Below, piece after piece: positions 1 to 49,372 of a stretch of 49,372 nucleotides of DNA. The notes below the pieces were generated by a model. It did not search any database, had not been told where the DNA came from, and was given only the letters and a program-made list of their open reading frames with translations. The DNA is from Desulfobacterium sp. (GTDB lineage: Bacteria > Desulfobacterota > Desulfobacteria > Desulfobacterales > Desulfobacteraceae): NCBI GenBank assembly GCA_030145245.1, contig JAQYWC010000009.1, positions 1 to 49,372 of the forward strand, read 5' to 3'. Position 1 is the first letter of the stretch. Every line of letters starts with the position of its first letter. The translations under genes and the position numbers were made by a program.

Positions 1-804
1 CCGGTTTTTATCCTGCCACAGGGGATGGTATGGCAGTAATTGTGTTTTATCTACTTTTTCCTCCTTGTAGAGGGACACAATGGCGGAAAGATTCTCGTTT
101 GTGTCGGTAATATCCGGGATCAGCGGCGTTCTTGGCAGAATCTCCACGCCGCCATCCCGGTATTTCCCATACAGCTTTCTGAAGTTTTCAAGAATTGTTT
201 CATTGGGAAGTCCGCAATGTTTTTTATGATTACCGCTGTCCATGATCTTGATATCAAAATATATCAGATCCACATGGGGATACACAAGCGCATTAAAGGT
301 TTCATAATCGAACTGGCCGCAGGTTTCAAGAAGAACATGAACACCTTTCTCTTTAAGGGCCTTTGCTGCTTCTGCCAGAAACGGCATGTGGCGTGTCGGC
401 TCTCCGCCGGAAAAGGTCACACCGCCTTTGGAGGTGTCAAAAAAGGGCTTGTCCCTGATCACTCGTTCAACAATACCGGAAACGCCCAGGTCCTGGCCCA
501 CCTGCTCCAGGGCCCCGGAAGGACAAGCCTCCACACAGGCAAAGCATAAGTTGCACTGTTTCCTGTCGATAAAAAATGGATTTTCTTTTGAAAGGGCCTT
601 ATTTGCACAGGTTTCCACGCAGGTGTTGCAACCCACACATTCACCGGCATCAAATGAAATCTCAACGGCGGTTTTTTTACTTTCAGGGTTGTGGCACCAG
701 GTGCACGAAAGGGGGCATCCCTTAAAAAAAACAACCGACCGGATTCCCGGACCATCATCCAGGGAGTTGCCCTTTATCTCGAGTATCAATGGATTCTTTT
801 TCAT
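1..804 (-). CDS. Glycyl radical enzyme activase (radical SAM), 3' end cut by window
   Basis: This enzyme should cleave S-adenosylmethionine to place the glycyl radical on the adjacent enzyme. The start ATG at 804 overlaps the stop of the glycyl radical enzyme gene by four bases (ATGA), so the two are translationally coupled. The protein begins MKKNPLILEIKGNSLDDGPG, then shows the radical-SAM CxxxCxxC cluster as GCPLSCTWCHNPE at about residues 30-42. Two ferredoxin-like four-cysteine motifs follow (CVGCNTCVETC, then CNLCFACVEACP), the insert typical of activases of the dehydratase and decarboxylase type of glycyl radical enzyme, and absent from the short pyruvate formate-lyase activase. A GGEPT motif lies further on. 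About 268 codons are visible and no stop is reached before the left edge. Assignment to the family is firm; the partner is inferred from coupling. Confidence 0.93.
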   Translation of the reverse strand, partial: MKKNPLILEIKGNSLDDGPGIRSVVFFKGCPLSCTWCHNPESKKTAVEISFDAGECVGCNTCVETCANKALSKENPFFIDRKQCNLCFACVEACPSGALEQVGQDLGVSGIVERVIRDKPFFDTSKGGVTFSGGEPTRHMPFLAEAAKALKEKGVHVLLETCGQFDYETFNALVYPHVDLIYFDIKIMDSGNHKKHCGLPNETILENFRKLYGKYRDGGVEILPRTPLIPDITDTNENLSAIVSLYKEEKVDKTQLLPYHPLWQDKNR

Positions 805-3767
805 AAACCGTACTCTGTTCTTTCGATCAGTTCCAATTGCATCTCCCTGTTCAGGTGTACAAAATAGGCGTTATATCCGGATATCCGCACAAGAAGGTTT
901 CGATACTTTCCGGGATTGGCCATGGCATCTCTTAACACCTGGGAATTGACCATGTTGAACTGAATCTGCATGCCTCCCTGCTCAAAATAGGATTTTACAT
1001 AGGAATAGAGGGTCTCGACAGTCTTTTCACGTGAATCATTGGCAGAAGGCACCATCTTAACATTAAAGGCGATATTATTATCCATATTCCGGGGATTCAG
1101 CCGGGCAACATCCCGTATATTGTCCAGGAAACTGGCGGAGGCGGAAGGGTGGGGCGTTGCCCCGGGTGTAAACGGTTTACCGGCCATTCTGCCCGAAGGA
1201 AGCGCGCCTGACAATGAACCATAGGCAACATGCTGGGCCACGGACCAGAACCCGACCGTGTAATCTCCTCCACGGAAATTCTTTATTTTTTTATAGGCAT
1301 CATGGATCAGGGATGTCACCCGGTTGGCCATATCAACGGCTTCATCGCTGCCGGAGCCAAACCGGGGCACTTTTTTCATCACCATTGCATGGAGGGCAGG
1401 ATCGTTCTTAAAATCCGTGTCAATGGCATTTTTTAAATCTGAAAAGGTCACCGTCTTTTTGTCATAAACAAGATGCTTAATCACCATCAGGGAATCCACC
1501 ACATCGGAAAGTCCGATGTTAAAAGTCCCGGACGTATTGTAATGTGCCCCTCCCTTTGTGACATCCTGTGCGTTGTCAACGGCACCACGGATGGCAGTGC
1601 TCAGAAGCGGTGTCGGCCGCAGGTATGCATATGCCTCTCCGGCCATATTGTTAAGCCTGGTGGTGTTTTCTATGATAAATTGCTGCTGTTGGGCAAAGGC
1701 GTTAAAAAAATCATCAAAGGTTTTAAAATCACCTTTTTCCGGACGGCCTGTCCGGGGGCCTATATGCCAATCCATCAACGGGTGGTACCCGTTGTTCATG
1801 GCCATTTCCAGGCCTGCCACCATATTGATGGATGTGGCGCCGGTATGGCTCATATGCTTACCGGAAAGGGTGATTTCCACGCATCCTGTGGCGGCCCAGT
1901 CCCGCAGGTCTTCCATATTATCCGAGTTCTGGCCAAAGGATTCGATCACAGCATCGTCACTGTGCATGGAAGGCGTTGCCACGGTAATGAAATTCACTTC
2001 ACATAACCGTTTCAGGTAGGTGTCGCTGTTTACATTAAGCTTGAACCGGGCATTCATGTTCGGGTCATTCAGGGACAGCATTTCCGTGACCTTTAAAAAA
2101 ATGTAAGTCATGTCGTTGACCGCATCTTTGCCGTCAGGGGTCATGCCCCCGATGGTAATGGCGGTTTCAGACTGGCTGCCCCCGAAAAGATAATTGGCCA
2201 CATCAGGCACCAGGTTATGGTGGTCGGCGCTTGCCATGAAAAAACAGGATATCAGTTCAATGGCATGTTCAATATACTCCTTTTTCTCCTGTTCACCGGT
2301 TATCTTTTTCAGGTCACTTTCAAAGTAGGGCTGGAAGAGCTGATCAAGCCGTCCCGGAGAAAGGGATACATTATTGTTTTCCATGAGAAGCCCGATCCAG
2401 GCGATCCAGGCGGCATTCACCGCCTCTTCAAGGGTTCCGGCTGGTTTCGACGGAACATGGCGGCATATTTTTCCGAGCCTTTCCAGCTCTGCCCTGCGTC
2501 TGGGATCACTTTCCGTTTCCGCAAGTTTGCATGCCTGGTCTGCAAGATTGGCGGCATAGGTATCCAGACCTTCCAGGCAGAGGATCATGGCGTGCAGGGT
2601 ATTGATCTTCTCAGTCTCTTCAGCAGGGAGGCTTTTTATTTTGTGCCGGATTTCATCAATCATCTTATCTGTTCCATCCTGAACAAACTTGGGCAGATCC
2701 GGTACGGTGTGGGACATGCAGACGATTTTGAAATTAAAGGATGCAACCGCACGTTCATCGATCTTTTGACAAAGGGGGTAATCATACTTCTCCCGGATCC
2801 ACTCCCGGTTGGTTCGCTTTGTCCAGAAGGGGAAGATATCATGGAGTTCGGCAGCTGTTTTTTTCGTAATTCGGCAGGGGCAAAGAACCCTTTTTTCAAT
2901 GGAATCAAGTTCCCCCCATATCATGGTTCCGGTTGTATCGGGGTAAACAAGAACGCCCTGTTCTTCCGGCGAGCAGGTTCCGGCAAGCAGGGCATCCGGA
3001 CGGATGACCGCTTGTTTGTTTTCCATGAGGTGTTTGAGCGCATGGGCCTGCCGGAGTTCGGGAAACCATGGGTTGCCGTCATTGTCCTGCTCAAAGCCGT
3101 TTTCTCTGTACCATTCGGTCAGGAGTACGGCTCTTTCGGAAGAGATTTCAGGGGTTGCGGCAAAATGTTTTTCATGGAGTCTTTTTATCCGGGGAAAGTC
3201 TTCCAGGCCATACCGGGACAGGTAGGGATCATCAAGGTGCCTTACCCCCGGATCTTCTTTTTTTCCTTTCATGCGGTAGCTTTTTCTTTTCGCAAGCTCC
3301 GTTGACAATTGAGGCGTGTTTTCGGGGAATTCCTTTTTCCTTGAACGTTCATCCCGTTTTTTCGCCCTGTTCAGCATTTGTTGATGCACGCCGCCCATAA
3401 TAAGAGAGATGTAGTAATTGAACGCCTGCAGGTAGCTCATATTCCCATATAGAATGATTTTATTCTTTAAAACCAGGTTCAGCATCTCATTGGGGGTGAT
3501 CCGGACAACTTCCTTCAAGACCCGGTCATCCACAAAATGCATGATGGCATCGGTCTTTTCCGGAATATGGTTTAAAACCGTAACCCGTCCGTCAGCAAAT
3601 ACAATGGCCTGGTTTACGTTTCCAGACGCGGTTCTCAGCCCGATGGTAAAATTTGTCCACCCGTCACGGCTTTTCATGGATTTTTTTAATGAAGGCCGGA
3701 GGTTAAACTGGACGGCCATCATCCGCAGGGCAAAATGAGTTAATCCATTCAGTAAATCAATTTTCAT
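801..3767 (-). CDS. Glycyl radical enzyme with N-terminal SCP2-like domain
   Basis: A 988-residue fusion. Residues 1-140 look like a sterol carrier protein 2 (SCP2) lipid-binding domain, including the typical end with a hydrophobic segment, a KIILYGN turn and a following helix. After a basic linker (about 140-165) comes a full glycyl radical enzyme. The catalytic cysteine is Cys629 in ATGCVE, and the radical-bearing glycine is Gly964 in RISGYNAYF, 24 residues from the C-terminus. The cysteine-valine-glutamate motif is the one known from glycerol and diol dehydratases, choline lyase and related C-X lyases, unlike the paired cysteines of pyruvate formate-lyase. Family members are usually about 780-860 residues, so the N-terminal domain is extra. 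A strong AAGGAGG lies eight bases before the ATG. It sits 15 bp after the TetR gene. The substrate is unknown; the lipid-binding domain hints at a hydrophobic or acyl substrate. Confidence 0.92.
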   Translation of the reverse strand: MKIDLLNGLTHFALRMMAVQFNLRPSLKKSMKSRDGWTNFTIGLRTASGNVNQAIVFADGRVTVLNHIPEKTDAIMHFVDDRVLKEVVRITPNEMLNLVLKNKIILYGNMSYLQAFNYYISLIMGGVHQQMLNRAKKRDERSRKKEFPENTPQLSTELAKRKSYRMKGKKEDPGVRHLDDPYLSRYGLEDFPRIKRLHEKHFAATPEISSERAVLLTEWYRENGFEQDNDGNPWFPELRQAHALKHLMENKQAVIRPDALLAGTCSPEEQGVLVYPDTTGTMIWGELDSIEKRVLCPCRITKKTAAELHDIFPFWTKRTNREWIREKYDYPLCQKIDERAVASFNFKIVCMSHTVPDLPKFVQDGTDKMIDEIRHKIKSLPAEETEKINTLHAMILCLEGLDTYAANLADQACKLAETESDPRRRAELERLGKICRHVPSKPAGTLEEAVNAAWIAWIGLLMENNNVSLSPGRLDQLFQPYFESDLKKITGEQEKKEYIEHAIELISCFFMASADHHNLVPDVANYLFGGSQSETAITIGGMTPDGKDAVNDMTYIFLKVTEMLSLNDPNMNARFKLNVNSDTYLKRLCEVNFITVATPSMHSDDAVIESFGQNSDNMEDLRDWAATGCVEITLSGKHMSHTGATSINMVAGLEMAMNNGYHPLMDWHIGPRTGRPEKGDFKTFDDFFNAFAQQQQFIIENTTRLNNMAGEAYAYLRPTPLLSTAIRGAVDNAQDVTKGGAHYNTSGTFNIGLSDVVDSLMVIKHLVYDKKTVTFSDLKNAIDTDFKNDPALHAMVMKKVPRFGSGSDEAVDMANRVTSLIHDAYKKIKNFRGGDYTVGFWSVAQHVAYGSLSGALPSGRMAGKPFTPGATPHPSASASFLDNIRDVARLNPRNMDNNIAFNVKMVPSANDSREKTVETLYSYVKSYFEQGGMQIQFNMVNSQVLRDAMANPGKYRNLLVRISGYNAYFVHLNREMQLELIERTEYGL

Positions 3768-3782
3768 TACACCAGCCTCCTT

Positions 3783-4442
3783 TTAACGGTTTGTTTGGGT
3801 CTTATAAAACGGGAGCATCAATTCCTCACACATTCTGTCAATTAATTTGTCCGGTACTATTTCATCCAGCTCCAGTAAAATGTTCCTGTTGTTCAGGGTG
3901 ACGATTCCGTGGAGGGTGATCCAAATCTGATAGGCCCTGAATTCAATATCCTTTTCCGGAATGGCATCATTGCCATCTGCAATTCGTTCCATGATCTTCA
4001 GGGGGACTGCGATTGCTTTAACGGCCATCTGTTTCGCCTCAAGGGCGACAGGTTCGATTTTCTTGTTTTGATCCTTGTATTCCAGGTACCTGGGCGTATC
4101 GCTGTTCAGCATTATCTGATAGTAATCCGGGTTGTTGAACCCGAATTCCAGATAGGTCCGGATCATTTTTCCCAGGGATTCAAGGGGATTCTTTTTCGAT
4201 ATGCCGATTCCTTCAAGGCTGGTTTGCAGAAGCTTGAACCCTTTTATCTGAATGTTCAGGTAGATTTCATCCTTGCTGGAATAGTAATAGTATATATTGG
4301 TTGCCGACATCCCCACCCGGAGGGCTAATTTCCTCAGACTCATATTGTTAAAGCCCGCTTCAAGGATCAATTTCATGGCTTCCTCAATGATATTGTCCTT
4401 TACTCTTTCAATCTCTTCAGGAGATCTTGTTTTTCTGGCCAT
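3783..4442 (-). CDS. TetR-family repressor of the glycyl radical operon
   Basis: A 219-residue TetR-type regulator starting MARKTRSPEEIERVKDNI. The N-terminal helix-turn-helix is clear around residues 25-60 (MSLRKLALRVGMSATNIYYY), followed by an all-helical ligand-binding C-terminal part. The open frame extends to an upstream ATG at 4475, but that codon lies inside a perfect inverted repeat, so I prefer the ATG at 4442, which has AAAAGG about 12 bases upstream. The gene is first in a three-gene unit with the SCP2-glycyl radical enzyme and its activase. Autoregulation and control of the operon are inferred from the operator over the promoter. The inducer is unknown and is probably related to the enzyme's substrate. 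Confidence 0.9.
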   Translation of the reverse strand: MARKTRSPEEIERVKDNIIEEAMKLILEAGFNNMSLRKLALRVGMSATNIYYYYSSKDEIYLNIQIKGFKLLQTSLEGIGISKKNPLESLGKMIRTYLEFGFNNPDYYQIMLNSDTPRYLEYKDQNKKIEPVALEAKQMAVKAIAVPLKIMERIADGNDAIPEKDIEFRAYQIWITLHGIVTLNNRNILLELDEIVPDKLIDRMCEELMLPFYKTQTNR

Positions 4443-4466
4443 GGCGTATCTTAACCTTTTATATAA

Positions 4467-4524
4467 AATTAACATAACACTGTTCTGATAATTATTAATA
4501 GAACAGTGTTATGTTAATTGTCAA
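4467..4524 (-). promoter_or_regulatory. Promoter covered by a perfect 20-bp inverted repeat (TetR operator)
   Basis: On the minus strand TTGACA (4524-4519) and TATTAA (4500-4495) are spaced by 18 bases and form a plausible sigma-70 promoter. Two 20-bp arms, 4467-4486 and 4500-4519, are exact reverse complements around a 13-base AT-rich loop. Each arm also holds a smaller AACA-N6-TGTT palindrome, the size of a typical TetR dimer site, so there may be two operators. One fills the -35/-10 spacer and the other lies just downstream of the -10 box. That position predicts repression. Binding by the neighbouring TetR protein is inferred. Confidence 0.8.
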
Positions 4525-4643
4525 TGCAAAAGTACGGATACCATGGGTGCGGCCTGAAAAAAATGTCCGGGTGGCCGTTGATATTCTCAAGGAGATTAAG
4601 CCCCGATGCTTCAGAGTGAAGCAGGGTTAACATGATTACGGCT

Positions 4644-4683
4644 CCCTTCCGCCTATGGCGCAATATACCATCCGGCGGAAGGG
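4644..4683. terminator. Hairpin downstream of the first TonB receptor gene
   Basis: A perfect 10-bp stem (CCCTTCCGCC / GGCGGAAGGG) with a 20-base loop. On the plus strand it is followed by AATTTTTTAA, and on the minus strand the same A/T run precedes it. It lies 27 bases after the stop of the TonB receptor. It probably ends that minus-strand transcript, although the run of T is on the plus-strand side, so efficiency in the needed direction is uncertain. Confidence 0.5.
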
Positions 4684-4709
4684 AATTTTTTAATTCAATC
4701 CTTTAGCTG

Positions 4710-6797
4710 TTAATAATCGATGGAAAATGATGCGTAAAGACTCAATGGAAGACTTGGGGAGTAGCTGGTGTTTCCACCCCAGTAGCTCTCAGTCGCCGGA
4801 TACTTTTCGTCAAAGATATTGAGGATGTCAAGGGAAAGCCTGTATTTGCGTTTGCTGCCAAAGCGGTAAAAGATATTGGCATCCACCTTATCCCATGACT
4901 CTCCCGTTACCGTATTTGCCTGATTCAGCTCTGCTCCGGATTCGTAATGATATCTGACCCATCCGCCAAAACCTTCCGGTGCATTATAACCGAGTTCTAT
5001 GTTTGTAATATTTTTTGGAACCCTTGGAAGGTCATTGCCGTCATATGACACACCACCTGACGAGTAGCTGTCATATTGTGCATCAATATAAGCGTAGTCA
5101 CCATGCAGATAACCATGGTCAAATGCGTAAAAATCAAGCGATAACTCCATTCCGTCCCGGGTGGTTTCTCCTGCATTTGCATAGTCAAGAGAGACGGGAT
5201 CTTGTATGAAATCATCTTTTGTTTCTACCCGAAAGCCGATAACCTGGGCACTGATCCAGTTTAAAGGCGTTGTTCTTATTCCCAGTTCATATTGAGTTCT
5301 TATTTGCGGATCCCAGTTGTCTTGGGTGTACTGTGTCTGTTCGGCAAAACCGGACATTATGGCAAATCCACGGCCGTAATTTCCAAAGATCTCCAGGCGG
5401 TCATCCAGCAAACTCAGCAACAAACCGCCTTTGGGGCTGAAAATATTAACATCTTTCATGGAAAATTTCTGATCATCCAGAAGATGGTCTGTCAATTTCC
5501 CTGAGAAGCGGTCGTAACGCGCCCCAACAATGAGCTTAAGGGGCTCGGCCAACTGGTAACTAATGTCCGTATATACGCCAAGGGACTCGAAATCAATTTG
5601 ATAATCAATATATTGATCGCCTTTCTCCCTGCCATTACCGGCTGTCAGTCTCCACCTGTCCCTTTCTATATCTTCTGTCATGTGGTCCACTCCCACTGTG
5701 AACCGCAATTCTCTGTCCCGGAGTTCGCCTATAAAGTTGTAACTGAGCCCGGCTCCATGCACCAGGCGGTCAAAATCGCGTAAATTACCGATGTTCGTAC
5801 CCGTTGGAACCCCATCCTCACGACCGGCATAATATCTTTTAAAATTCTGGTCATATCCCCAAAGCTGGAACAGTATCTTGGACTCATTATTAATCCGGTA
5901 GTCTATATCGATTTTTCCGGAAACCCGGTCTTTACTGCCTCCGTTTGCGTCATTTACGGACTTTGTCGGGTCATTCTCATATTCCTCTTGATTCAGCCAT
6001 CCGGGTGCGTCCCAATCTGAATTGAACCCCCGGAGGCTGAGCCTGGCATCCAGAACATCTGAAAAATGATGGGTGATTCGAGTGGCAGCATTTAGTTTGT
6101 CCCAGTTCGAGTTGTCCTGATACCCGTCCGTATGATAGTTCTGGAAGGAATAAACATGATCCCATTTTTCATCTTCGGTCGAGAACCCGCCCACGTAATT
6201 TCCTTCATAGGTATTGTTGGCTCCATATTGTAATTTGACATGCTGGTCCTCTACCTTATTAACCGTATAATAGTGAAGGACACCGGCTGAGGCAAAATTT
6301 CCGTAAAGGGGAGAAACAGGTCCCTTAATCAATTCAACCCTTTCCAACTCCTCGGGATTTACAATATTGGTGTCGGCATAACCGTCGCCTTCATTAAGCG
6401 GGATGCCATCCATATAAATTGCCACATCAGAACCGTGGGAACAGCTGGTGAAGCCCCGCATCTGAAAAGATGCGGCAGTCCCTCCCTGCTTGTACTGTTT
6501 AACCGATACACCCGGAGCTAGCGCTACAATTTCCAGCGGTGTTTCATAAACCCGGTTGGTGATCATCTCATTTGTCAGTATCGTAGCAGAGGTGGCTTCA
6601 AGATTTTTATGGCTGACGTCGCCACGGATGACCACATCGTCGAGTTTTATTATTTCAGGATGTTTTTTTACGGTGTTTTTTTTTACTGTTTCCCCGGCCA
6701 GGATCGTTTCATCTTTATGTGATTCCTGTGAATATGCCTGGACGGAGACAAACAGGATTAACACCAGGAACAACAATAATACTTTGCAATATTTCAA
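4710..6797 (-). CDS. TonB-dependent outer-membrane receptor
   Basis: A 695-residue TonB-dependent receptor with an N-terminal signal peptide (hydrophobic stretch to about residue 20, then AYSQ). A TonB-box-like DDVVIRGD lies near residue 52. The plug domain follows (TPLEIVALAPGVSVKQ; YMDGIPLNEG; VELIKGPVSPLYGN), then a long beta-barrel ending in an aromatic residue (SFSIDY), as required for barrel insertion. It is the second gene of a pair with a DUF4198 protein, 53 bp apart. The family imports iron chelates, B12, nickel or cobalt chelates and some sugars. The DUF4198 neighbour favours a metal ligand. No TonB, ExbB or ExbD gene is in the window. Confidence 0.9.
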   Translation of the reverse strand: MKYCKVLLLFLVLILFVSVQAYSQESHKDETILAGETVKKNTVKKHPEIIKLDDVVIRGDVSHKNLEATSATILTNEMITNRVYETPLEIVALAPGVSVKQYKQGGTAASFQMRGFTSCSHGSDVAIYMDGIPLNEGDGYADTNIVNPEELERVELIKGPVSPLYGNFASAGVLHYYTVNKVEDQHVKLQYGANNTYEGNYVGGFSTEDEKWDHVYSFQNYHTDGYQDNSNWDKLNAATRITHHFSDVLDARLSLRGFNSDWDAPGWLNQEEYENDPTKSVNDANGGSKDRVSGKIDIDYRINNESKILFQLWGYDQNFKRYYAGREDGVPTGTNIGNLRDFDRLVHGAGLSYNFIGELRDRELRFTVGVDHMTEDIERDRWRLTAGNGREKGDQYIDYQIDFESLGVYTDISYQLAEPLKLIVGARYDRFSGKLTDHLLDDQKFSMKDVNIFSPKGGLLLSLLDDRLEIFGNYGRGFAIMSGFAEQTQYTQDNWDPQIRTQYELGIRTTPLNWISAQVIGFRVETKDDFIQDPVSLDYANAGETTRDGMELSLDFYAFDHGYLHGDYAYIDAQYDSYSSGGVSYDGNDLPRVPKNITNIELGYNAPEGFGGWVRYHYESGAELNQANTVTGESWDKVDANIFYRFGSKRKYRLSLDILNIFDEKYPATESYWGGNTSYSPSLPLSLYASFSIDY

Positions 6798-6850
6798 TTT
6801 TGCTCTCCTTAATCCATCATCATGTTTACCCTGACAACCTCATTTTTTTC

Positions 6851-7642
6851 CTATTTGATCTCAAAAGTCATTGTGGCTGAAAATTTCTGGTCGTCACACT
6901 CTTCCGGGTCCGGATAATCCTCCATGTGCGACGTCTTTATCAGCCAAAGTCCTGATACGAGCATCTTTATTTTTGCCCTGCCGTCATTGTCCGTTTTTGT
7001 GGCATAGGCAAAGGTGTTCTTTTCCGAAGAGAACCCCATGTATGTGGCATTTATCTGGCAGGAAGGGAGGGGGGCACCCTTCAGCAATACCCTGATCGGA
7101 AGGAAATCTCCCTGTTTTAATGTCCCGGGATCTGCCAGGGGGATGATCTCGAGTTCATGATTGAGTGCCTTTGAAAATGCTGAACCAGCAGCTTCGCCCA
7201 CGTTGATGATGGCTTTTGAATATTTTGCGTAATATCCGCAACGAATTACATTGCTGAGCCCTTTTTTTGTCTGGCCCCTTTTGTATCCTTCCGTGGTCTT
7301 GGTGAAAAAACCGCCTTTCCTTTTGGCCGATATTACATATGTTCCTGCCTCTTTCAGGGGGGTGTCCGCTTTAATTTCCACGTCTGAAAAGGCTTTGAAA
7401 TTAATTTTTTCACCGTTCTTATTGCGGATGTATATTTCTTCCAGATCGTCAGGATTCATAAAACCGCGGGTTGGAAAATAGTGATCGTAGGCAATCGTCA
7501 GGCTAATGTCCTCACCCTTGGCCGGGGTGTAATCCCTCACATCTAACCACATGTCATGGGCCATGACAGGGTGGCAGGTTAAGGCAAAAACTGTTGTCAT
7601 AGACAAAATTAACGCAAACATTGTTTTTAGAAATTTTTTCAT
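6851..7642 (-). CDS. DUF4198-family periplasmic protein (NikK-like)
   Basis: A 263-residue exported protein. A signal peptide of about 28 residues ends at VMA, so the mature protein would begin HDMWLDV. An N-terminal histidine after cleavage is a feature of NikK-type DUF4198 proteins linked to nickel and cobalt uptake. The rest fits an immunoglobulin-like beta fold, with LTIAYDHYFPTRGF near the start and a carboxypeptidase-regulatory-like second half. AAGGAGA stands at a normal distance before the ATG. The gene precedes the TonB receptor in the same direction, which suggests a metal uptake pair. The metal is not shown by the sequence. Family call good, role inferred. Confidence 0.8.
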   Translation of the reverse strand: MKKFLKTMFALILSMTTVFALTCHPVMAHDMWLDVRDYTPAKGEDISLTIAYDHYFPTRGFMNPDDLEEIYIRNKNGEKINFKAFSDVEIKADTPLKEAGTYVISAKRKGGFFTKTTEGYKRGQTKKGLSNVIRCGYYAKYSKAIINVGEAAGSAFSKALNHELEIIPLADPGTLKQGDFLPIRVLLKGAPLPSCQINATYMGFSSEKNTFAYATKTDNDGRAKIKMLVSGLWLIKTSHMEDYPDPEECDDQKFSATMTFEIK

Positions 7643-7808
7643 CTTCTATCTCTCCTTTGCTGTTGGAAATCTTTATTCCATCATCTTTTTAGTTAGAAGC
7701 AAAAACTCTGGTGGTGTAAGCTCAAGATGAAAAAAGGTCGAATTGACAAAAAGAGAAAACAATGGCATTCCTATGTAACGACCTTCCTTATCCCGAGGAG
7801 GGTTCAAT

Positions 7809-7853
7809 GGGAAGGCGGCTTCAGGACACTGGCCGGTGTTCGCTGCCTTCCCT
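7809..7853 (+). ncRNA. Structured RNA candidate (long stem-loop with G-U pairs on plus strand)
   Basis: GGGAAGGCGGC pairs with GCTGCCTTCCC over 11 positions, enclosing ACACTGG and CCGGTGT that pair again. The two imperfect positions are G-U wobbles when read as plus-strand RNA and A-C mismatches on the minus strand, so a plus-strand RNA is better paired. The hairpin at 7929-7981 downstream could end such an RNA. It does not match any riboswitch class I know. A leader element for the minus-strand metal-uptake operon remains an alternative. Confidence 0.3.
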
Positions 7854-7928
7854 ATCCCTGATTTGTTTTTTTTTATCACCTCCCTTATTCGTTTTTTAAC
7901 CCGACTCTGCAAAAGATCTGAAAACAAA

Positions 7929-7981
7929 AAAAGCCACGAAAACACCTCATCCGTTCCCGGATGACCGCCTTCGTGGCTTTT
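7929..7981. terminator. Bidirectional terminator-like hairpin
   Basis: AAAAGCCACGAA (7929-7940) pairs exactly with TTCGTGGCTTTT (7970-7981). The 29-base loop contains a second perfect hairpin, CATCCG-TTCC-CGGATG. T runs follow the stem in both directions, so it can stop transcription either way. It may separate the minus-strand DUF4198 operon from plus-strand transcription toward hisC. Confidence 0.6.
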
Positions 7982-8290
7982 ATAGACTTGTTACACATTT
8001 ACCTGGACAACTACAAGCAGTTTCTACTGCAAAATTGTTAAATCGGAACTAGATATACGAAGTTTTAAAATAACTGTCAATACCTAAGATAGTAACGAGT
8101 TTTTCTCTCGTTTTCATTCGTAACCGATTGATCGGACAGTGTCGGTCTGCCCTCTGCGGCATGTGAAATCGACACCTGCAGTTATCGGGTTCTCTACATT
8201 AATTAATGGCAAAGTATAAGGGGGGTATGGTATGACTCAGTGGAAAAAGTAAGAGGATAAATTAAAAATAAACGATTTGATGAGGTCATC

Positions 8291-9349
8291 ATGTTTTCGG
8301 AAAGAATGAAAAACCTGTCTCCCTATGTTCCCGGTGAACAGCCTCGAAACAGGAAATTTGTCAAGCTCAACACCAATGAAAACCCCTATCCCCCTTCTCC
8401 CGACGTCCAGGAATTGCTCAAGGGATTTGATGCCGGGAAACTGAGGCTCTACCCGGACCCCCTGTTCACGGACCTGCGCCAGGTGATCGCAGACCGGTAC
8501 CACATCGACCCAAAGCAGGTGTTTGTGGGCAACGGCTCGGACGAGGTTTTGGCTTTTGCATTTTACGCCTTCTTCGACAGCATTAACGGGGACCTTCTTT
8601 TTCCGGAACACACCTACAGCTTCTACCCGGTCTACTGCGACTTCCATGGCATCAACTACAAGAAGCTCCCGTTAAAAGGTGATTTTTCCATCGATCTTTC
8701 AGGGTTTCTGGCATCCGGCAAGACCAGCGGGGTTATCTTTCCCAACCCGAATGCCCCCACCGGTATGCTGATTGAACTGGCCGCGATCGAAGAACTCATG
8801 GAAAAACTTCCCAAGGACCGGGTGGTGTTGATCGACGAGGCGTACATCGATTTCGGGGGGGAGAGCGCCGTTTCCCTGATTGGCCGGTTCAAGAACCTCC
8901 TGGTGGTGAAGACCTATTCCAAGAGTCTGTCCCTTGCGGGGATCCGCATCGGGTTTGCCATGGGGGATGAAAAGCTCATCGACGCCCTGTTTGCGGTGAA
9001 AGACTCCTTCAACTCCTACCCGGCGGATGTCCTGTCCCTCGCCATCGCGGAAATCGCCATGAAGGATGTGGCGTATTATGACGGCATCACCGAAAGGATT
9101 ATCAAAAGCCGGGAAACACTGACCCGTGAACTTGCGGCCCTGGGGTGGGAGGTCCTTCCCTCAAAGGCCAATTTCGTGTTTGCCAGGAAAGAGGGACTGG
9201 ATGGCCGGGAGATCTATGATCGGTTGAGAGAAGAGGGATTCCTGGTGCGGCATTTCAACACCGACGGGATCCGTGATTTTGTCCGGATCACCATCGGAAC
9301 CGAGGAGATGACCGAAGGGCTGACGAGAAAGATCAAGGAAATTTTTTAA
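8291..9349 (+). CDS. hisC: Histidinol-phosphate aminotransferase
   Basis: A 352-residue class I/II PLP-dependent aminotransferase of the HisC type, converting imidazole-acetol phosphate and glutamate to histidinol phosphate in histidine synthesis. It begins MFSERMKNLSPYVPGEQP and shows the HisC signature LNTNENPYPPSP, then NGSDEVLAF, NPNAPTG and DEAYIDF. The PLP-binding lysine is Lys211 in KTYSKSLSLAG, with the phosphate-binding GIRIGFA following. Length is normal for the family. GAGG lies six bases before the ATG. It stands away from other his genes. The next gene begins only 37 bp downstream and may be co-transcribed. A related aromatic or tyrosine aminotransferase activity cannot be excluded. 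Confidence 0.9.
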   Translation: MFSERMKNLSPYVPGEQPRNRKFVKLNTNENPYPPSPDVQELLKGFDAGKLRLYPDPLFTDLRQVIADRYHIDPKQVFVGNGSDEVLAFAFYAFFDSINGDLLFPEHTYSFYPVYCDFHGINYKKLPLKGDFSIDLSGFLASGKTSGVIFPNPNAPTGMLIELAAIEELMEKLPKDRVVLIDEAYIDFGGESAVSLIGRFKNLLVVKTYSKSLSLAGIRIGFAMGDEKLIDALFAVKDSFNSYPADVLSLAIAEIAMKDVAYYDGITERIIKSRETLTRELAALGWEVLPSKANFVFARKEGLDGREIYDRLREEGFLVRHFNTDGIRDFVRITIGTEEMTEGLTRKIKEIF

Positions 9350-9386
9350 AACCAATAGCAAAACCTGTTCGGCTTGGGAGAAGCGG

Positions 9387-10850
9387 ATGCCTCTGGAACA
9401 GAAAAAGCAATACAACCCCATTATTGTGGGATTTTCGGGAGAAGACGGCCCTTTAAGCATATCGCTGAAGAACGCCCAGGAGCGGTTCGGACGGCTTCCC
9501 AGCTCCTACGGCCTGGTGCCCCCCAAGGAGGGAAGGGAGAGGAAAAAGGGTCTCAACCTCGAGGCGGGGAAGTTTATCCGGGATGTGCTGAAACACGGGG
9601 ATAAAAACCTGAAAGGGGCTGTGATTCAGTATTTTAAGGGCTGGCACCGGGACCTGTCTTCGGAGTTCGGGATAAATATCGACCCGTTTCTGAACATAAA
9701 CGATCCGCACAGGGTTCTTGAGGTCATCCGGCAAAACCGTCCCCTGATTAAAAAAATCCTCCGGATGGACTTGAAAGCCAGCCTGCTGGAAAAGGGACTG
9801 ATCTTGAAAGATGTCCTGAACTCCATCAAGGAGGAGAACCTGGCCGAAGCCGTATACCGGATCCTCACCAAAAAGATCCGGCAGTTTACGAGGGATACGA
9901 AAAAGAGGGAGGCCCAGGAGATCCTGGATTGTCTCCATGCAAGGGAGCTCCTCAACCGACTTGAGACCCTTGTCCACGGCAGCCTTTTGGAACCTGAAAA
10001 CACCCGGCTTTCCAGCTATGCAGACGAAGCGGCAAAACTTTTTTTGGGCATGCCCGAAAGAATCGGCTTTACAGGAACAGAGACACTTCTCGGCATCACG
10101 GGGGCCGGCATCGAGTTTGAATTTGCCACCCGGGATATCTCCTATTTGAAGCTCGGGAAAGATACCGGGGACTGTACATCGGACAAGAAGAATTTCCAGG
10201 CGGACACGGGGATCGAAAACATTTTCTGGACCGTGTTTTCCTGGATCCTGGACCGGAACTACCAGATTTTGAAGGTGTATTACCATGGGGAGTTTGTGAT
10301 GAAGGTCCATCTTCTTCCCCTCTACATCACCGACATGGCATCCCCGGTCCCGTGGAACAGTGCCTGCACCCCCGGCCGGAGCGACTACATGATCCTGGCC
10401 GTGGACGCGGTGGAAACCATCCGGGGATTCCGGGACGACATCCCCGGGTACGGCAGGGAAGATCTTCTTTCAGTCAAGGATGAGGTTTTCGGGAAAACCC
10501 TGGAGAAAATAGCTGAAATTGCAGGGCGCATGGGGATTGACCACATCTATGGGGAGAAATTTTCCAATACCCGCTGGGTTCGGGAGTATTACGACACCTT
10601 TCCCGAAATTTTCCTCCACGTGAATCACATTGAAAAGATCGACCAGCTGGAGGATATTTTCTACCTGGCCCGTAGCATCTGCCGGGGTTCCGGTTACGAC
10701 CTCCCTGACGATCTGTTCATGGAGATCCAGATGAAAAACACCTATCTGTCCCCCAAAATCATCAACAAGGCCCCGGGGGTCAAGTCGTTTTCCGTCATAA
10801 AAGGAAATCCCTCAAACGGCATCCCCATGAATCGGGTGATCGGAATTTGA
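9387..10850 (+). CDS. Protein of unknown function (487 aa)
   Basis: I do not recognise this family. The ATG at 9387 follows hisC by 37 bp in the same direction. The protein is soluble: no signal peptide and no membrane segment are visible. The first 40 residues resemble a linker (GFSGEDGPLSI). The middle (about 80-220) is rich in charged helices. A central block around 225-320 is more hydrophobic and carries LGKDTGDCTSDKK, followed by a strand-rich stretch (FSWILDRNYQILKVYYHGEF). The Gly-Asp-Cys-Thr segment followed by a conserved-looking beta core recalls small domains with a conserved cysteine, but no catalytic triad can be named. Codon use is like hisC, so this appears to be a resident gene. 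Function not assigned. Confidence 0.75.
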   Translation: MPLEQKKQYNPIIVGFSGEDGPLSISLKNAQERFGRLPSSYGLVPPKEGRERKKGLNLEAGKFIRDVLKHGDKNLKGAVIQYFKGWHRDLSSEFGINIDPFLNINDPHRVLEVIRQNRPLIKKILRMDLKASLLEKGLILKDVLNSIKEENLAEAVYRILTKKIRQFTRDTKKREAQEILDCLHARELLNRLETLVHGSLLEPENTRLSSYADEAAKLFLGMPERIGFTGTETLLGITGAGIEFEFATRDISYLKLGKDTGDCTSDKKNFQADTGIENIFWTVFSWILDRNYQILKVYYHGEFVMKVHLLPLYITDMASPVPWNSACTPGRSDYMILAVDAVETIRGFRDDIPGYGREDLLSVKDEVFGKTLEKIAEIAGRMGIDHIYGEKFSNTRWVREYYDTFPEIFLHVNHIEKIDQLEDIFYLARSICRGSGYDLPDDLFMEIQMKNTYLSPKIINKAPGVKSFSVIKGNPSNGIPMNRVIGI

Positions 10851-10895
10851 CATCCTCCCCTCCCTGAACCGGATGCGGCAGGTGTATGGAGATTG

Positions 10896-12008
10896 CTACC
10901 GGGGGTAAATCTTTGAACAGATTGGAAGGATCTCACCAATATCCATTATTTTAAACCGGGCTGGATCAAGCCTGTTTCTGTTTATGTGGCGGATCAGGTC
11001 CAGGCCCGGATAGCCGGCAGGCTCGCTGCCGAGATGGAAGGTTCCCCACTGGGTCGGAATAAAGAAGCGGGCACCAAGGTCTTCAAACCCTTTGACCGCT
11101 TCGGGAATATTCATGTGCTGGTGATGCATGAACCACCTGGGGTGGTAGGCCGTGGTGGCCATGAACGCATAATCAATGGGTGGATATTTTTGCCGGATCT
11201 CCATGAACCCCTTGAAATATCCCGAATCCCCGCCGAAATAAAGGGTCGCCGTGGGGGTGACAAGCAGCCAGGAGGCCCAAAGGGAGCGGTTCCTTCCCTG
11301 GTTGATTCTTAAGGACCAGTGCTGGGCCGGAAGGCAGATCAGTTTTGAATCATTCCCGGTTTCGATCTCTTCCCACCAGTCCATTTCATGGACATTGTTC
11401 TTGTTCATGGCCATGACATAGTTTTTAAGGCCTTTGGGAACAAATACGGTTGCATTTTCGGGCAGGTTTTTCATGGTGGACCGGTCCAGATGGTCATAAT
11501 GATTGTGGGAAATCACAATATTGACCTCTTTGACAAGTTCATTGAACGCCTTTAAGGACAGGGCAGGGGGCGTCTGCCTCGATATCACCAGGGCGCGATT
11601 GGAAAAAATGGGGTCTGTCATCCAGTATGTGCCGTTAATACGGATCAAAAAGGTGTTGTGACCGATCCAGAGGATGAAATCGCCCCTGGTCTGTGCAACT
11701 CTTCTTGCCGTGTCGGGAATCACCCTTGGGAGAAATGTTTTTTCCGGGTCAGTGTAGTCTGTTTTTGAAAATAGTTTCCAGCCCAGCACATCCAGAAAGC
11801 TTTTGTCTGCCATTTTCATCCAGGGGCTGAAAAATCTTCCGTCTCTGTAATGGGGCGCGTGGAGATCCCCACGCCGGGTCTCCTCTATCCTCCTGGCCCA
11901 CGTTAACTCTGAGAAAATGTCTTTGTCCCTGGATGAACAGGATGATAACAGCGGCATGATAAACACTGTAAGGCCAATAAAAAACCAGAGGCGATGGAAC
12001 GTCATCAT
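10896..12008 (-). CDS. Metallo-beta-lactamase-fold lipoprotein (RomA/NAPE-PLD-like)
   Basis: A protein of about 370 residues, starting MMTFHRLWFFIGLTVFIMPL, with the lipobox-like LLSSCSS at about residues 19-25, so probably a lipoprotein. The frame extends 13 codons upstream, but those codons run into the end of the preceding gene, and the later start puts the signal peptide at the N-terminus. The metallo-beta-lactamase zinc motif HNHYDHLD is intact, followed by PAQHWSLR, FGGDSGYFKGF and a C-terminal HHQHMNIPEA, as in the UlaG/RomA/NAPE-PLD group, which includes phosphodiesterases of lipid or cyclic phosphate substrates. It ends a run of minus-strand genes and starts about 10 bp after the CBS protein gene. 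It converges with the unknown gene at 10850. Substrate unknown. Confidence 0.85.
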   Translation of the reverse strand: MMTFHRLWFFIGLTVFIMPLLSSCSSRDKDIFSELTWARRIEETRRGDLHAPHYRDGRFFSPWMKMADKSFLDVLGWKLFSKTDYTDPEKTFLPRVIPDTARRVAQTRGDFILWIGHNTFLIRINGTYWMTDPIFSNRALVISRQTPPALSLKAFNELVKEVNIVISHNHYDHLDRSTMKNLPENATVFVPKGLKNYVMAMNKNNVHEMDWWEEIETGNDSKLICLPAQHWSLRINQGRNRSLWASWLLVTPTATLYFGGDSGYFKGFMEIRQKYPPIDYAFMATTAYHPRWFMHHQHMNIPEAVKGFEDLGARFFIPTQWGTFHLGSEPAGYPGLDLIRHINRNRLDPARFKIMDIGEILPICSKIYPR

Positions 12009-12018
12009 GCCGTCATAT

Positions 12019-12696
12019 CTAGTGATACACCATCCTGATATTGTCATGGTGGTCGATGATGTAGATCAGCTCTCCTTTTGTCTGGAGCTCTTCGGTGATG
12101 GCTTCGAGCCTGACACGGTCGATATCGCTCATGCGCATGAACACCTTGCGATATCCCCTGGGCAGGTTGTCGTCGGAGGTCAGGATGCTGATCACCCGTC
12201 CCCCATAATTTCGAAGCAGTTCAGCTATCTCTTTGATGGAATGGCGGGTGTCCTTGACCACCACGCCGAACTGAACGCTGTCTTTCCGTTTGCCGGTTAA
12301 GGATATCAGGGCTTTATAAACGTTGGTCTGGGTGATGACCCCCACAAGGTTGTTCATCTCATCCACCACGGGTGCCCCGGATATCTTGTGCTCCAGGAGC
12401 AGTTCCGCTGTTTCATCAATGGAAAAATTATAGGGAACCCGGATGGGATCCCTGCTCATGATGGAATCGATTTTCACATGGGCAAGGGTGGTAAGATCCG
12501 TCTCATTGGTGGTGACAGCATCGGATGCCGATGCCCGTTTCAGATCTCTGTCGGTGATGACTCCTTTAAGCACGCCATTGTTCAGAACAGGCAGCATCCT
12601 GATCTTTTTGGATTTCATAATCTGAATCGCTCTTTCCAGGGTACAGTCCGGGTCAACAGTGATCACATTCCTGGTCATCCAGTGTTTGACAAGCAT
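12019..12696 (-). CDS. CBS-domain pair with ACT-like C-terminus (AcuB-like)
   Basis: A 225-residue protein starting MLVKHWMTRNVITVDPDCTL. Two CBS domains fill residues 1-60 (with MLPVLNNGVLKGVITDRDL) and about 75-135 (with SGAPVVDEMNNLVGVITQTN). A C-terminal domain of about 75 residues (VQFGVVVKDTRHSIKEIAELL) looks like an ACT domain. This order is found in AcuB-like proteins and other adenylate-sensing regulators. The open frame continues 24 codons upstream, but GGAGG lies eight bases before the ATG at 12696, so that start is preferred. It is placed between the chemoreceptor and the lipoprotein, all on the same strand. The partner and ligand are unknown. Confidence 0.85.
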   Translation of the reverse strand: MLVKHWMTRNVITVDPDCTLERAIQIMKSKKIRMLPVLNNGVLKGVITDRDLKRASASDAVTTNETDLTTLAHVKIDSIMSRDPIRVPYNFSIDETAELLLEHKISGAPVVDEMNNLVGVITQTNVYKALISLTGKRKDSVQFGVVVKDTRHSIKEIAELLRNYGGRVISILTSDDNLPRGYRKVFMRMSDIDRVRLEAITEELQTKGELIYIIDHHDNIRMVYH

Positions 12697-12776
12697 CGGG
12701 GGAACCTCCATTTCTCTATTCTGTATCGTTAGTATTTCTCCGTATAAAATCAGTTCAAGATGGGGCAAAGGAAATC

Positions 12777-14495
12777 CTACACCTTGAATTTACCCATCAT
12801 CTGTTTAAGATGATCCGCCAGACCGAACAGTTCATTTGAATTGCTGTCCAGCTGGGAACTGCTGGCTGACATTTCATCTGCGGAACTGTTAACATCTGCA
12901 ATGTCCCTGGCGATCTCTTCGGCAACCGTGGAACTCTGCGCAACGTTTTCATTTACCTCCTCAATTCCCAGGGAAGCCTGGGCAACATTTTCCGAGATCT
13001 CCTTTGTTGTAACGGATTGTTCCTCAATGGCGGCGGAGATCGTGGCCACACTTTTATTTACATCCTCGATAATCAGCGAAATCTTTTTGATTTCGGAAAC
13101 GCTCTCCTGGGTCGCACCCTGGATGCCGCCGACCCTGCCTTTGATTTCAAGGGTGGCTTCGGCAGTCTGTTTGGCAAGCTCCTTGATTTCATTGGCAACT
13201 ACGGCAAACCCTTTTCCGGCCTCCCCGGCCCGGGCCGCCTCAATGGTGGCGTTCAGGGCAAGGAGATTGGTCTGTTCCGAAATATCGGTAATAGCCTCGG
13301 TGACTTTGGTTATCTCCGTGGCAGCCTTGCCAAGTTCGTTAATCCTGTCCAGGGCTTTACCCGCCTGGCCTACCGCTTCTTCAGTTACGGCGCTTGCTTT
13401 TTCCGAATTTCGCAGTATTTCATCGATCGTACCTGCCATCTCCTCTGTTGACGCCGTCACCACGTTAACATTGGTGGAAGCCTGCTCGCTTGCTGCTGCC
13501 ACGGAACTCATATTGGCACTCATCTCCTCTGCTGCCGCAGCAACCGCATTTGATTTGCCGGATAAGCCGTCCGCCCCTTTGGATATGTTTTTCGAAATTT
13601 CCGATAGGTCCCTGGAAGAGGTGCTCACGTTTTCGGCGCTTCCTGCAACCTCTCCGATGATCCCCTGGAGTTTCTCAATAAAACGGTTAAACCATTTTGC
13701 TAATTCTCCCAACTCGTCTTTTCTGTTGGCATGGAGTCGCTTGGTGAGGTCTCCTTCACCCTCGGCAATATCCCTGATCATGGCAACGGTTTTTTTGATG
13801 GGACCGATAACGATGAGCTGCAGGCACAGAACGATTGTCGTGATCAATGCGGCAACGATGCATATTGTCACAACAACCTGGATGGATATGGCTTTTTCTA
13901 TGCTTTCACCGGCGATATTGCGAAAGTTCAGGATCTCCTGTTCGGTCAACTCCTTTTTCTGCCGGACCTCGTCGGCAAGCAATTTGTCGGTATAATAAAC
14001 TTGGACAATACCGACCTGTTCCTTTTCGTGGTAGGAGGGGGATTTGAAAGATAATTTTTCATCAAGGGCGATACTGGCAGGAATCTTTTCCCCTGTTATG
14101 ATTTCCGGGGTTTTCCATGCTGCGGCAAAGGGTCCATCGTCTGCATCCATGACCTGTATGGCCTGGATGCTAGGCAGTTTCATGAAGGTTTTCAAAAGCG
14201 CATTCAGGCGGTCTGAATCAAAATTGTAGAGAAACGATTCCGATATGCCGCCGCATATTTCAGAATTGATTTTTGTTCTGCCGGCAAGGGATACTCTCTG
14301 ATTCTCTGAATACGATTCAAGAGCTTTTTCTTGCATCTGAACATAATTTTCGATCATAACCCTGGAAAGGTTTGATTCAAGTCTTATGAAAACAAGGCTG
14401 CTGCCGGTCAGAAGAATAAGGATAACAACACTTGTGATCAAAGATGTTTTCAGTGAAATTCCTAATTTTATGCGATTTAAGATATTGTTTTCCAT
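12777..14495 (-). CDS. Methyl-accepting chemotaxis protein
   Basis: A 572-residue inner-membrane chemoreceptor. Transmembrane segment 1 is at about residues 19-37 and segment 2 at 204-230, giving a periplasmic sensor of about 165 residues. A HAMP domain follows ([20 protein letters not shown] onward, 231-283). The cytoplasmic coiled-coil ends with the conserved signalling tip [20 protein letters not shown] and [11 protein letters not shown]. No C-terminal CheR-tether pentapeptide is seen. The sensor is of the double-helical or Cache-like size but I cannot name its ligand. The solute-binding protein encoded just upstream on the same strand may deliver the ligand. No che genes are in the window. 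Confidence 0.93.
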
Positions 14496-14585
14496 TAAAA
14501 CATCCTTTCATGGTGTCAGAAAGTTCATATCTTTCGTTATTTCCGCACATACGCGTCTCTAACCGGGACGGTGAGTTGCACGGAC

Positions 14586-15347
14586 TTACTCAAATCCGTG
14601 CCGCTTCAGTATCTCTTTCACTGTTCCGTCTTCCTGGATTATTTTCAGGCCTTTGTTGAAGCCTTCTACTTTTTTCTCATACCCCGGAATCTTTTTTGAA
14701 AATATGGTGTAAAGTTTGTTGGTCTGGAGCGCAGGTTCGATGAACTCAATTTCTCCCACGGCGTCTTTAAACTTTTTGTTAACCAAATCCTGCAATACGG
14801 CTTTTGAACCGACAATAAGGTCGACCCTGCCCCTGAGCAGTTTTTTTAAATTTATCTCCGCATTTTCGGCAGGGTCTTTTTTCAGATAGGTTGCAGCATC
14901 AAACTCTTCAGAATATACGTATCCCCTTATTATTCCTATTCTATAGGGTTTTAGATTTTCAAGGGTGGTGTAGGTTATCTTTTTCTCTTTTTTGGCGCAT
15001 AAAAAGACTTCAACCTTTCCAATGGAATCCGGGTATTTAAAAAATTTTGCCCTTTCATCGCTGAAGTAGGCCCCTACAAGCCCATCGTATTTACCCTTTT
15101 TGGCCATCTCCAGTGCCCGGTTCCAATCCATGAACTTAATTTCAACATCATAGCCGGCCTTTTTGCAAGCGGCCCTGGTTATTTCAGCAATAAATCCGTT
15201 ATTTGGCAGGTCCTCCCCATAATAGGGTGCCCATGACATGGTTGCAAAAATGATTTTATTTCCTTCCGCGGAAACAATGCTGCCCCAGGGAGCAAGGATC
15301 ATGCAAAAAAATGATACAATAATAATAAAACTTTTTTTTCTTTTCAT
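14586..15347 (-). CDS. Periplasmic solute-binding protein, family 3
   Basis: A 253-residue SBP_bac_3-type protein with a signal peptide (KKSFIIIVSFFCMIL...SIVSAEG). It has the typical bilobal pattern: MSWAPYYGEDLPNNGFIAEI near the start, MDWNRALEMAKKGKYDGLVG in lobe 1, and the return IGIIRGYVYSEEF. Such proteins bind amino acids or other small polar solutes. There is no permease or ATPase gene next to it. The downstream chemoreceptor, 90 bp away on the same strand, suggests that it acts as a sensory binding protein, or as an orphan subunit of a transporter elsewhere. AGGAGG lies before the ATG. Confidence 0.88.
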   Translation of the reverse strand: MKRKKSFIIIVSFFCMILAPWGSIVSAEGNKIIFATMSWAPYYGEDLPNNGFIAEITRAACKKAGYDVEIKFMDWNRALEMAKKGKYDGLVGAYFSDERAKFFKYPDSIGKVEVFLCAKKEKKITYTTLENLKPYRIGIIRGYVYSEEFDAATYLKKDPAENAEINLKKLLRGRVDLIVGSKAVLQDLVNKKFKDAVGEIEFIEPALQTNKLYTIFSKKIPGYEKKVEGFNKGLKIIQEDGTVKEILKRHGFE

Positions 15348-15373
15348 GACAGTTCCTCCTTAAATGATGAATA

Positions 15374-16552
15374 TCAGCCTTTGACCACGGCAAGGGGAGT
15401 CAACTCCATGACCACCTCCACCAGGTCTTTCTGGTTCTCCATCACCAGATCAATGTCCTTGTAGGCACTGCTGGCTTCGTCCAGATCTCTCACATGCCTC
15501 AGGGCGTGGATCACGCCCAGCCGGTTCAGTCTTTCCACTTCAGTCTGAAGGTTAAGCACCTTACGGGCCTGGGTCCGGCTCATGAGCCTTCCTGCTCCGT
15601 GGGAACAGGATGAAAAACTGTCACGGCACCCCAGCCCCTTTACGATATAGCTCTTTGTCCCCTGGGAGCCGGGGATGATGCCGTCCTCTCCCTTCCTGGC
15701 TGAGGTGGCGCCTTTCCGGTGTACGTATACCTCTTCTCCAAAATGCGTTTCCAGGGCAGCGTAGTTGTGGGCAATATTGATCATCCGGGCGAAATCGCCG
15801 GAAGATAGGGGGCCGGAAGGACCGGGTATGGTTTCTGCCACGATCTCCATCAGCCTGTCCATCATCAGCCGCCTGTTGGCCAGGGCAAATTCCACACAGT
15901 ACTGCATCTCCCTGAGATACTCCCTGCCCGCAGATGAGGAGATCCTGAAGTAGGCCAGCTGCCATTGTTTTGGTATGGCGTCCCGTTTTTTCTTGTTCTC
16001 CTTGATGGCAAGCTTGTTGTAGTATGAAGCCACGGTGTAGCCGATATTCCGGCTGCCGGAATGGATCATGAGCCAGACATGGCCGTCCGACCCCTTCTGG
16101 ACCTCGATGAAATGGTTTCCACCGCCCAGGGTTCCCACCTGTTTGATGGCATTGCCGTACTCGCGTTTGCAGATGGGGCCCAGGGGAAGATCCGGCATAT
16201 GGCTTTTATTCTGGGGTTTGTTGTGGCGGGTCATGCCCAGGGGCACCTGCTCACGGATTTTTCGCATCACATCCTTGAGCTGGCCCTGGGTCACTTCCGT
16301 AAGGGCTGTTTTCACGGCGCACATGCCGCAGCCGATATCCACACCCACAGCATTGGGGATGATCACCCCCCGGGTGGCAAGAACTCCGCCAATGGGCATG
16401 CCGTACCCCTGGTGGGCGTCGGGCATGATGGCCACATGCTGGTGGGCATGGGGGAAATTTGCGATGTTCCGGGCCTGCTGCATGGCCCCCTCCTCGATAT
16501 CATCGAGCCACAGCTTGATGGGTATTTTCTCTGTATCTATGATTCTTTTCAT
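15374..16552 (-). CDS. RtcB-family RNA ligase
   Basis: A 392-residue RtcB-type protein, which joins 2',3'-cyclic phosphate or 3'-phosphate RNA ends to 5'-hydroxyl ends using GTP and Mn. Seen are AIMPDAHQGYGMPIGGVLAT, the metal site GVDIGCGM, GGGNHFIE, HSGSRNIG, GSQGTKSYI, and the guanylylated histidine His318 in SHGAGR. All the key residues are in place. It is shorter than E. coli RtcB (408) and resembles the RtcB paralogue group seen in many bacteria. No archease or RtcA gene and no RtcR-type activator are adjacent. Its upstream region has no obvious Shine-Dalgarno sequence. The role may be RNA repair. Confidence 0.9.
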   Translation of the reverse strand: MKRIIDTEKIPIKLWLDDIEEGAMQQARNIANFPHAHQHVAIMPDAHQGYGMPIGGVLATRGVIIPNAVGVDIGCGMCAVKTALTEVTQGQLKDVMRKIREQVPLGMTRHNKPQNKSHMPDLPLGPICKREYGNAIKQVGTLGGGNHFIEVQKGSDGHVWLMIHSGSRNIGYTVASYYNKLAIKENKKKRDAIPKQWQLAYFRISSSAGREYLREMQYCVEFALANRRLMMDRLMEIVAETIPGPSGPLSSGDFARMINIAHNYAALETHFGEEVYVHRKGATSARKGEDGIIPGSQGTKSYIVKGLGCRDSFSSCSHGAGRLMSRTQARKVLNLQTEVERLNRLGVIHALRHVRDLDEASSAYKDIDLVMENQKDLVEVVMELTPLAVVKG

Positions 16553-16722
16553 GGGATTTTACGACTAACCCCTTTATCGTTCCATGGCATGAACGAAATA
16601 AACCAGTAATCTGATGGTTATGACATGTTTTACTGTTAGCATAAGTATTAGCTGAAAACAAGGACGGAACCGCCTGAAGGGGTTGGAAAAATCCAATGGA
16701 TGACTGTTCCTCCGCAGCAGCA

Positions 16723-17541
16723 TCAGCCCAGGGCCACATCAAGGATCATCATCACCGTAAAACCGATCATGGTTGCCATTGTTACGATATCGATATTTTC
16801 CTCTTTCCGCTGGGATTCCGGGATCAGTTCTTCCACCACCACAAAAATCATTGCCCCGGCAGCAAAGCAGAGGGCATAGGGCAGGATGTCCTGCATGTGA
16901 AGGACAAACAATGCTCCCAGCACCCCGGCAACGGGCTCAACCATGCCGGACGCCTGGCCCATGAGGAAGCTTTTGGTCCTGCCCATTCCTTCCCGCCTCA
17001 ATGGCAGCGATACCGCAGCTCCCTCAGGAAAATTCTGGAGACCGATTCCGATTGCCAGTGCAATGGCGCCGCCAATGGTGGCAGAGGGGAGATCGGCTGC
17101 CACAGCCCCGAAAGCAACGCCGACAGCAAGCCCTTCCGGGATATTATGCAGGGTGATGGCAAGTACCAGCAGCGTACTTCGCTGCCAGGATGTCTTTATG
17201 CCCTCGCTGTGCGTAATGTCCAGGCCCAGATGGAGATGGGGCAGCAGGCGATCAGCCACCCTCATGAAAATCCCGCCGCCCATGAAGCCGATCACGGCTG
17301 TCAGCCATGGAATATGACCCATCTGTTCGGCCATCTCTATGCCTGGGGCGAGCAGGGACCAGAAACTTGCGGCAATCATGACACCGGCAGCGAAACCGAG
17401 CATACAATCCATGAGTTTGGGGTTTACCCTTTTTGTGAAAAAAACGAGTGCCGCGCCAGCTGCAGTCACCCCCCATGTAAAGAGTGTCGCCATAAGCGCC
17501 TGGGTGACGTGACCGTATTGCTGAATAAAGTCAATCATCAT
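16723..17541 (-). CDS. ZIP-family divalent metal transporter (GufA-like)
   Basis: A 272-residue membrane protein with about eight hydrophobic segments. The paired metal-site motifs of ZIP transporters are clear: HNIPEG at residues 132-137 and NFPEG at 170-174. A moderately histidine-rich loop (HLHLGLDITHSEG, about 102-113) lies between segments. The GufA-type group is known to move zinc and other divalent metals into the cytoplasm. GGGGAA lies just before the two adjacent ATG codons at 17541 and 17538, either of which may be the start. It is a single gene with no partner nearby. Confidence 0.9.
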   Translation of the reverse strand: MMIDFIQQYGHVTQALMATLFTWGVTAAGAALVFFTKRVNPKLMDCMLGFAAGVMIAASFWSLLAPGIEMAEQMGHIPWLTAVIGFMGGGIFMRVADRLLPHLHLGLDITHSEGIKTSWQRSTLLVLAITLHNIPEGLAVGVAFGAVAADLPSATIGGAIALAIGIGLQNFPEGAAVSLPLRREGMGRTKSFLMGQASGMVEPVAGVLGALFVLHMQDILPYALCFAAGAMIFVVVEELIPESQRKEENIDIVTMATMIGFTVMMILDVALG

Positions 17542-18011
17542 ATTTCCCCTGATTGTTAAATAGCAGAACGTTTTTGGTTGGAAATGACAGAAATTCTAAC
17601 CATTTCCCCCAAGGATTGTCAATCATCCATTGATGCCTGTGGCAACATTGAGCGCCTTTGGGATTGATTTTAGGGCCTCGCCGGTGTATCAACTGAAAGA
17701 AGCATGGGTTGGTTTGGAATTCCGCAAAAAACGACTTTAAAATTGATGATTCCACAAGTGTTTCTGAAAAAGTGACGATACTTTACCCTGGATAAACTGA
17801 AATAAAGCAGCTGTAAAAACAGTCGGTTGAAAAATTGCGTTTTTCACAAGCTTATCCCATGCTCACACAAAGAATTAATAATAGACAAAAGTCTTAACTC
17901 TTCAGGCAAATCTTTTGAAGAAGCCTGCGGCGCTTTGTGATGATTATCCTCCCATGCTTATATTGCTGTAAGAACCGATTTTTTTACACGAAAACAAGCA
18001 GGAGGGGAAAG
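17542..18011. other. 470-bp intergenic region between divergent genes
   Basis: The stretch lies between the ZIP gene (minus) and the SpoIIAA-like gene (plus) and should hold both promoters. I see no convincing gene. A short GGAATTCCGCAAA at about 17718 repeats the end of the following gene (about 18363) and may be a chance match or a relic of a tandem copy. No clear riboswitch or terminator was found. Confidence 0.4.
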
Positions 18012-18386
18012 ATGAGCAGACAGTTTTTAAAAACCACGGGCAATGTCCTGTCCATGGAGATCCATTCCAGCTTGACCCGGCAGAAATACAAGGCCATTTG
18101 CCGGGAGATCAAGGAGGCGGCGGCTGTCTCCGGAAAGGTCCGGCTGCTCCTGGTCATGCGGCATTACCCTACTTTCTGCAGCGCCGAGGACCTGTATTAC
18201 GACTTGCGGTTTATCATGATTTATTCGGATCGCATCGAAAAGGTGGCGGTGGTGTGCGATAAGCCCTGGAAACGCACCTGGGTGGCCTTGTTCGGGCTGT
18301 TCAGCCGGGTTTGCCTGGAATTTTTTGATATCGCCCATATGGACAGGGCCATAGGGTGGATCGGAATTCCGCAAAGCCGACGGTGA
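18012..18386 (+). CDS. SpoIIAA-like (STAS-fold) protein
   Basis: A 124-residue protein starting MSRQFLKTTGNVLSMEIHSS. It fits the SpoIIAA-like/STAS family: a TRQKYKAICREIKEAA helix, the core strand KVRLLLVMRHYP, then DLRFIMIYSDRIEKVAVVCD and a final FDIAHMDRAIGWIG, which is the usual end of the family. The frame is open from 17937, but GGAGGGG lies six bases before the ATG at 18012. The family binds hydrophobic or anionic ligands or acts in anti-anti-sigma style; the specific role is unknown. It is followed 160 bp later by the permease gene. Confidence 0.75.
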   Translation: MSRQFLKTTGNVLSMEIHSSLTRQKYKAICREIKEAAAVSGKVRLLLVMRHYPTFCSAEDLYYDLRFIMIYSDRIEKVAVVCDKPWKRTWVALFGLFSRVCLEFFDIAHMDRAIGWIGIPQSRR

Positions 18387-18478
18387 ACTTTTAAAGAAAT
18401 AGAGCCTGTTTCCAATACTTTTCTTGACAAATAGCTGGGTTATGGCCTAAAAAGACCCCTCTGGTGAATGTGTACATG

Positions 18479-18511
18479 GGCGATCATGGCTTCCGGCCAT
18501 GGTCGCTCATT
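18479..18511 (+). other. Hairpin in the leader of the nucleobase permease gene
   Basis: GCGATCATGGC pairs with GCCATGGTCGC (one G-U pair) around a short loop, about 40 bases before the permease start. A TTGACA lies at about 18424. The hairpin is not followed by a T run long enough for a good terminator. It may be an attenuator or a leader structure. It does not match the purine riboswitch consensus that I know. Confidence 0.35.
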
Positions 18512-18548
18512 GTTGTTTAATAGAAATGTTTCCTTTAAATAAGGAACA

Positions 18549-19907
18549 GTGTTGAAAAAAGGATGGAATAGAGTGGCTGACAACGAGATAAATCTCATTG
18601 CAGGGGTAGACGATAAATTGCGTGTGCGGGATGCTTTTTTCATGGGGCTTCAGCATGTGCTGGCCATGGATCTTTATCTTGTTCCCATCATTATTGCGGG
18701 GATCCTGGCCTTAAGTACCAGCGACACCGCATTTTTGATTCAGATGACCTTTCTGGCGGCAGGTCTTGCGACCCTGATTCAGACCGGCTTCGGCATCAAG
18801 CTTCCGGTGATGCAGGGACCGTCCTATGTTCCCATCGGGGCGGTGGTGGCCATCGGCAAGGGGCTTGGCATGGCGGCTGTCATGGGAGCGATGATTCCGG
18901 GAGCCCTGGTCATAGCACTCCTGGGAAAACCCCTGAAGCAGTTTGGCGGGATCGTTCGTCGGATCATTCCACCCATTGTGGGCGGCACGGTGATTATTGT
19001 TGTGGGTATTGCATTGATGCCCATCGCCATCCAAGGGGTATACACGGCCCACGGGGATATCGGCGCCAATTGCCTTGTGGCCGTTGCCACGGCATTCCTG
19101 CTTGTCTTTTTCACCATGCTCGGGACCCGTCTGAAAGGCTTGGGACAGATGTTGCGGCTGATTTCCGTTCTGCTCTCCCTCTCCCTTGGCACGCTCATGG
19201 CCTCTTTCTACGGCATGGTTGATTTTACGCCTGTGGCCAAAGCCGCCTGGATCGCGCTTCCCCGTCCCTTTCCCTTTGGAACCCCCACCTTTGACCTCTA
19301 TGCCGTCCTGACCATGGCTTTTATCTACTTTGTGGTTCTTGTTGAGACCACGGGCACCTGGTTTGCCGTGAGCGCCGTAACCGGCAAAGAGCTGGATGAC
19401 GAAAGCCTGAACGGCGGCGCCATGGGTGAAGGCATTGGCTGTCTGATCGGTTCTCTCTTTGGCGGCCTGCCCGTCACCGGTTACTCCACCAACGCGGGCA
19501 TCATTGCCATCACCGGCGTGGCCAGCCGCTGGGCCATCATGGCAGGCGGCGTGATTCTTATTGCCCTTGGCCTGATGCCGAAACTCACAAGCCTCATCGC
19601 CTGCATTCCTGAGCCCGTCATCTGCGGCGTGTTTGGCGTTATCTGCGTCATCATCGCCATGAACGGTTTCCGGGTGGTACGTAATATCCACCTTGATGAG
19701 CGTAGCATGCTTGTTATCGGCCTGCCCATCCTTGTCACCCTGGCAGCCGTGCTCATGCCCAAGGAGCTTCTCTATTCTCTGCCCCGGTTCGCGGGCTACC
19801 TGCTCTCCTCCGGCATTGCCGTGGGCGCCGTATCAGCCATTGTCTTCAACCTGATCCTGCCGGAGCAGAAGGAAGAGCTAAGCACAATGGCCGCCCGGGA
19901 GGAGTAA
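18549..19907 (+). CDS. NCS2-family nucleobase permease
   Basis: A protein of about 450 residues with 12-14 hydrophobic segments, of the nucleobase-cation symporter 2 family (uracil, xanthine or uric acid permeases). The signature QGPSYVPIGAVVAIG sits at about 89-103. The substrate-site helix VETTGTWFAVSAV and the following GxGxxxGSLFGGLPVTGYSTN region are typical of the purine-transporting branch. The reading frame has no ATG start: candidates are GTG 18549, TTG 18552 or GTG 18573, the last with AAGGA nine bases upstream. It lies 70 bp before the amidohydrolase gene, which suggests import and deamination of the same purine-like base. Confidence 0.9.
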   Translation: MLKKGWNRVADNEINLIAGVDDKLRVRDAFFMGLQHVLAMDLYLVPIIIAGILALSTSDTAFLIQMTFLAAGLATLIQTGFGIKLPVMQGPSYVPIGAVVAIGKGLGMAAVMGAMIPGALVIALLGKPLKQFGGIVRRIIPPIVGGTVIIVVGIALMPIAIQGVYTAHGDIGANCLVAVATAFLLVFFTMLGTRLKGLGQMLRLISVLLSLSLGTLMASFYGMVDFTPVAKAAWIALPRPFPFGTPTFDLYAVLTMAFIYFVVLVETTGTWFAVSAVTGKELDDESLNGGAMGEGIGCLIGSLFGGLPVTGYSTNAGIIAITGVASRWAIMAGGVILIALGLMPKLTSLIACIPEPVICGVFGVICVIIAMNGFRVVRNIHLDERSMLVIGLPILVTLAAVLMPKELLYSLPRFAGYLLSSGIAVGAVSAIVFNLILPEQKEELSTMAAREE

Positions 19908-19916
19908 GTAACAATC

Positions 19917-19951
19917 AGCCTTCGAGCGGGCACACCCTGCCGCCGGAGGCT
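19917..19951 (+). other. Stem-loop between permease and amidohydrolase genes
   Basis: AGCCT...AGGCT flanks a GCGGGCA/TGCCGC inner stem in the 70-bp gap. There is no T run directly after it, so it more likely tunes the messenger between the two genes than ends it. Confidence 0.35.
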
Positions 19952-19983
19952 GCTCTATTTGACCTGATTTAGCGAGATTGATA

Positions 19984-21348
19984 ATGAAACAGACGTTGAT
20001 TAAAAATGGTTACATCCTCTCCATGAACGCAAAACGCCAGATCTTTGATGGCGGTGATATCCTGGTGGAGGGAGACACCCTTAAAGCGGTCGGCAAGGTG
20101 CCGGCCGATATGATTTCAGAAGATGCCGATGTGGTTGATGCCGGAGGCAAGATCATCATGCCCGGCATGATCAACACCCATGTGCACCTGTCCCAGCAGC
20201 TGGGCCGGGGCCTGGGCGATGACGTGCCCCTCCTCACCTGGCTCCACGACCGCATCTGGCCCTATGAGAGTTCCATGGATCTCGAGGATTCCTATGTTTC
20301 CTCCCTGGCCTGCTGTGCCGAGCTGATCCGGTCCGGTGTCACCACCTTTGCCGAGCCCGGCGGCCAGGAAGTGGACGGCATGGCCCGGGCCGTTGAGGAG
20401 ATCGGTATCCGGGGCATCCTTGCCCGGTCCACCATGGATTGCGGTGAAGGCCTGCCCGAAAAATGGGTGGAGACCACGGATGAGGCCCTGGAGAAACAGG
20501 TGGCCCATATCGAACAGTGGCACGGCAAAGCAGACGGCAGGATCCGTGTCTGGTTCGGCCTTCGCACCATCTTCAACTGCACCGACGACCTCATGGTCCG
20601 CACCAAGGCCCTGGCCGACAAGTACGGCGTGGGCATCCATATGCATGTGGCGGAAATCTGCGAAGAGGTACGTTTTTCCGAAGAGCACCGTGGGGATACC
20701 ACCGTTAACCACCTGGCAAAACTCGGCGTGCTCGGACCCAATTTTCTGGCCGTTCACACGGTGTGGATGACCCCCAAGGAGATCGATCTCTTCAAGCTCT
20801 ACGATGTAAAGGTCTCCCACAACCCGGGGGCGGCCATGCGGGTTCTGGGCTTTGCCCCGGTCCGTGAGATGGTCGACCACGGCATCGCCGTCTCCATCGG
20901 AACCGACGGTGCCCCGTCCAACAACCGCATGGACATGTTTGACGAGATGTACCTCACCGCCCTGATTCACAAGGGCCGCCACCTGGTTCCCGATGCGCTT
21001 CCAGCCGAGAAGATTCTTGAGATGGCCACCGTGGACGGAGCACGGACCGTGCTGTGGGACGATGAGATCGGCTCCCTGGAACCCGGCAAAAAGGCTGACC
21101 TGATCCTGGTGGATCCCGTCAGCATGGGCAGCCTGCCCCTCCATGACAAGGTCTCCAACCTGGTTTACGCCATGCACTCAAGCAACGTGGAGTCCGTGAT
21201 GTGCAACGGCTCCTGGCTCATGCGCGAAGGCAAGCTCACCACCATCGATGAGGAGGCGCTCATGGCACGGGTCCAGACCCAGGCCGACGCCCTTCGCAGG
21301 AAAGCGGGGATTACACTTCCCGAGCGGTTTCCCGTCGTAAAGTGCTAA
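19984..21348 (+). CDS. Amidohydrolase, nucleobase/pterin deaminase type
   Basis: A 454-residue metal-dependent amidohydrolase of the cytosine, guanine and methylthioadenosine deaminase branch. Metal and catalytic motifs are seen in order: NTHVHLSQ, HMHVAEICEE, HTVWM and GTDGAPSNNRMD. N- and C-terminal strands form the second beta-domain, and LEPGKKADLILVDP closes the protein as expected. Reading can start at TTG 19978, but the ATG at 19984 (MKQTLIKNGYILSMNAKRQI) is more normal. The neighbouring permease makes a purine or related heterocycle the likely substrate: guanine, 8-oxoguanine or isoxanthopterin deaminases and TrzN/AtzB-like hydrolases share this layout. The exact substrate cannot be told from sequence. 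Confidence 0.88.
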   Translation: MKQTLIKNGYILSMNAKRQIFDGGDILVEGDTLKAVGKVPADMISEDADVVDAGGKIIMPGMINTHVHLSQQLGRGLGDDVPLLTWLHDRIWPYESSMDLEDSYVSSLACCAELIRSGVTTFAEPGGQEVDGMARAVEEIGIRGILARSTMDCGEGLPEKWVETTDEALEKQVAHIEQWHGKADGRIRVWFGLRTIFNCTDDLMVRTKALADKYGVGIHMHVAEICEEVRFSEEHRGDTTVNHLAKLGVLGPNFLAVHTVWMTPKEIDLFKLYDVKVSHNPGAAMRVLGFAPVREMVDHGIAVSIGTDGAPSNNRMDMFDEMYLTALIHKGRHLVPDALPAEKILEMATVDGARTVLWDDEIGSLEPGKKADLILVDPVSMGSLPLHDKVSNLVYAMHSSNVESVMCNGSWLMREGKLTTIDEEALMARVQTQADALRRKAGITLPERFPVVKC

Positions 21349-21352
21349 AAAA

Positions 21353-21393
21353 TACAGGCCGGCCGGGGCAGAGTTTGCCCTGGCCGGCCTGTT
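21353..21393 (+). terminator. GC-rich hairpin after the amidohydrolase gene
   Basis: ACAGGCCGGCCGGGGCA pairs with TGCCCTGGCCGGCCTGT, 17 positions with one G-U, around a five-base loop. It begins within ten bases of the stop. No T run follows on the plus strand, though an A run precedes it, so the structure could also stop minus-strand transcription. Likely 3' end of the permease-deaminase transcript. Confidence 0.6.
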
Positions 21394-21517
21394 CCATGGG
21401 AGCACGGTTTATAGGTCTATTACTCGACTATGCTCATATATTTATCGTTATTCAGAAACAATCTCTCACCATCCCAACCCTGAAATAGTTCTGGCTTATC
21501 TATTTGAATCTTATTCC

Positions 21518-22336
21518 TTATTCTTTCGCGTTAACTGACACAATCCATGGTTCCAATTGGCTGCCATAAGCCAATTTCACTTCAAAACGAGGTGCTTGAA
21601 AGTCGTTTTCATTGGATTTCTCCCGGGCTATAATGGAATCAAATACCTGTCGATGTTTGAGAGGGACATGGATACTTGACACACTAAGTCGTGATATATA
21701 GCCGGAACTTTTGTTCTTATTCTTGTCGTGATAAAAATTTGCCCCAATTACCCCCTTTGTAATCAGGAAACGGTTTTTGTCTCCATACTTGTCTCTTAAC
21801 TTACTGGAATCGAGACCGGCATCAATTGCAAAGAGGCGGGACTCTTTATTATGTTCACGTTTCAATCGATTTTCTGCTCTTTCAAAATCACCACGTAAGC
21901 TTTTGTCGCCTGGGTTTAACTCAAATGAACTTTTCGTTATTTGTAATGCGACTGCAGCCCTTTTTACAGCCTCTTTGTATGGGGCACCATCAATTTCCAG
22001 AACAATAAAAACTTCCTTTGGAATTGGTTTTTTGTTAATATTGAATCCCAATCCCTCTAACTTTTCAGCATTGAGCCAGGCCGGAGTTCTCCAATCAGAG
22101 TAGGTGCTATAATCATCCTCCTTACCCAATGCCCGCCAGGTAAGTCTCAGAGCAAGGCCGCTATTCTCTTTATGTATTTGATATGGTAGTTGTAATTCCC
22201 GCTCTGTAAGGATCATTTGGGCTTCAGGCTCTCCGGATCTGTTAGAAACTACTCCGGAGAGTACTATAATATTTGTAGCCACAAGCATTAGGAAACCGAG
22301 GGAAAATAGCCTGCGAGAAGATAGAAGGGTTTTCAT
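21518..22336 (-). CDS. DUF4824-like membrane-anchored protein
   Basis: A 272-residue protein with one N-terminal hydrophobic segment (about residues 10-31) and a mostly polar exported part. The opening LPYQIHKENSGLALRLTWRAL and the pairing with a DUF2157 gene match DUF4824 proteins as I recall them. The ATG overlaps the stop of the DUF2157 gene by four bases. Later segments (FLITKGVIGANFYHDKNKNK) look beta-rich. Function unknown. The block is more AT-rich than its neighbours. Confidence 0.6.
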   Translation of the reverse strand: MKTLLSSRRLFSLGFLMLVATNIIVLSGVVSNRSGEPEAQMILTERELQLPYQIHKENSGLALRLTWRALGKEDDYSTYSDWRTPAWLNAEKLEGLGFNINKKPIPKEVFIVLEIDGAPYKEAVKRAAVALQITKSSFELNPGDKSLRGDFERAENRLKREHNKESRLFAIDAGLDSSKLRDKYGDKNRFLITKGVIGANFYHDKNKNKSSGYISRLSVSSIHVPLKHRQVFDSIIAREKSNENDFQAPRFEVKLAYGSQLEPWIVSVNAKE

Positions 22337-23409
22337 GCTGACACCTCCTGCCCGTTTCTTATTACCGATTTTCTGAGCCGTTTAAATATAAGCAACATCA
22401 ATATTGCCGTAAGACCGATGACCAAAAAGAAAAGATATTTGGGCATCCAACCCCACCACCAATCATAGAATTTTGTATAAAGAAAAATTGTAAAAAAAAC
22501 ATTGCCGGTATTAACTACTTCGGGCCAGCTTTTTCTTATGCCGACCCAGATGGCGGTAGCGCTGAAAATAAAACCGGCAATCTGGTAAATGATTTCAATG
22601 GAGTCTTGAGAAATATCTAAGTAGCTGATCATGCCCCAATTGGAGAGGATTAAGACCGGAATAAAAAATAACAGCATTGCAAAAACGTGGTAAATAACTG
22701 CAAATCCGGAGAATTTGTTGTGGGGGAAATAAGGAACCATAAAAAGTATAAATGCTGCTGGGAAAAAGTTCTCAGGCCGTTCTCCAAAGTTGATCCAATA
22801 GCATCCACTCCATGTTCCTGTCTTAGCAGATAAAAAAGCTGAAATACATATTATGCCTGCGGCGAGAAGAAGGCGTGCGTCTGAAGCGTAAGCAAGCAGG
22901 AAAGCAAAAACAGCCCAGACAAGAAAGGCGTTTGCTGATGGAATAATGTTAAAGATCTGGCCAAACATTGAAAGGTTCAGCACAAAACAGGCAAAACTAA
23001 TCAATCCGAGAAGTTTTGAGAAATAACCGGTTTTTTCTTTGTGAGATGCATACATGGTGGCAGCCAGGCCAATAAGGGGTGCCGTAATTAATGTGACGGC
23101 CTGTGTGAATGTTGAGAACCTTCCCCAGAATTGGTAGAAAAGAAAGAAAACGCTGGCGGCTAAACCAAGCGCACCAAGGAATGATGTGATCTTCATCCCC
23201 AAGCTAAGTTGCTTTTCACGTTTATTTGAGTCGATGTCAAACTCCCTTGAGAGGGTTTTGATCAGATTTGCATGGTATTTGGCAAGTGCTGAGCGTTGGA
23301 TATCATTGAGGGAGAAGATATTTTCCTGCTCAATTATTTCCAATTCATCTTGGAAAAAAACAATCTGATCAGTCCTTCGCTGAGCATCAGCTTTTGATTT
23401 TAGCTGCAT
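22333..23409 (-). CDS. DUF2157-family integral membrane protein
   Basis: A 358-residue protein with about 100 cytosolic residues at the N-terminus, then roughly nine to ten transmembrane helices starting at LGMKITSFLGALGLAASVFF. The N-terminal helix pair (QRSALAKYHANLI) and the helix-rich body fit DUF2157. It is translationally coupled to the DUF4824-like gene. The pair is known only as a conserved unit of unknown function, perhaps in the cell envelope. It lies 36 bp downstream of the SIR2-type gene on the same strand, so all three may share a transcript. Confidence 0.7.
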   Translation of the reverse strand: MQLKSKADAQRRTDQIVFFQDELEIIEQENIFSLNDIQRSALAKYHANLIKTLSREFDIDSNKREKQLSLGMKITSFLGALGLAASVFFLFYQFWGRFSTFTQAVTLITAPLIGLAATMYASHKEKTGYFSKLLGLISFACFVLNLSMFGQIFNIIPSANAFLVWAVFAFLLAYASDARLLLAAGIICISAFLSAKTGTWSGCYWINFGERPENFFPAAFILFMVPYFPHNKFSGFAVIYHVFAMLLFFIPVLILSNWGMISYLDISQDSIEIIYQIAGFIFSATAIWVGIRKSWPEVVNTGNVFFTIFLYTKFYDWWWGWMPKYLFFLVIGLTAILMLLIFKRLRKSVIRNGQEVSA

Positions 23410-23444
23410 TATTTATCCTTCCGGTATTTGATCTTTAAAAAAGG

Positions 23445-24182
23445 TTAACACTGGGCAACACCTGGACCCACAAAACCCCAGCCTTTGGAATCAGTGTGTA
23501 TGGCCTTGATTGGTATATGTTCAGAATCAATCTGTTTTGACAAAGTCTTTGCCCACTGTTGCTGCTTTCTCCGAACCTGGGAGAGCAGGTGTCTCACATG
23601 CTCGTCTCGAAGTCCGTAGCCTACAAAGAGGACGGTATTGTTCTGAAGTAGCTCGGCGACCTTGTCGATAAGTTTCGCATGGCTTTCAGCATAGTTCTCG
23701 TAGTCATCAGTCGTTGCGATCAGAGAGAGGGGTCTATCAGCCGAGCCATGGATTTTTAGGAGGTTGTGCTGGTCGTAGTTGAACATGGGTGCATCGGTAT
23801 CAGATGAGAGCACCTGGTAATGCTGGTTTATCTTTTTATAGGCTGATTCAAACAGGAGATCCCAATTGGTTGTTACGATGAAGCGAAAGGTCTTGACGGC
23901 TGCCACATGGCTTTCTTGTGGCTCTTTATCCTGAGGGATAAGTGCAGCCAGGCGATCAACCAACGCTATCCTGTCGTTCAAAGCAGCATACTCGTCACAT
24001 ACATCTTCAAGTGAGCGACTGTCATAGTCGTAGCTTGGGTAGTCACGCTTGATCTGCATGCCAAGTTTGTCCCGGATGTACAGTCCCCCAAAACCTATAG
24101 CCTTCCAAGAAATTCCAGCGCCTGCGAAAAGGACGGCTTGCCGATTCTTTACTGCGTCAACCAAAGTTGCCTTTATCTGCAT
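23445..24182 (-). CDS. Stand-alone SIR2-family protein
   Basis: A 245-residue SIR2_2-type protein. NAD-site features are visible: LFAGAGISWKAIGFGG (residues 18-33), TTNWD with Asn106, KIHGSADRP with His145, and LFVGYGLRDEHVRHLL (185-200). The likely catalytic asparagine and histidine are both present. Domains of this sort in defence proteins deplete NAD on phage infection, but those usually carry an extra effector or sensor region, and this one is the domain alone. AGGAGG lies six to seven bases before the ATG. Neighbours are an HDOD gene upstream and the DUF2157/DUF4824 pair downstream. Defence is possible; an unrelated NAD-linked role is equally open. Confidence 0.8.
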   Translation of the reverse strand: MQIKATLVDAVKNRQAVLFAGAGISWKAIGFGGLYIRDKLGMQIKRDYPSYDYDSRSLEDVCDEYAALNDRIALVDRLAALIPQDKEPQESHVAAVKTFRFIVTTNWDLLFESAYKKINQHYQVLSSDTDAPMFNYDQHNLLKIHGSADRPLSLIATTDDYENYAESHAKLIDKVAELLQNNTVLFVGYGLRDEHVRHLLSQVRRKQQQWAKTLSKQIDSEHIPIKAIHTDSKGWGFVGPGVAQC

Positions 24183-24203
24183 ACTGTCCTCCTATGGCTT
24201 ATT

Positions 24204-24290
24204 TTATTTTGATTGTTTGACTGTTACCTCGAAAAATAGCTTAATCTGGTTGCCGCCCTTTTCGGCAAAAGCCTTTGCCTGGTTCAACAT
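24204..24290 (-). CDS. Small ORF overlapping the HDOD gene end (28 aa)
   Basis: The frame MLNQAKAFAEKGGNQIKL continues to a stop at 24204, starting from an ATG that overlaps the stop region of the HDOD gene. The composition looks protein-like, with an amphipathic helix and a strand, and it sits 21 bp before the SIR2-type gene. It may be a real micro-protein, or the tail of a longer gene lost when this block was joined to the HDOD gene. No ribosome-binding site is obvious. Confidence 0.25.
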   Translation of the reverse strand: MLNQAKAFAEKGGNQIKLFFEVTVKQSK

Positions 24291-25765
24291 GATTTCGGCC
24301 TGTTTTGGTCCTTAATACGATCGAATGCCATGCCAAGTTCTTTGGCTATGGGATGAATCCGTTTCAGGTCCCCAATTGAAATCGCGGTGCCATCCATGTA
24401 ATTGTCAAGACCGATAAACCCGGTTATCCTGTTGTTGTATGAAATGGGAACAAACCCTATTTCATCTGCTTTGAACTGATCTAAAAGTGCTGTGTTCCAG
24501 GCAGAGTCCGGACCGATTATAACCGGTTTCCGATCTCTGAGGCAGGTTAACAGTCTGTCTGATTTCTGTGTTACCTGTATTGTGATTGATGAAAGATCCT
24601 CTTGGCTTTTGGATTTAGTCATGACATTTTTCAGCAACAGGCTTTCTTTGCTGCGAACGATTTTAAGTATATAAACCCGATGAAAGCAAAAGTCTTTTTT
24701 AATAGCTTCCATGGCGTTGTGTATAAGTGATTCGGGTTTTGCAACAGGTGGTTGATAGCCAGTGGAAATACCCGGCTGATTTTTACTATAATAATAGGCC
24801 GTATTGAACCGTGCAAGATCGATATTCGCCTGTAACAGGTTCATTCGAAACTGATCTTGAGTGGGGAAAGAGAATTCAAAGATCTCTTCAGTCTTTTTTA
24901 TCTCCTGTTCCATTCTGTTAAGGATGCCTTTAATATCAATTGCCTTTACATCAATGTGTTTTTCCACCTCAGGCTGAAACAAAGGGTGGCGTAAAATTTT
25001 CGTAGATCCCAGGCCCTGGGTCCAGGCCAGGAAATTGGAAAATGAAACAATTGCAACTAGTTTATGCTGATCATCGGAAAGATCAAGATGTTCAAACCGG
25101 TGGTGGTGCAGCTTTATCGGAAACAGCAGGTTGTCCGGAATATTCCAGTTTGCACAATAAAAGACGCCGATATCGTCATGGCTTATTCCAATGATATTTT
25201 TTTCCTCTTCAATGTTTAAGCTGTCCGGCTTTTGAATGAGATTTAAAAAATCACCATAGCTGGTTCGTCCGTACCCGTCCACGATGATTTTTCCGATATC
25301 ATGCAAAAGCCCTGCTATATATGCCTCTTCAGGTTTTGGATAGCCGGTTTCTTCTGCCAGTGCCAGGCTTAAGCCGGCCACGGACAGGCAGTGCTGCCAG
25401 AAATATGTCCGCTCAAAGAACATGACTTTCCCGGGCCGTAAAATCTGTTCAAATAATGCCACCTGCATGGTCAACCGCTGCAGTTCGGATAGACCGATAT
25501 AGGTAATGGCTTCCTTGACCGATGAAATCCGGCGTCGTAAACCGTAAGCAGCTGAGTTTACCAACCTGAGCACCTTGACGGTGACGGCGGGATCCGATTC
25601 TATCACCTTGGAAAACGTATCGACGGAATCACTGTCTTTGCTGACCAATTGAAGCACTTTCATGGCCACTACCGGAAAGGCCGGAAGGTCATTGACCTCT
25701 CGAGTCAAAGTTTCTTTGACCAGATCCTTTGACGGCAGTATCTCCTCAATTTTCAAGTGTGGCAT
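24284..25765 (-). CDS. HDOD-domain signalling protein with GAF-like C-terminus
   Basis: A 493-residue soluble protein. Residues 10-215 form an HDOD domain: LTREVNDLPAFPVVAMKVLQ, SDPAVTVKVLRLVNSAAYG, and ITYIGLSELQRLTMQVALFE. AGLLHDIGKIIVDGYG retains the HD pair, which some HDOD proteins lose. The C-terminal part (about 335-485) resembles a GAF sensor (FCFHRVYILKIV...FVPISYNNRITGFIGLDNYM). HDOD proteins act in stress, motility and cyclic-di-GMP networks. Here the gene stands behind a c-di-GMP-I riboswitch, which ties it to that second messenger directly. Confidence 0.88.
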   Translation of the reverse strand: MPHLKIEEILPSKDLVKETLTREVNDLPAFPVVAMKVLQLVSKDSDSVDTFSKVIESDPAVTVKVLRLVNSAAYGLRRRISSVKEAITYIGLSELQRLTMQVALFEQILRPGKVMFFERTYFWQHCLSVAGLSLALAEETGYPKPEEAYIAGLLHDIGKIIVDGYGRTSYGDFLNLIQKPDSLNIEEEKNIIGISHDDIGVFYCANWNIPDNLLFPIKLHHHRFEHLDLSDDQHKLVAIVSFSNFLAWTQGLGSTKILRHPLFQPEVEKHIDVKAIDIKGILNRMEQEIKKTEEIFEFSFPTQDQFRMNLLQANIDLARFNTAYYYSKNQPGISTGYQPPVAKPESLIHNAMEAIKKDFCFHRVYILKIVRSKESLLLKNVMTKSKSQEDLSSITIQVTQKSDRLLTCLRDRKPVIIGPDSAWNTALLDQFKADEIGFVPISYNNRITGFIGLDNYMDGTAISIGDLKRIHPIAKELGMAFDRIKDQNRPKSC

Positions 25766-25872
25766 ATGAAGATCCTTTTTCCTGTCTCAGAATTACGGGT
25801 ATTGCAGCCGGTATCGCAGATCTCCCTGTTTGTAATGTTACCCGGAAGGCGGGATAACGACAGGTTCCAAAT

Positions 25873-25902
25873 AAAAAACCGGGTCACCTGATGGCAACCC
25901 GG
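25873..25902 (-). terminator. Terminator forming the riboswitch expression platform
   Basis: On the minus strand CCGGGT (25902-25897) pairs with ACCCGG (25884-25879), followed by TTTTTT (25878-25873). The 5' arm is the last strand of the c-di-GMP aptamer, so folding of the aptamer and of the terminator exclude each other. Ligand binding should thus prevent termination and switch the HDOD gene on. The direction is inferred. Confidence 0.8.
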
Positions 25903-25955
25903 CTATCAATATTGACCCGTGGCTTTCCGTCCCCGTATCTATACAGGTTTGGTTT
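25886..25955 (-). promoter_or_regulatory. c-di-GMP-I (GEMM) riboswitch
   Basis: Read on the minus strand, the element has AAACC, a small hairpin, GGGGACGGAAAGCC, ACGGGTC, then ATAGCCGGGTTGCC. This is the order and near-consensus sequence of the c-di-GMP-I aptamer (AAACC ... GGACGCAAAGCC ... ACGGG ... AGCCGGGTTGCC), with one change in the usual ACGCAAAG. It lies 120-190 bases before the HDOD start. Its 3' strand is part of the terminator described next. Recognition is by consensus only, without a covariance search. Confidence 0.85.
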
Positions 25956-26043
25956 TTTCATATGGAATTTTTACTTGAAACGCATAATTTTCTATTGCAA
26001 ATTTAGTTCAGGTCGTCAAGTTAATAATAACAATAATGCCTGT

Positions 26044-26077
26044 TGGCCGCCCCATATTCAGGATCATGGGGCGGCCA
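26044..26077. terminator. Terminator hairpin after the hydrogenase gene
   Basis: TGGCCGCCCCAT pairs perfectly with ATGGGGCGGCCA around a 10-base loop, 25 bases beyond the hydrogenase stop. The minus-strand side continues with an AT-rich ATTATTGTTATTATT and the plus-strand side with TTCAGTTTTTC. It likely ends the fdhA-hydA transcript. The rest of 25956-26101 shows no gene. Confidence 0.7.
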
Positions 26078-26101
26078 TTCAGTTTTTCTTCAGTTCCAGG
26101 G

Positions 26102-27820
26102 TTATTGCTTTCTGCTCCCATAGTGGGTATGGAGCAGATGGTGACTTTTTGCTCCCCCGGGCGCTCCCAGGTAATTATCATAGAGTCTTGTCACTTCAGG
26201 GTTTTCATATGATCTTCTGAGGCCGTTGTCCAGGTCTGAGGAATAGAGACCTTTTGCCCTTTTTTCAGAAACATCCCTGTGGGAGGCGATGGGAGCGCCA
26301 CCGCCGTTTATGCAGCCACCGGCGCAGGCCATCACTTCGATGAAATGGTAGGGGCTGTTTCCGTTTCTAACCTGGTCGATGACGGGCTTGATGTTTCCGA
26401 TACCGTTGACAACTGCCACGCGGATTTCAAGGTCATCAACGTTTATGACAGCTTCCTTGACCCCTTTGAAACCCCTGATCTCCTGGAATTCAAGGGGTTT
26501 TATCACTTCACCCGTAAGGGTTGAAACCACGGTGCGGAGGGCAGCTTCCATGACGCCGCCTGAGGTGGCAAAGATTCTTGCGGCTCCGGATCCAAGTCCC
26601 AGGAACTCATCATAATCGCTCTCCGGCAGATGCCTGAAATCGATGTGGTTCATCTTAATCAGTTTTGCAAATTCCCGGGCCGTTATGACCATGTCCACAT
26701 CCCTGATCCCGTCGTTTGCCATGGCAGGTCTTTCGATCTCCTCTTTCTTGGCAATGCAGGGCATGATGGCCACACCATAAACATCCTTTCCTTTGATTTC
26801 CTCAAGCTCGGGATAATAGGATTTTGACAATGCGCCAAACATCTGCTGGGGTGATTTACAGGAGGAGATATTATCCAGGAGTTCAGGGCAGTGCTTTTCA
26901 GCATAATTTATCCAACCCGGGCAGCAGGAGGTGAACATGGGAAGTTTTTCTCCCTTTTTTATCCGGTCAAGGAGCTCGGTTCCTTCTTCCATGATTGTCA
27001 CATCGGCGGAGAAATCGGTGCTGAATATTCCGTTAAAGCCCAATAGTCTCAGTGCTGTCAGCATTTTACCGGAAATGTCCTCACCCGGTTCCATGCCGAA
27101 CTCCTCACCTAAAATATGTTTTATGGCAGGGGCTGTCTGTACGACAAAATGCTTTTCCCTGTTTCTGAGCATCCTGTTCAGTTTCTTCAGGTCGTTTTTT
27201 TCATAGAGCGCACCTACGGGGCAGGCTTTCAGGCATTGGCCGCAGGCGATGCAGCCGCTTTCATCCAGGCTCTTTCCATCCCTGATGACAATCTTTTTTC
27301 CGGCGTCGGTCATGATTGTCTCATAAACCGATAACTTCTGCACATCCCGGCAGATGGCAACACAGGTTTGACAAAGGATACATTTGCTCATATCCCTTAC
27401 CATTCCGAATGTTGTGTTATCAATGCCTTCCGCCTGGACCTTTGACCCTTCCGAACTCTTATTCCGGTTGGGCACTTCATATTCATAGCACAGGTTCTGA
27501 AGGTCACAATTTCCATTTCCTTTTTCGCAGACAAGGCAATCGTTTGGGTGACCTTCAAGGATCTCTTTTAAGATCTTTTTTCGCTTTTCAACAATCAATT
27601 CCGTGTGGGTGAAAATTTTCATCTCATCTTTCACCGGAGTGTCGCAGGCTTTGACCTCTTTTCCGTCTGCTTCAACAATACAGATGCCGCACACGCCCTG
27701 GGGCGCAATATCCCGGTGATGACACAGGGTGGGTATAGTAACCTGGGCATCTGCGCAGGCCTCGAGTATGGTTTGCCCAAGGATGGTTTGTGTTCGTTTC
27801 CCGTTTATATATATATCCAA
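26102..27820 (-). CDS. hydA: [FeFe]-hydrogenase catalytic subunit, multi-cluster
   Basis: A 572-residue [FeFe]-hydrogenase for reversible proton reduction. N-terminal accessory domains are a [2Fe-2S] site (Cys33, 44, 47, 59), a His/Cys [4Fe-4S] site (His91, Cys95, 98, 105), and two [4Fe-4S] motifs (Cys147-157 and Cys190-200). The H-cluster motifs are all intact: TSCCPGW (Cys299, with the proton-shuttle Cys300), MPCIAKKEE (Cys355), and MACAGGCINGGG (Cys499, Cys503). There is no signal peptide, so it is cytoplasmic. It follows fdhA by 69 bp on the same strand. No NuoF/HydB-like flavin subunit and no HydEFG maturases are in the window. The pairing suggests formate-to-hydrogen electron transfer, or the reverse CO2 reduction. 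Confidence 0.93.
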   Translation of the reverse strand: MDIYINGKRTQTILGQTILEACADAQVTIPTLCHHRDIAPQGVCGICIVEADGKEVKACDTPVKDEMKIFTHTELIVEKRKKILKEILEGHPNDCLVCEKGNGNCDLQNLCYEYEVPNRNKSSEGSKVQAEGIDNTTFGMVRDMSKCILCQTCVAICRDVQKLSVYETIMTDAGKKIVIRDGKSLDESGCIACGQCLKACPVGALYEKNDLKKLNRMLRNREKHFVVQTAPAIKHILGEEFGMEPGEDISGKMLTALRLLGFNGIFSTDFSADVTIMEEGTELLDRIKKGEKLPMFTSCCPGWINYAEKHCPELLDNISSCKSPQQMFGALSKSYYPELEEIKGKDVYGVAIMPCIAKKEEIERPAMANDGIRDVDMVITAREFAKLIKMNHIDFRHLPESDYDEFLGLGSGAARIFATSGGVMEAALRTVVSTLTGEVIKPLEFQEIRGFKGVKEAVINVDDLEIRVAVVNGIGNIKPVIDQVRNGNSPYHFIEVMACAGGCINGGGAPIASHRDVSEKRAKGLYSSDLDNGLRRSYENPEVTRLYDNYLGAPGGAKSHHLLHTHYGSRKQ

Positions 27821-27889
27821 GGATTTTTCCTTTCTATTTTATGAATGGCCCTGACAATTTCCGGACGGGTCAGTGTCAGGGCGTTTTCC

Positions 27890-30574
27890 TTATGCAAATG
27901 CCGGTTCGATATTTACTGCGCTGACCTTGAGTTCGGGAATACCGCATTTCTCGTCAAGGTTTGTGCCGGTGAGAACATTTGCAGCACCATCGGCAAAATG
28001 AAACGGCATGAAAAACAGCTCTTCCATTATGCCTTCATAGGCTTTCACACGCGTCGTAATATGACCCCTTGCGGAAGTGATTTTGACTTTTGCTCCGTCC
28101 TCAAACCCGAGTTTCCTTAATGTGATTGGATTGATCTCCACGTATGAACAGGGGGACTTTTCATTGAGCTCTTTTACCCGGCCGGTCATGGTGCGGGTAT
28201 GGTAGTGGTAGAGATTCCTTCCATTGGTGAGGAGATAGGGGAAATTGGCACTCACCTGTTCCGCGCTGGGTTCATATTCCACAGCACAGAAATAGCCCTT
28301 GCCCCGGATGGGACCGTTTGCGTGTAATATCGGCGTTCCCATATGCTCCTTATGGGGCACAGGCCACTGAAGACCGGCTTTTGCAATCCTTTCATAGCTG
28401 ATGCCCCGGTATTGGGGCGTCACCCTGGCAATCTCGTCCATGATCTCCCCGGGATGGGCATATTTTCTGTCCTGGCCCAGGCGGTTCATCAATTCCATGA
28501 GAATCAGCCAGTCCTCCCTGGATTCTCCGGGTCCGTCCACCGCTTTTCTAACCCGCTGGACCCTTCTTTCCGTATTGGTGAAGGTGCCGTCCTTTTCGGC
28601 AAAAGCCCTTGCCGGAAGCACAACATGGGCCCGTTCTGCGGTCTCTGTCAGGAAAATATCCTGCACAATGAGAAAATCAAGGGAATCAAGGGCGTGCCGG
28701 ATGTGATTCATGTCAGGGTCTGACAGCATGGGATTCTCTCCCATGATAAAGAGGCATTTAATGGTGTTGCTGCATGCACCGTCCATGATCTCAGGGATGG
28801 TGAGCCCTGGCTTCTGGGGGATTTTTGTTCCCCATTCCTCTTCAAACAGCTGCTTTACTCCGGGATTCGTATAATCCTGGCTGCCGGTCAGAACATCGGG
28901 CAGACCACCCATGTCGCAGGCCCCCTGGACATTGTTCTGGCCCCTTAACGGATTGATGCCGCCGCCTTTAACACCGATATTTCCGCATACCTGGGCAAGG
29001 TTGGAAAGGGAAATCACCCCGTTTGTGCCGGTTTTATGCTGGGTAATCCCCATTGCATAAAAGATGCTTGCGCGGCCCGAAGCATAAATCCTGGCCATTT
29101 CCCGGATCTCATCCGCTTTAACACCACATATGGGGGCCACATGTTCAGGTGTGTATTTTTCCACAACCGCTTTCAGGTTCCGGTAGTTTTCGGTATGGGT
29201 CTCTATATATTCCTTGTCTTCCAGTCCTTCTTCTATGATGACATGGATCATTCCGTTTATGAGGGCGATGTTTGTCCCAAGTTTCAGCTGAACAAAAAGA
29301 TCACTTTCATTGGAAAGGTCGATCTTTCTGGGATCGGCGATGATCAGTCTGGCCCCGTTTCTTTTGGCCTCCTTGATTTTTGCACCGATCACAGGATGGT
29401 TTTCCCGCGGGTTTGAACCTATCACAAAGATGACTTCGGCATTTTCAACGTCTTCAATGCCGTTTGTCATGGCACCGCTTCCCAGGGTTGTTGCAAGACC
29501 TGCAACAGTTGAAGCATGTCAGAGGCGGGCGCAGTGATCGATGTTGTTTGTGCCGATCACCGTCCTGAACAGTTTCTGGAAAAGATAGTTCTCCTCATTG
29601 GTGCACCTTGCCGACGTCAAACCTGCAAAGGCCTCCGGGCCATCTGATGCCATGAGTCCTGAAATCTTTTCCGTTATAAGGGCGTATGCTTCATCCCAGG
29701 TGGCTTCTGTTAATTGTCCGTTCTGCCGGATAAGCGGGGTTTTCAGCCTGTCGGAATGTCCGATGAATTTATACCCGAACTTTCCTTTCACACATAGCAG
29801 GCCGTCATTGGGACCGGAGGCGGCCGGGCCGGCTCCCAGGATCTTATTTTCTGCAACCTTAAGGTCGATCTGGCATCCCACACCGCAATAGCAGCAGGTG
29901 GTTTGGACGGTTTCAGTCTTCCACCGGTCAGCCCTGGTGCCGGATATTCCCTTGGGCAGCAATGCGCCGACAGGACAGACACTGACACAGTTTCCGCAGG
30001 ATCCGCATGCTGACTCCCTGAGGGTTTCTCCATTCACGGCCACGTGTCTTTTGCCGTTTGTTTCCGTGAGAAACAGTATGTTGGTGTTTTGGAGGTAACC
30101 GCAGACTTTTACGCATTTGCCGCATGCGATGCATTTATTGGGATCAATAGAAAAGAAGGGGCTTGAACCATCGACAGGGAGCGCTTCAAGGCAGGAATTG
30201 GAACTTTTTTCAATTCCGTACTCATAACAGTAATCCTGAAGTTTGCACCCGCCAGCCTTGTCACACACAATGCAATCAAGGGGGTGGTCTTCTATGATCT
30301 TTTCAAGTATCGATTTTCGTCGTTCAATTACCTTGTCACTGTCGCTCAGGATGACCATGCCGTCCGATATGACGGTGCTGCACGATTTTTCAAGCTTGCC
30401 GTCGATCTCAACGACACAGAGCCCGCAGTCGGTCTCTTCAGGAAAATGTCTGTTGATAAACCGTTCATCATAACAAAAAGAGGGAACTTGAATTCCTTCT
30501 CCCGTGAGCGCCCGAAGAACCGAAGATTCTTCCCTTATAATGGTTTTTTGTCCATTGATTATTACTTCAAACAC
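27890..30574 (-). CDS. fdhA: Selenocysteine formate dehydrogenase with NuoG-like N-terminus
   Basis: One 894-residue selenoprotein: the in-frame TGA at 29521-29519 encodes Sec352 in the active-site HCARL-U-HASTVAGLA. N-terminal clusters: [2Fe-2S] (Cys34, 50, 53, 65), His97/Cys101/104/110, and two [4Fe-4S] motifs (Cys148-158 and Cys190-200). The molybdopterin part follows, with the TTCCYCGVGCQ [4Fe-4S] site (about 225-235), GLLCVKGKFG, GSNPRENHPV and a C-terminal molydopterin-binding domain (LLTNGRNLYHYHTRTMTGR). It oxidises formate or reduces CO2 in the cytoplasm (no Tat signal), with Mo or W. The start is GTG with GGAG about 11 bases upstream. The N-terminus has the same layout as the adjacent hydrogenase, so electrons probably pass between the two. 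Split annotation into two genes would be an error. Confidence 0.94.
29489..29521 (-). promoter_or_regulatory. UGA selenocysteine codon and SECIS hairpin
   Basis: After the UGA (29521-29519), 18 bases lead to the apical loop GGTCT (29500-29496), flanked by TGTTGCA and TGCAACA, a perfect 7-bp stem. The loop sequence and its distance from UGA are the same as I recall for the E. coli fdhF SECIS element, which is recognised by SelB through the GGUCU loop. This directs selenocysteine insertion rather than termination. Confidence 0.92.
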
Positions 30575-30594
30575 GTGTTTCTAACTCCGTAAAA

Positions 30595-30623
30595 ATTATA
30601 TCAGGTTACTGATCTGTTTTGAA
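30595..30623 (-). promoter_or_regulatory. Putative sigma-70 promoter of fdhA-hydA
   Basis: TTCAAA (30623-30618) and a perfect TATAAT (30600-30595) are separated by 17 bases on the minus strand, about 20 bases before the GTG start of fdhA. The -10 box is canonical and the -35 is weak. Confidence 0.55.
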
Positions 30624-30672
30624 AAGACCGGGATGGTTCAACTGTTTTATCGAGGCTTTCTGGGGGATGGAA

Positions 30673-30696
30673 ATATAGTATGTCGCCTAACTATAT
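30673..30696. promoter_or_regulatory. MarR-type operator upstream of fdhA
   Basis: ATATAGT (30673-30679) and ACTATAT (30690-30696) form an inverted repeat around ATGTCGCCTA. The inner 20 bases match the reverse complement of the repeat in front of marR at 16 of 20 positions (ATAGTnnGnCnCCTAACTAT). It lies between the marR stop and the fdhA promoter, about 50 bases upstream of the -35 box. Binding by the MarR protein is inferred. Confidence 0.7.
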
Positions 30697-30708
30697 GGCT
30701 AAAAAAAT

Positions 30709-31203
30709 TTAGGTGTCGACCACCAGTATCTTATCCAGCAAGCGTGTTAACTCCGCTTTCTCGGAATCCGCCAGGGGGGCCATCAACTCTTTGACCAATT
30801 CATAATAATGGGGCATGAGTTCTCCCAACAGGTCGGCTCCTTTTGATGTGAGAATGATCGCTGCCCTTCGCCCGTCCTCCGGGTCTTCCTGGCGGCGCAC
30901 GAGATCATCCCGGGTCAGCTGCCTGAGAAGCCCGGACATGGTCGCCCGGGTGATGCCCTGTTCCTTCGCCAGCTCCGACGGAAGCGCCTTGCGCACTTCC
31001 CTGCGCCGGAGCAGAAGCAGGACAAGCCACCTGCCGTGGGTGATGCCGTAGCCGGCAAGGAGTTTATCCAGGCGGTCCAGAAATTCGCTGCCGGTGGCAA
31101 GAAGCCGCAGAAAGGCTGATACTGAAGCCTTCTCCAATTGCGGGTATTCCCGTTGCATACGGGAATATACGTGTTCGTCCGGAAAGTCTCGTAAATTAAA
31201 CAT
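30709..31203 (-). CDS. MarR-family transcriptional regulator
   Basis: A 164-residue winged-helix regulator. The DNA-binding part is at about residues 60-115: LPSELAKEQGITRATMSGLL as the helix-turn-helix and RRQEDPEDGRRAAIILTSKG as the wing with its usual Asp-x-Arg. N- and C-terminal helices form the dimer interface. An operator-like repeat stands 11 bases before its ATG and a near copy lies behind its stop, ahead of fdhA. It therefore probably regulates itself and the formate dehydrogenase-hydrogenase operon. The ligand is unknown; it may be a redox or phenolic signal, as in other MarR proteins. No typical cysteine sensor is present. Confidence 0.9.
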   Translation of the reverse strand: MFNLRDFPDEHVYSRMQREYPQLEKASVSAFLRLLATGSEFLDRLDKLLAGYGITHGRWLVLLLLRRREVRKALPSELAKEQGITRATMSGLLRQLTRDDLVRRQEDPEDGRRAAIILTSKGADLLGELMPHYYELVKELMAPLADSEKAELTRLLDKILVVDT

Positions 31204-31214
31204 GGGTGGGTCTT

Positions 31215-31234
31215 ATAGTTAGGTGGCGAACTAT
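31215..31234. promoter_or_regulatory. MarR-type operator upstream of marR
   Basis: ATAGTT (31215-31220) and AACTAT (31229-31234) form an inverted repeat with AGGTGGCG between. It overlaps the marR start region and closely matches the repeat at 30673-30696. Such placement predicts autorepression. Confidence 0.72.
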
Positions 31235-31241
31235 TGTCAAC

Positions 31242-32561
31242 CTATTTTTCAAATCTGGCCCTTTTTCTGAATGGAATTGTCAGTTTCATCCAGGCTGAGA
31301 TAACGGTATGGTAGCCAAGAAGCACCATATTCCTGAAATCAAAGGCCGGGCTTTTGATCTTCAGCCTGAATAAAAGAAACAGCATCATATCTTTTACTGT
31401 CACAGGGCAGCCTTTTACGCGGATAATTTTTGAAGCTTCCAATTTCCCGCTGACACCGGCACAGGTGCCGACTAAAACCACAGGGTCATTGGGGTGAATC
31501 ACATCCCCCTGGTAATATCCCATGACAATAGCGGCTTTTCTGGCATTTTTCAATGTGCCGGGATATTTTTTTTCAGCAGTTCCGAGGAGCCCTTTGATCG
31601 AGCAGATACAACCGCCATAGCAGATGTTGCCCGAGGATCGGTTGATCCCCTCATAAAATGTCAAAGGCGAAATGAGTTTGCTTAACTCCTGAAAAGGAGA
31701 TTCAACATCTTTGATCCGGTCTGCAAGGGTGCTGATGGAAATATCCCCTGAAATGGTAATATCATCAAAATCAAGGGTGCCATAGCCCCGCTCCCTTGCT
31801 TCAACAAGGTGAACGACCTCCTCCGGTTCATACCCTAAAATCTTTGCGGCAACCATATCACAGGCAAGGGGTTCGTTTGAGATCAGTATGGCTCCTAAAT
31901 GAACAGGGTAGGGGCTTGATTCAAATCCTTTTCCGATGGTCACAGCATCCGAGACAATAATATCCGGATAGCCGATTTCCAGCATATCAACGATTTTCTG
32001 GTGCAGGCGGTCATCGTGGTACAGGAACCGCTCTCGATGGTTTAATATGCCGATATTCAGTTTCAGGGTGTTGGTTATCTCGGTTACAATATGGAATTTT
32101 AATTTCGGCATCCAGATTTTATAGTCTGCCTCATACAGTGATTTGGCAACTTCCATGGTTTTATGAAGTTTGGCTTTTTCAAGGGTTACTTTTTTTGCCT
32201 GCTCTTCATTGAAATCCACCAAAGGCACATTCAGCTTGTCCGTAAGTGCTTTGATGCCTGATTCAGCAAAAAACATTCTTGAAGGCATGCCGATGCCGCC
32301 GGATTCGCCAATGGTGATTCTTTCCTGGTTAAAGTCATTCTCAAGACAGTCAACCATTGCCCCCAGCATGGTTGGTTCCGTATAGCTGTGGTGAATATAT
32401 TCCTTGTTTGCCGTTACGATATTGGGCTTTATCAGAATTTTGCCTTTGGGTCGCTGGCCGAGCTCTCTGATTCCGTCTTTGATGATGTCCTGAATCGTTT
32501 CATGGTCATAGGTGTCACATTTTCTTATGATCACCTTTCGCTCGCCTGAAAATAGTTCCAT
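31242..32561 (-). CDS. DUF362-domain protein
   Basis: A 439-residue protein with the DUF362 pattern: KGKILIKPNIVTANKEYIHH near residue 40, GESGGIG about 85, KLKFHIVTEITNTLKLNIG about 155-173, and ISNEPLACDMVAAKILGYE about 235. The C-terminal part has a cysteine group (NICYGGCICSIKG) that could hold a metal or be part of a degenerate ferredoxin site. DUF362 proteins occur with iron-sulfur redox proteins in anaerobes but the activity is not known. The GGGAG before the ATG is acceptable. It is bordered by the SDR remnant and marR. Confidence 0.8.
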   Translation of the reverse strand: MELFSGERKVIIRKCDTYDHETIQDIIKDGIRELGQRPKGKILIKPNIVTANKEYIHHSYTEPTMLGAMVDCLENDFNQERITIGESGGIGMPSRMFFAESGIKALTDKLNVPLVDFNEEQAKKVTLEKAKLHKTMEVAKSLYEADYKIWMPKLKFHIVTEITNTLKLNIGILNHRERFLYHDDRLHQKIVDMLEIGYPDIIVSDAVTIGKGFESSPYPVHLGAILISNEPLACDMVAAKILGYEPEEVVHLVEARERGYGTLDFDDITISGDISISTLADRIKDVESPFQELSKLISPLTFYEGINRSSGNICYGGCICSIKGLLGTAEKKYPGTLKNARKAAIVMGYYQGDVIHPNDPVVLVGTCAGVSGKLEASKIIRVKGCPVTVKDMMLFLLFRLKIKSPAFDFRNMVLLGYHTVISAWMKLTIPFRKRARFEK

Positions 32562-32582
32562 ATCCGTCTCCCGGGCCTGTTT

Positions 32583-33011
32583 TTATTTTTGAGCAGTCAA
32601 CTTTACAACAAAGTCAGATACAAATCGGCTTAAAAATCCATTGGAGATTCTGTGAAAGAAATAGAGGAATCCGGTTGAAGGGCTCGGGATTACAAAGTAT
32701 TTTTTTCTGGCAATGGCCTTGACAATGACTTTTGCCACATGGGCAGGGATTAGAAATCCTCCCATGCTTTTCATTGCTCTTCCTTCTTTTGGAAGGGTCT
32801 TGACTTCATCAAGATTCATGGGCGTATCCACTTCCGGGGGGAAGAGAAGCCTAACAGGCATGCCCAGGGGTTTCAGTTCATACCGGAGGCTTTCGGCAAA
32901 TCCCATCAGTGCGGCTTTGGATGTGGCGTATGCCGTATAGCCAAACATGCCGAACAGCGCTGCCGCCGATGACAGAATGACCACGTGGCCCTTTTTTTCC
33001 TTTAAGTCTTT
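32583..33011 (-). pseudogene. 5'-truncated short-chain dehydrogenase/reductase
   Basis: Only the second half of an SDR enzyme remains. The frame reads KDLKEKKGHVVILSSAAALF, then YTAYATSKAAL with the catalytic Tyr-x-x-x-Lys, and continues to a normal C-terminus. Directly before it is an in-frame TGA (33014-33012) and then unrelated sequence. The N-terminal Rossmann half with the GxxxGxG NAD(P) site, roughly 130-140 residues, is missing. A GTG at 32984 could start a 133-residue peptide, but it could not bind cofactor. The retained half resembles 3-ketosphinganine-reductase-like SDRs with a hydrophobic C-terminus. The break point at about 33012 suggests a deletion or insertion. Confidence 0.8.
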
Positions 33012-33100
33012 TCATGAATTACCTCGTTAAAGTACATGTGATATAAACAACGACCATTCGAATGGTAAATTTGAGAAATAATTGTAAAGGTTGTGGCAGC

Positions 33101-33415
33101 TCATCCCCTGGAAGCCTGTTCCTTTGACTGGATGATTTTTTTGTTTTTAATGCCAAGCAAAACCCTGTATGGCCCGGGGGTGCCGGGGGGAACAAGGGCA
33201 ACACGGTCGTTGTCCTTGATAATGGTATCAAAAGGGGCCACCAATCCATTGATAAAGACAACCTCAACCTCATCGGGGTGAAGCTGAACCCTCTTTATTA
33301 AATCCAGTGCACTGGTTCCAGGCTCCAAGGAGATGGTTACGTTGGAATATTCCATCTCTTTTTCTTTAAGTTTTTTTTGCAAAAATGAGAATGCATTGAA
33401 TGTAATGACTGGCAA
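33101..33415 (-). CDS. MoaD/ThiS-like ubiquitin-fold protein
   Basis: A 104-residue beta-grasp protein: VITFNAFSFLQKKLKEKEME, SLEPGTSALDLIKRVQL, then EVVFINGLVAPFDTIIKDND, and RVALVPPGTPGPYRVLLGI. The PPGTPGPYR end is typical of MoaD/ThiS-like proteins found with tungsten or molybdenum enzymes such as aldehyde ferredoxin oxidoreductases. The usual C-terminal Gly-Gly for sulfur transfer is absent: the tail is GIKNKKIIQSKEQASRG. The start appears to be TTG at 33415 with AAGGA eight bases upstream. No oxidoreductase is adjacent; only the broken SDR gene follows. It may be an orphan left after the same rearrangement. Confidence 0.75.
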   Translation of the reverse strand: MPVITFNAFSFLQKKLKEKEMEYSNVTISLEPGTSALDLIKRVQLHPDEVEVVFINGLVAPFDTIIKDNDRVALVPPGTPGPYRVLLGIKNKKIIQSKEQASRG

Positions 33416-33828
33416 TGGCTGATCCTTTTCTCTTTTATGGTGTAAATATTTGGTCCTTTTACGATCATACCCAGAAATAAAGGAGAGGGCAATAGCCAGC
33501 TTTTTAATTGAAAAGATGTATGCCTTGCTTAACGAATATGAAATGGTTCAGTACCCTACCGGACGAAATTCCCGCTTTTTCAGTCTTCTAAACAGGTGTT
33601 GCGTTATCAACGCAATCACCGTATTCTTGATTTGTTTTCGCTTGTGACTCCCTTGTTACTTGTTTTGTGAAGAAGGAACTTGCTTAAATATGACCCCAAA
33701 TGGAATCCATATCCCTTTTCAGAAATCTAAATTGTCCACGTATCTTCTTTCAAAGACAAGCGATGTGATCATAAACAAATACAAGAGTTAAATCCATAAC
33801 ATCAATCTTTGTTTCCGGGAGATGAAAT
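33416..33828. other. 413-bp AT-rich intergenic region
   Basis: The stretch between the MoaD-like gene (minus) and the hydrolase gene (plus) holds no convincing gene. A 65-codon frame at 33450-33647 has no homology I recognise and no good ribosome-binding site. Base composition is lower in GC than the flanks, like the following hydrolase gene. Both divergent promoters must lie here. Confidence 0.4.
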
Positions 33829-34836
33829 ATGCATGGAAAAGATATTCGAAAATTTAAAAAGAATGCAGATAATCCACCTCAAAACAACGCGCTCTTAAAG
33901 ATTCATAAGCAATGGAAAACAGCATGCATTTCGGTGGGGGGAGTTAAATTGCGCGCAGGACATTTTCCATCCCAAAGACACCCCCCAAAGGCGAATGTGC
34001 TTTATCTGGAAGGGCTGGCGGATTCAATGTATAACCATGACAGACTTGTCAATACGTTGTCGGAAGCTGGTTATCGCGTCATCGCCTTTGATTATCCAGG
34101 ACAGGGTGGATCAGAAGGAAGTATGGATCAAACCCGCATTACGCCAAAGAAATTATCTTGGACGTCCATACAGGAAATGTTGGAGAGTGATCATAAAAAG
34201 AGTACCCTTTTTGCCCAGTTTAAGAGTGTACTCAGCACAGATAAACCAGGGGAATTCCAGACGCTCCTTATCAGCGATATGGCAGACGAAATCTGGGAGG
34301 CAATAAAGAATGACAACGACAGTGAAATTGGTTCCACGGAACAGATCAACGCAGTCATTGGCTGGTCAACCGGGGCGCTTGCTGCATATGAGATGGTTTA
34401 TAACAAAAAGAAAGATATCAAGGCTGCGGTATTGATTGCCCCGGGCACCAATATAAAACTGGTTACTGAAATTACGACCGCCACCCTGAACGGAAATACT
34501 GAATTTGAGCATTTGGATGGGATAAGGCCGGATTCACCCCTTAAAGTTCCTCAGTTTGCCATAAATCTTCTTGTTTCCGGCCTTGCTTCACAAAAATGGA
34601 AGGTGGACCACGATGTTAAAGGGCTTGTGCTTCTGTCTGATCCCCAAAAGGATAACTATGTTGATAGTGAAAAAGTGGAAAGTACGTTGAAACGGAATGC
34701 ACCCGATTTTGAGCGTGTGAATTATAGCGGTGCTGCCCATGAAATTGACAATGAATCAGATGAGCACCGCACCGATGGTGAAGGGGTTAAGCTGGAGGTT
34801 CGGGTCGTTCAGTTCCTGGACGATGTTTTCACATAG
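33829..34836 (+). CDS. Alpha/beta-hydrolase
   Basis: A 335-residue alpha/beta-hydrolase fold protein without signal peptide. The nucleophile elbow is GWSTG with Ser180. The strand-loop VIAFDYPGQGGSEGS at about 83-97 is the usual HG/DYPGxGxS region, and a C-terminal GAAHEIDNE supplies the likely catalytic histidine. LEGLADSMYNHDRLVNTL corresponds to the oxyanion-hole region. It resembles lysophospholipase or serine aminopeptidase-type hydrolases. The gene is more AT-rich than CobN next to it. GGGAG lies seven bases before the ATG. Substrate unknown. It stands alone, 108 bp before the B12 riboswitch. Confidence 0.85.
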   Translation: MHGKDIRKFKKNADNPPQNNALLKIHKQWKTACISVGGVKLRAGHFPSQRHPPKANVLYLEGLADSMYNHDRLVNTLSEAGYRVIAFDYPGQGGSEGSMDQTRITPKKLSWTSIQEMLESDHKKSTLFAQFKSVLSTDKPGEFQTLLISDMADEIWEAIKNDNDSEIGSTEQINAVIGWSTGALAAYEMVYNKKKDIKAAVLIAPGTNIKLVTEITTATLNGNTEFEHLDGIRPDSPLKVPQFAINLLVSGLASQKWKVDHDVKGLVLLSDPQKDNYVDSEKVESTLKRNAPDFERVNYSGAAHEIDNESDEHRTDGEGVKLEVRVVQFLDDVFT

Positions 34837-34944
34837 ACATATTTTTACCACAGGCTGGAGGGGCTTCCTTTGAATTGAAAAACAGCGTTTTTTGCTGATA
34901 AAGCTTCTTGACATTTTTGTACTTATCTTGTAGCAAAGAAGCGT

Positions 34945-35125
34945 TTCATCAGGTGCAATTGCTTAATAGGGAATCCCGTTTGAACCGGGAACGAGCCCAT
35001 CGCTGTATTCGGGGACGAAAGCTGCAAGATGTCACTGGATTGACGGCTGCCATTGTCTGGCAGCTTAAACCGGGAAGACGCAGTCAATAGAATGATCCGA
35101 GAGTCAGAAGACCTGCCTGGGGAAA
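34945..35125 (+). promoter_or_regulatory. Cobalamin riboswitch upstream of cobN
   Basis: The core elements occur in order: AGGTGC, TTAATAGGGAA, ACCGGGAACGAGCCC, CGCTGTATTCGGGGA, a B12-box variant GTCACTG (about 35030), then AGAGTCAGAAGACCTGCC (35101-35117). This is the normal order for an adenosylcobalamin-type riboswitch. It lies about 90 bases before the cobN ATG. No intrinsic terminator follows, so control may be at translation: the sequence between it and the AGGGGA ribosome-binding site could pair alternatively. A TTGACA at 34908-34913 may be part of the promoter. Confidence 0.93.
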
Positions 35126-35217
35126 GGGGGAGTTGCATGGGAGTGCAGCCTGTCCGATGATCTACTGGATAAAAAGGGAAATCCACAGATTGATATTCTT
35201 TCAGTCTAGGGGAAACC

Positions 35218-38200
35218 ATGTACCAACTCACCTTTGTATGTATCTCAAGTTCCGGCCTTAAATTTGTGGATGAAACCGTCTCCTTTTTTAAACAGCACCC
35301 GGACACCCGTATGCTCTACGGCCGGGAGTTTGTCATTTCCTGTTTCTATATAGGGGAGGCTGGCAGCCAGGCAGGCAAGTATTCCGCCATGGCCGGGGCC
35401 ATCAAGGATTCAAATTTTCTCTTTCTGGATCTCATGGGAGCCGATGGCGGAACGGTCAAGCTACTTGAAGAGGAAACCCAATCCTATTCAGGGGATCTGG
35501 CGGTCATGGGCGCTGGAACCGATGTGTTGAGGAACCGGATCCGGCTGGGAGCCTTTGAGTTTAAAGCCATGGCAGCAAAAATGGGCCGGAAGAGATCCCC
35601 CATGGGCATGAAGAACATGGATCCGGACCGGCTCATGGCCATGGCAGGCCTCATGGGCAAGGTGAGCCGTTTCTCCCGGGGCATGCACGATTGGCTGAAG
35701 CTTCAGCAGGCCTGGTCCAACGCAGGGTTTGAAAACATTAAAAATATGATCCTTGTTGTGCTCCGGGAATATGGCGGATTCAAGTTGCTGCCCCGTCCCG
35801 GTAAAATCATGGATTATTCCAGCCAGGTACTCTTTGATCCCAGGACCCAGGAAGGGTATAAGACATTTAAGGCGTTTCAGAAAGAGATGCCCTGGGATGG
35901 GGCAAAGCCCACGCTCGGACTGCTTTTTTCAAGCATCAACTATCCCTACTACAACTTTGGAATCATGGGGGAGATCATGGAACGGCTTTCCCGGGATTTC
36001 AACCTGGTTCCCCTGGGGGTTCACACGGGAGAGAAGAAGTTCAAACTCATTGAGAACCACCTGGCCCAGGGAATGGAGCTGGATCTTGTCTGGGATTTCC
36101 TTCCCTTCAGGTTTGGGGCAGGCCCCATGGGCGGTAATGAGGAGCTGGGGCTCAACATCTTTAGAAAATTCAATGTTCCGGTGATGCACCCCTTTTTCAT
36201 GAACCGCCGGCGGATCACGGATTGGGAAGGGGAGGTGGCAGGCCTTGGGCCTGCAGAGCTCATCATCTGTACCATGTTGCCGGAAATGGACGGGGTAACG
36301 GACACCATTCCCATGGCCGGGCTGAGCCCCATTGACAGCGATACCCTGCCGGATCTGAGTGAGATCAAACTCATTCCGGAGCGATTTGAGCGATTCAGGA
36401 AAAAATCGTTGAAGCTCATGGGGTTGAGACGTAAGGAAAACCGGGATAAGAAGATCGCAATCATCATCTACAACTATCCTCCGGGGGAAGGAACCGTTGG
36501 CGGCGGCGCCTTCCTCGACACCTTTAAAAGTGTTGAAAACATAGTCTCCCGCCTGAAGGGGGAAGGCTTTCTTGCAGACGGTATCACCGGTCAACAGCTG
36601 GAAGAGACTTTCATGGACCAGGGCATGTGCAATACCCCCCGGTGGTCCGGTGAATCCCATGGCGCCGTCTGCTACCCCTTTGACCGTTTCCAGGAAAGCA
36701 CCCGGGATCTTCCGGGCCGGGATCTTGTGGATAGATGTACCCGGGAGTGGGGCCCTTTTCCCGGCCGGATCATGACCGGCAGCAACGGGTTTTCCATCCC
36801 CGGCATCCGTGACAAAAACCTCTTTGTGGGACTCCAGCCCTCCAGGGGCACGGTTGAAGATCCGGATAAGAACTACCATGACAAGGCCCTGCCTCCCCAC
36901 CACCAGTACATGGCCTTTTACCAATGGCTCAGGGATGATTTCAAGGCAGACGCGGTTGTCCATGTGGGCACCCACGGTACCCTGGAGTTTTTGCCCGGCA
37001 AGGAGAGCGGCATGTCAAGTGCCTGTTATCCTGATTTCCTGATCGGAGACCTTCCCCATTTTTACTATTACCACAGCGGCAACCCATCAGAAGCGACCAT
37101 TGCCAAACGACGCTCCCACGGGTGTCTGGTCTCCTATTCCGGCCCGGGGTTCAAGCACTCCGGCGCCTACGGGGAGATGCTTGAACTTGAAGGTCTCCTG
37201 GAAGAGTTCCAGGAGACCGAAACCCTCTCTGTTGCAAGGAAAGAAGAGCTTTACCAAAAGATTGTTGAACAGTCCGAAACCCTGGACCTCATGCCCGAAG
37301 ATCCAAAGGATGTGGACGCCATTGCAGCCGAACTCGTCAGGCTGAAAACCTCCCTCATGCCCCTGGGACTTCATCTGATCGGCCAGGGGTTCTCCCCGGA
37401 CGAGGCCACTTCGTTTATGGCGGCCATCCTGGCCTGGGACCGGGGGGAGCTGTCCGCCCTTCCTGGCATCATAACGGCGGCACTCCCAAAGGAAACCCCG
37501 GAAATTCACCTGGAAGAGCGGGCCTGGGAGCTCTCCCTTGCCCTGATCAAAGACAGGTTCTTCGGGTCAGGGGCACTGTTTGATTCCGTCAGGGAAACGC
37601 TTGCACCGGAGCCGGCGGGTGCCCTTGAAAGGGCAATGGAATTTGGCCGGGGGTGCCTGGACGCCATCCAGGAGAGCGATGAACTGGGGGGGCTTCTCAG
37701 GGGCCTCTCGGGAGAATTCATCGAGGCCCGTCTGGGCGGGGACCTTGTACGGGACCCGGAGGTATTTCCCACCGGGTACAATATCTTTCAGTTTGATGCC
37801 CGGAAGGTTCCCTCGGCCACGGCCATGATCAGGGGTCAAAAGATAGCAGACTCCACCCTTGACCATTACCTGAAGGAGAACAACACCTATCCGGAATCGG
37901 TCTCGGTGGTGCTCTGGGGCCTTGAAACCTCCAGGACCAAGGGAGAGACCCTGGGACAGATACTTCACTACCTCGGGGTCAGGCTGGTTTCATCCCCCAA
38001 CTCCTTTGAGAAGAAATTCGAGCTCATTCCCCTGGATGAACTGGGGCGGCCCAGGATTGATGTGGTGGTGAGCCTGTGTGGTTTTTTCCGGGATATGTTC
38101 CCCAACATGATCGAATTTCTGGATGAGATATTTGAGGCGGTTTGCCTGGCTGATGAACCCGGGGAGATGAATTTCTTCCGTAAGCATGCCCGGGCCATGG

Positions 38201-38973
38201 AAGCGGAACTCATGGAGACAATGACCCGGGAAGAGGCAAGGGAGTTATCCTGGGGCCGTCTGTTCGGCCCGCCCGAGGGAGAGTACGGCACCGGCCTCAC
38301 CACCCTCATCAACAACAGGGCCTGGGAGGATGAATCCGATCTGGCCCAAGGATTTATCGGCGCCCAGAAACATCTCTATTCCCGGAACCGCCGGGGCCAG
38401 GCCCAGCGTGGCTTGTTTGAATCCAACCTCAAACAGGTGGAACTTGTCTCCCAGGTGCGTAGCTCGGTGGATTATTCCATTGCAGACCTTGATCACTATT
38501 ACGAATATTTCGGAGGGCTTTCAAGGTCCGTGGAAGAGGTGACCGGCAGGAAGCCTGCCATGCTCTACACCGACTCCTCGTCCAGCAAAATTTACACGGA
38601 CGAGGCCGGTAAGGCCATCCAGATCAGCGTCAGGACAAGGCTGCTGAACCCCGAATATATCAACGCCCTCCTGGAACATCAGGTCCACGGCGCCCAGCAC
38701 CTGGCCGACCGGGTTGAGAACCTCATTGGCCTTAGCGCCACCACGGGACGGGTTGCCTCCTGGATCTTCTCCTCGGTCAAGGAGACCCTGTTGGATGACC
38801 GGGAGATGCTGGAAAAATTAAAGAACAACAATGCCTTTGCCCTCCACAGCATGGTGGAGAGGCTTTTTGAGGCAAACAACCGTGGATATTGGGATGCCCG
38901 TGAAGAGGAACTGGCGGATTTAAGGGAACTCTACCTGGATATGGAGGGTGAGATCGAAGAAAAGAACGAGTGA
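35218..38973 (+). CDS. cobN: Cobaltochelatase CobN-type large subunit
   Basis: A 1251-residue magnesium/cobalt chelatase H-type protein. It should carry the corrin substrate and insert cobalt into hydrogenobyrinate diamide together with AAA+ partner subunits (CobS/CobT or ChlI/ChlD-like), which are not in the window. Seen are VVHVGTHGTLEFLPGKE at about 580-596, NPSEATIAKRRSHGCLVSY about 620, and MPLGLHLIGQGF about 717, all family hallmarks. Length fits the family. AGGGGA lies four to five bases before the ATG. Control by a B12 riboswitch supports a cobalt rather than magnesium role. The last 43 bp overlap the end of the convergent ABC ATPase gene. A nickel or other HmN-type use cannot be ruled out. 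Confidence 0.93.
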   Translation: MYQLTFVCISSSGLKFVDETVSFFKQHPDTRMLYGREFVISCFYIGEAGSQAGKYSAMAGAIKDSNFLFLDLMGADGGTVKLLEEETQSYSGDLAVMGAGTDVLRNRIRLGAFEFKAMAAKMGRKRSPMGMKNMDPDRLMAMAGLMGKVSRFSRGMHDWLKLQQAWSNAGFENIKNMILVVLREYGGFKLLPRPGKIMDYSSQVLFDPRTQEGYKTFKAFQKEMPWDGAKPTLGLLFSSINYPYYNFGIMGEIMERLSRDFNLVPLGVHTGEKKFKLIENHLAQGMELDLVWDFLPFRFGAGPMGGNEELGLNIFRKFNVPVMHPFFMNRRRITDWEGEVAGLGPAELIICTMLPEMDGVTDTIPMAGLSPIDSDTLPDLSEIKLIPERFERFRKKSLKLMGLRRKENRDKKIAIIIYNYPPGEGTVGGGAFLDTFKSVENIVSRLKGEGFLADGITGQQLEETFMDQGMCNTPRWSGESHGAVCYPFDRFQESTRDLPGRDLVDRCTREWGPFPGRIMTGSNGFSIPGIRDKNLFVGLQPSRGTVEDPDKNYHDKALPPHHQYMAFYQWLRDDFKADAVVHVGTHGTLEFLPGKESGMSSACYPDFLIGDLPHFYYYHSGNPSEATIAKRRSHGCLVSYSGPGFKHSGAYGEMLELEGLLEEFQETETLSVARKEELYQKIVEQSETLDLMPEDPKDVDAIAAELVRLKTSLMPLGLHLIGQGFSPDEATSFMAAILAWDRGELSALPGIITAALPKETPEIHLEERAWELSLALIKDRFFGSGALFDSVRETLAPEPAGALERAMEFGRGCLDAIQESDELGGLLRGLSGEFIEARLGGDLVRDPEVFPTGYNIFQFDARKVPSATAMIRGQKIADSTLDHYLKENNTYPESVSVVLWGLETSRTKGETLGQILHYLGVRLVSSPNSFEKKFELIPLDELGRPRIDVVVSLCGFFRDMFPNMIEFLDEIFEAVCLADEPGEMNFFRKHARAMEAELMETMTREEARELSWGRLFGPPEGEYGTGLTTLINNRAWEDESDLAQGFIGAQKHLYSRNRRGQAQRGLFESNLKQVELVSQVRSSVDYSIADLDHYYEYFGGLSRSVEEVTGRKPAMLYTDSSSSKIYTDEAGKAIQISVRTRLLNPEYINALLEHQVHGAQHLADRVENLIGLSATTGRVASWIFSSVKETLLDDREMLEKLKNNNAFALHSMVERLFEANNRGYWDAREEELADLRELYLDMEGEIEEKNE

Positions 38974-39707
38974 TCAGAAGCCTTTTCGTTTTGGGAAATC
39001 ATCTCCCTGGCCGGTCCCATCCCGGTGATGATGCCGTTCTCAAGAACGGCCACCCGGTCACATACCGCCGCCACAAGCCCAATATCATGGGAGATGAGCA
39101 CCAGGCTCGCATTGATTTTTGATGTCACCGAAAGAATGAGCTTCATCACCTGGGCCTGGGTGGACAGATCCAGGCTGGAGGTGGGCTCATCCGCGATGAT
39201 CACGTCGGGTGCCAGGGCCATGGCCCTGGCAATGATCACCCGTTGGAGTTCCCCCCCGGAAAGCCCGGACGGGTAGCGTGCCATGTGCGCCTCCGAAAGC
39301 CCCACCTGTTCCAGGAGTTTCTTGATATCCCCACGGGTGGTCCGGTTATAGGCTTGCCGGCCATGGACCAGGAATATCTCCCGTATGCTTTCTGTCATGG
39401 TGAAATGGGGATTCAGGGCAGTGTCACAATTCTGGGAAATAAGCTGAACCCTGCGCTTGAACTGTGCTTTGGCCTTACCCTTGAGATCGAATATATTCCG
39501 GCCGTCCATGAGGATCGTGCCTGAATCCGGGGGGCCGGCTCCCATCAACAGGTGCGCCAGGGTGGATTTCCCAGCCCCGCTCTTTCCGATGATGCCCAGC
39601 ACTTCACCCGGTTGAATTTCAAGGCTGACGCCGTTCAGGATCCGGGTGGCCGTCCTTTTAAAAACACCCCGGCCATGGCTTTTTACAAGTTCCCTTACCT
39701 CAAGCAT
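38931..39707 (-). CDS. ABC transporter ATPase, nickel/peptide type (second)
   Basis: A 258-residue ATPase with Walker A GKSGAGKS, Q-loop SQNCDTALNP, signature LSGGELQRVIIARA, Walker B DVIIADEPTSS and the H-loop LISHD. It resembles NikE/DppF/OppF. The open frame extends upstream to 39866, but that part overlaps the preceding ATPase gene in another frame; the ATG at 39707 (MLEVRELVKSHGRG) fits the family and overlaps the previous stop by eight bases. It is the last gene of the B12-riboswitch operon. Its stop lies inside the 3' end of the convergent cobN gene. Confidence 0.92.
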   Translation of the reverse strand: MLEVRELVKSHGRGVFKRTATRILNGVSLEIQPGEVLGIIGKSGAGKSTLAHLLMGAGPPDSGTILMDGRNIFDLKGKAKAQFKRRVQLISQNCDTALNPHFTMTESIREIFLVHGRQAYNRTTRGDIKKLLEQVGLSEAHMARYPSGLSGGELQRVIIARAMALAPDVIIADEPTSSLDLSTQAQVMKLILSVTSKINASLVLISHDIGLVAAVCDRVAVLENGIITGMGPAREMISQNEKASDHSFFSSISPSISR

Positions 39708-40500
39708 GGCGGCACCATACGTTTTCCGGCAGGGCCTGGACCAAGGTCCGGGTGTAGGCATGGCAAGGGCGTTCCAGAACATCACAAGGGCGGCCGGTTT
39801 CAACAAACCGGCCGTTGTAAAGTACCCCGATCCGGTCGCAAACCGCCTTTGCGGCAGCAAGGTCATGGGTCACCAGGAGAATCCCCATGGGTCTCTCCTT
39901 TCTCATCTGATCCAGGGCCTTGAGCTGGTGGTCCCTGAGCCCGGGATCAAGGCTCCGTGTGGGTTCATCTGCCAGGACCAGGCGGGGAGAGCCGGCAAAG
40001 GCAAGGCAAAGGAGCACCCGCTGGTTCATGCCGCCGCTCAGCTGAAAAGGAAAGGAACGGCAGGCCTTTTCCGGGTCAGGCATGCCAAAGCGCTCGAGAA
40101 GTTCCAGGGCTCTTTGGTGGCGCTCTTTTTTCTTGAGTTTCGGCCAGGCTTTTTTGACGGTCTCCCGGATATGGGCGCCGACCGTGATTAGCGGGTTCAG
40201 TGACCCGGCCCCCTGGGGCAGGAGGGAGATCTGGTTTGTGTACAGGGGTTGAAGTGCTTTTGCATCAAGGTTGAGGATATTTTTCCCCAACAGCCTGGCC
40301 GTGCCTTCCACCCTGGCTGTTGGACCGCACATGCCCATGATGGCTTTGCAGATGCTGGTCTTTCCGGCTCCGCTTTCCCCGACAATTCCGTAGATTTCGT
40401 TTTGGCGGATATTAAAATCAAGACCCCGGACAGCAAAAACAGGATCGCCATGGCCGGGATAGCTTACTTTCAGGCGGTCTACTTCAAGAATTGTTTCCAT
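39700..40500 (-). CDS. ABC transporter ATPase, nickel/peptide type (first)
   Basis: A 266-residue ATPase of the NikD/DppD/OppD kind: METILEVDRLKVSYPGHGDP, Walker A GESGAGKT, Q-loop LLPQGAGSLNP, signature LSGGMNQRVLLCLAF, Walker B RLVLADEPTRSLD, H-loop LVTHD. The oligopeptide-type C-terminal cysteine cluster is reduced, as in metal and short-substrate members. It overlaps the upstream permease gene by 17 bp and the next ATPase by 8 bp, so the two ATPases are probably made in equal amounts and form a heterodimer. Confidence 0.92.
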   Translation of the reverse strand: METILEVDRLKVSYPGHGDPVFAVRGLDFNIRQNEIYGIVGESGAGKTSICKAIMGMCGPTARVEGTARLLGKNILNLDAKALQPLYTNQISLLPQGAGSLNPLITVGAHIRETVKKAWPKLKKKERHQRALELLERFGMPDPEKACRSFPFQLSGGMNQRVLLCLAFAGSPRLVLADEPTRSLDPGLRDHQLKALDQMRKERPMGILLVTHDLAAAKAVCDRIGVLYNGRFVETGRPCDVLERPCHAYTRTLVQALPENVWCRHA

Positions 40501-41299
40501 TGGGCCTCCCTGATGATTTTGGGTTGATCTCCCAGGCCTGAAGATGATCCCCCAGGCTGTTAAAGGCCAGTACCGTAAGGGAAATCACGAGGCCCGGAAA
40601 TAATGCCATGTGGGGCGCGGTCCTGAAATAATCGGTCCCCGTGGCGAGCATGGCGCCCCAGTCCGGAGCCGGCTCCACAATGCCAAGTCCGAGAAAACTG
40701 AGGGAGGAAACCATGAGAATGTTCATGCCCATGCCCAGGGTGGCCATGGCAGCCATGGGGGGTATCAGGCCGGGTAGGATATGGTGGCGAAGGATATGCC
40801 CTGGGGGAAGCCCGGCAAGGGCCGCCGTTGCCACATGGTCCCTGTGCCTCAGGTCCAGGACGAGTCCCCGGACCATGCGTGCATAGCGGGTCCACAGGGT
40901 CAGGGAGAAGATGAGGATCACATTCATGGTTCCCGGGCCGAGGGATCTTGAAAGAACCAGGGCAAAAACAAGGGAGGGGACTGCCATGAACACGTCCGTG
41001 ATTCGCATGATGATACCGTCTGCAAGGGTGTTTCCCATGCCGGCAACGGCGCCTATGATTCCCCCAAGGGTAAGGGAGGAGACCATGATCATACAGCCAA
41101 TGCCAAGGGAGACCCGGGCCCCGAAAAGCACCCGGCTTAACACGCACCGTCCCAGATGATCGGTGCCGAACAGGAACTCCCGGCAGGGCGGCAGCAGGCG
41201 CTGGGATACGTCCACGCCATAGGGGTCATGGGGGGCCACAAGGGGTGCAAAGAGCGCAACCATTGCCATCAGGATCAGAAACATTGCAGGGCGTTTCAT
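40484..41299 (-). CDS. ABC transporter permease, NikC/DppC type
   Basis: A 271-residue membrane protein with a first helix at the N-terminus (AMFLILMAMVALFAPLVAPH), then FGTDHLGRCVLSRVLFGARVSLGIG, the standard NikC/DppC opening. The EAA-type loop for ATPase contact is AALAGLPPGHILRHHILPG. Six transmembrane segments are expected. The ATG overlaps the stop of the previous permease gene by four bases. It pairs with the NikB-type permease to form the channel. Confidence 0.92.
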   Translation of the reverse strand: MKRPAMFLILMAMVALFAPLVAPHDPYGVDVSQRLLPPCREFLFGTDHLGRCVLSRVLFGARVSLGIGCMIMVSSLTLGGIIGAVAGMGNTLADGIIMRITDVFMAVPSLVFALVLSRSLGPGTMNVILIFSLTLWTRYARMVRGLVLDLRHRDHVATAALAGLPPGHILRHHILPGLIPPMAAMATLGMGMNILMVSSLSFLGLGIVEPAPDWGAMLATGTDYFRTAPHMALFPGLVISLTVLAFNSLGDHLQAWEINPKSSGRPNGNNS

Positions 41300-42243
41300 G
41301 GCCGCTCCCCGTTAACGGTGATTTTCTGGTTCAGTAGAAAATAGAACAGGTCCATGGCAAAGTTCACCAGGGTGATCATTATCCCGAAAAAGAGGACCAG
41401 GGCCTGGACCATGGTGAAATCCCGGCCAAAGATCGCCTCCTGGAAGAGCTTGCCCACACCGGGCCAGGCAAATATGGTTTCGATGATCACCGATCCCTCC
41501 ATGACCATGAGAAACTGGAGGGACAGATAGGTGAAAACAGGGATGGATGCATTCTTAAGTGCATGAACATAGAGTATCCTTAACCGGGACAGGCCCCTGA
41601 CCCTTGCATATTGGATATAATCGGTTTCAAGCACCCCCAGCATGGCCGAGCGCACCACCCGGACGGTGAATCCCACCTGGCCGATCACATTGACCGCAAC
41701 GGGCAGGATATAGTGCCGGGCACCACCGGTGCCGTAGCTTGGAAGCCACCCGAGTTTTACGGAAAAGAGAAATATCAGGAGCATGGCCATATAAAAACCC
41801 GGAATGGAAACCTTTACAGCCGCAAGCATCCGGGTGGCCCGGTCCAGGAGGCCGTCCTTTCCCTGGGCGGCATGGATACCCACGGGAATGCCCACAAGGG
41901 CGCAGACAGCAATGGACCAGGCTGCAAGGGAGAAGGTCGCGGGAAGACGGAGAAGGATCTCCTCCACCACCGGCATGCCGCTTCTCAGGGATACGCCAAG
42001 ATCACCCTGGAGCACCAGGCGTATCCAGTTGAAAAACTGAACATGGACCGGAAGGTCCAGGCAGTGGTCCTTTGCAAGCTCCCGGATCACCCCGGGGGAG
42101 ATGAGCTGGGCGCCGAATTTGTCCAGGGCAATGATGGTGGCCGGATCCCCGTCTGTGAAATGCATGAGGAAAAAGGTGAGGGTCACCACGCCCAACAGTA
42201 CGAACAGGGTGGAAAACAGCCGTCGGAGCAGATAGCCTGTCAT
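41296..42243 (-). CDS. ABC transporter permease, NikB/DppB type
   Basis: A 315-residue permease starting MTGYLLRRLFSTLFVLLGVV, the typical N-terminus of NikB/DppB proteins, followed by FFLMHFTDGDPA and LDLPVHVQFFNWIRLVLQGDLG. The coupling loop is ARVRGLSRLRILYVHALKNA. The open frame starts 15 codons earlier but those overlap the binding-protein gene; the ATG at 42243 lies five bases after its stop. About six transmembrane helices. Part of the B12-controlled importer. Confidence 0.92.
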   Translation of the reverse strand: MTGYLLRRLFSTLFVLLGVVTLTFFLMHFTDGDPATIIALDKFGAQLISPGVIRELAKDHCLDLPVHVQFFNWIRLVLQGDLGVSLRSGMPVVEEILLRLPATFSLAAWSIAVCALVGIPVGIHAAQGKDGLLDRATRMLAAVKVSIPGFYMAMLLIFLFSVKLGWLPSYGTGGARHYILPVAVNVIGQVGFTVRVVRSAMLGVLETDYIQYARVRGLSRLRILYVHALKNASIPVFTYLSLQFLMVMEGSVIIETIFAWPGVGKLFQEAIFGRDFTMVQALVLFFGIMITLVNFAMDLFYFLLNQKITVNGERP

Positions 42244-42248
42244 GGTGT

Positions 42249-43892
42249 TTACTTCATCCTCCAGATCTCCTGGGCAGCGCCCACCCACTCTTCTGGCGGA
42301 TAGACAAAGGTGCCGAGGCTTTTGTGGTAGGCCGCCACCTTGCTTTCGTTTATCGCAAAAAGGATGATATCCTTGTCCGCCACCCGTTTCTGGATTTCAA
42401 AGCCCAGGGCCTTGAACCGCTCTTCACTTGAACTCTGCTGATAGGTCTCAAGAAGACGGTCCAGTTCCGGGTCGTCCAGGTGGAGGGAGAGCCAGCTCTT
42501 TGAATGAAATGAGCCGTAGAGATCCAGGAAAAATGACGGGATGTTCGGATGGGAGATGATATCGTAATCCATCTGCTTTAGCACCTCAAACACTGAACCG
42601 CTTTCTTTGGCACAGAGCCTTGCGTCAATCCCCACGGTTTTGAGGTTTTCACAGATCAGGATTCCCAGTCCCCGGTTTTTGGAGGTGACCAGGTTCAGTT
42701 GGATCTTTTCTCCCTTAAATTCCCGCCAGCCGTCATGGTCATTGTCCCATAAGCCTTCCCGGTCAAGGAGAATATTGGCTTCGCCGGGATCATGGTCACA
42801 CAGGGTCAGCCCGGGATGGGTGTAGTCGGTCCGGGGACCAAAAGGGCCGGGGCAGACCGTTGCGGTATCCCCCAGAAGTTCCTGGACCGCCGACAGGTCT
42901 ATGGCCTTTTTCAGGGCCAGGCGGACCCCGGGCCTGTCAAAGGGGGGACGCTGGTGGTTGATCACCATGAGCCGGGTTCCCCAGTTGGCGTCCATGGCAA
43001 AGGCAATGTCGGGATCTTTTGACAGGATATCCAGGTTTTCCCGGGAAAGTGCGCCATTGGGAGTCAGGCCGGTCATGTGGATCTCCCCGGTTTCAAGGGC
43101 AACGGTTCTTGCATTGCCATCGGGGATGACCTGCCAGGTGATGCGCTCAAAAGAGGGTTTTTTCCGCCAGTATCCAGGATTTCTCGTTACGGAAAAAGAG
43201 CGGGCCCTGTGGTAGGCGTTCTCATCCCATACATAGGGCCCGGTGCCCACGGGATACCGTATCTCCTGGGCCTGAACCGTACCCATGGCTGCGGGCATTT
43301 TCATTTTTCCCTTGGATGAAGGGGCAGGGCGTGCTGACATGGCGGTCATCATGTCCCCGGGCTTTTTGTCCCGGCTTTTGGGGAATATGGCGTCGGGAGA
43401 AACCATGCCGTGGCCGCTTGTGGCAAGGTGCAGCAAAAACAGGGTGGACGGCCGGTTCAGGATAAAGGAGACCACATGATCATCCTCCACCCTGACCGTT
43501 TTGATGAGCCGTCCAAGGTTCTGCCATTTTGCCCGGCCGATTTTGTCAAAATTGAGTTTCACGGCCCGGGCGTCAAAGGGGGTCTTGTCATGGAACAGGA
43601 TCTTTTCTTCCAGGTGAAAGGTGTAGGTGAGCCCGTCCTTGGAAATCTCCCAGGACTTGGCCAGGCAGGGGATTGGCCTGGAATTTTCGTCAAGGTTTAC
43701 CAGGGTTTCATAAATAAGGCACCCCGGCTCCCACATGCCAAACGGCTGGTAATCACCTGGCTGTGTTGCGTCCCTGCCGGTGCCGATTTTAAGCTCTGTA
43801 ACAGGTCGTGGTGCGGATTCTTCCGTGTTTGAGCAGGCCATGGGGCTGATCATGAGCATGGCCAGTAATAATTTTAAGAGGGTAGAGGGCAT
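42249..43892 (-). CDS. ABC transporter substrate-binding lipoprotein, NikA/DppA type
   Basis: A 547-residue family-5 binding protein with a lipoprotein signal (LLKLLLAMLMISPMACSN, cysteine at about residue 20). Features are MWEPGCLIYETLV, LAKSWEISKDGLTYTFHLEE, and GTGPYVWDE, all typical of NikA/DppA/OppA. An insertion at about residues 183-208 is methionine- and lysine-rich (GDMMTAMSARP ... KGKMKMPAAMG) and is not a usual part of the family. The operon has a B12 riboswitch and a TonB receptor, so the ligand may be cobalt, a cobalt chelate, nickel, or a corrinoid. Peptide uptake is less likely in this setting. Confidence 0.9.
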   Translation of the reverse strand: MPSTLLKLLLAMLMISPMACSNTEESAPRPVTELKIGTGRDATQPGDYQPFGMWEPGCLIYETLVNLDENSRPIPCLAKSWEISKDGLTYTFHLEEKILFHDKTPFDARAVKLNFDKIGRAKWQNLGRLIKTVRVEDDHVVSFILNRPSTLFLLHLATSGHGMVSPDAIFPKSRDKKPGDMMTAMSARPAPSSKGKMKMPAAMGTVQAQEIRYPVGTGPYVWDENAYHRARSFSVTRNPGYWRKKPSFERITWQVIPDGNARTVALETGEIHMTGLTPNGALSRENLDILSKDPDIAFAMDANWGTRLMVINHQRPPFDRPGVRLALKKAIDLSAVQELLGDTATVCPGPFGPRTDYTHPGLTLCDHDPGEANILLDREGLWDNDHDGWREFKGEKIQLNLVTSKNRGLGILICENLKTVGIDARLCAKESGSVFEVLKQMDYDIISHPNIPSFFLDLYGSFHSKSWLSLHLDDPELDRLLETYQQSSSEERFKALGFEIQKRVADKDIILFAINESKVAAYHKSLGTFVYPPEEWVGAAQEIWRMK

Positions 43893-43927
43893 GACGGGTC
43901 TCCCGATTCCATTTCATAAAATGATAT

Positions 43928-43959
43928 GGCCGGCCTTGTGGAGGATCTCAAGGCCGGCC
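43928..43959 (-). other. Perfect hairpin between receptor and binding-protein genes
   Basis: GGCCGGCCTTG (43928-43938) and CAAGGCCGGCC (43949-43959) form a perfect 11-bp stem with a 10-base loop in the 83-bp gap. No T run follows on the minus strand. It may protect or partly end the receptor messenger, giving more receptor than transporter. Confidence 0.6.
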
Positions 43960-43975
43960 GGGCATCGTGTCGAGG

Positions 43976-46108
43976 TTAGAACGTCACTTCCATACCTGCC
44001 CAGTAGTATCGCTCAGGGCCGAGTTTGGAACCGTGGATTTCATACTCCTCGTCGGTGAGGTTATATACGGCGCATTTAAGTTTGAGGTTTTCCTTATAAT
44101 GGAGGCAGACCGCCATGTCGTAGAGGGTGTAGGGATCAATATCAATGGTTTTACCCGACATCCTGTCCGTGTAGAAGATTTCGTCATTGTACCGGGCATC
44201 CAGGGAGGTGGACAGGCTGAACCCGGCCCCCAGGCTGTGCCGGGTCTGGATGCCGGCATTGACCTGGTAGAGGGGAACATCCCCCCGTCTTCCTTCACCT
44301 TTTTCGCAGGAATGGGTGTAGGTACCGTTGAGGTGATATCCCATCCAGCCGAGCATCTTGCCGGAAATGCCCATTTCAAATCCGTCGGTGGTGACCTCGT
44401 CCAGGTTCTCGTATTTCATCACCCCTTTGTCGATGGGATTTGAGATGAGATCTTCTGCCTTGGAATAGAAACCGGTCAGTTTGAAAACCATGTCCCGGTT
44501 CACCAGGATGGTGGTGCCGATATCATAGGACCAGATCACCTCGGGATCCAGATCCGGATTGGCTTCAAAGGGAACCCCCGGGATCATCATCCAGGTGGGG
44601 GTAAAGAGTTCGTTGAGGTTGGGTGCCCTGAAGGCCCTGCCAAGGGAACCCCTGAAACTGATCCGGTCATTGAACCGGTAGAAAAGGCCAACCTTGGGAG
44701 AAAAGGAATTTTCAGACTCGGAGTTGATGTCATAGCGGCAACCCAGGGTGGCAATGAAGCTGTCTGTGAGGTTGATCTCATCCTGGAGATAAAAGGCGAT
44801 GTTGTTCATATCCTCGTCCATGGTGTGATCAATCACCGTGCCGTCTTCTTTTGTGTTCTTCCAGTATCCCTCCATGTAATTAAAGTCTATTCCGCCGGTG
44901 AGATAGTGACTCATGCCAATGGCGCCGGAACCCTTGACCTGGACCCCGGTGTCCCGTCCCCAGTGCTCGATATCCCCGAACAGGAACAGAAAGGGAGGGG
45001 CGTCGCCCATACCGCCAGTACTACCCTTATCGCCCATGCCCGGCATGGTGCTCATGGTGCGCATACCTCCCATGCCTCCTGTGCCGCCGGAGGCAGGATT
45101 GCTTACGATATGTTCCCGCTTGGATTCACTCTTGTCGTAGTTGGTATAGATCCGCATGTCCAGATCCAGGGAATCCATGATCCTCGTCTTGCCTGAAAGA
45201 TTCAGGAAATATAAATCCTTGGTGTTTTCCCCCAGATCCCTCTGGCCCGGATCCACGTATTTGGTTTTACCATTGGCTGAATTGCTCACCGCGTAATTAC
45301 CGGTAAAGGTTAGGGAGGTGATGCCGTCCACGTCATAATCCATGCGGGCAAACAGCTTGTTGGTGTCATACTCCGCATCGGTCACTGGGGAGTAAACCTT
45401 GCTGAAGGACCCTGTGGCCATGTCATACTTGTAGTCCAGGGTCTTATCCCTGCGGTATTGGTTTCCCAGTTCCTGGCGTGCGACATCCAGGTTAAGGGAA
45501 AGTTTGTTCTTTTTGCCCAGAAGGGTGGCACCCGACTCAAAAAAGCCGTGGTCTCCGCCATATGCACGGACCTTGGCCTCATATCCCTCTTCTTTTCGCT
45601 GTTTTGTGATGACGTTGATTACGCCGCCCATTGCGTTGCTGCCGTAAAGGGAGGAAAAGGAGCCTTTTACCACCTCGATCTGTTCCACGGCAAAAAGGTC
45701 GGTCCTGAGGGGGTAGGCAAAACCGGTCAGGGCTGAATTCAACGGCACCCCGTCCATCATCATGAGTACCCGTTTTCCGCCGTCAACTCCCCTGATACTT
45801 GTTGTATACCACCAGCTCTGGGAATCGGACCCCCGGTTGTCAAGGCCGGGAAGCCCCCTCAGGGCGTTTTCCAGGTTTGTCGCTGTTGTACTTTCAAGGC
45901 GTTCGCCTGTGATTACTTCCACATCGGCAAAGAGTTCATTGGTGGATTTTGCCGACCGGGTGGCTGTGACCACCACATCTCCCATTGCGAACTCGTTTGG
46001 CGCCGGTTTGTCAAAGGCTGCGACCGGTTGCGCAAAAAACAGGGTCAACCATACCATAAAAACGGGCAGGGGCCTGTTCCCAAAAGCTTTTGTCCTCTTT
46101 ATTTTCAT
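43976..46108 (-). CDS. TonB-dependent receptor under B12 riboswitch control, Met-rich loop
   Basis: A 710-residue outer-membrane receptor. The signal peptide ends near PVAAFD. A TonB-box-like GDVVVTATR lies near residue 43. The plug (NALRGLPGLDNRG, MMDGVPLNSA, EVVKGSFSSLYGSNAMGGVI) resembles BtuB-like receptors. The barrel ends with AGMEVTF, with terminal Phe. A barrel loop at about residues 337-368 is very rich in methionine and glycine (TGGMGGMRTMSTMPGMGDKG and beyond), six Met in under 30 residues. The gene starts the operon with the ABC importer and lies behind a cobalamin riboswitch with a terminator. The ligand may be a cobalamin, cobalt chelate or other metal. Without BtuF/BtuCD next to it, I leave it unnamed. 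Confidence 0.9.
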   Translation of the reverse strand: MKIKRTKAFGNRPLPVFMVWLTLFFAQPVAAFDKPAPNEFAMGDVVVTATRSAKSTNELFADVEVITGERLESTTATNLENALRGLPGLDNRGSDSQSWWYTTSIRGVDGGKRVLMMMDGVPLNSALTGFAYPLRTDLFAVEQIEVVKGSFSSLYGSNAMGGVINVITKQRKEEGYEAKVRAYGGDHGFFESGATLLGKKNKLSLNLDVARQELGNQYRRDKTLDYKYDMATGSFSKVYSPVTDAEYDTNKLFARMDYDVDGITSLTFTGNYAVSNSANGKTKYVDPGQRDLGENTKDLYFLNLSGKTRIMDSLDLDMRIYTNYDKSESKREHIVSNPASGGTGGMGGMRTMSTMPGMGDKGSTGGMGDAPPFLFLFGDIEHWGRDTGVQVKGSGAIGMSHYLTGGIDFNYMEGYWKNTKEDGTVIDHTMDEDMNNIAFYLQDEINLTDSFIATLGCRYDINSESENSFSPKVGLFYRFNDRISFRGSLGRAFRAPNLNELFTPTWMMIPGVPFEANPDLDPEVIWSYDIGTTILVNRDMVFKLTGFYSKAEDLISNPIDKGVMKYENLDEVTTDGFEMGISGKMLGWMGYHLNGTYTHSCEKGEGRRGDVPLYQVNAGIQTRHSLGAGFSLSTSLDARYNDEIFYTDRMSGKTIDIDPYTLYDMAVCLHYKENLKLKCAVYNLTDEEYEIHGSKLGPERYYWAGMEVTF

Positions 46109-46158
46109 CCCAATCCATTCCCTTGTTCGGGCACATCTGTGCCCGGGTTTGGTTCGGG

Positions 46159-46200
46159 AAAAAAAATCCCGAACCTATTTGTTGACAAATAGATTCGGGA
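46159..46200 (-). terminator. Riboswitch-controlled intrinsic terminator
   Basis: On the minus strand TCCCGAATCTATTTG pairs with CAAATAGGTTCGGGA (15 bp with one G-U) around TCAA, followed by eight T (46166-46159). It stands between the B12 riboswitch and the receptor start, 50 bases before the ATG. This is a textbook attenuator: B12 binding should favour termination. Confidence 0.92.
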
Positions 46201-46239
46201 TGTCCCAGTTTGATCCACGAAATCTTCAGTGGCACCTCA

Positions 46240-46425
46240 GCCACGAGGAACCAACTGTCTCAACGTCATGGCAGGTCTTCTGACTTCCGGATCATTCTAC
46301 TTGCCGCGCCTTCCCGTTTTACTATAAAAACAGTGGCTCTGTACGGCGTTTGTCCCCGGTTACAGCGGCGGGCCCGTCTCCGAATTCCACGGAGTTCCCT
46401 GTTAGGCTTCTAAAAAGCACCATAA
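46240..46425 (-). promoter_or_regulatory. Cobalamin riboswitch upstream of TonB receptor/ABC operon
   Basis: On the minus strand the order is TATGGTGC, CTAACAGGGAA, GACGGGCCCGCCGCTGTAACC, the perfect B12 box GAGCCACTG (about 46330-46338), and GGAAGTCAGAAGACCTGCC (ending near 46270). These are the conserved parts of the cobalamin riboswitch. It is the second copy in the window and is closer to consensus than the one before cobN. Confidence 0.95.
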
Positions 46426-46449
46426 CGACTATGTTGTATAAAACAGTAC

Positions 46450-46479
46450 TTTATAAACAGAAGCTTTCGTTGATGTCAA
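46450..46479 (-). promoter_or_regulatory. Sigma-70-like promoter of the B12-controlled operon
   Basis: TTGACA (46479-46474) and TATAAA (46455-46450) with an 18-base spacer on the minus strand, about 25 bases before the first conserved riboswitch segment. Positions suit a transcript that starts just before the riboswitch. Confidence 0.65.
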
Positions 46480-46569
46480 GGAGTAAATAGTAAAATGAAT
46501 TTTACTACCATACCCTGAAAAAATCCGGATATTTTTTTTTGTATTTGACAGAAATGAAGCATTATGATC

Positions 46570-46604
46570 TTGTCGGCTTGTTGGTTGTCGGACAAGTGGA
46601 CAAT
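46570..46604 (+). promoter_or_regulatory. GntR-type operator candidate
   Basis: TTGTC-G-GACAA at 46585-46595 is a perfect palindrome, with a further TTGTCGG copy 15 bases upstream and GGACAA downstream. It lies about 30 bases before the GntR start codon and is the size of FadR-subfamily operators. Autoregulation is inferred. Confidence 0.55.
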
Positions 46605-46621
46605 ATTACAAGGAGCAGATT

Positions 46622-47314
46622 ATGAAACCGATTAAAAAGATGCGGATCTCAACCATGATCGTCGAAGCCATTGAAGAGATGATCATTGCTGAAAATATAC
46701 AACCCGGGGATAAACTGCCGTCTGAGAATGCGCTGGCCAAGCGTCTTGAGGTGAGCCGCACCTCGGTTCGCGAAGCGGTTCGGACCCTTGAACTCCAGGG
46801 CCGGGTAACCGTTCAGCAGGGCAAGGGCATTTTTCTTGCTGAAACCGTTGCCGGCTGGTTTGAGCGCCACCAGGAGTCCATTGAAGAGTTGTTTGATGTT
46901 CGGATTCTTGTGGAATCCCATGCTGCCTTAAGGGCTGCAAAGGCCGTCACGGACAAAGACCTTGCTGAATTTGAACGGATCCACCAGGACTACGAAGGGG
47001 CCCTCCGGGACAAAAACATTGCCAAGGCCATTGAACTGGACAAGGCGTTTCACAATAAAATCGCCGTACTCTCCGGCAACGCAACCCTGAAACATATAAT
47101 GGAGACCATTGTTTCGGAATTGACCAAGGGCTGGATCTGCAGCCTTCAGGTGCCAGAGCGCCACAAGTCAACGGTGATTGAGCATCAAGAGATCCTCAAC
47201 GCCCTGGGAGCCCGTAACATGGACCAGGCGTCGTCAAAAATGGAGACCCACTTGAGAAACGCCCTCCACGATATTGAGAACTATTATGAAAAGGGAATGC
47301 ATCATGAAGGTTGA
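46622..47314 (+). CDS. GntR-family regulator, FCD (FadR/LldR-like) subgroup
   Basis: A 230-residue regulator. The winged helix-turn-helix is at residues 10-75 (IQPGDKLPSENALAKRLEVS, RTSVREAVRTLELQGRVTV). The FCD ligand domain follows from about 90 (FDVRILVESHAALRAAKAVT) with the metal-binding histidine candidates in FHNKIA and ETHLRNA. This subgroup senses carboxylates such as lactate, gluconate and galactonate. AAGGAG lies seven bases before the ATG. Its stop overlaps the start of the next gene by 11 bases, so it is part of the operon it probably controls. Confidence 0.92.
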   Translation: MKPIKKMRISTMIVEAIEEMIIAENIQPGDKLPSENALAKRLEVSRTSVREAVRTLELQGRVTVQQGKGIFLAETVAGWFERHQESIEELFDVRILVESHAALRAAKAVTDKDLAEFERIHQDYEGALRDKNIAKAIELDKAFHNKIAVLSGNATLKHIMETIVSELTKGWICSLQVPERHKSTVIEHQEILNALGARNMDQASSKMETHLRNALHDIENYYEKGMHHEG

Positions 47315-48143
47315 AATTACGACCCTTGTTGAAAACAGTGCAGGAGAACATCACCAGCTCCAGCCGGAACACGGTTTATCCTTCCATGTTAAGGCCGGAG
47401 ACTCAACCATCCTGTTCGACACCGGGGCGTCATCCAGGTTTATTCACAATGCCGGACGTTTATCTCTGGATTTAAAGTCCATTGACCAGGTGCTCATCAG
47501 CCACGGCCATTATGATCATTCCGGCGGATACAAGTCTTTTGTAGACCAGGCCTTTAACAGGGATGCAAAGCTCCTGGTAAGACCTGGGTTTTTCAATAAA
47601 AAATATGGCGTTAAAGGCAACCGTTCAGAGTACCTGGGCAATGGGTTTACCCGGGAAGAGCTTGTTAAAGCAGGGGTTTCCATTGAAATTATTCATGAAC
47701 CTGTCAAGGAGGTGGCCCCGGGGGTCTTTTCCGTTTCAGGCTTTGAGCGCACCTGCCCCATGGAGCAGTTAAACCAGCGGTTCCGGGTCGAGAGAGACGG
47801 CGTTGAGGTGCTCGATGACTTCTCCGATGAGCAGGTGATGGTCGTGAAATCGGAAAAGGGATTGGTCGTCGTCCTGGGATGTTCCCATCCCGGGGTGATC
47901 AATATCCTCACCACGATAAACAATCGTTTTGAAGAGAAAATCCAGGCAGTTGTCGGTGGGACCCATCTGGTTGAGGCAAACCAGGAACGGCTGGAGCAAA
48001 CCATGGACTTTTTGCTGGACCAGGAGATTCCGGTTATAGGCATCTCCCACTGCAGCGGGGGGGCTGAACATTTAAGCTACATGAAATCCCGGTTAGGAAG
48101 CCGGTTTTTCCACAATAGTACAGGGACAAGATTTTCAGTTTAA
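47304..48143 (+). CDS. Metallo-beta-lactamase-fold hydrolase (COG1237-like)
   Basis: A 279-residue protein starting MKVEITTLVENSAGEHHQLQ. The zinc motif SHGHYDHSGG is at residues 66-75, followed by GCSHPGVIN, GGTHLVEAN and a final GISHCSGG, as in the group that includes the archaeal MptE-type/7,8-dihydropterin-methyl-aminobenzene phosphate synthase-like proteins. The frame extends ten codons upstream, but the ATG at 47304 has AAAGGGA before it and gives the family N-terminus. It overlaps the GntR gene and precedes the permease gene by 31 bp. Bacterial members have varied or unknown substrates; here a step in use of the imported acid is possible. Confidence 0.85.
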   Translation: MKVEITTLVENSAGEHHQLQPEHGLSFHVKAGDSTILFDTGASSRFIHNAGRLSLDLKSIDQVLISHGHYDHSGGYKSFVDQAFNRDAKLLVRPGFFNKKYGVKGNRSEYLGNGFTREELVKAGVSIEIIHEPVKEVAPGVFSVSGFERTCPMEQLNQRFRVERDGVEVLDDFSDEQVMVVKSEKGLVVVLGCSHPGVINILTTINNRFEEKIQAVVGGTHLVEANQERLEQTMDFLLDQEIPVIGISHCSGGAEHLSYMKSRLGSRFFHNSTGTRFSV

Positions 48144-48174
48144 CTAAAAAGAACAATCAATAAAGGGAAACGTT

Positions 48175-49372
48175 ATGGTCAGTGGATTGGGGTTGTTTGG
48201 CGCAATTTTGGTAGCGGTTATCGCAATGGTGATATTGATCTCCAAGTATAAATGGCATCCGTTCATCGTTTTGATCCTGGCCGCCTATTTTGTCGGAACG
48301 GTCACCGGCCTGCCGGTTGATACCGTTATCGGGCTGATAAAGAAGGGATTTGGCGGCATACTTGGAAACATCGGTATTGTCATCATCTGCGGTACCATCA
48401 TCGGGGTGATCCTTGAAAAAACCGGGGCTGCCCTTACAATGGCCAATACGATCCTGAAACTCGTTGGCAAGGATAAAGCCCCCCTCACCATGAGCCTCAC
48501 CGGTTTTGTCACAAGTATTCCGGTGTTCTGTGATTCAGGTTTTGTCATTCTTTCTCCCATCAGCAGGGCCCTTGCTGAGAAAACAGGCACCTCCCTTGCC
48601 ATCATGGCAACGGCCCTGAGCAGCGGGTTGTATGCCACCCACTGCCTTGTGCCGCCGACCCCGGGGCCGATCATCATGGCCGATACCCTTAAAGCCGATC
48701 TTGGGCTGACCATTCTCATCGGTCTTGGGATCTCCATTCCTGTGATGATGGCAGGGTATCTCTACGCAACCAAGTTCGCAAGACGGTACAGCATCGATGC
48801 CAATCCCGATGTTACCCTGGATGACCTGCTGGAAAAATACGGCGAGCTGCCCGGCGCCGTAAAATCATTTGCTCCCATTGCCGTGCCCATCATCCTGATC
48901 GCGTTTAAATCCATTGCGGATTTTCCCGTGCATCCCTTTGGAGAAGGAAATGTTAAGGCATTTCTTGATTTCATCGGTAATCCTGTCACGGCATTGCTCC
49001 TTGGCGTGGGCGCGTCCCTTTTCCTTGTTCCGGACCGGAAAACCGGGGACAGTTTCGCATTTACTGCCAGCGGTATCACCAGCGCAGCATCCATTCTGGC
49101 CATCACCGGTGCCGGTGGCGCCCTGGGACAGGTATTAAGAGAACTGCCCCTGGCAGAGGTGCTGAGTTCCTCTCTCCTGCAGTATAACATTGGTTTGCTC
49201 ATTCCCTTTATCATTGCAATGATCTTAAAGACGGCAATGGGTGCCTCCACCGTTTCCATGATCGTGACATCGGCCATGGTGGCGCCGCTGATGGTAAAAA
49301 TGGGTTTTACCTCTGAGTTTGCCAAGGTGCTGACCGTAATGGCCATCGGAGCTGGTTCCATGACCGTATCCC
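48175..49372 (+). CDS. GntP-family sugar-acid permease, 3' end cut by window
   Basis: About 399 codons are visible of a membrane protein with many transmembrane segments, starting MVSGLGLFGAILVAVIAMVI. GntP-family signatures are clear: VFCDSGFVILSPISRALAEK at about 119-138, SGLYATHCLVPPTPGP at about 150-165, and MGASTVSMIVTSAM near the end. Members carry gluconate, glycerate or other hydroxy-acids with protons. AAAGGGA lies before the ATG. It is the third gene of the GntR-hydrolase-permease operon and runs out of the window on the right, with perhaps 40-50 residues missing. Confidence 0.92.
   Translation, partial: MVSGLGLFGAILVAVIAMVILISKYKWHPFIVLILAAYFVGTVTGLPVDTVIGLIKKGFGGILGNIGIVIICGTIIGVILEKTGAALTMANTILKLVGKDKAPLTMSLTGFVTSIPVFCDSGFVILSPISRALAEKTGTSLAIMATALSSGLYATHCLVPPTPGPIIMADTLKADLGLTILIGLGISIPVMMAGYLYATKFARRYSIDANPDVTLDDLLEKYGELPGAVKSFAPIAVPIILIAFKSIADFPVHPFGEGNVKAFLDFIGNPVTALLLGVGASLFLVPDRKTGDSFAFTASGITSAASILAITGAGGALGQVLRELPLAEVLSSSLLQYNIGLLIPFIIAMILKTAMGASTVSMIVTSAMVAPLMVKMGFTSEFAKVLTVMAIGAGSMTVS

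Follow-up and report, generated by a model that had tools for sequence, protein, structure and literature searches.

A glycyl radical enzyme with an SCP2-like domain hints at an undescribed way for anaerobic bacteria to process fatty molecules

The B12-independent glycerol dehydratase (GD, 1r8w; E 1.8e-48) and the glycyl radical 1,2-propanediol dehydratase (5i2g) are the best Foldseek matches to the full-length model of the glycyl radical enzyme (GRE) described here. They have its active-site Cys-x-Glu and His, as read by eye, but are only about 29% identical to it and match no SCP2 domain. Another close relative is trans-4-hydroxy-L-proline dehydratase (HypD), which differs in having Asp at a position that in our family is mostly Ala, Val or Thr. 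Benzylsuccinate synthase and 4-hydroxyphenylacetate decarboxylase are GREs that likewise have a small partner protein of their own; there the partners are small iron-sulfur-type subunits, whereas here the partner is an SCP2 domain that is often fused. The SCP2 domain of UbiJ and the SCP2-like domains of the alkylsulfatases SdsA1 and Pisa1 have the same fold as our N-terminal domain at 10-21% identity, but are not joined to radical enzymes. Still, alkylsulfatases show that an SCP2-like domain can be fused to an enzyme with alkyl-chain substrates. In the open-licence literature we found no description of a GRE joined to an SCP2 or other lipid-carrier domain, and published accounts of limonene and benzene activation concern other enzymes.

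The window (the whole stretch of 49,372 nucleotides from Desulfobacterium sp. that was analysed) carries such a fusion gene at one end, together with an activase, a regulator and two candidate operators (Table 1).

Table 1. Positions of the SCP2-GRE gene, its domains and its neighbours in the window
Feature	Position	Strand	Details and evidence
GRE activase (radical SAM), truncated at the contig end	1..804	-	268 aa; TIGR02494 275 bits, cut-off 174
SCP2-GRE fusion gene	801..3767	-	988 aa; ORF, Pfam, family alignment
GRE catalytic domain, residues 192-988	804..3194	-	Pfam, alignment, full model
Gly964 codon	876-878	-	within GRE catalytic domain
Cys629 codon	1881-1883	-	within GRE catalytic domain
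SCP2 domain, residues 1-150	3318..3767	-	PF02036 in family members; AlphaFold2 model; Foldseek
TetR regulator	3783..4475	-	PF00440, PF13305; likely true start ATG at 4442
Candidate operator copy 2	4469..4491	.	one mismatch to TTAANNNAACRSYGTTNNNTTAA
Candidate operator copy 1	4495..4517	.	perfect match to TTAANNNAACRSYGTTNNNTTAA

Pfam assigns residues 192-850 of the protein to PFL-like (1.2e-162) and residues 867-970 to Gly_radical (1.4e-22), with Gly964 standing in the loop motif RISGYN. Together with the family alignment, these domains bear out the intact Cys629 and Gly964 motifs reported in the initial annotation. The hallmarks of the GRE superfamily are all present: a PFL-like barrel, the active-site Cys, a C-terminal glycyl loop and an adjoining radical-SAM activase. 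The supposed distance from described GREs also held up, as the catalytic domain scores below every NCBIfam equivalog cut-off (HypD, CutC, HpsG, HpfG, PRK09983, IAD, HPAD and PFL). HypD is the best-scoring equivalog, yet its 430 bits are far under the cut-off of 1100; the scores are 388 for HpsG (cut-off 1000), 368 for CutC (1050), 342 for HpfG (1000) and 339 for PRK09983 (1109). The subfamily model TIGR01774 yields 477 bits against a cut-off of 678.

Every family member aligned has Cys629 and Glu631 (66/66, comprising 51 fused and 15 split GREs), and His353 is found in 62 of the 66 (15/15 split and 47/51 fused, being absent from four of the latter). Cys-x-Glu also occurs in all 16 other GREs aligned and His at the position of His353 in 10 of these 16, so the motifs do not single out dehydratases. 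In GRE eliminases and dehydratases, a His at that position acts on the leaving hydroxyl. The HypD-like fragment of the same genome has His there, like the SCP2-GREs; both CutC copies of that genome have Asp, and HpsG has Gln. Two residues of GD, which we take to be numbered His281 and Asp447, are replaced in the family: 45 of 51 fused GREs have Ala, Val or Thr in place of the first, and the second is Gly or Asn, the latter still polar. The structural matches of the full-length model are headed by glycerol, propanediol and hydroxyproline dehydratases; the model is of low confidence at residues 335-350, 520-533, 843-877 and 962-988. His353 and these nearest solved structures are consistent with a predicted dehydratase.

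Carriers of the family include records named Desulfosudis oleivorans and Oleiphilus, genera with hydrocarbon degraders. This would suit a fumarate-adding, hydrocarbon-activating GRE akin to alkyl- or benzylsuccinate synthase, to which the SCP2 domain would feed alkanes or terpenes. However, MasD and TutD score under the eliminases in two comparisons, far below them by sequence, which is not the kinship of a benzyl- or alkylsuccinate synthase alpha subunit. Among the 50 structural matches listed they also stand below all but one CutC chain. We therefore disfavour a fumarate-adding enzyme and regard it as highly improbable. One structure, 8iof, is named benzylsuccinate synthase in two comparisons and titled a hydroxyproline-type dehydratase in the list of structural matches.

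As for the N-terminus, residues 1-150 have an SCP2 fold in an AlphaFold2 model (m2c0c53ba4f87, mean pLDDT 86.8). The top Foldseek match in the PDB is UbiJ-SCP2 (E 2.5e-6), and all 28 PDB matches at E<=0.001 are SCP2 proteins (including AF1534) or alkylsulfatases/YjcS; we take YjcS to belong to the alkylsulfatase family, the C-terminal domain of which is presumably SCP2-like. By profile the picture is mixed: the window domain itself has no Pfam match, PF02036 included, but 12 of 24 N-domains of the family match PF02036 (SCP2) at E<=1 (best 1.6e-6), against 2 of 24 for each of the next-ranking Pfam families. Three members for which bits are given reach 16.3-19.9, against a gathering score of 21.3. 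A profile built from the 24 N-domains recovers four PDB sequences with E<=1; every one is an SCP2 protein, and the matches are weak (best E 0.097). The relatives and the model together confirm what had been proposed for this gene, namely an SCP2-like N-terminus on a complete GRE. Characterised SCP2 folds bind lipids or acyl chains; nonetheless, an SCP2-like fold alone need not imply that a substrate is carried.

The N-domain is present in all 50 family proteins with an informative N-terminus, the window protein included (two edge-cut rows were excluded, and the HMM was built from 24 members of the same family). The genes of all 15 non-fused sister GREs are immediately followed by an ORF that is SCP2-like. 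A search of 3,917 small ORFs with the HMM of the fused domain recovered fourteen of these ORFs (E 4e-18 to 3e-7), and one was recognised by eye; in a profile-profile comparison the fused N-domain and the split protein match with E 9e-17. A 178-aa cassette protein (L159 10067-10600, L039, and C58 and C15 of the same genome) also looks SCP2-like by eye, and was not counted because no profile supports it. Fused and split GREs form one clade in two trees (SH-aLRT 100). All clade members seen have an SCP2 partner, either fused or adjoining. Of the phylogeny called for in the initial annotation, the tree covered CutC and HpsG; the comparison with HypD, IslA, BssA and propanediol dehydratase was by profile or fold scores only. 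Overall, a fused or split GRE occurs in 30 of 297 genomes of the phylum (E<=1e-200), which is a patchy distribution.

Split loci have the order GRE, SCP2 gene and, where seen (9/11), activase. This order would also suit an SCP2 module that is a structural or regulatory subunit serving docking, dimerisation, membrane tethering or access of the activase to the radical loop, in which case the substrate may be small. The non-carrier roles of known GRE accessory subunits (benzylsuccinate synthase, 4-hydroxyphenylacetate decarboxylase) argue for this, whereas the ligands of characterised SCP2 folds argue against it, as do the enzymes encoded nearby. We judge such a structural or regulatory role rather unlikely.

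These neighbouring enzymes concern aldehydes and alcohols. Aldehyde:ferredoxin oxidoreductase (AOR) is encoded at 8 of 44 fused loci (absent from the other 36) and at 1 of 11 split loci, against 0 of 9 control GRE loci. Five of the eight fused loci with AOR come from two genera of one family; among the eight AORs one is only 24% identical and another 44%. Iron-containing alcohol dehydrogenase (Fe-ADH) is likewise found near some SCP2-GRE loci and near none of the nine controls. Acyl-CoA ligase (6/44 fused loci) and short-chain dehydrogenase/reductase (SDR; 8/44, including weak matches such as one of 82 bits anywhere around the locus) are not clearly enriched over the controls (1/9 each). On inspection, an SDR follows the GRE or activase in L054, L056, L057, L100, L105 and L107.

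Two of these SDRs could point to a different chemistry, in which the GRE would be a lyase cleaving C-N or C-O bonds in the head groups of lipids (sphingoid base, lyso-ether or choline lipids) instead of dehydrating diols. Those of L100 and L057 match 3-ketodihydrosphingosine reductase with 125 and 127 bits, below the cut-off of 400, but other, general SDR models score higher on both. The Cys-x-Glu core is common to CutC, though equally to all the other GREs aligned, and the Asp in place of His353 sets the CutC copies of this genome apart from the SCP2-GREs. Such a lyase seems quite unlikely to us. In L106 the GRE is adjoined by an HpnA-like extended SDR (122 bits, cut-off 368), which, with UbiJ of ubiquinone synthesis as the closest solved SCP2 structure, might suggest a biosynthetic enzyme modifying isoprenoid, quinone or hopanoid lipids. 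A TetR neighbour and the patchy distribution look catabolic, however, and the AOR and Fe-ADH genes close to some of the loci suggest that aldehydes and alcohols are converted. We hold a biosynthetic role to be very unlikely.

The TetR gene of the window probably starts at the inner ATG, because the MARKTRS/MARITRS motif there is also the start in several relatives. Of the 20 partner TetR genes, 19 are preceded by a 23-bp palindrome, and in the 20th (L054) palindromes fall inside an over-long ORF call. This placement fits an autorepressor with its palindrome at its own promoter, and the sequence suggests that TetR would bind there. The reversed-pattern control is not clean: with up to two mismatches the window genome has 8 sites against 6 for the reversed pattern, and with up to one mismatch 25 genomes contain 16 against 5; 11 of the 25 contain no site. 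In G048, an operon that includes AOR and two Fe-ADH genes has a palindrome with one mismatch in front of it. The TonB receptor and DUF4198 protein encoded upstream of the window TetR, with the palindromes downstream of both, were left out of the system, as they occur in no neighbourhood cluster common to at least three loci.

The activase start codon overlaps the GRE stop (ATGA), and since the contig ends inside the activase the end of the operon is not visible. The initial annotation had described a complete, self-contained system with its own repressor and activase. TetR and activase do adjoin the GRE, the latter as a truncated gene, but self-containment did not survive the wider search: the same genome has two further SCP2-GREs at other loci (no activase or TetR within the 20 kb read) and a split locus where the SCP2 and GRE genes have an activase of their own; the enzymes proposed to act downstream of the window GRE are encoded elsewhere.

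Sequence and models directly support the SCP2 fold, the GRE motifs, the fused or split partnership, the conserved palindrome and the gene linkages. From these we infer a lipid substrate and a dehydration, and tentatively prefer, with some way to go before calling it probable, a glycyl radical eliminase that has an SCP2 module dedicated to it and dehydrates a long-chain diol-type lipid to an aldehyde or ketone. TetR would bind the two palindromes fronting the TetR-GRE-activase unit and, judging from one weaker site, might also control another SCP2-GRE pair at a different site of the genome. The Gly964 radical would come from the activase, and the SCP2 module would bind and hold the hydrophobic substrate for the barrel active site. 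There the substrate, a long-chain 1,2-diol-type lipid such as an alkanediol, an alkylglycerol or a monoacylglycerol, would lose hydrogen from its carbinol carbon to the Cys629 thiyl radical, with Glu631 as presumed base and His353 possibly assisting the leaving hydroxyl. The resulting long-chain aldehyde or ketone may be reduced or oxidised by Fe-ADH or SDR; alternatively, AOR could convert the aldehyde to the acid, which after activation by acyl-CoA ligase would enter beta-oxidation. The scheme would parallel propanediol utilisation, with lipids as the substrate. For the family as a whole, it is possible but doubtful that an old GRE clade has an obligate SCP2 carrier, as subunit or fused, that hands over long-chain diol or glycerol-ether lipids for dehydration to aldehydes.

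To our knowledge, the substrates of characterised GREs are either small soluble metabolites or hydrocarbons handled without a carrier, and it is poorly understood how ether, diol and similar lipids are broken down anaerobically. For such breakdown the analysis offers a set of genes together with a likely operator and candidates for the partner enzymes. If the proposal is true, the SCP2-partnered clade would show how glycyl radical chemistry reaches membrane-type molecules, and would give a route by which lipids are degraded anaerobically in marine sediments.

Profile and structure comparisons leave hardly any doubt that the window gene combines an SCP2 domain with a glycyl radical enzyme (GRE). 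Taken alone, the N-terminal domain of the window protein has no Pfam match. When 24 members of the family were scanned singly, 12 matched PF02036 at E<=1 (best E 1.6e-6) and the runner-up Pfam family was matched by 2 of the same 24 domains. An AlphaFold2 model from these 24 domains has a mean pLDDT of 86.8, and all of its 28 PDB matches at E<=0.001 are either SCP2 proteins (UbiJ, AF1534, animal, human and yeast SCP2) or alkylsulfatases/YjcS, whose C-terminal domain is SCP2-like. We therefore assign the domain to SCP2 with high confidence, the window copy being too diverged for a direct profile match.

Coordinates of the SCP2-GRE fusion and of further features at the loci discussed (L, locus; G, genome; C, contig; G000, the window's own genome)
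Feature	Place	Positions	Strand
SCP2-GRE fusion ORF, 988 aa	window	801-3767	-
TonB-dependent receptor	window	4710-6797	-
DUF4198 protein	window	6851-7642	-
HypD-like GRE in two frames (685 + 162 aa)	L052 (G000)	4944-6998 + next ORF (G000:C67:16946-19302)	
Small protein, Fe-ADH, Fe-ADH, AOR set	L166 (G000:C15)	3758-8857	
Fatty-acid-hydroxylase family gene	L035 (Oleiphilus MAG)	12963-14171	
Fused SCP2-GRE frame stopping early	L059 (G027)	7997-11800	
DUF6765 gene	L010	3895-5001	
DUF6765 gene	L095	5900-6973	
DUF6765 gene	L096	11893-12957	
DUF6765 gene	L097	7615-8736	
Alkylsulfatase	L159 (G048)	4564-6351	
PF00884 sulfatase	L039	8093-9694	
Palindrome site	G048:C88	51236	

Pfam places a PFL-like domain at residues 192-850 and a glycine-radical domain at 867-970. 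The residue numbers of the initial annotation, Cys629 and Gly964, are correct: GC(629)VE and RISG(964)YN were both located in the ORF, and Cys629 and Glu631 are invariant across the aligned relatives. The SCP2-GRE gene begins 15 nt downstream of the TetR gene, and an ATGA overlap joins its stop codon to the start codon of the activase. The activase scores 275 bits with TIGR02494, above the cut-off of 174; its gene is cut by the contig end and the operon is visible up to that point. The TonB-dependent receptor and DUF4198 genes directly upstream of the TetR promoter are in no neighbourhood cluster common to at least three SCP2-GRE loci.

No NCBIfam equivalog reaches its cut-off with the GRE of the window. 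Known GRE kinds coexist with it in its own genome, since two CutC and one HpsG were found there above cut-off, together with a HypD-like gene that is a fragment and falls below it (958 vs 1100 bits). A HypD-like GRE of this genome is broken over two frames. After removal of 18 fragments or near-copies from 85 rows, the remaining 67 catalytic domains were placed in a tree. In it the 41 fused proteins form one clade (SH-aLRT 100) with 11 non-fused GREs as sister clade (support 95), and both together (support 100) are separate from CutC, from HpsG and from 12 unlabelled GREs. A second tree (31 rows, mixture model) gives the same three groupings at 100, 99 and 100. The trees lack named sequences of IslA, of benzylsuccinate synthase and of the glycerol, propanediol and hydroxyproline dehydratases, and the long branches flagged among the other GREs make any next sister of the SCP2-GRE clade tentative. 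Judged from these sequences, the catalytic domain forms a clade of its own; the enzyme belongs to the GRE superfamily, but to none of the GRE families that NCBIfam names.

Counting the window protein, 50/50 fused-type proteins whose N-terminus is informative have the SCP2 domain (two rows cut by contig edges omitted; HMM built from 24 members of the same family). All 15 non-fused GREs of the sister clade are followed immediately by an SCP2-like ORF; the window's own genome has one split locus, on contig C58. The fused-domain HMM was run over the collected loci (3,917 stop-to-stop ORFs with lengths of 90-260 aa) and picked up 14 of these 15 ORFs, at distinct places (E 4e-18 to 3e-7); the 15th, in L095, is longer than the 260-aa limit and was identified by eye. 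The sole further match was a truncated copy of a fused gene, and no SCP2-like ORF was detected at CutC, HpsG, HypD-like or other GRE loci, some with flanks of only ~1.5 kb on each side. Split and fused domains match each other in profile-profile comparison (E 9e-17). Fusion in one clade and a neighbouring gene in its sister argue strongly that SCP2 and GRE act jointly, and that their partnership predates the divergence of both clades.

One fused frame, in L059, stops early and is followed by what appears by eye to be a transposase gene; this copy seems interrupted. DUF6765 genes stand beside four split loci (Pfam check on L010, the others assigned by clustering), and the L010 protein resembles zinc phospholipase C very faintly (E 0.07).

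The palindrome TTAANNNAACRSYGTTNNNTTAA marks SCP2-GRE promoters. Its nine-base core is found at 19 of 20 related TetR genes by fused GREs, between 220 nt upstream of the gene and 60 nt into it (the 20 include two genes each in L030 and L031, each pair with one common intergenic region); the background is 95 occurrences in 1.47 Mb of loci, or ~0.065 per kb, counting the sites themselves and overlapping loci. At the 20th gene (L054) palindrome copies lie inside an over-long ORF call. The window has two sites against 0.18 expected, and these alone have at most one mismatch in its whole genome. At two mismatches this genome has eight places vs six for a control pattern, so most of these are due to chance; one is 172 nt upstream of a tandem SCP2-GRE pair on contig C76, where the 20 kb read show no TetR and no activase. 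Sites with at most one mismatch occur in 14 of 25 other fused-GRE genomes (16 in total, vs 5 for the control pattern), 15 of them at TetR-GRE units. The 16th, in G048, shares a contig with the GRE at a distance of ~7 kb and, as a single case, fronts an operon encoding a DJ-1 family protein, AOR (aldehyde:ferredoxin oxidoreductase), a small protein (family unassigned) and two Fe-ADH (iron-type alcohol dehydrogenases), with an alkylsulfatase gene between it and the GRE. Sulfatase-type genes are near SCP2-GRE loci in two lineages (L159 and L039). Both the SCP2-GRE partnership and the predicted TetR control are very probable.

Among 44 fused, 11 split and 9 control GRE loci, whose flank lengths differ so that absences are weak, activase is found in 29, 9 and 5, TetR in 21, 0 and 0, and AOR in 8, 1 and 0 (identity to the query is 24% for one of the eight and 44% for another, and five come from two genera of one family); enrichment is not clear for acyl-CoA ligase (6/44 fused vs 1/9 control) and SDR (8/44 vs 1/9). 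In L103 and L108-L110 the palindrome separates divergently oriented AOR and TetR genes, and in L161 AOR and palindrome are neighbours. The window's own genome has a set made up of the small protein already mentioned, two Fe-ADH and AOR some 5 kb away from its split gene; in L039 such a set is ~3 kb away from the fused gene. The small protein's relatives match no Pfam family. These AOR and Fe-ADH linkages, from few independent lineages, agree with an aldehyde or alcohol product.

A further such set in the window's own genome (L166) has no GRE near. By inspection, an SDR gene follows the GRE or activase in six loci. In L035 a fatty-acid-hydroxylase family gene starts at about the SCP2-GRE end (start codon unsettled), followed by an acetoacetate-decarboxylase family gene.

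SCP2-GREs are distributed patchily: at E<=1e-200, with no more than two candidates per genome scored, 30 of the 297 genomes in the phylum of the window, its own among them, have a fused or split member. Further ones come from records named Gammaproteobacteria (including Oleiphilus) and SAR324, and in a Deltaproteobacteria MAG filed under Myxococcota by the tree tool. In one relatives set 11 of 12 loci are MAG records, the named strain being Desulfoluna limicola (L033, complete genome). The open-licence literature searched for the fusion gave no description of it.

Foldseek of the full model gives glycerol dehydratase (GD), propanediol dehydratase and HypD as top matches. With positions counted by eye, GD Cys433, Glu435 and His164 align with Cys629, Glu631 and His353, and GD His281 and Asp447 with Val467 and Gly643. 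Over the family (three rows omitted) Cys and Glu are present in 66/66 SCP2-GREs and likewise in 16/16 other GREs, His353 in 47/51 fused, 15/15 split and 10/16 other GREs. HypD shares this His, whereas CutC has Asp in both copies and HpsG has Gln. Position 467 is Ala/Val/Thr in 45/51 fused and Met/Val/Leu in 15/15 split members; position 643 is Gly/Asn in 45/51 and Ser/Gly in 15/15. From these residues we infer that the hydroxyl-eliminating core is retained while part of the polar grip on a small diol's far end is altered, as a long-chain substrate could require.

The substrate is more likely than not hydrophobic. Tentatively, the most likely working of the system as a whole is that SCP2 would hold a long-chain, diol-like lipid, from which the radical enzyme would take off water to yield an aldehyde, much as a propanediol-type diol dehydratase does; Fe-ADH, AOR or SDR, together with CoA ligase, would then process the aldehyde further.
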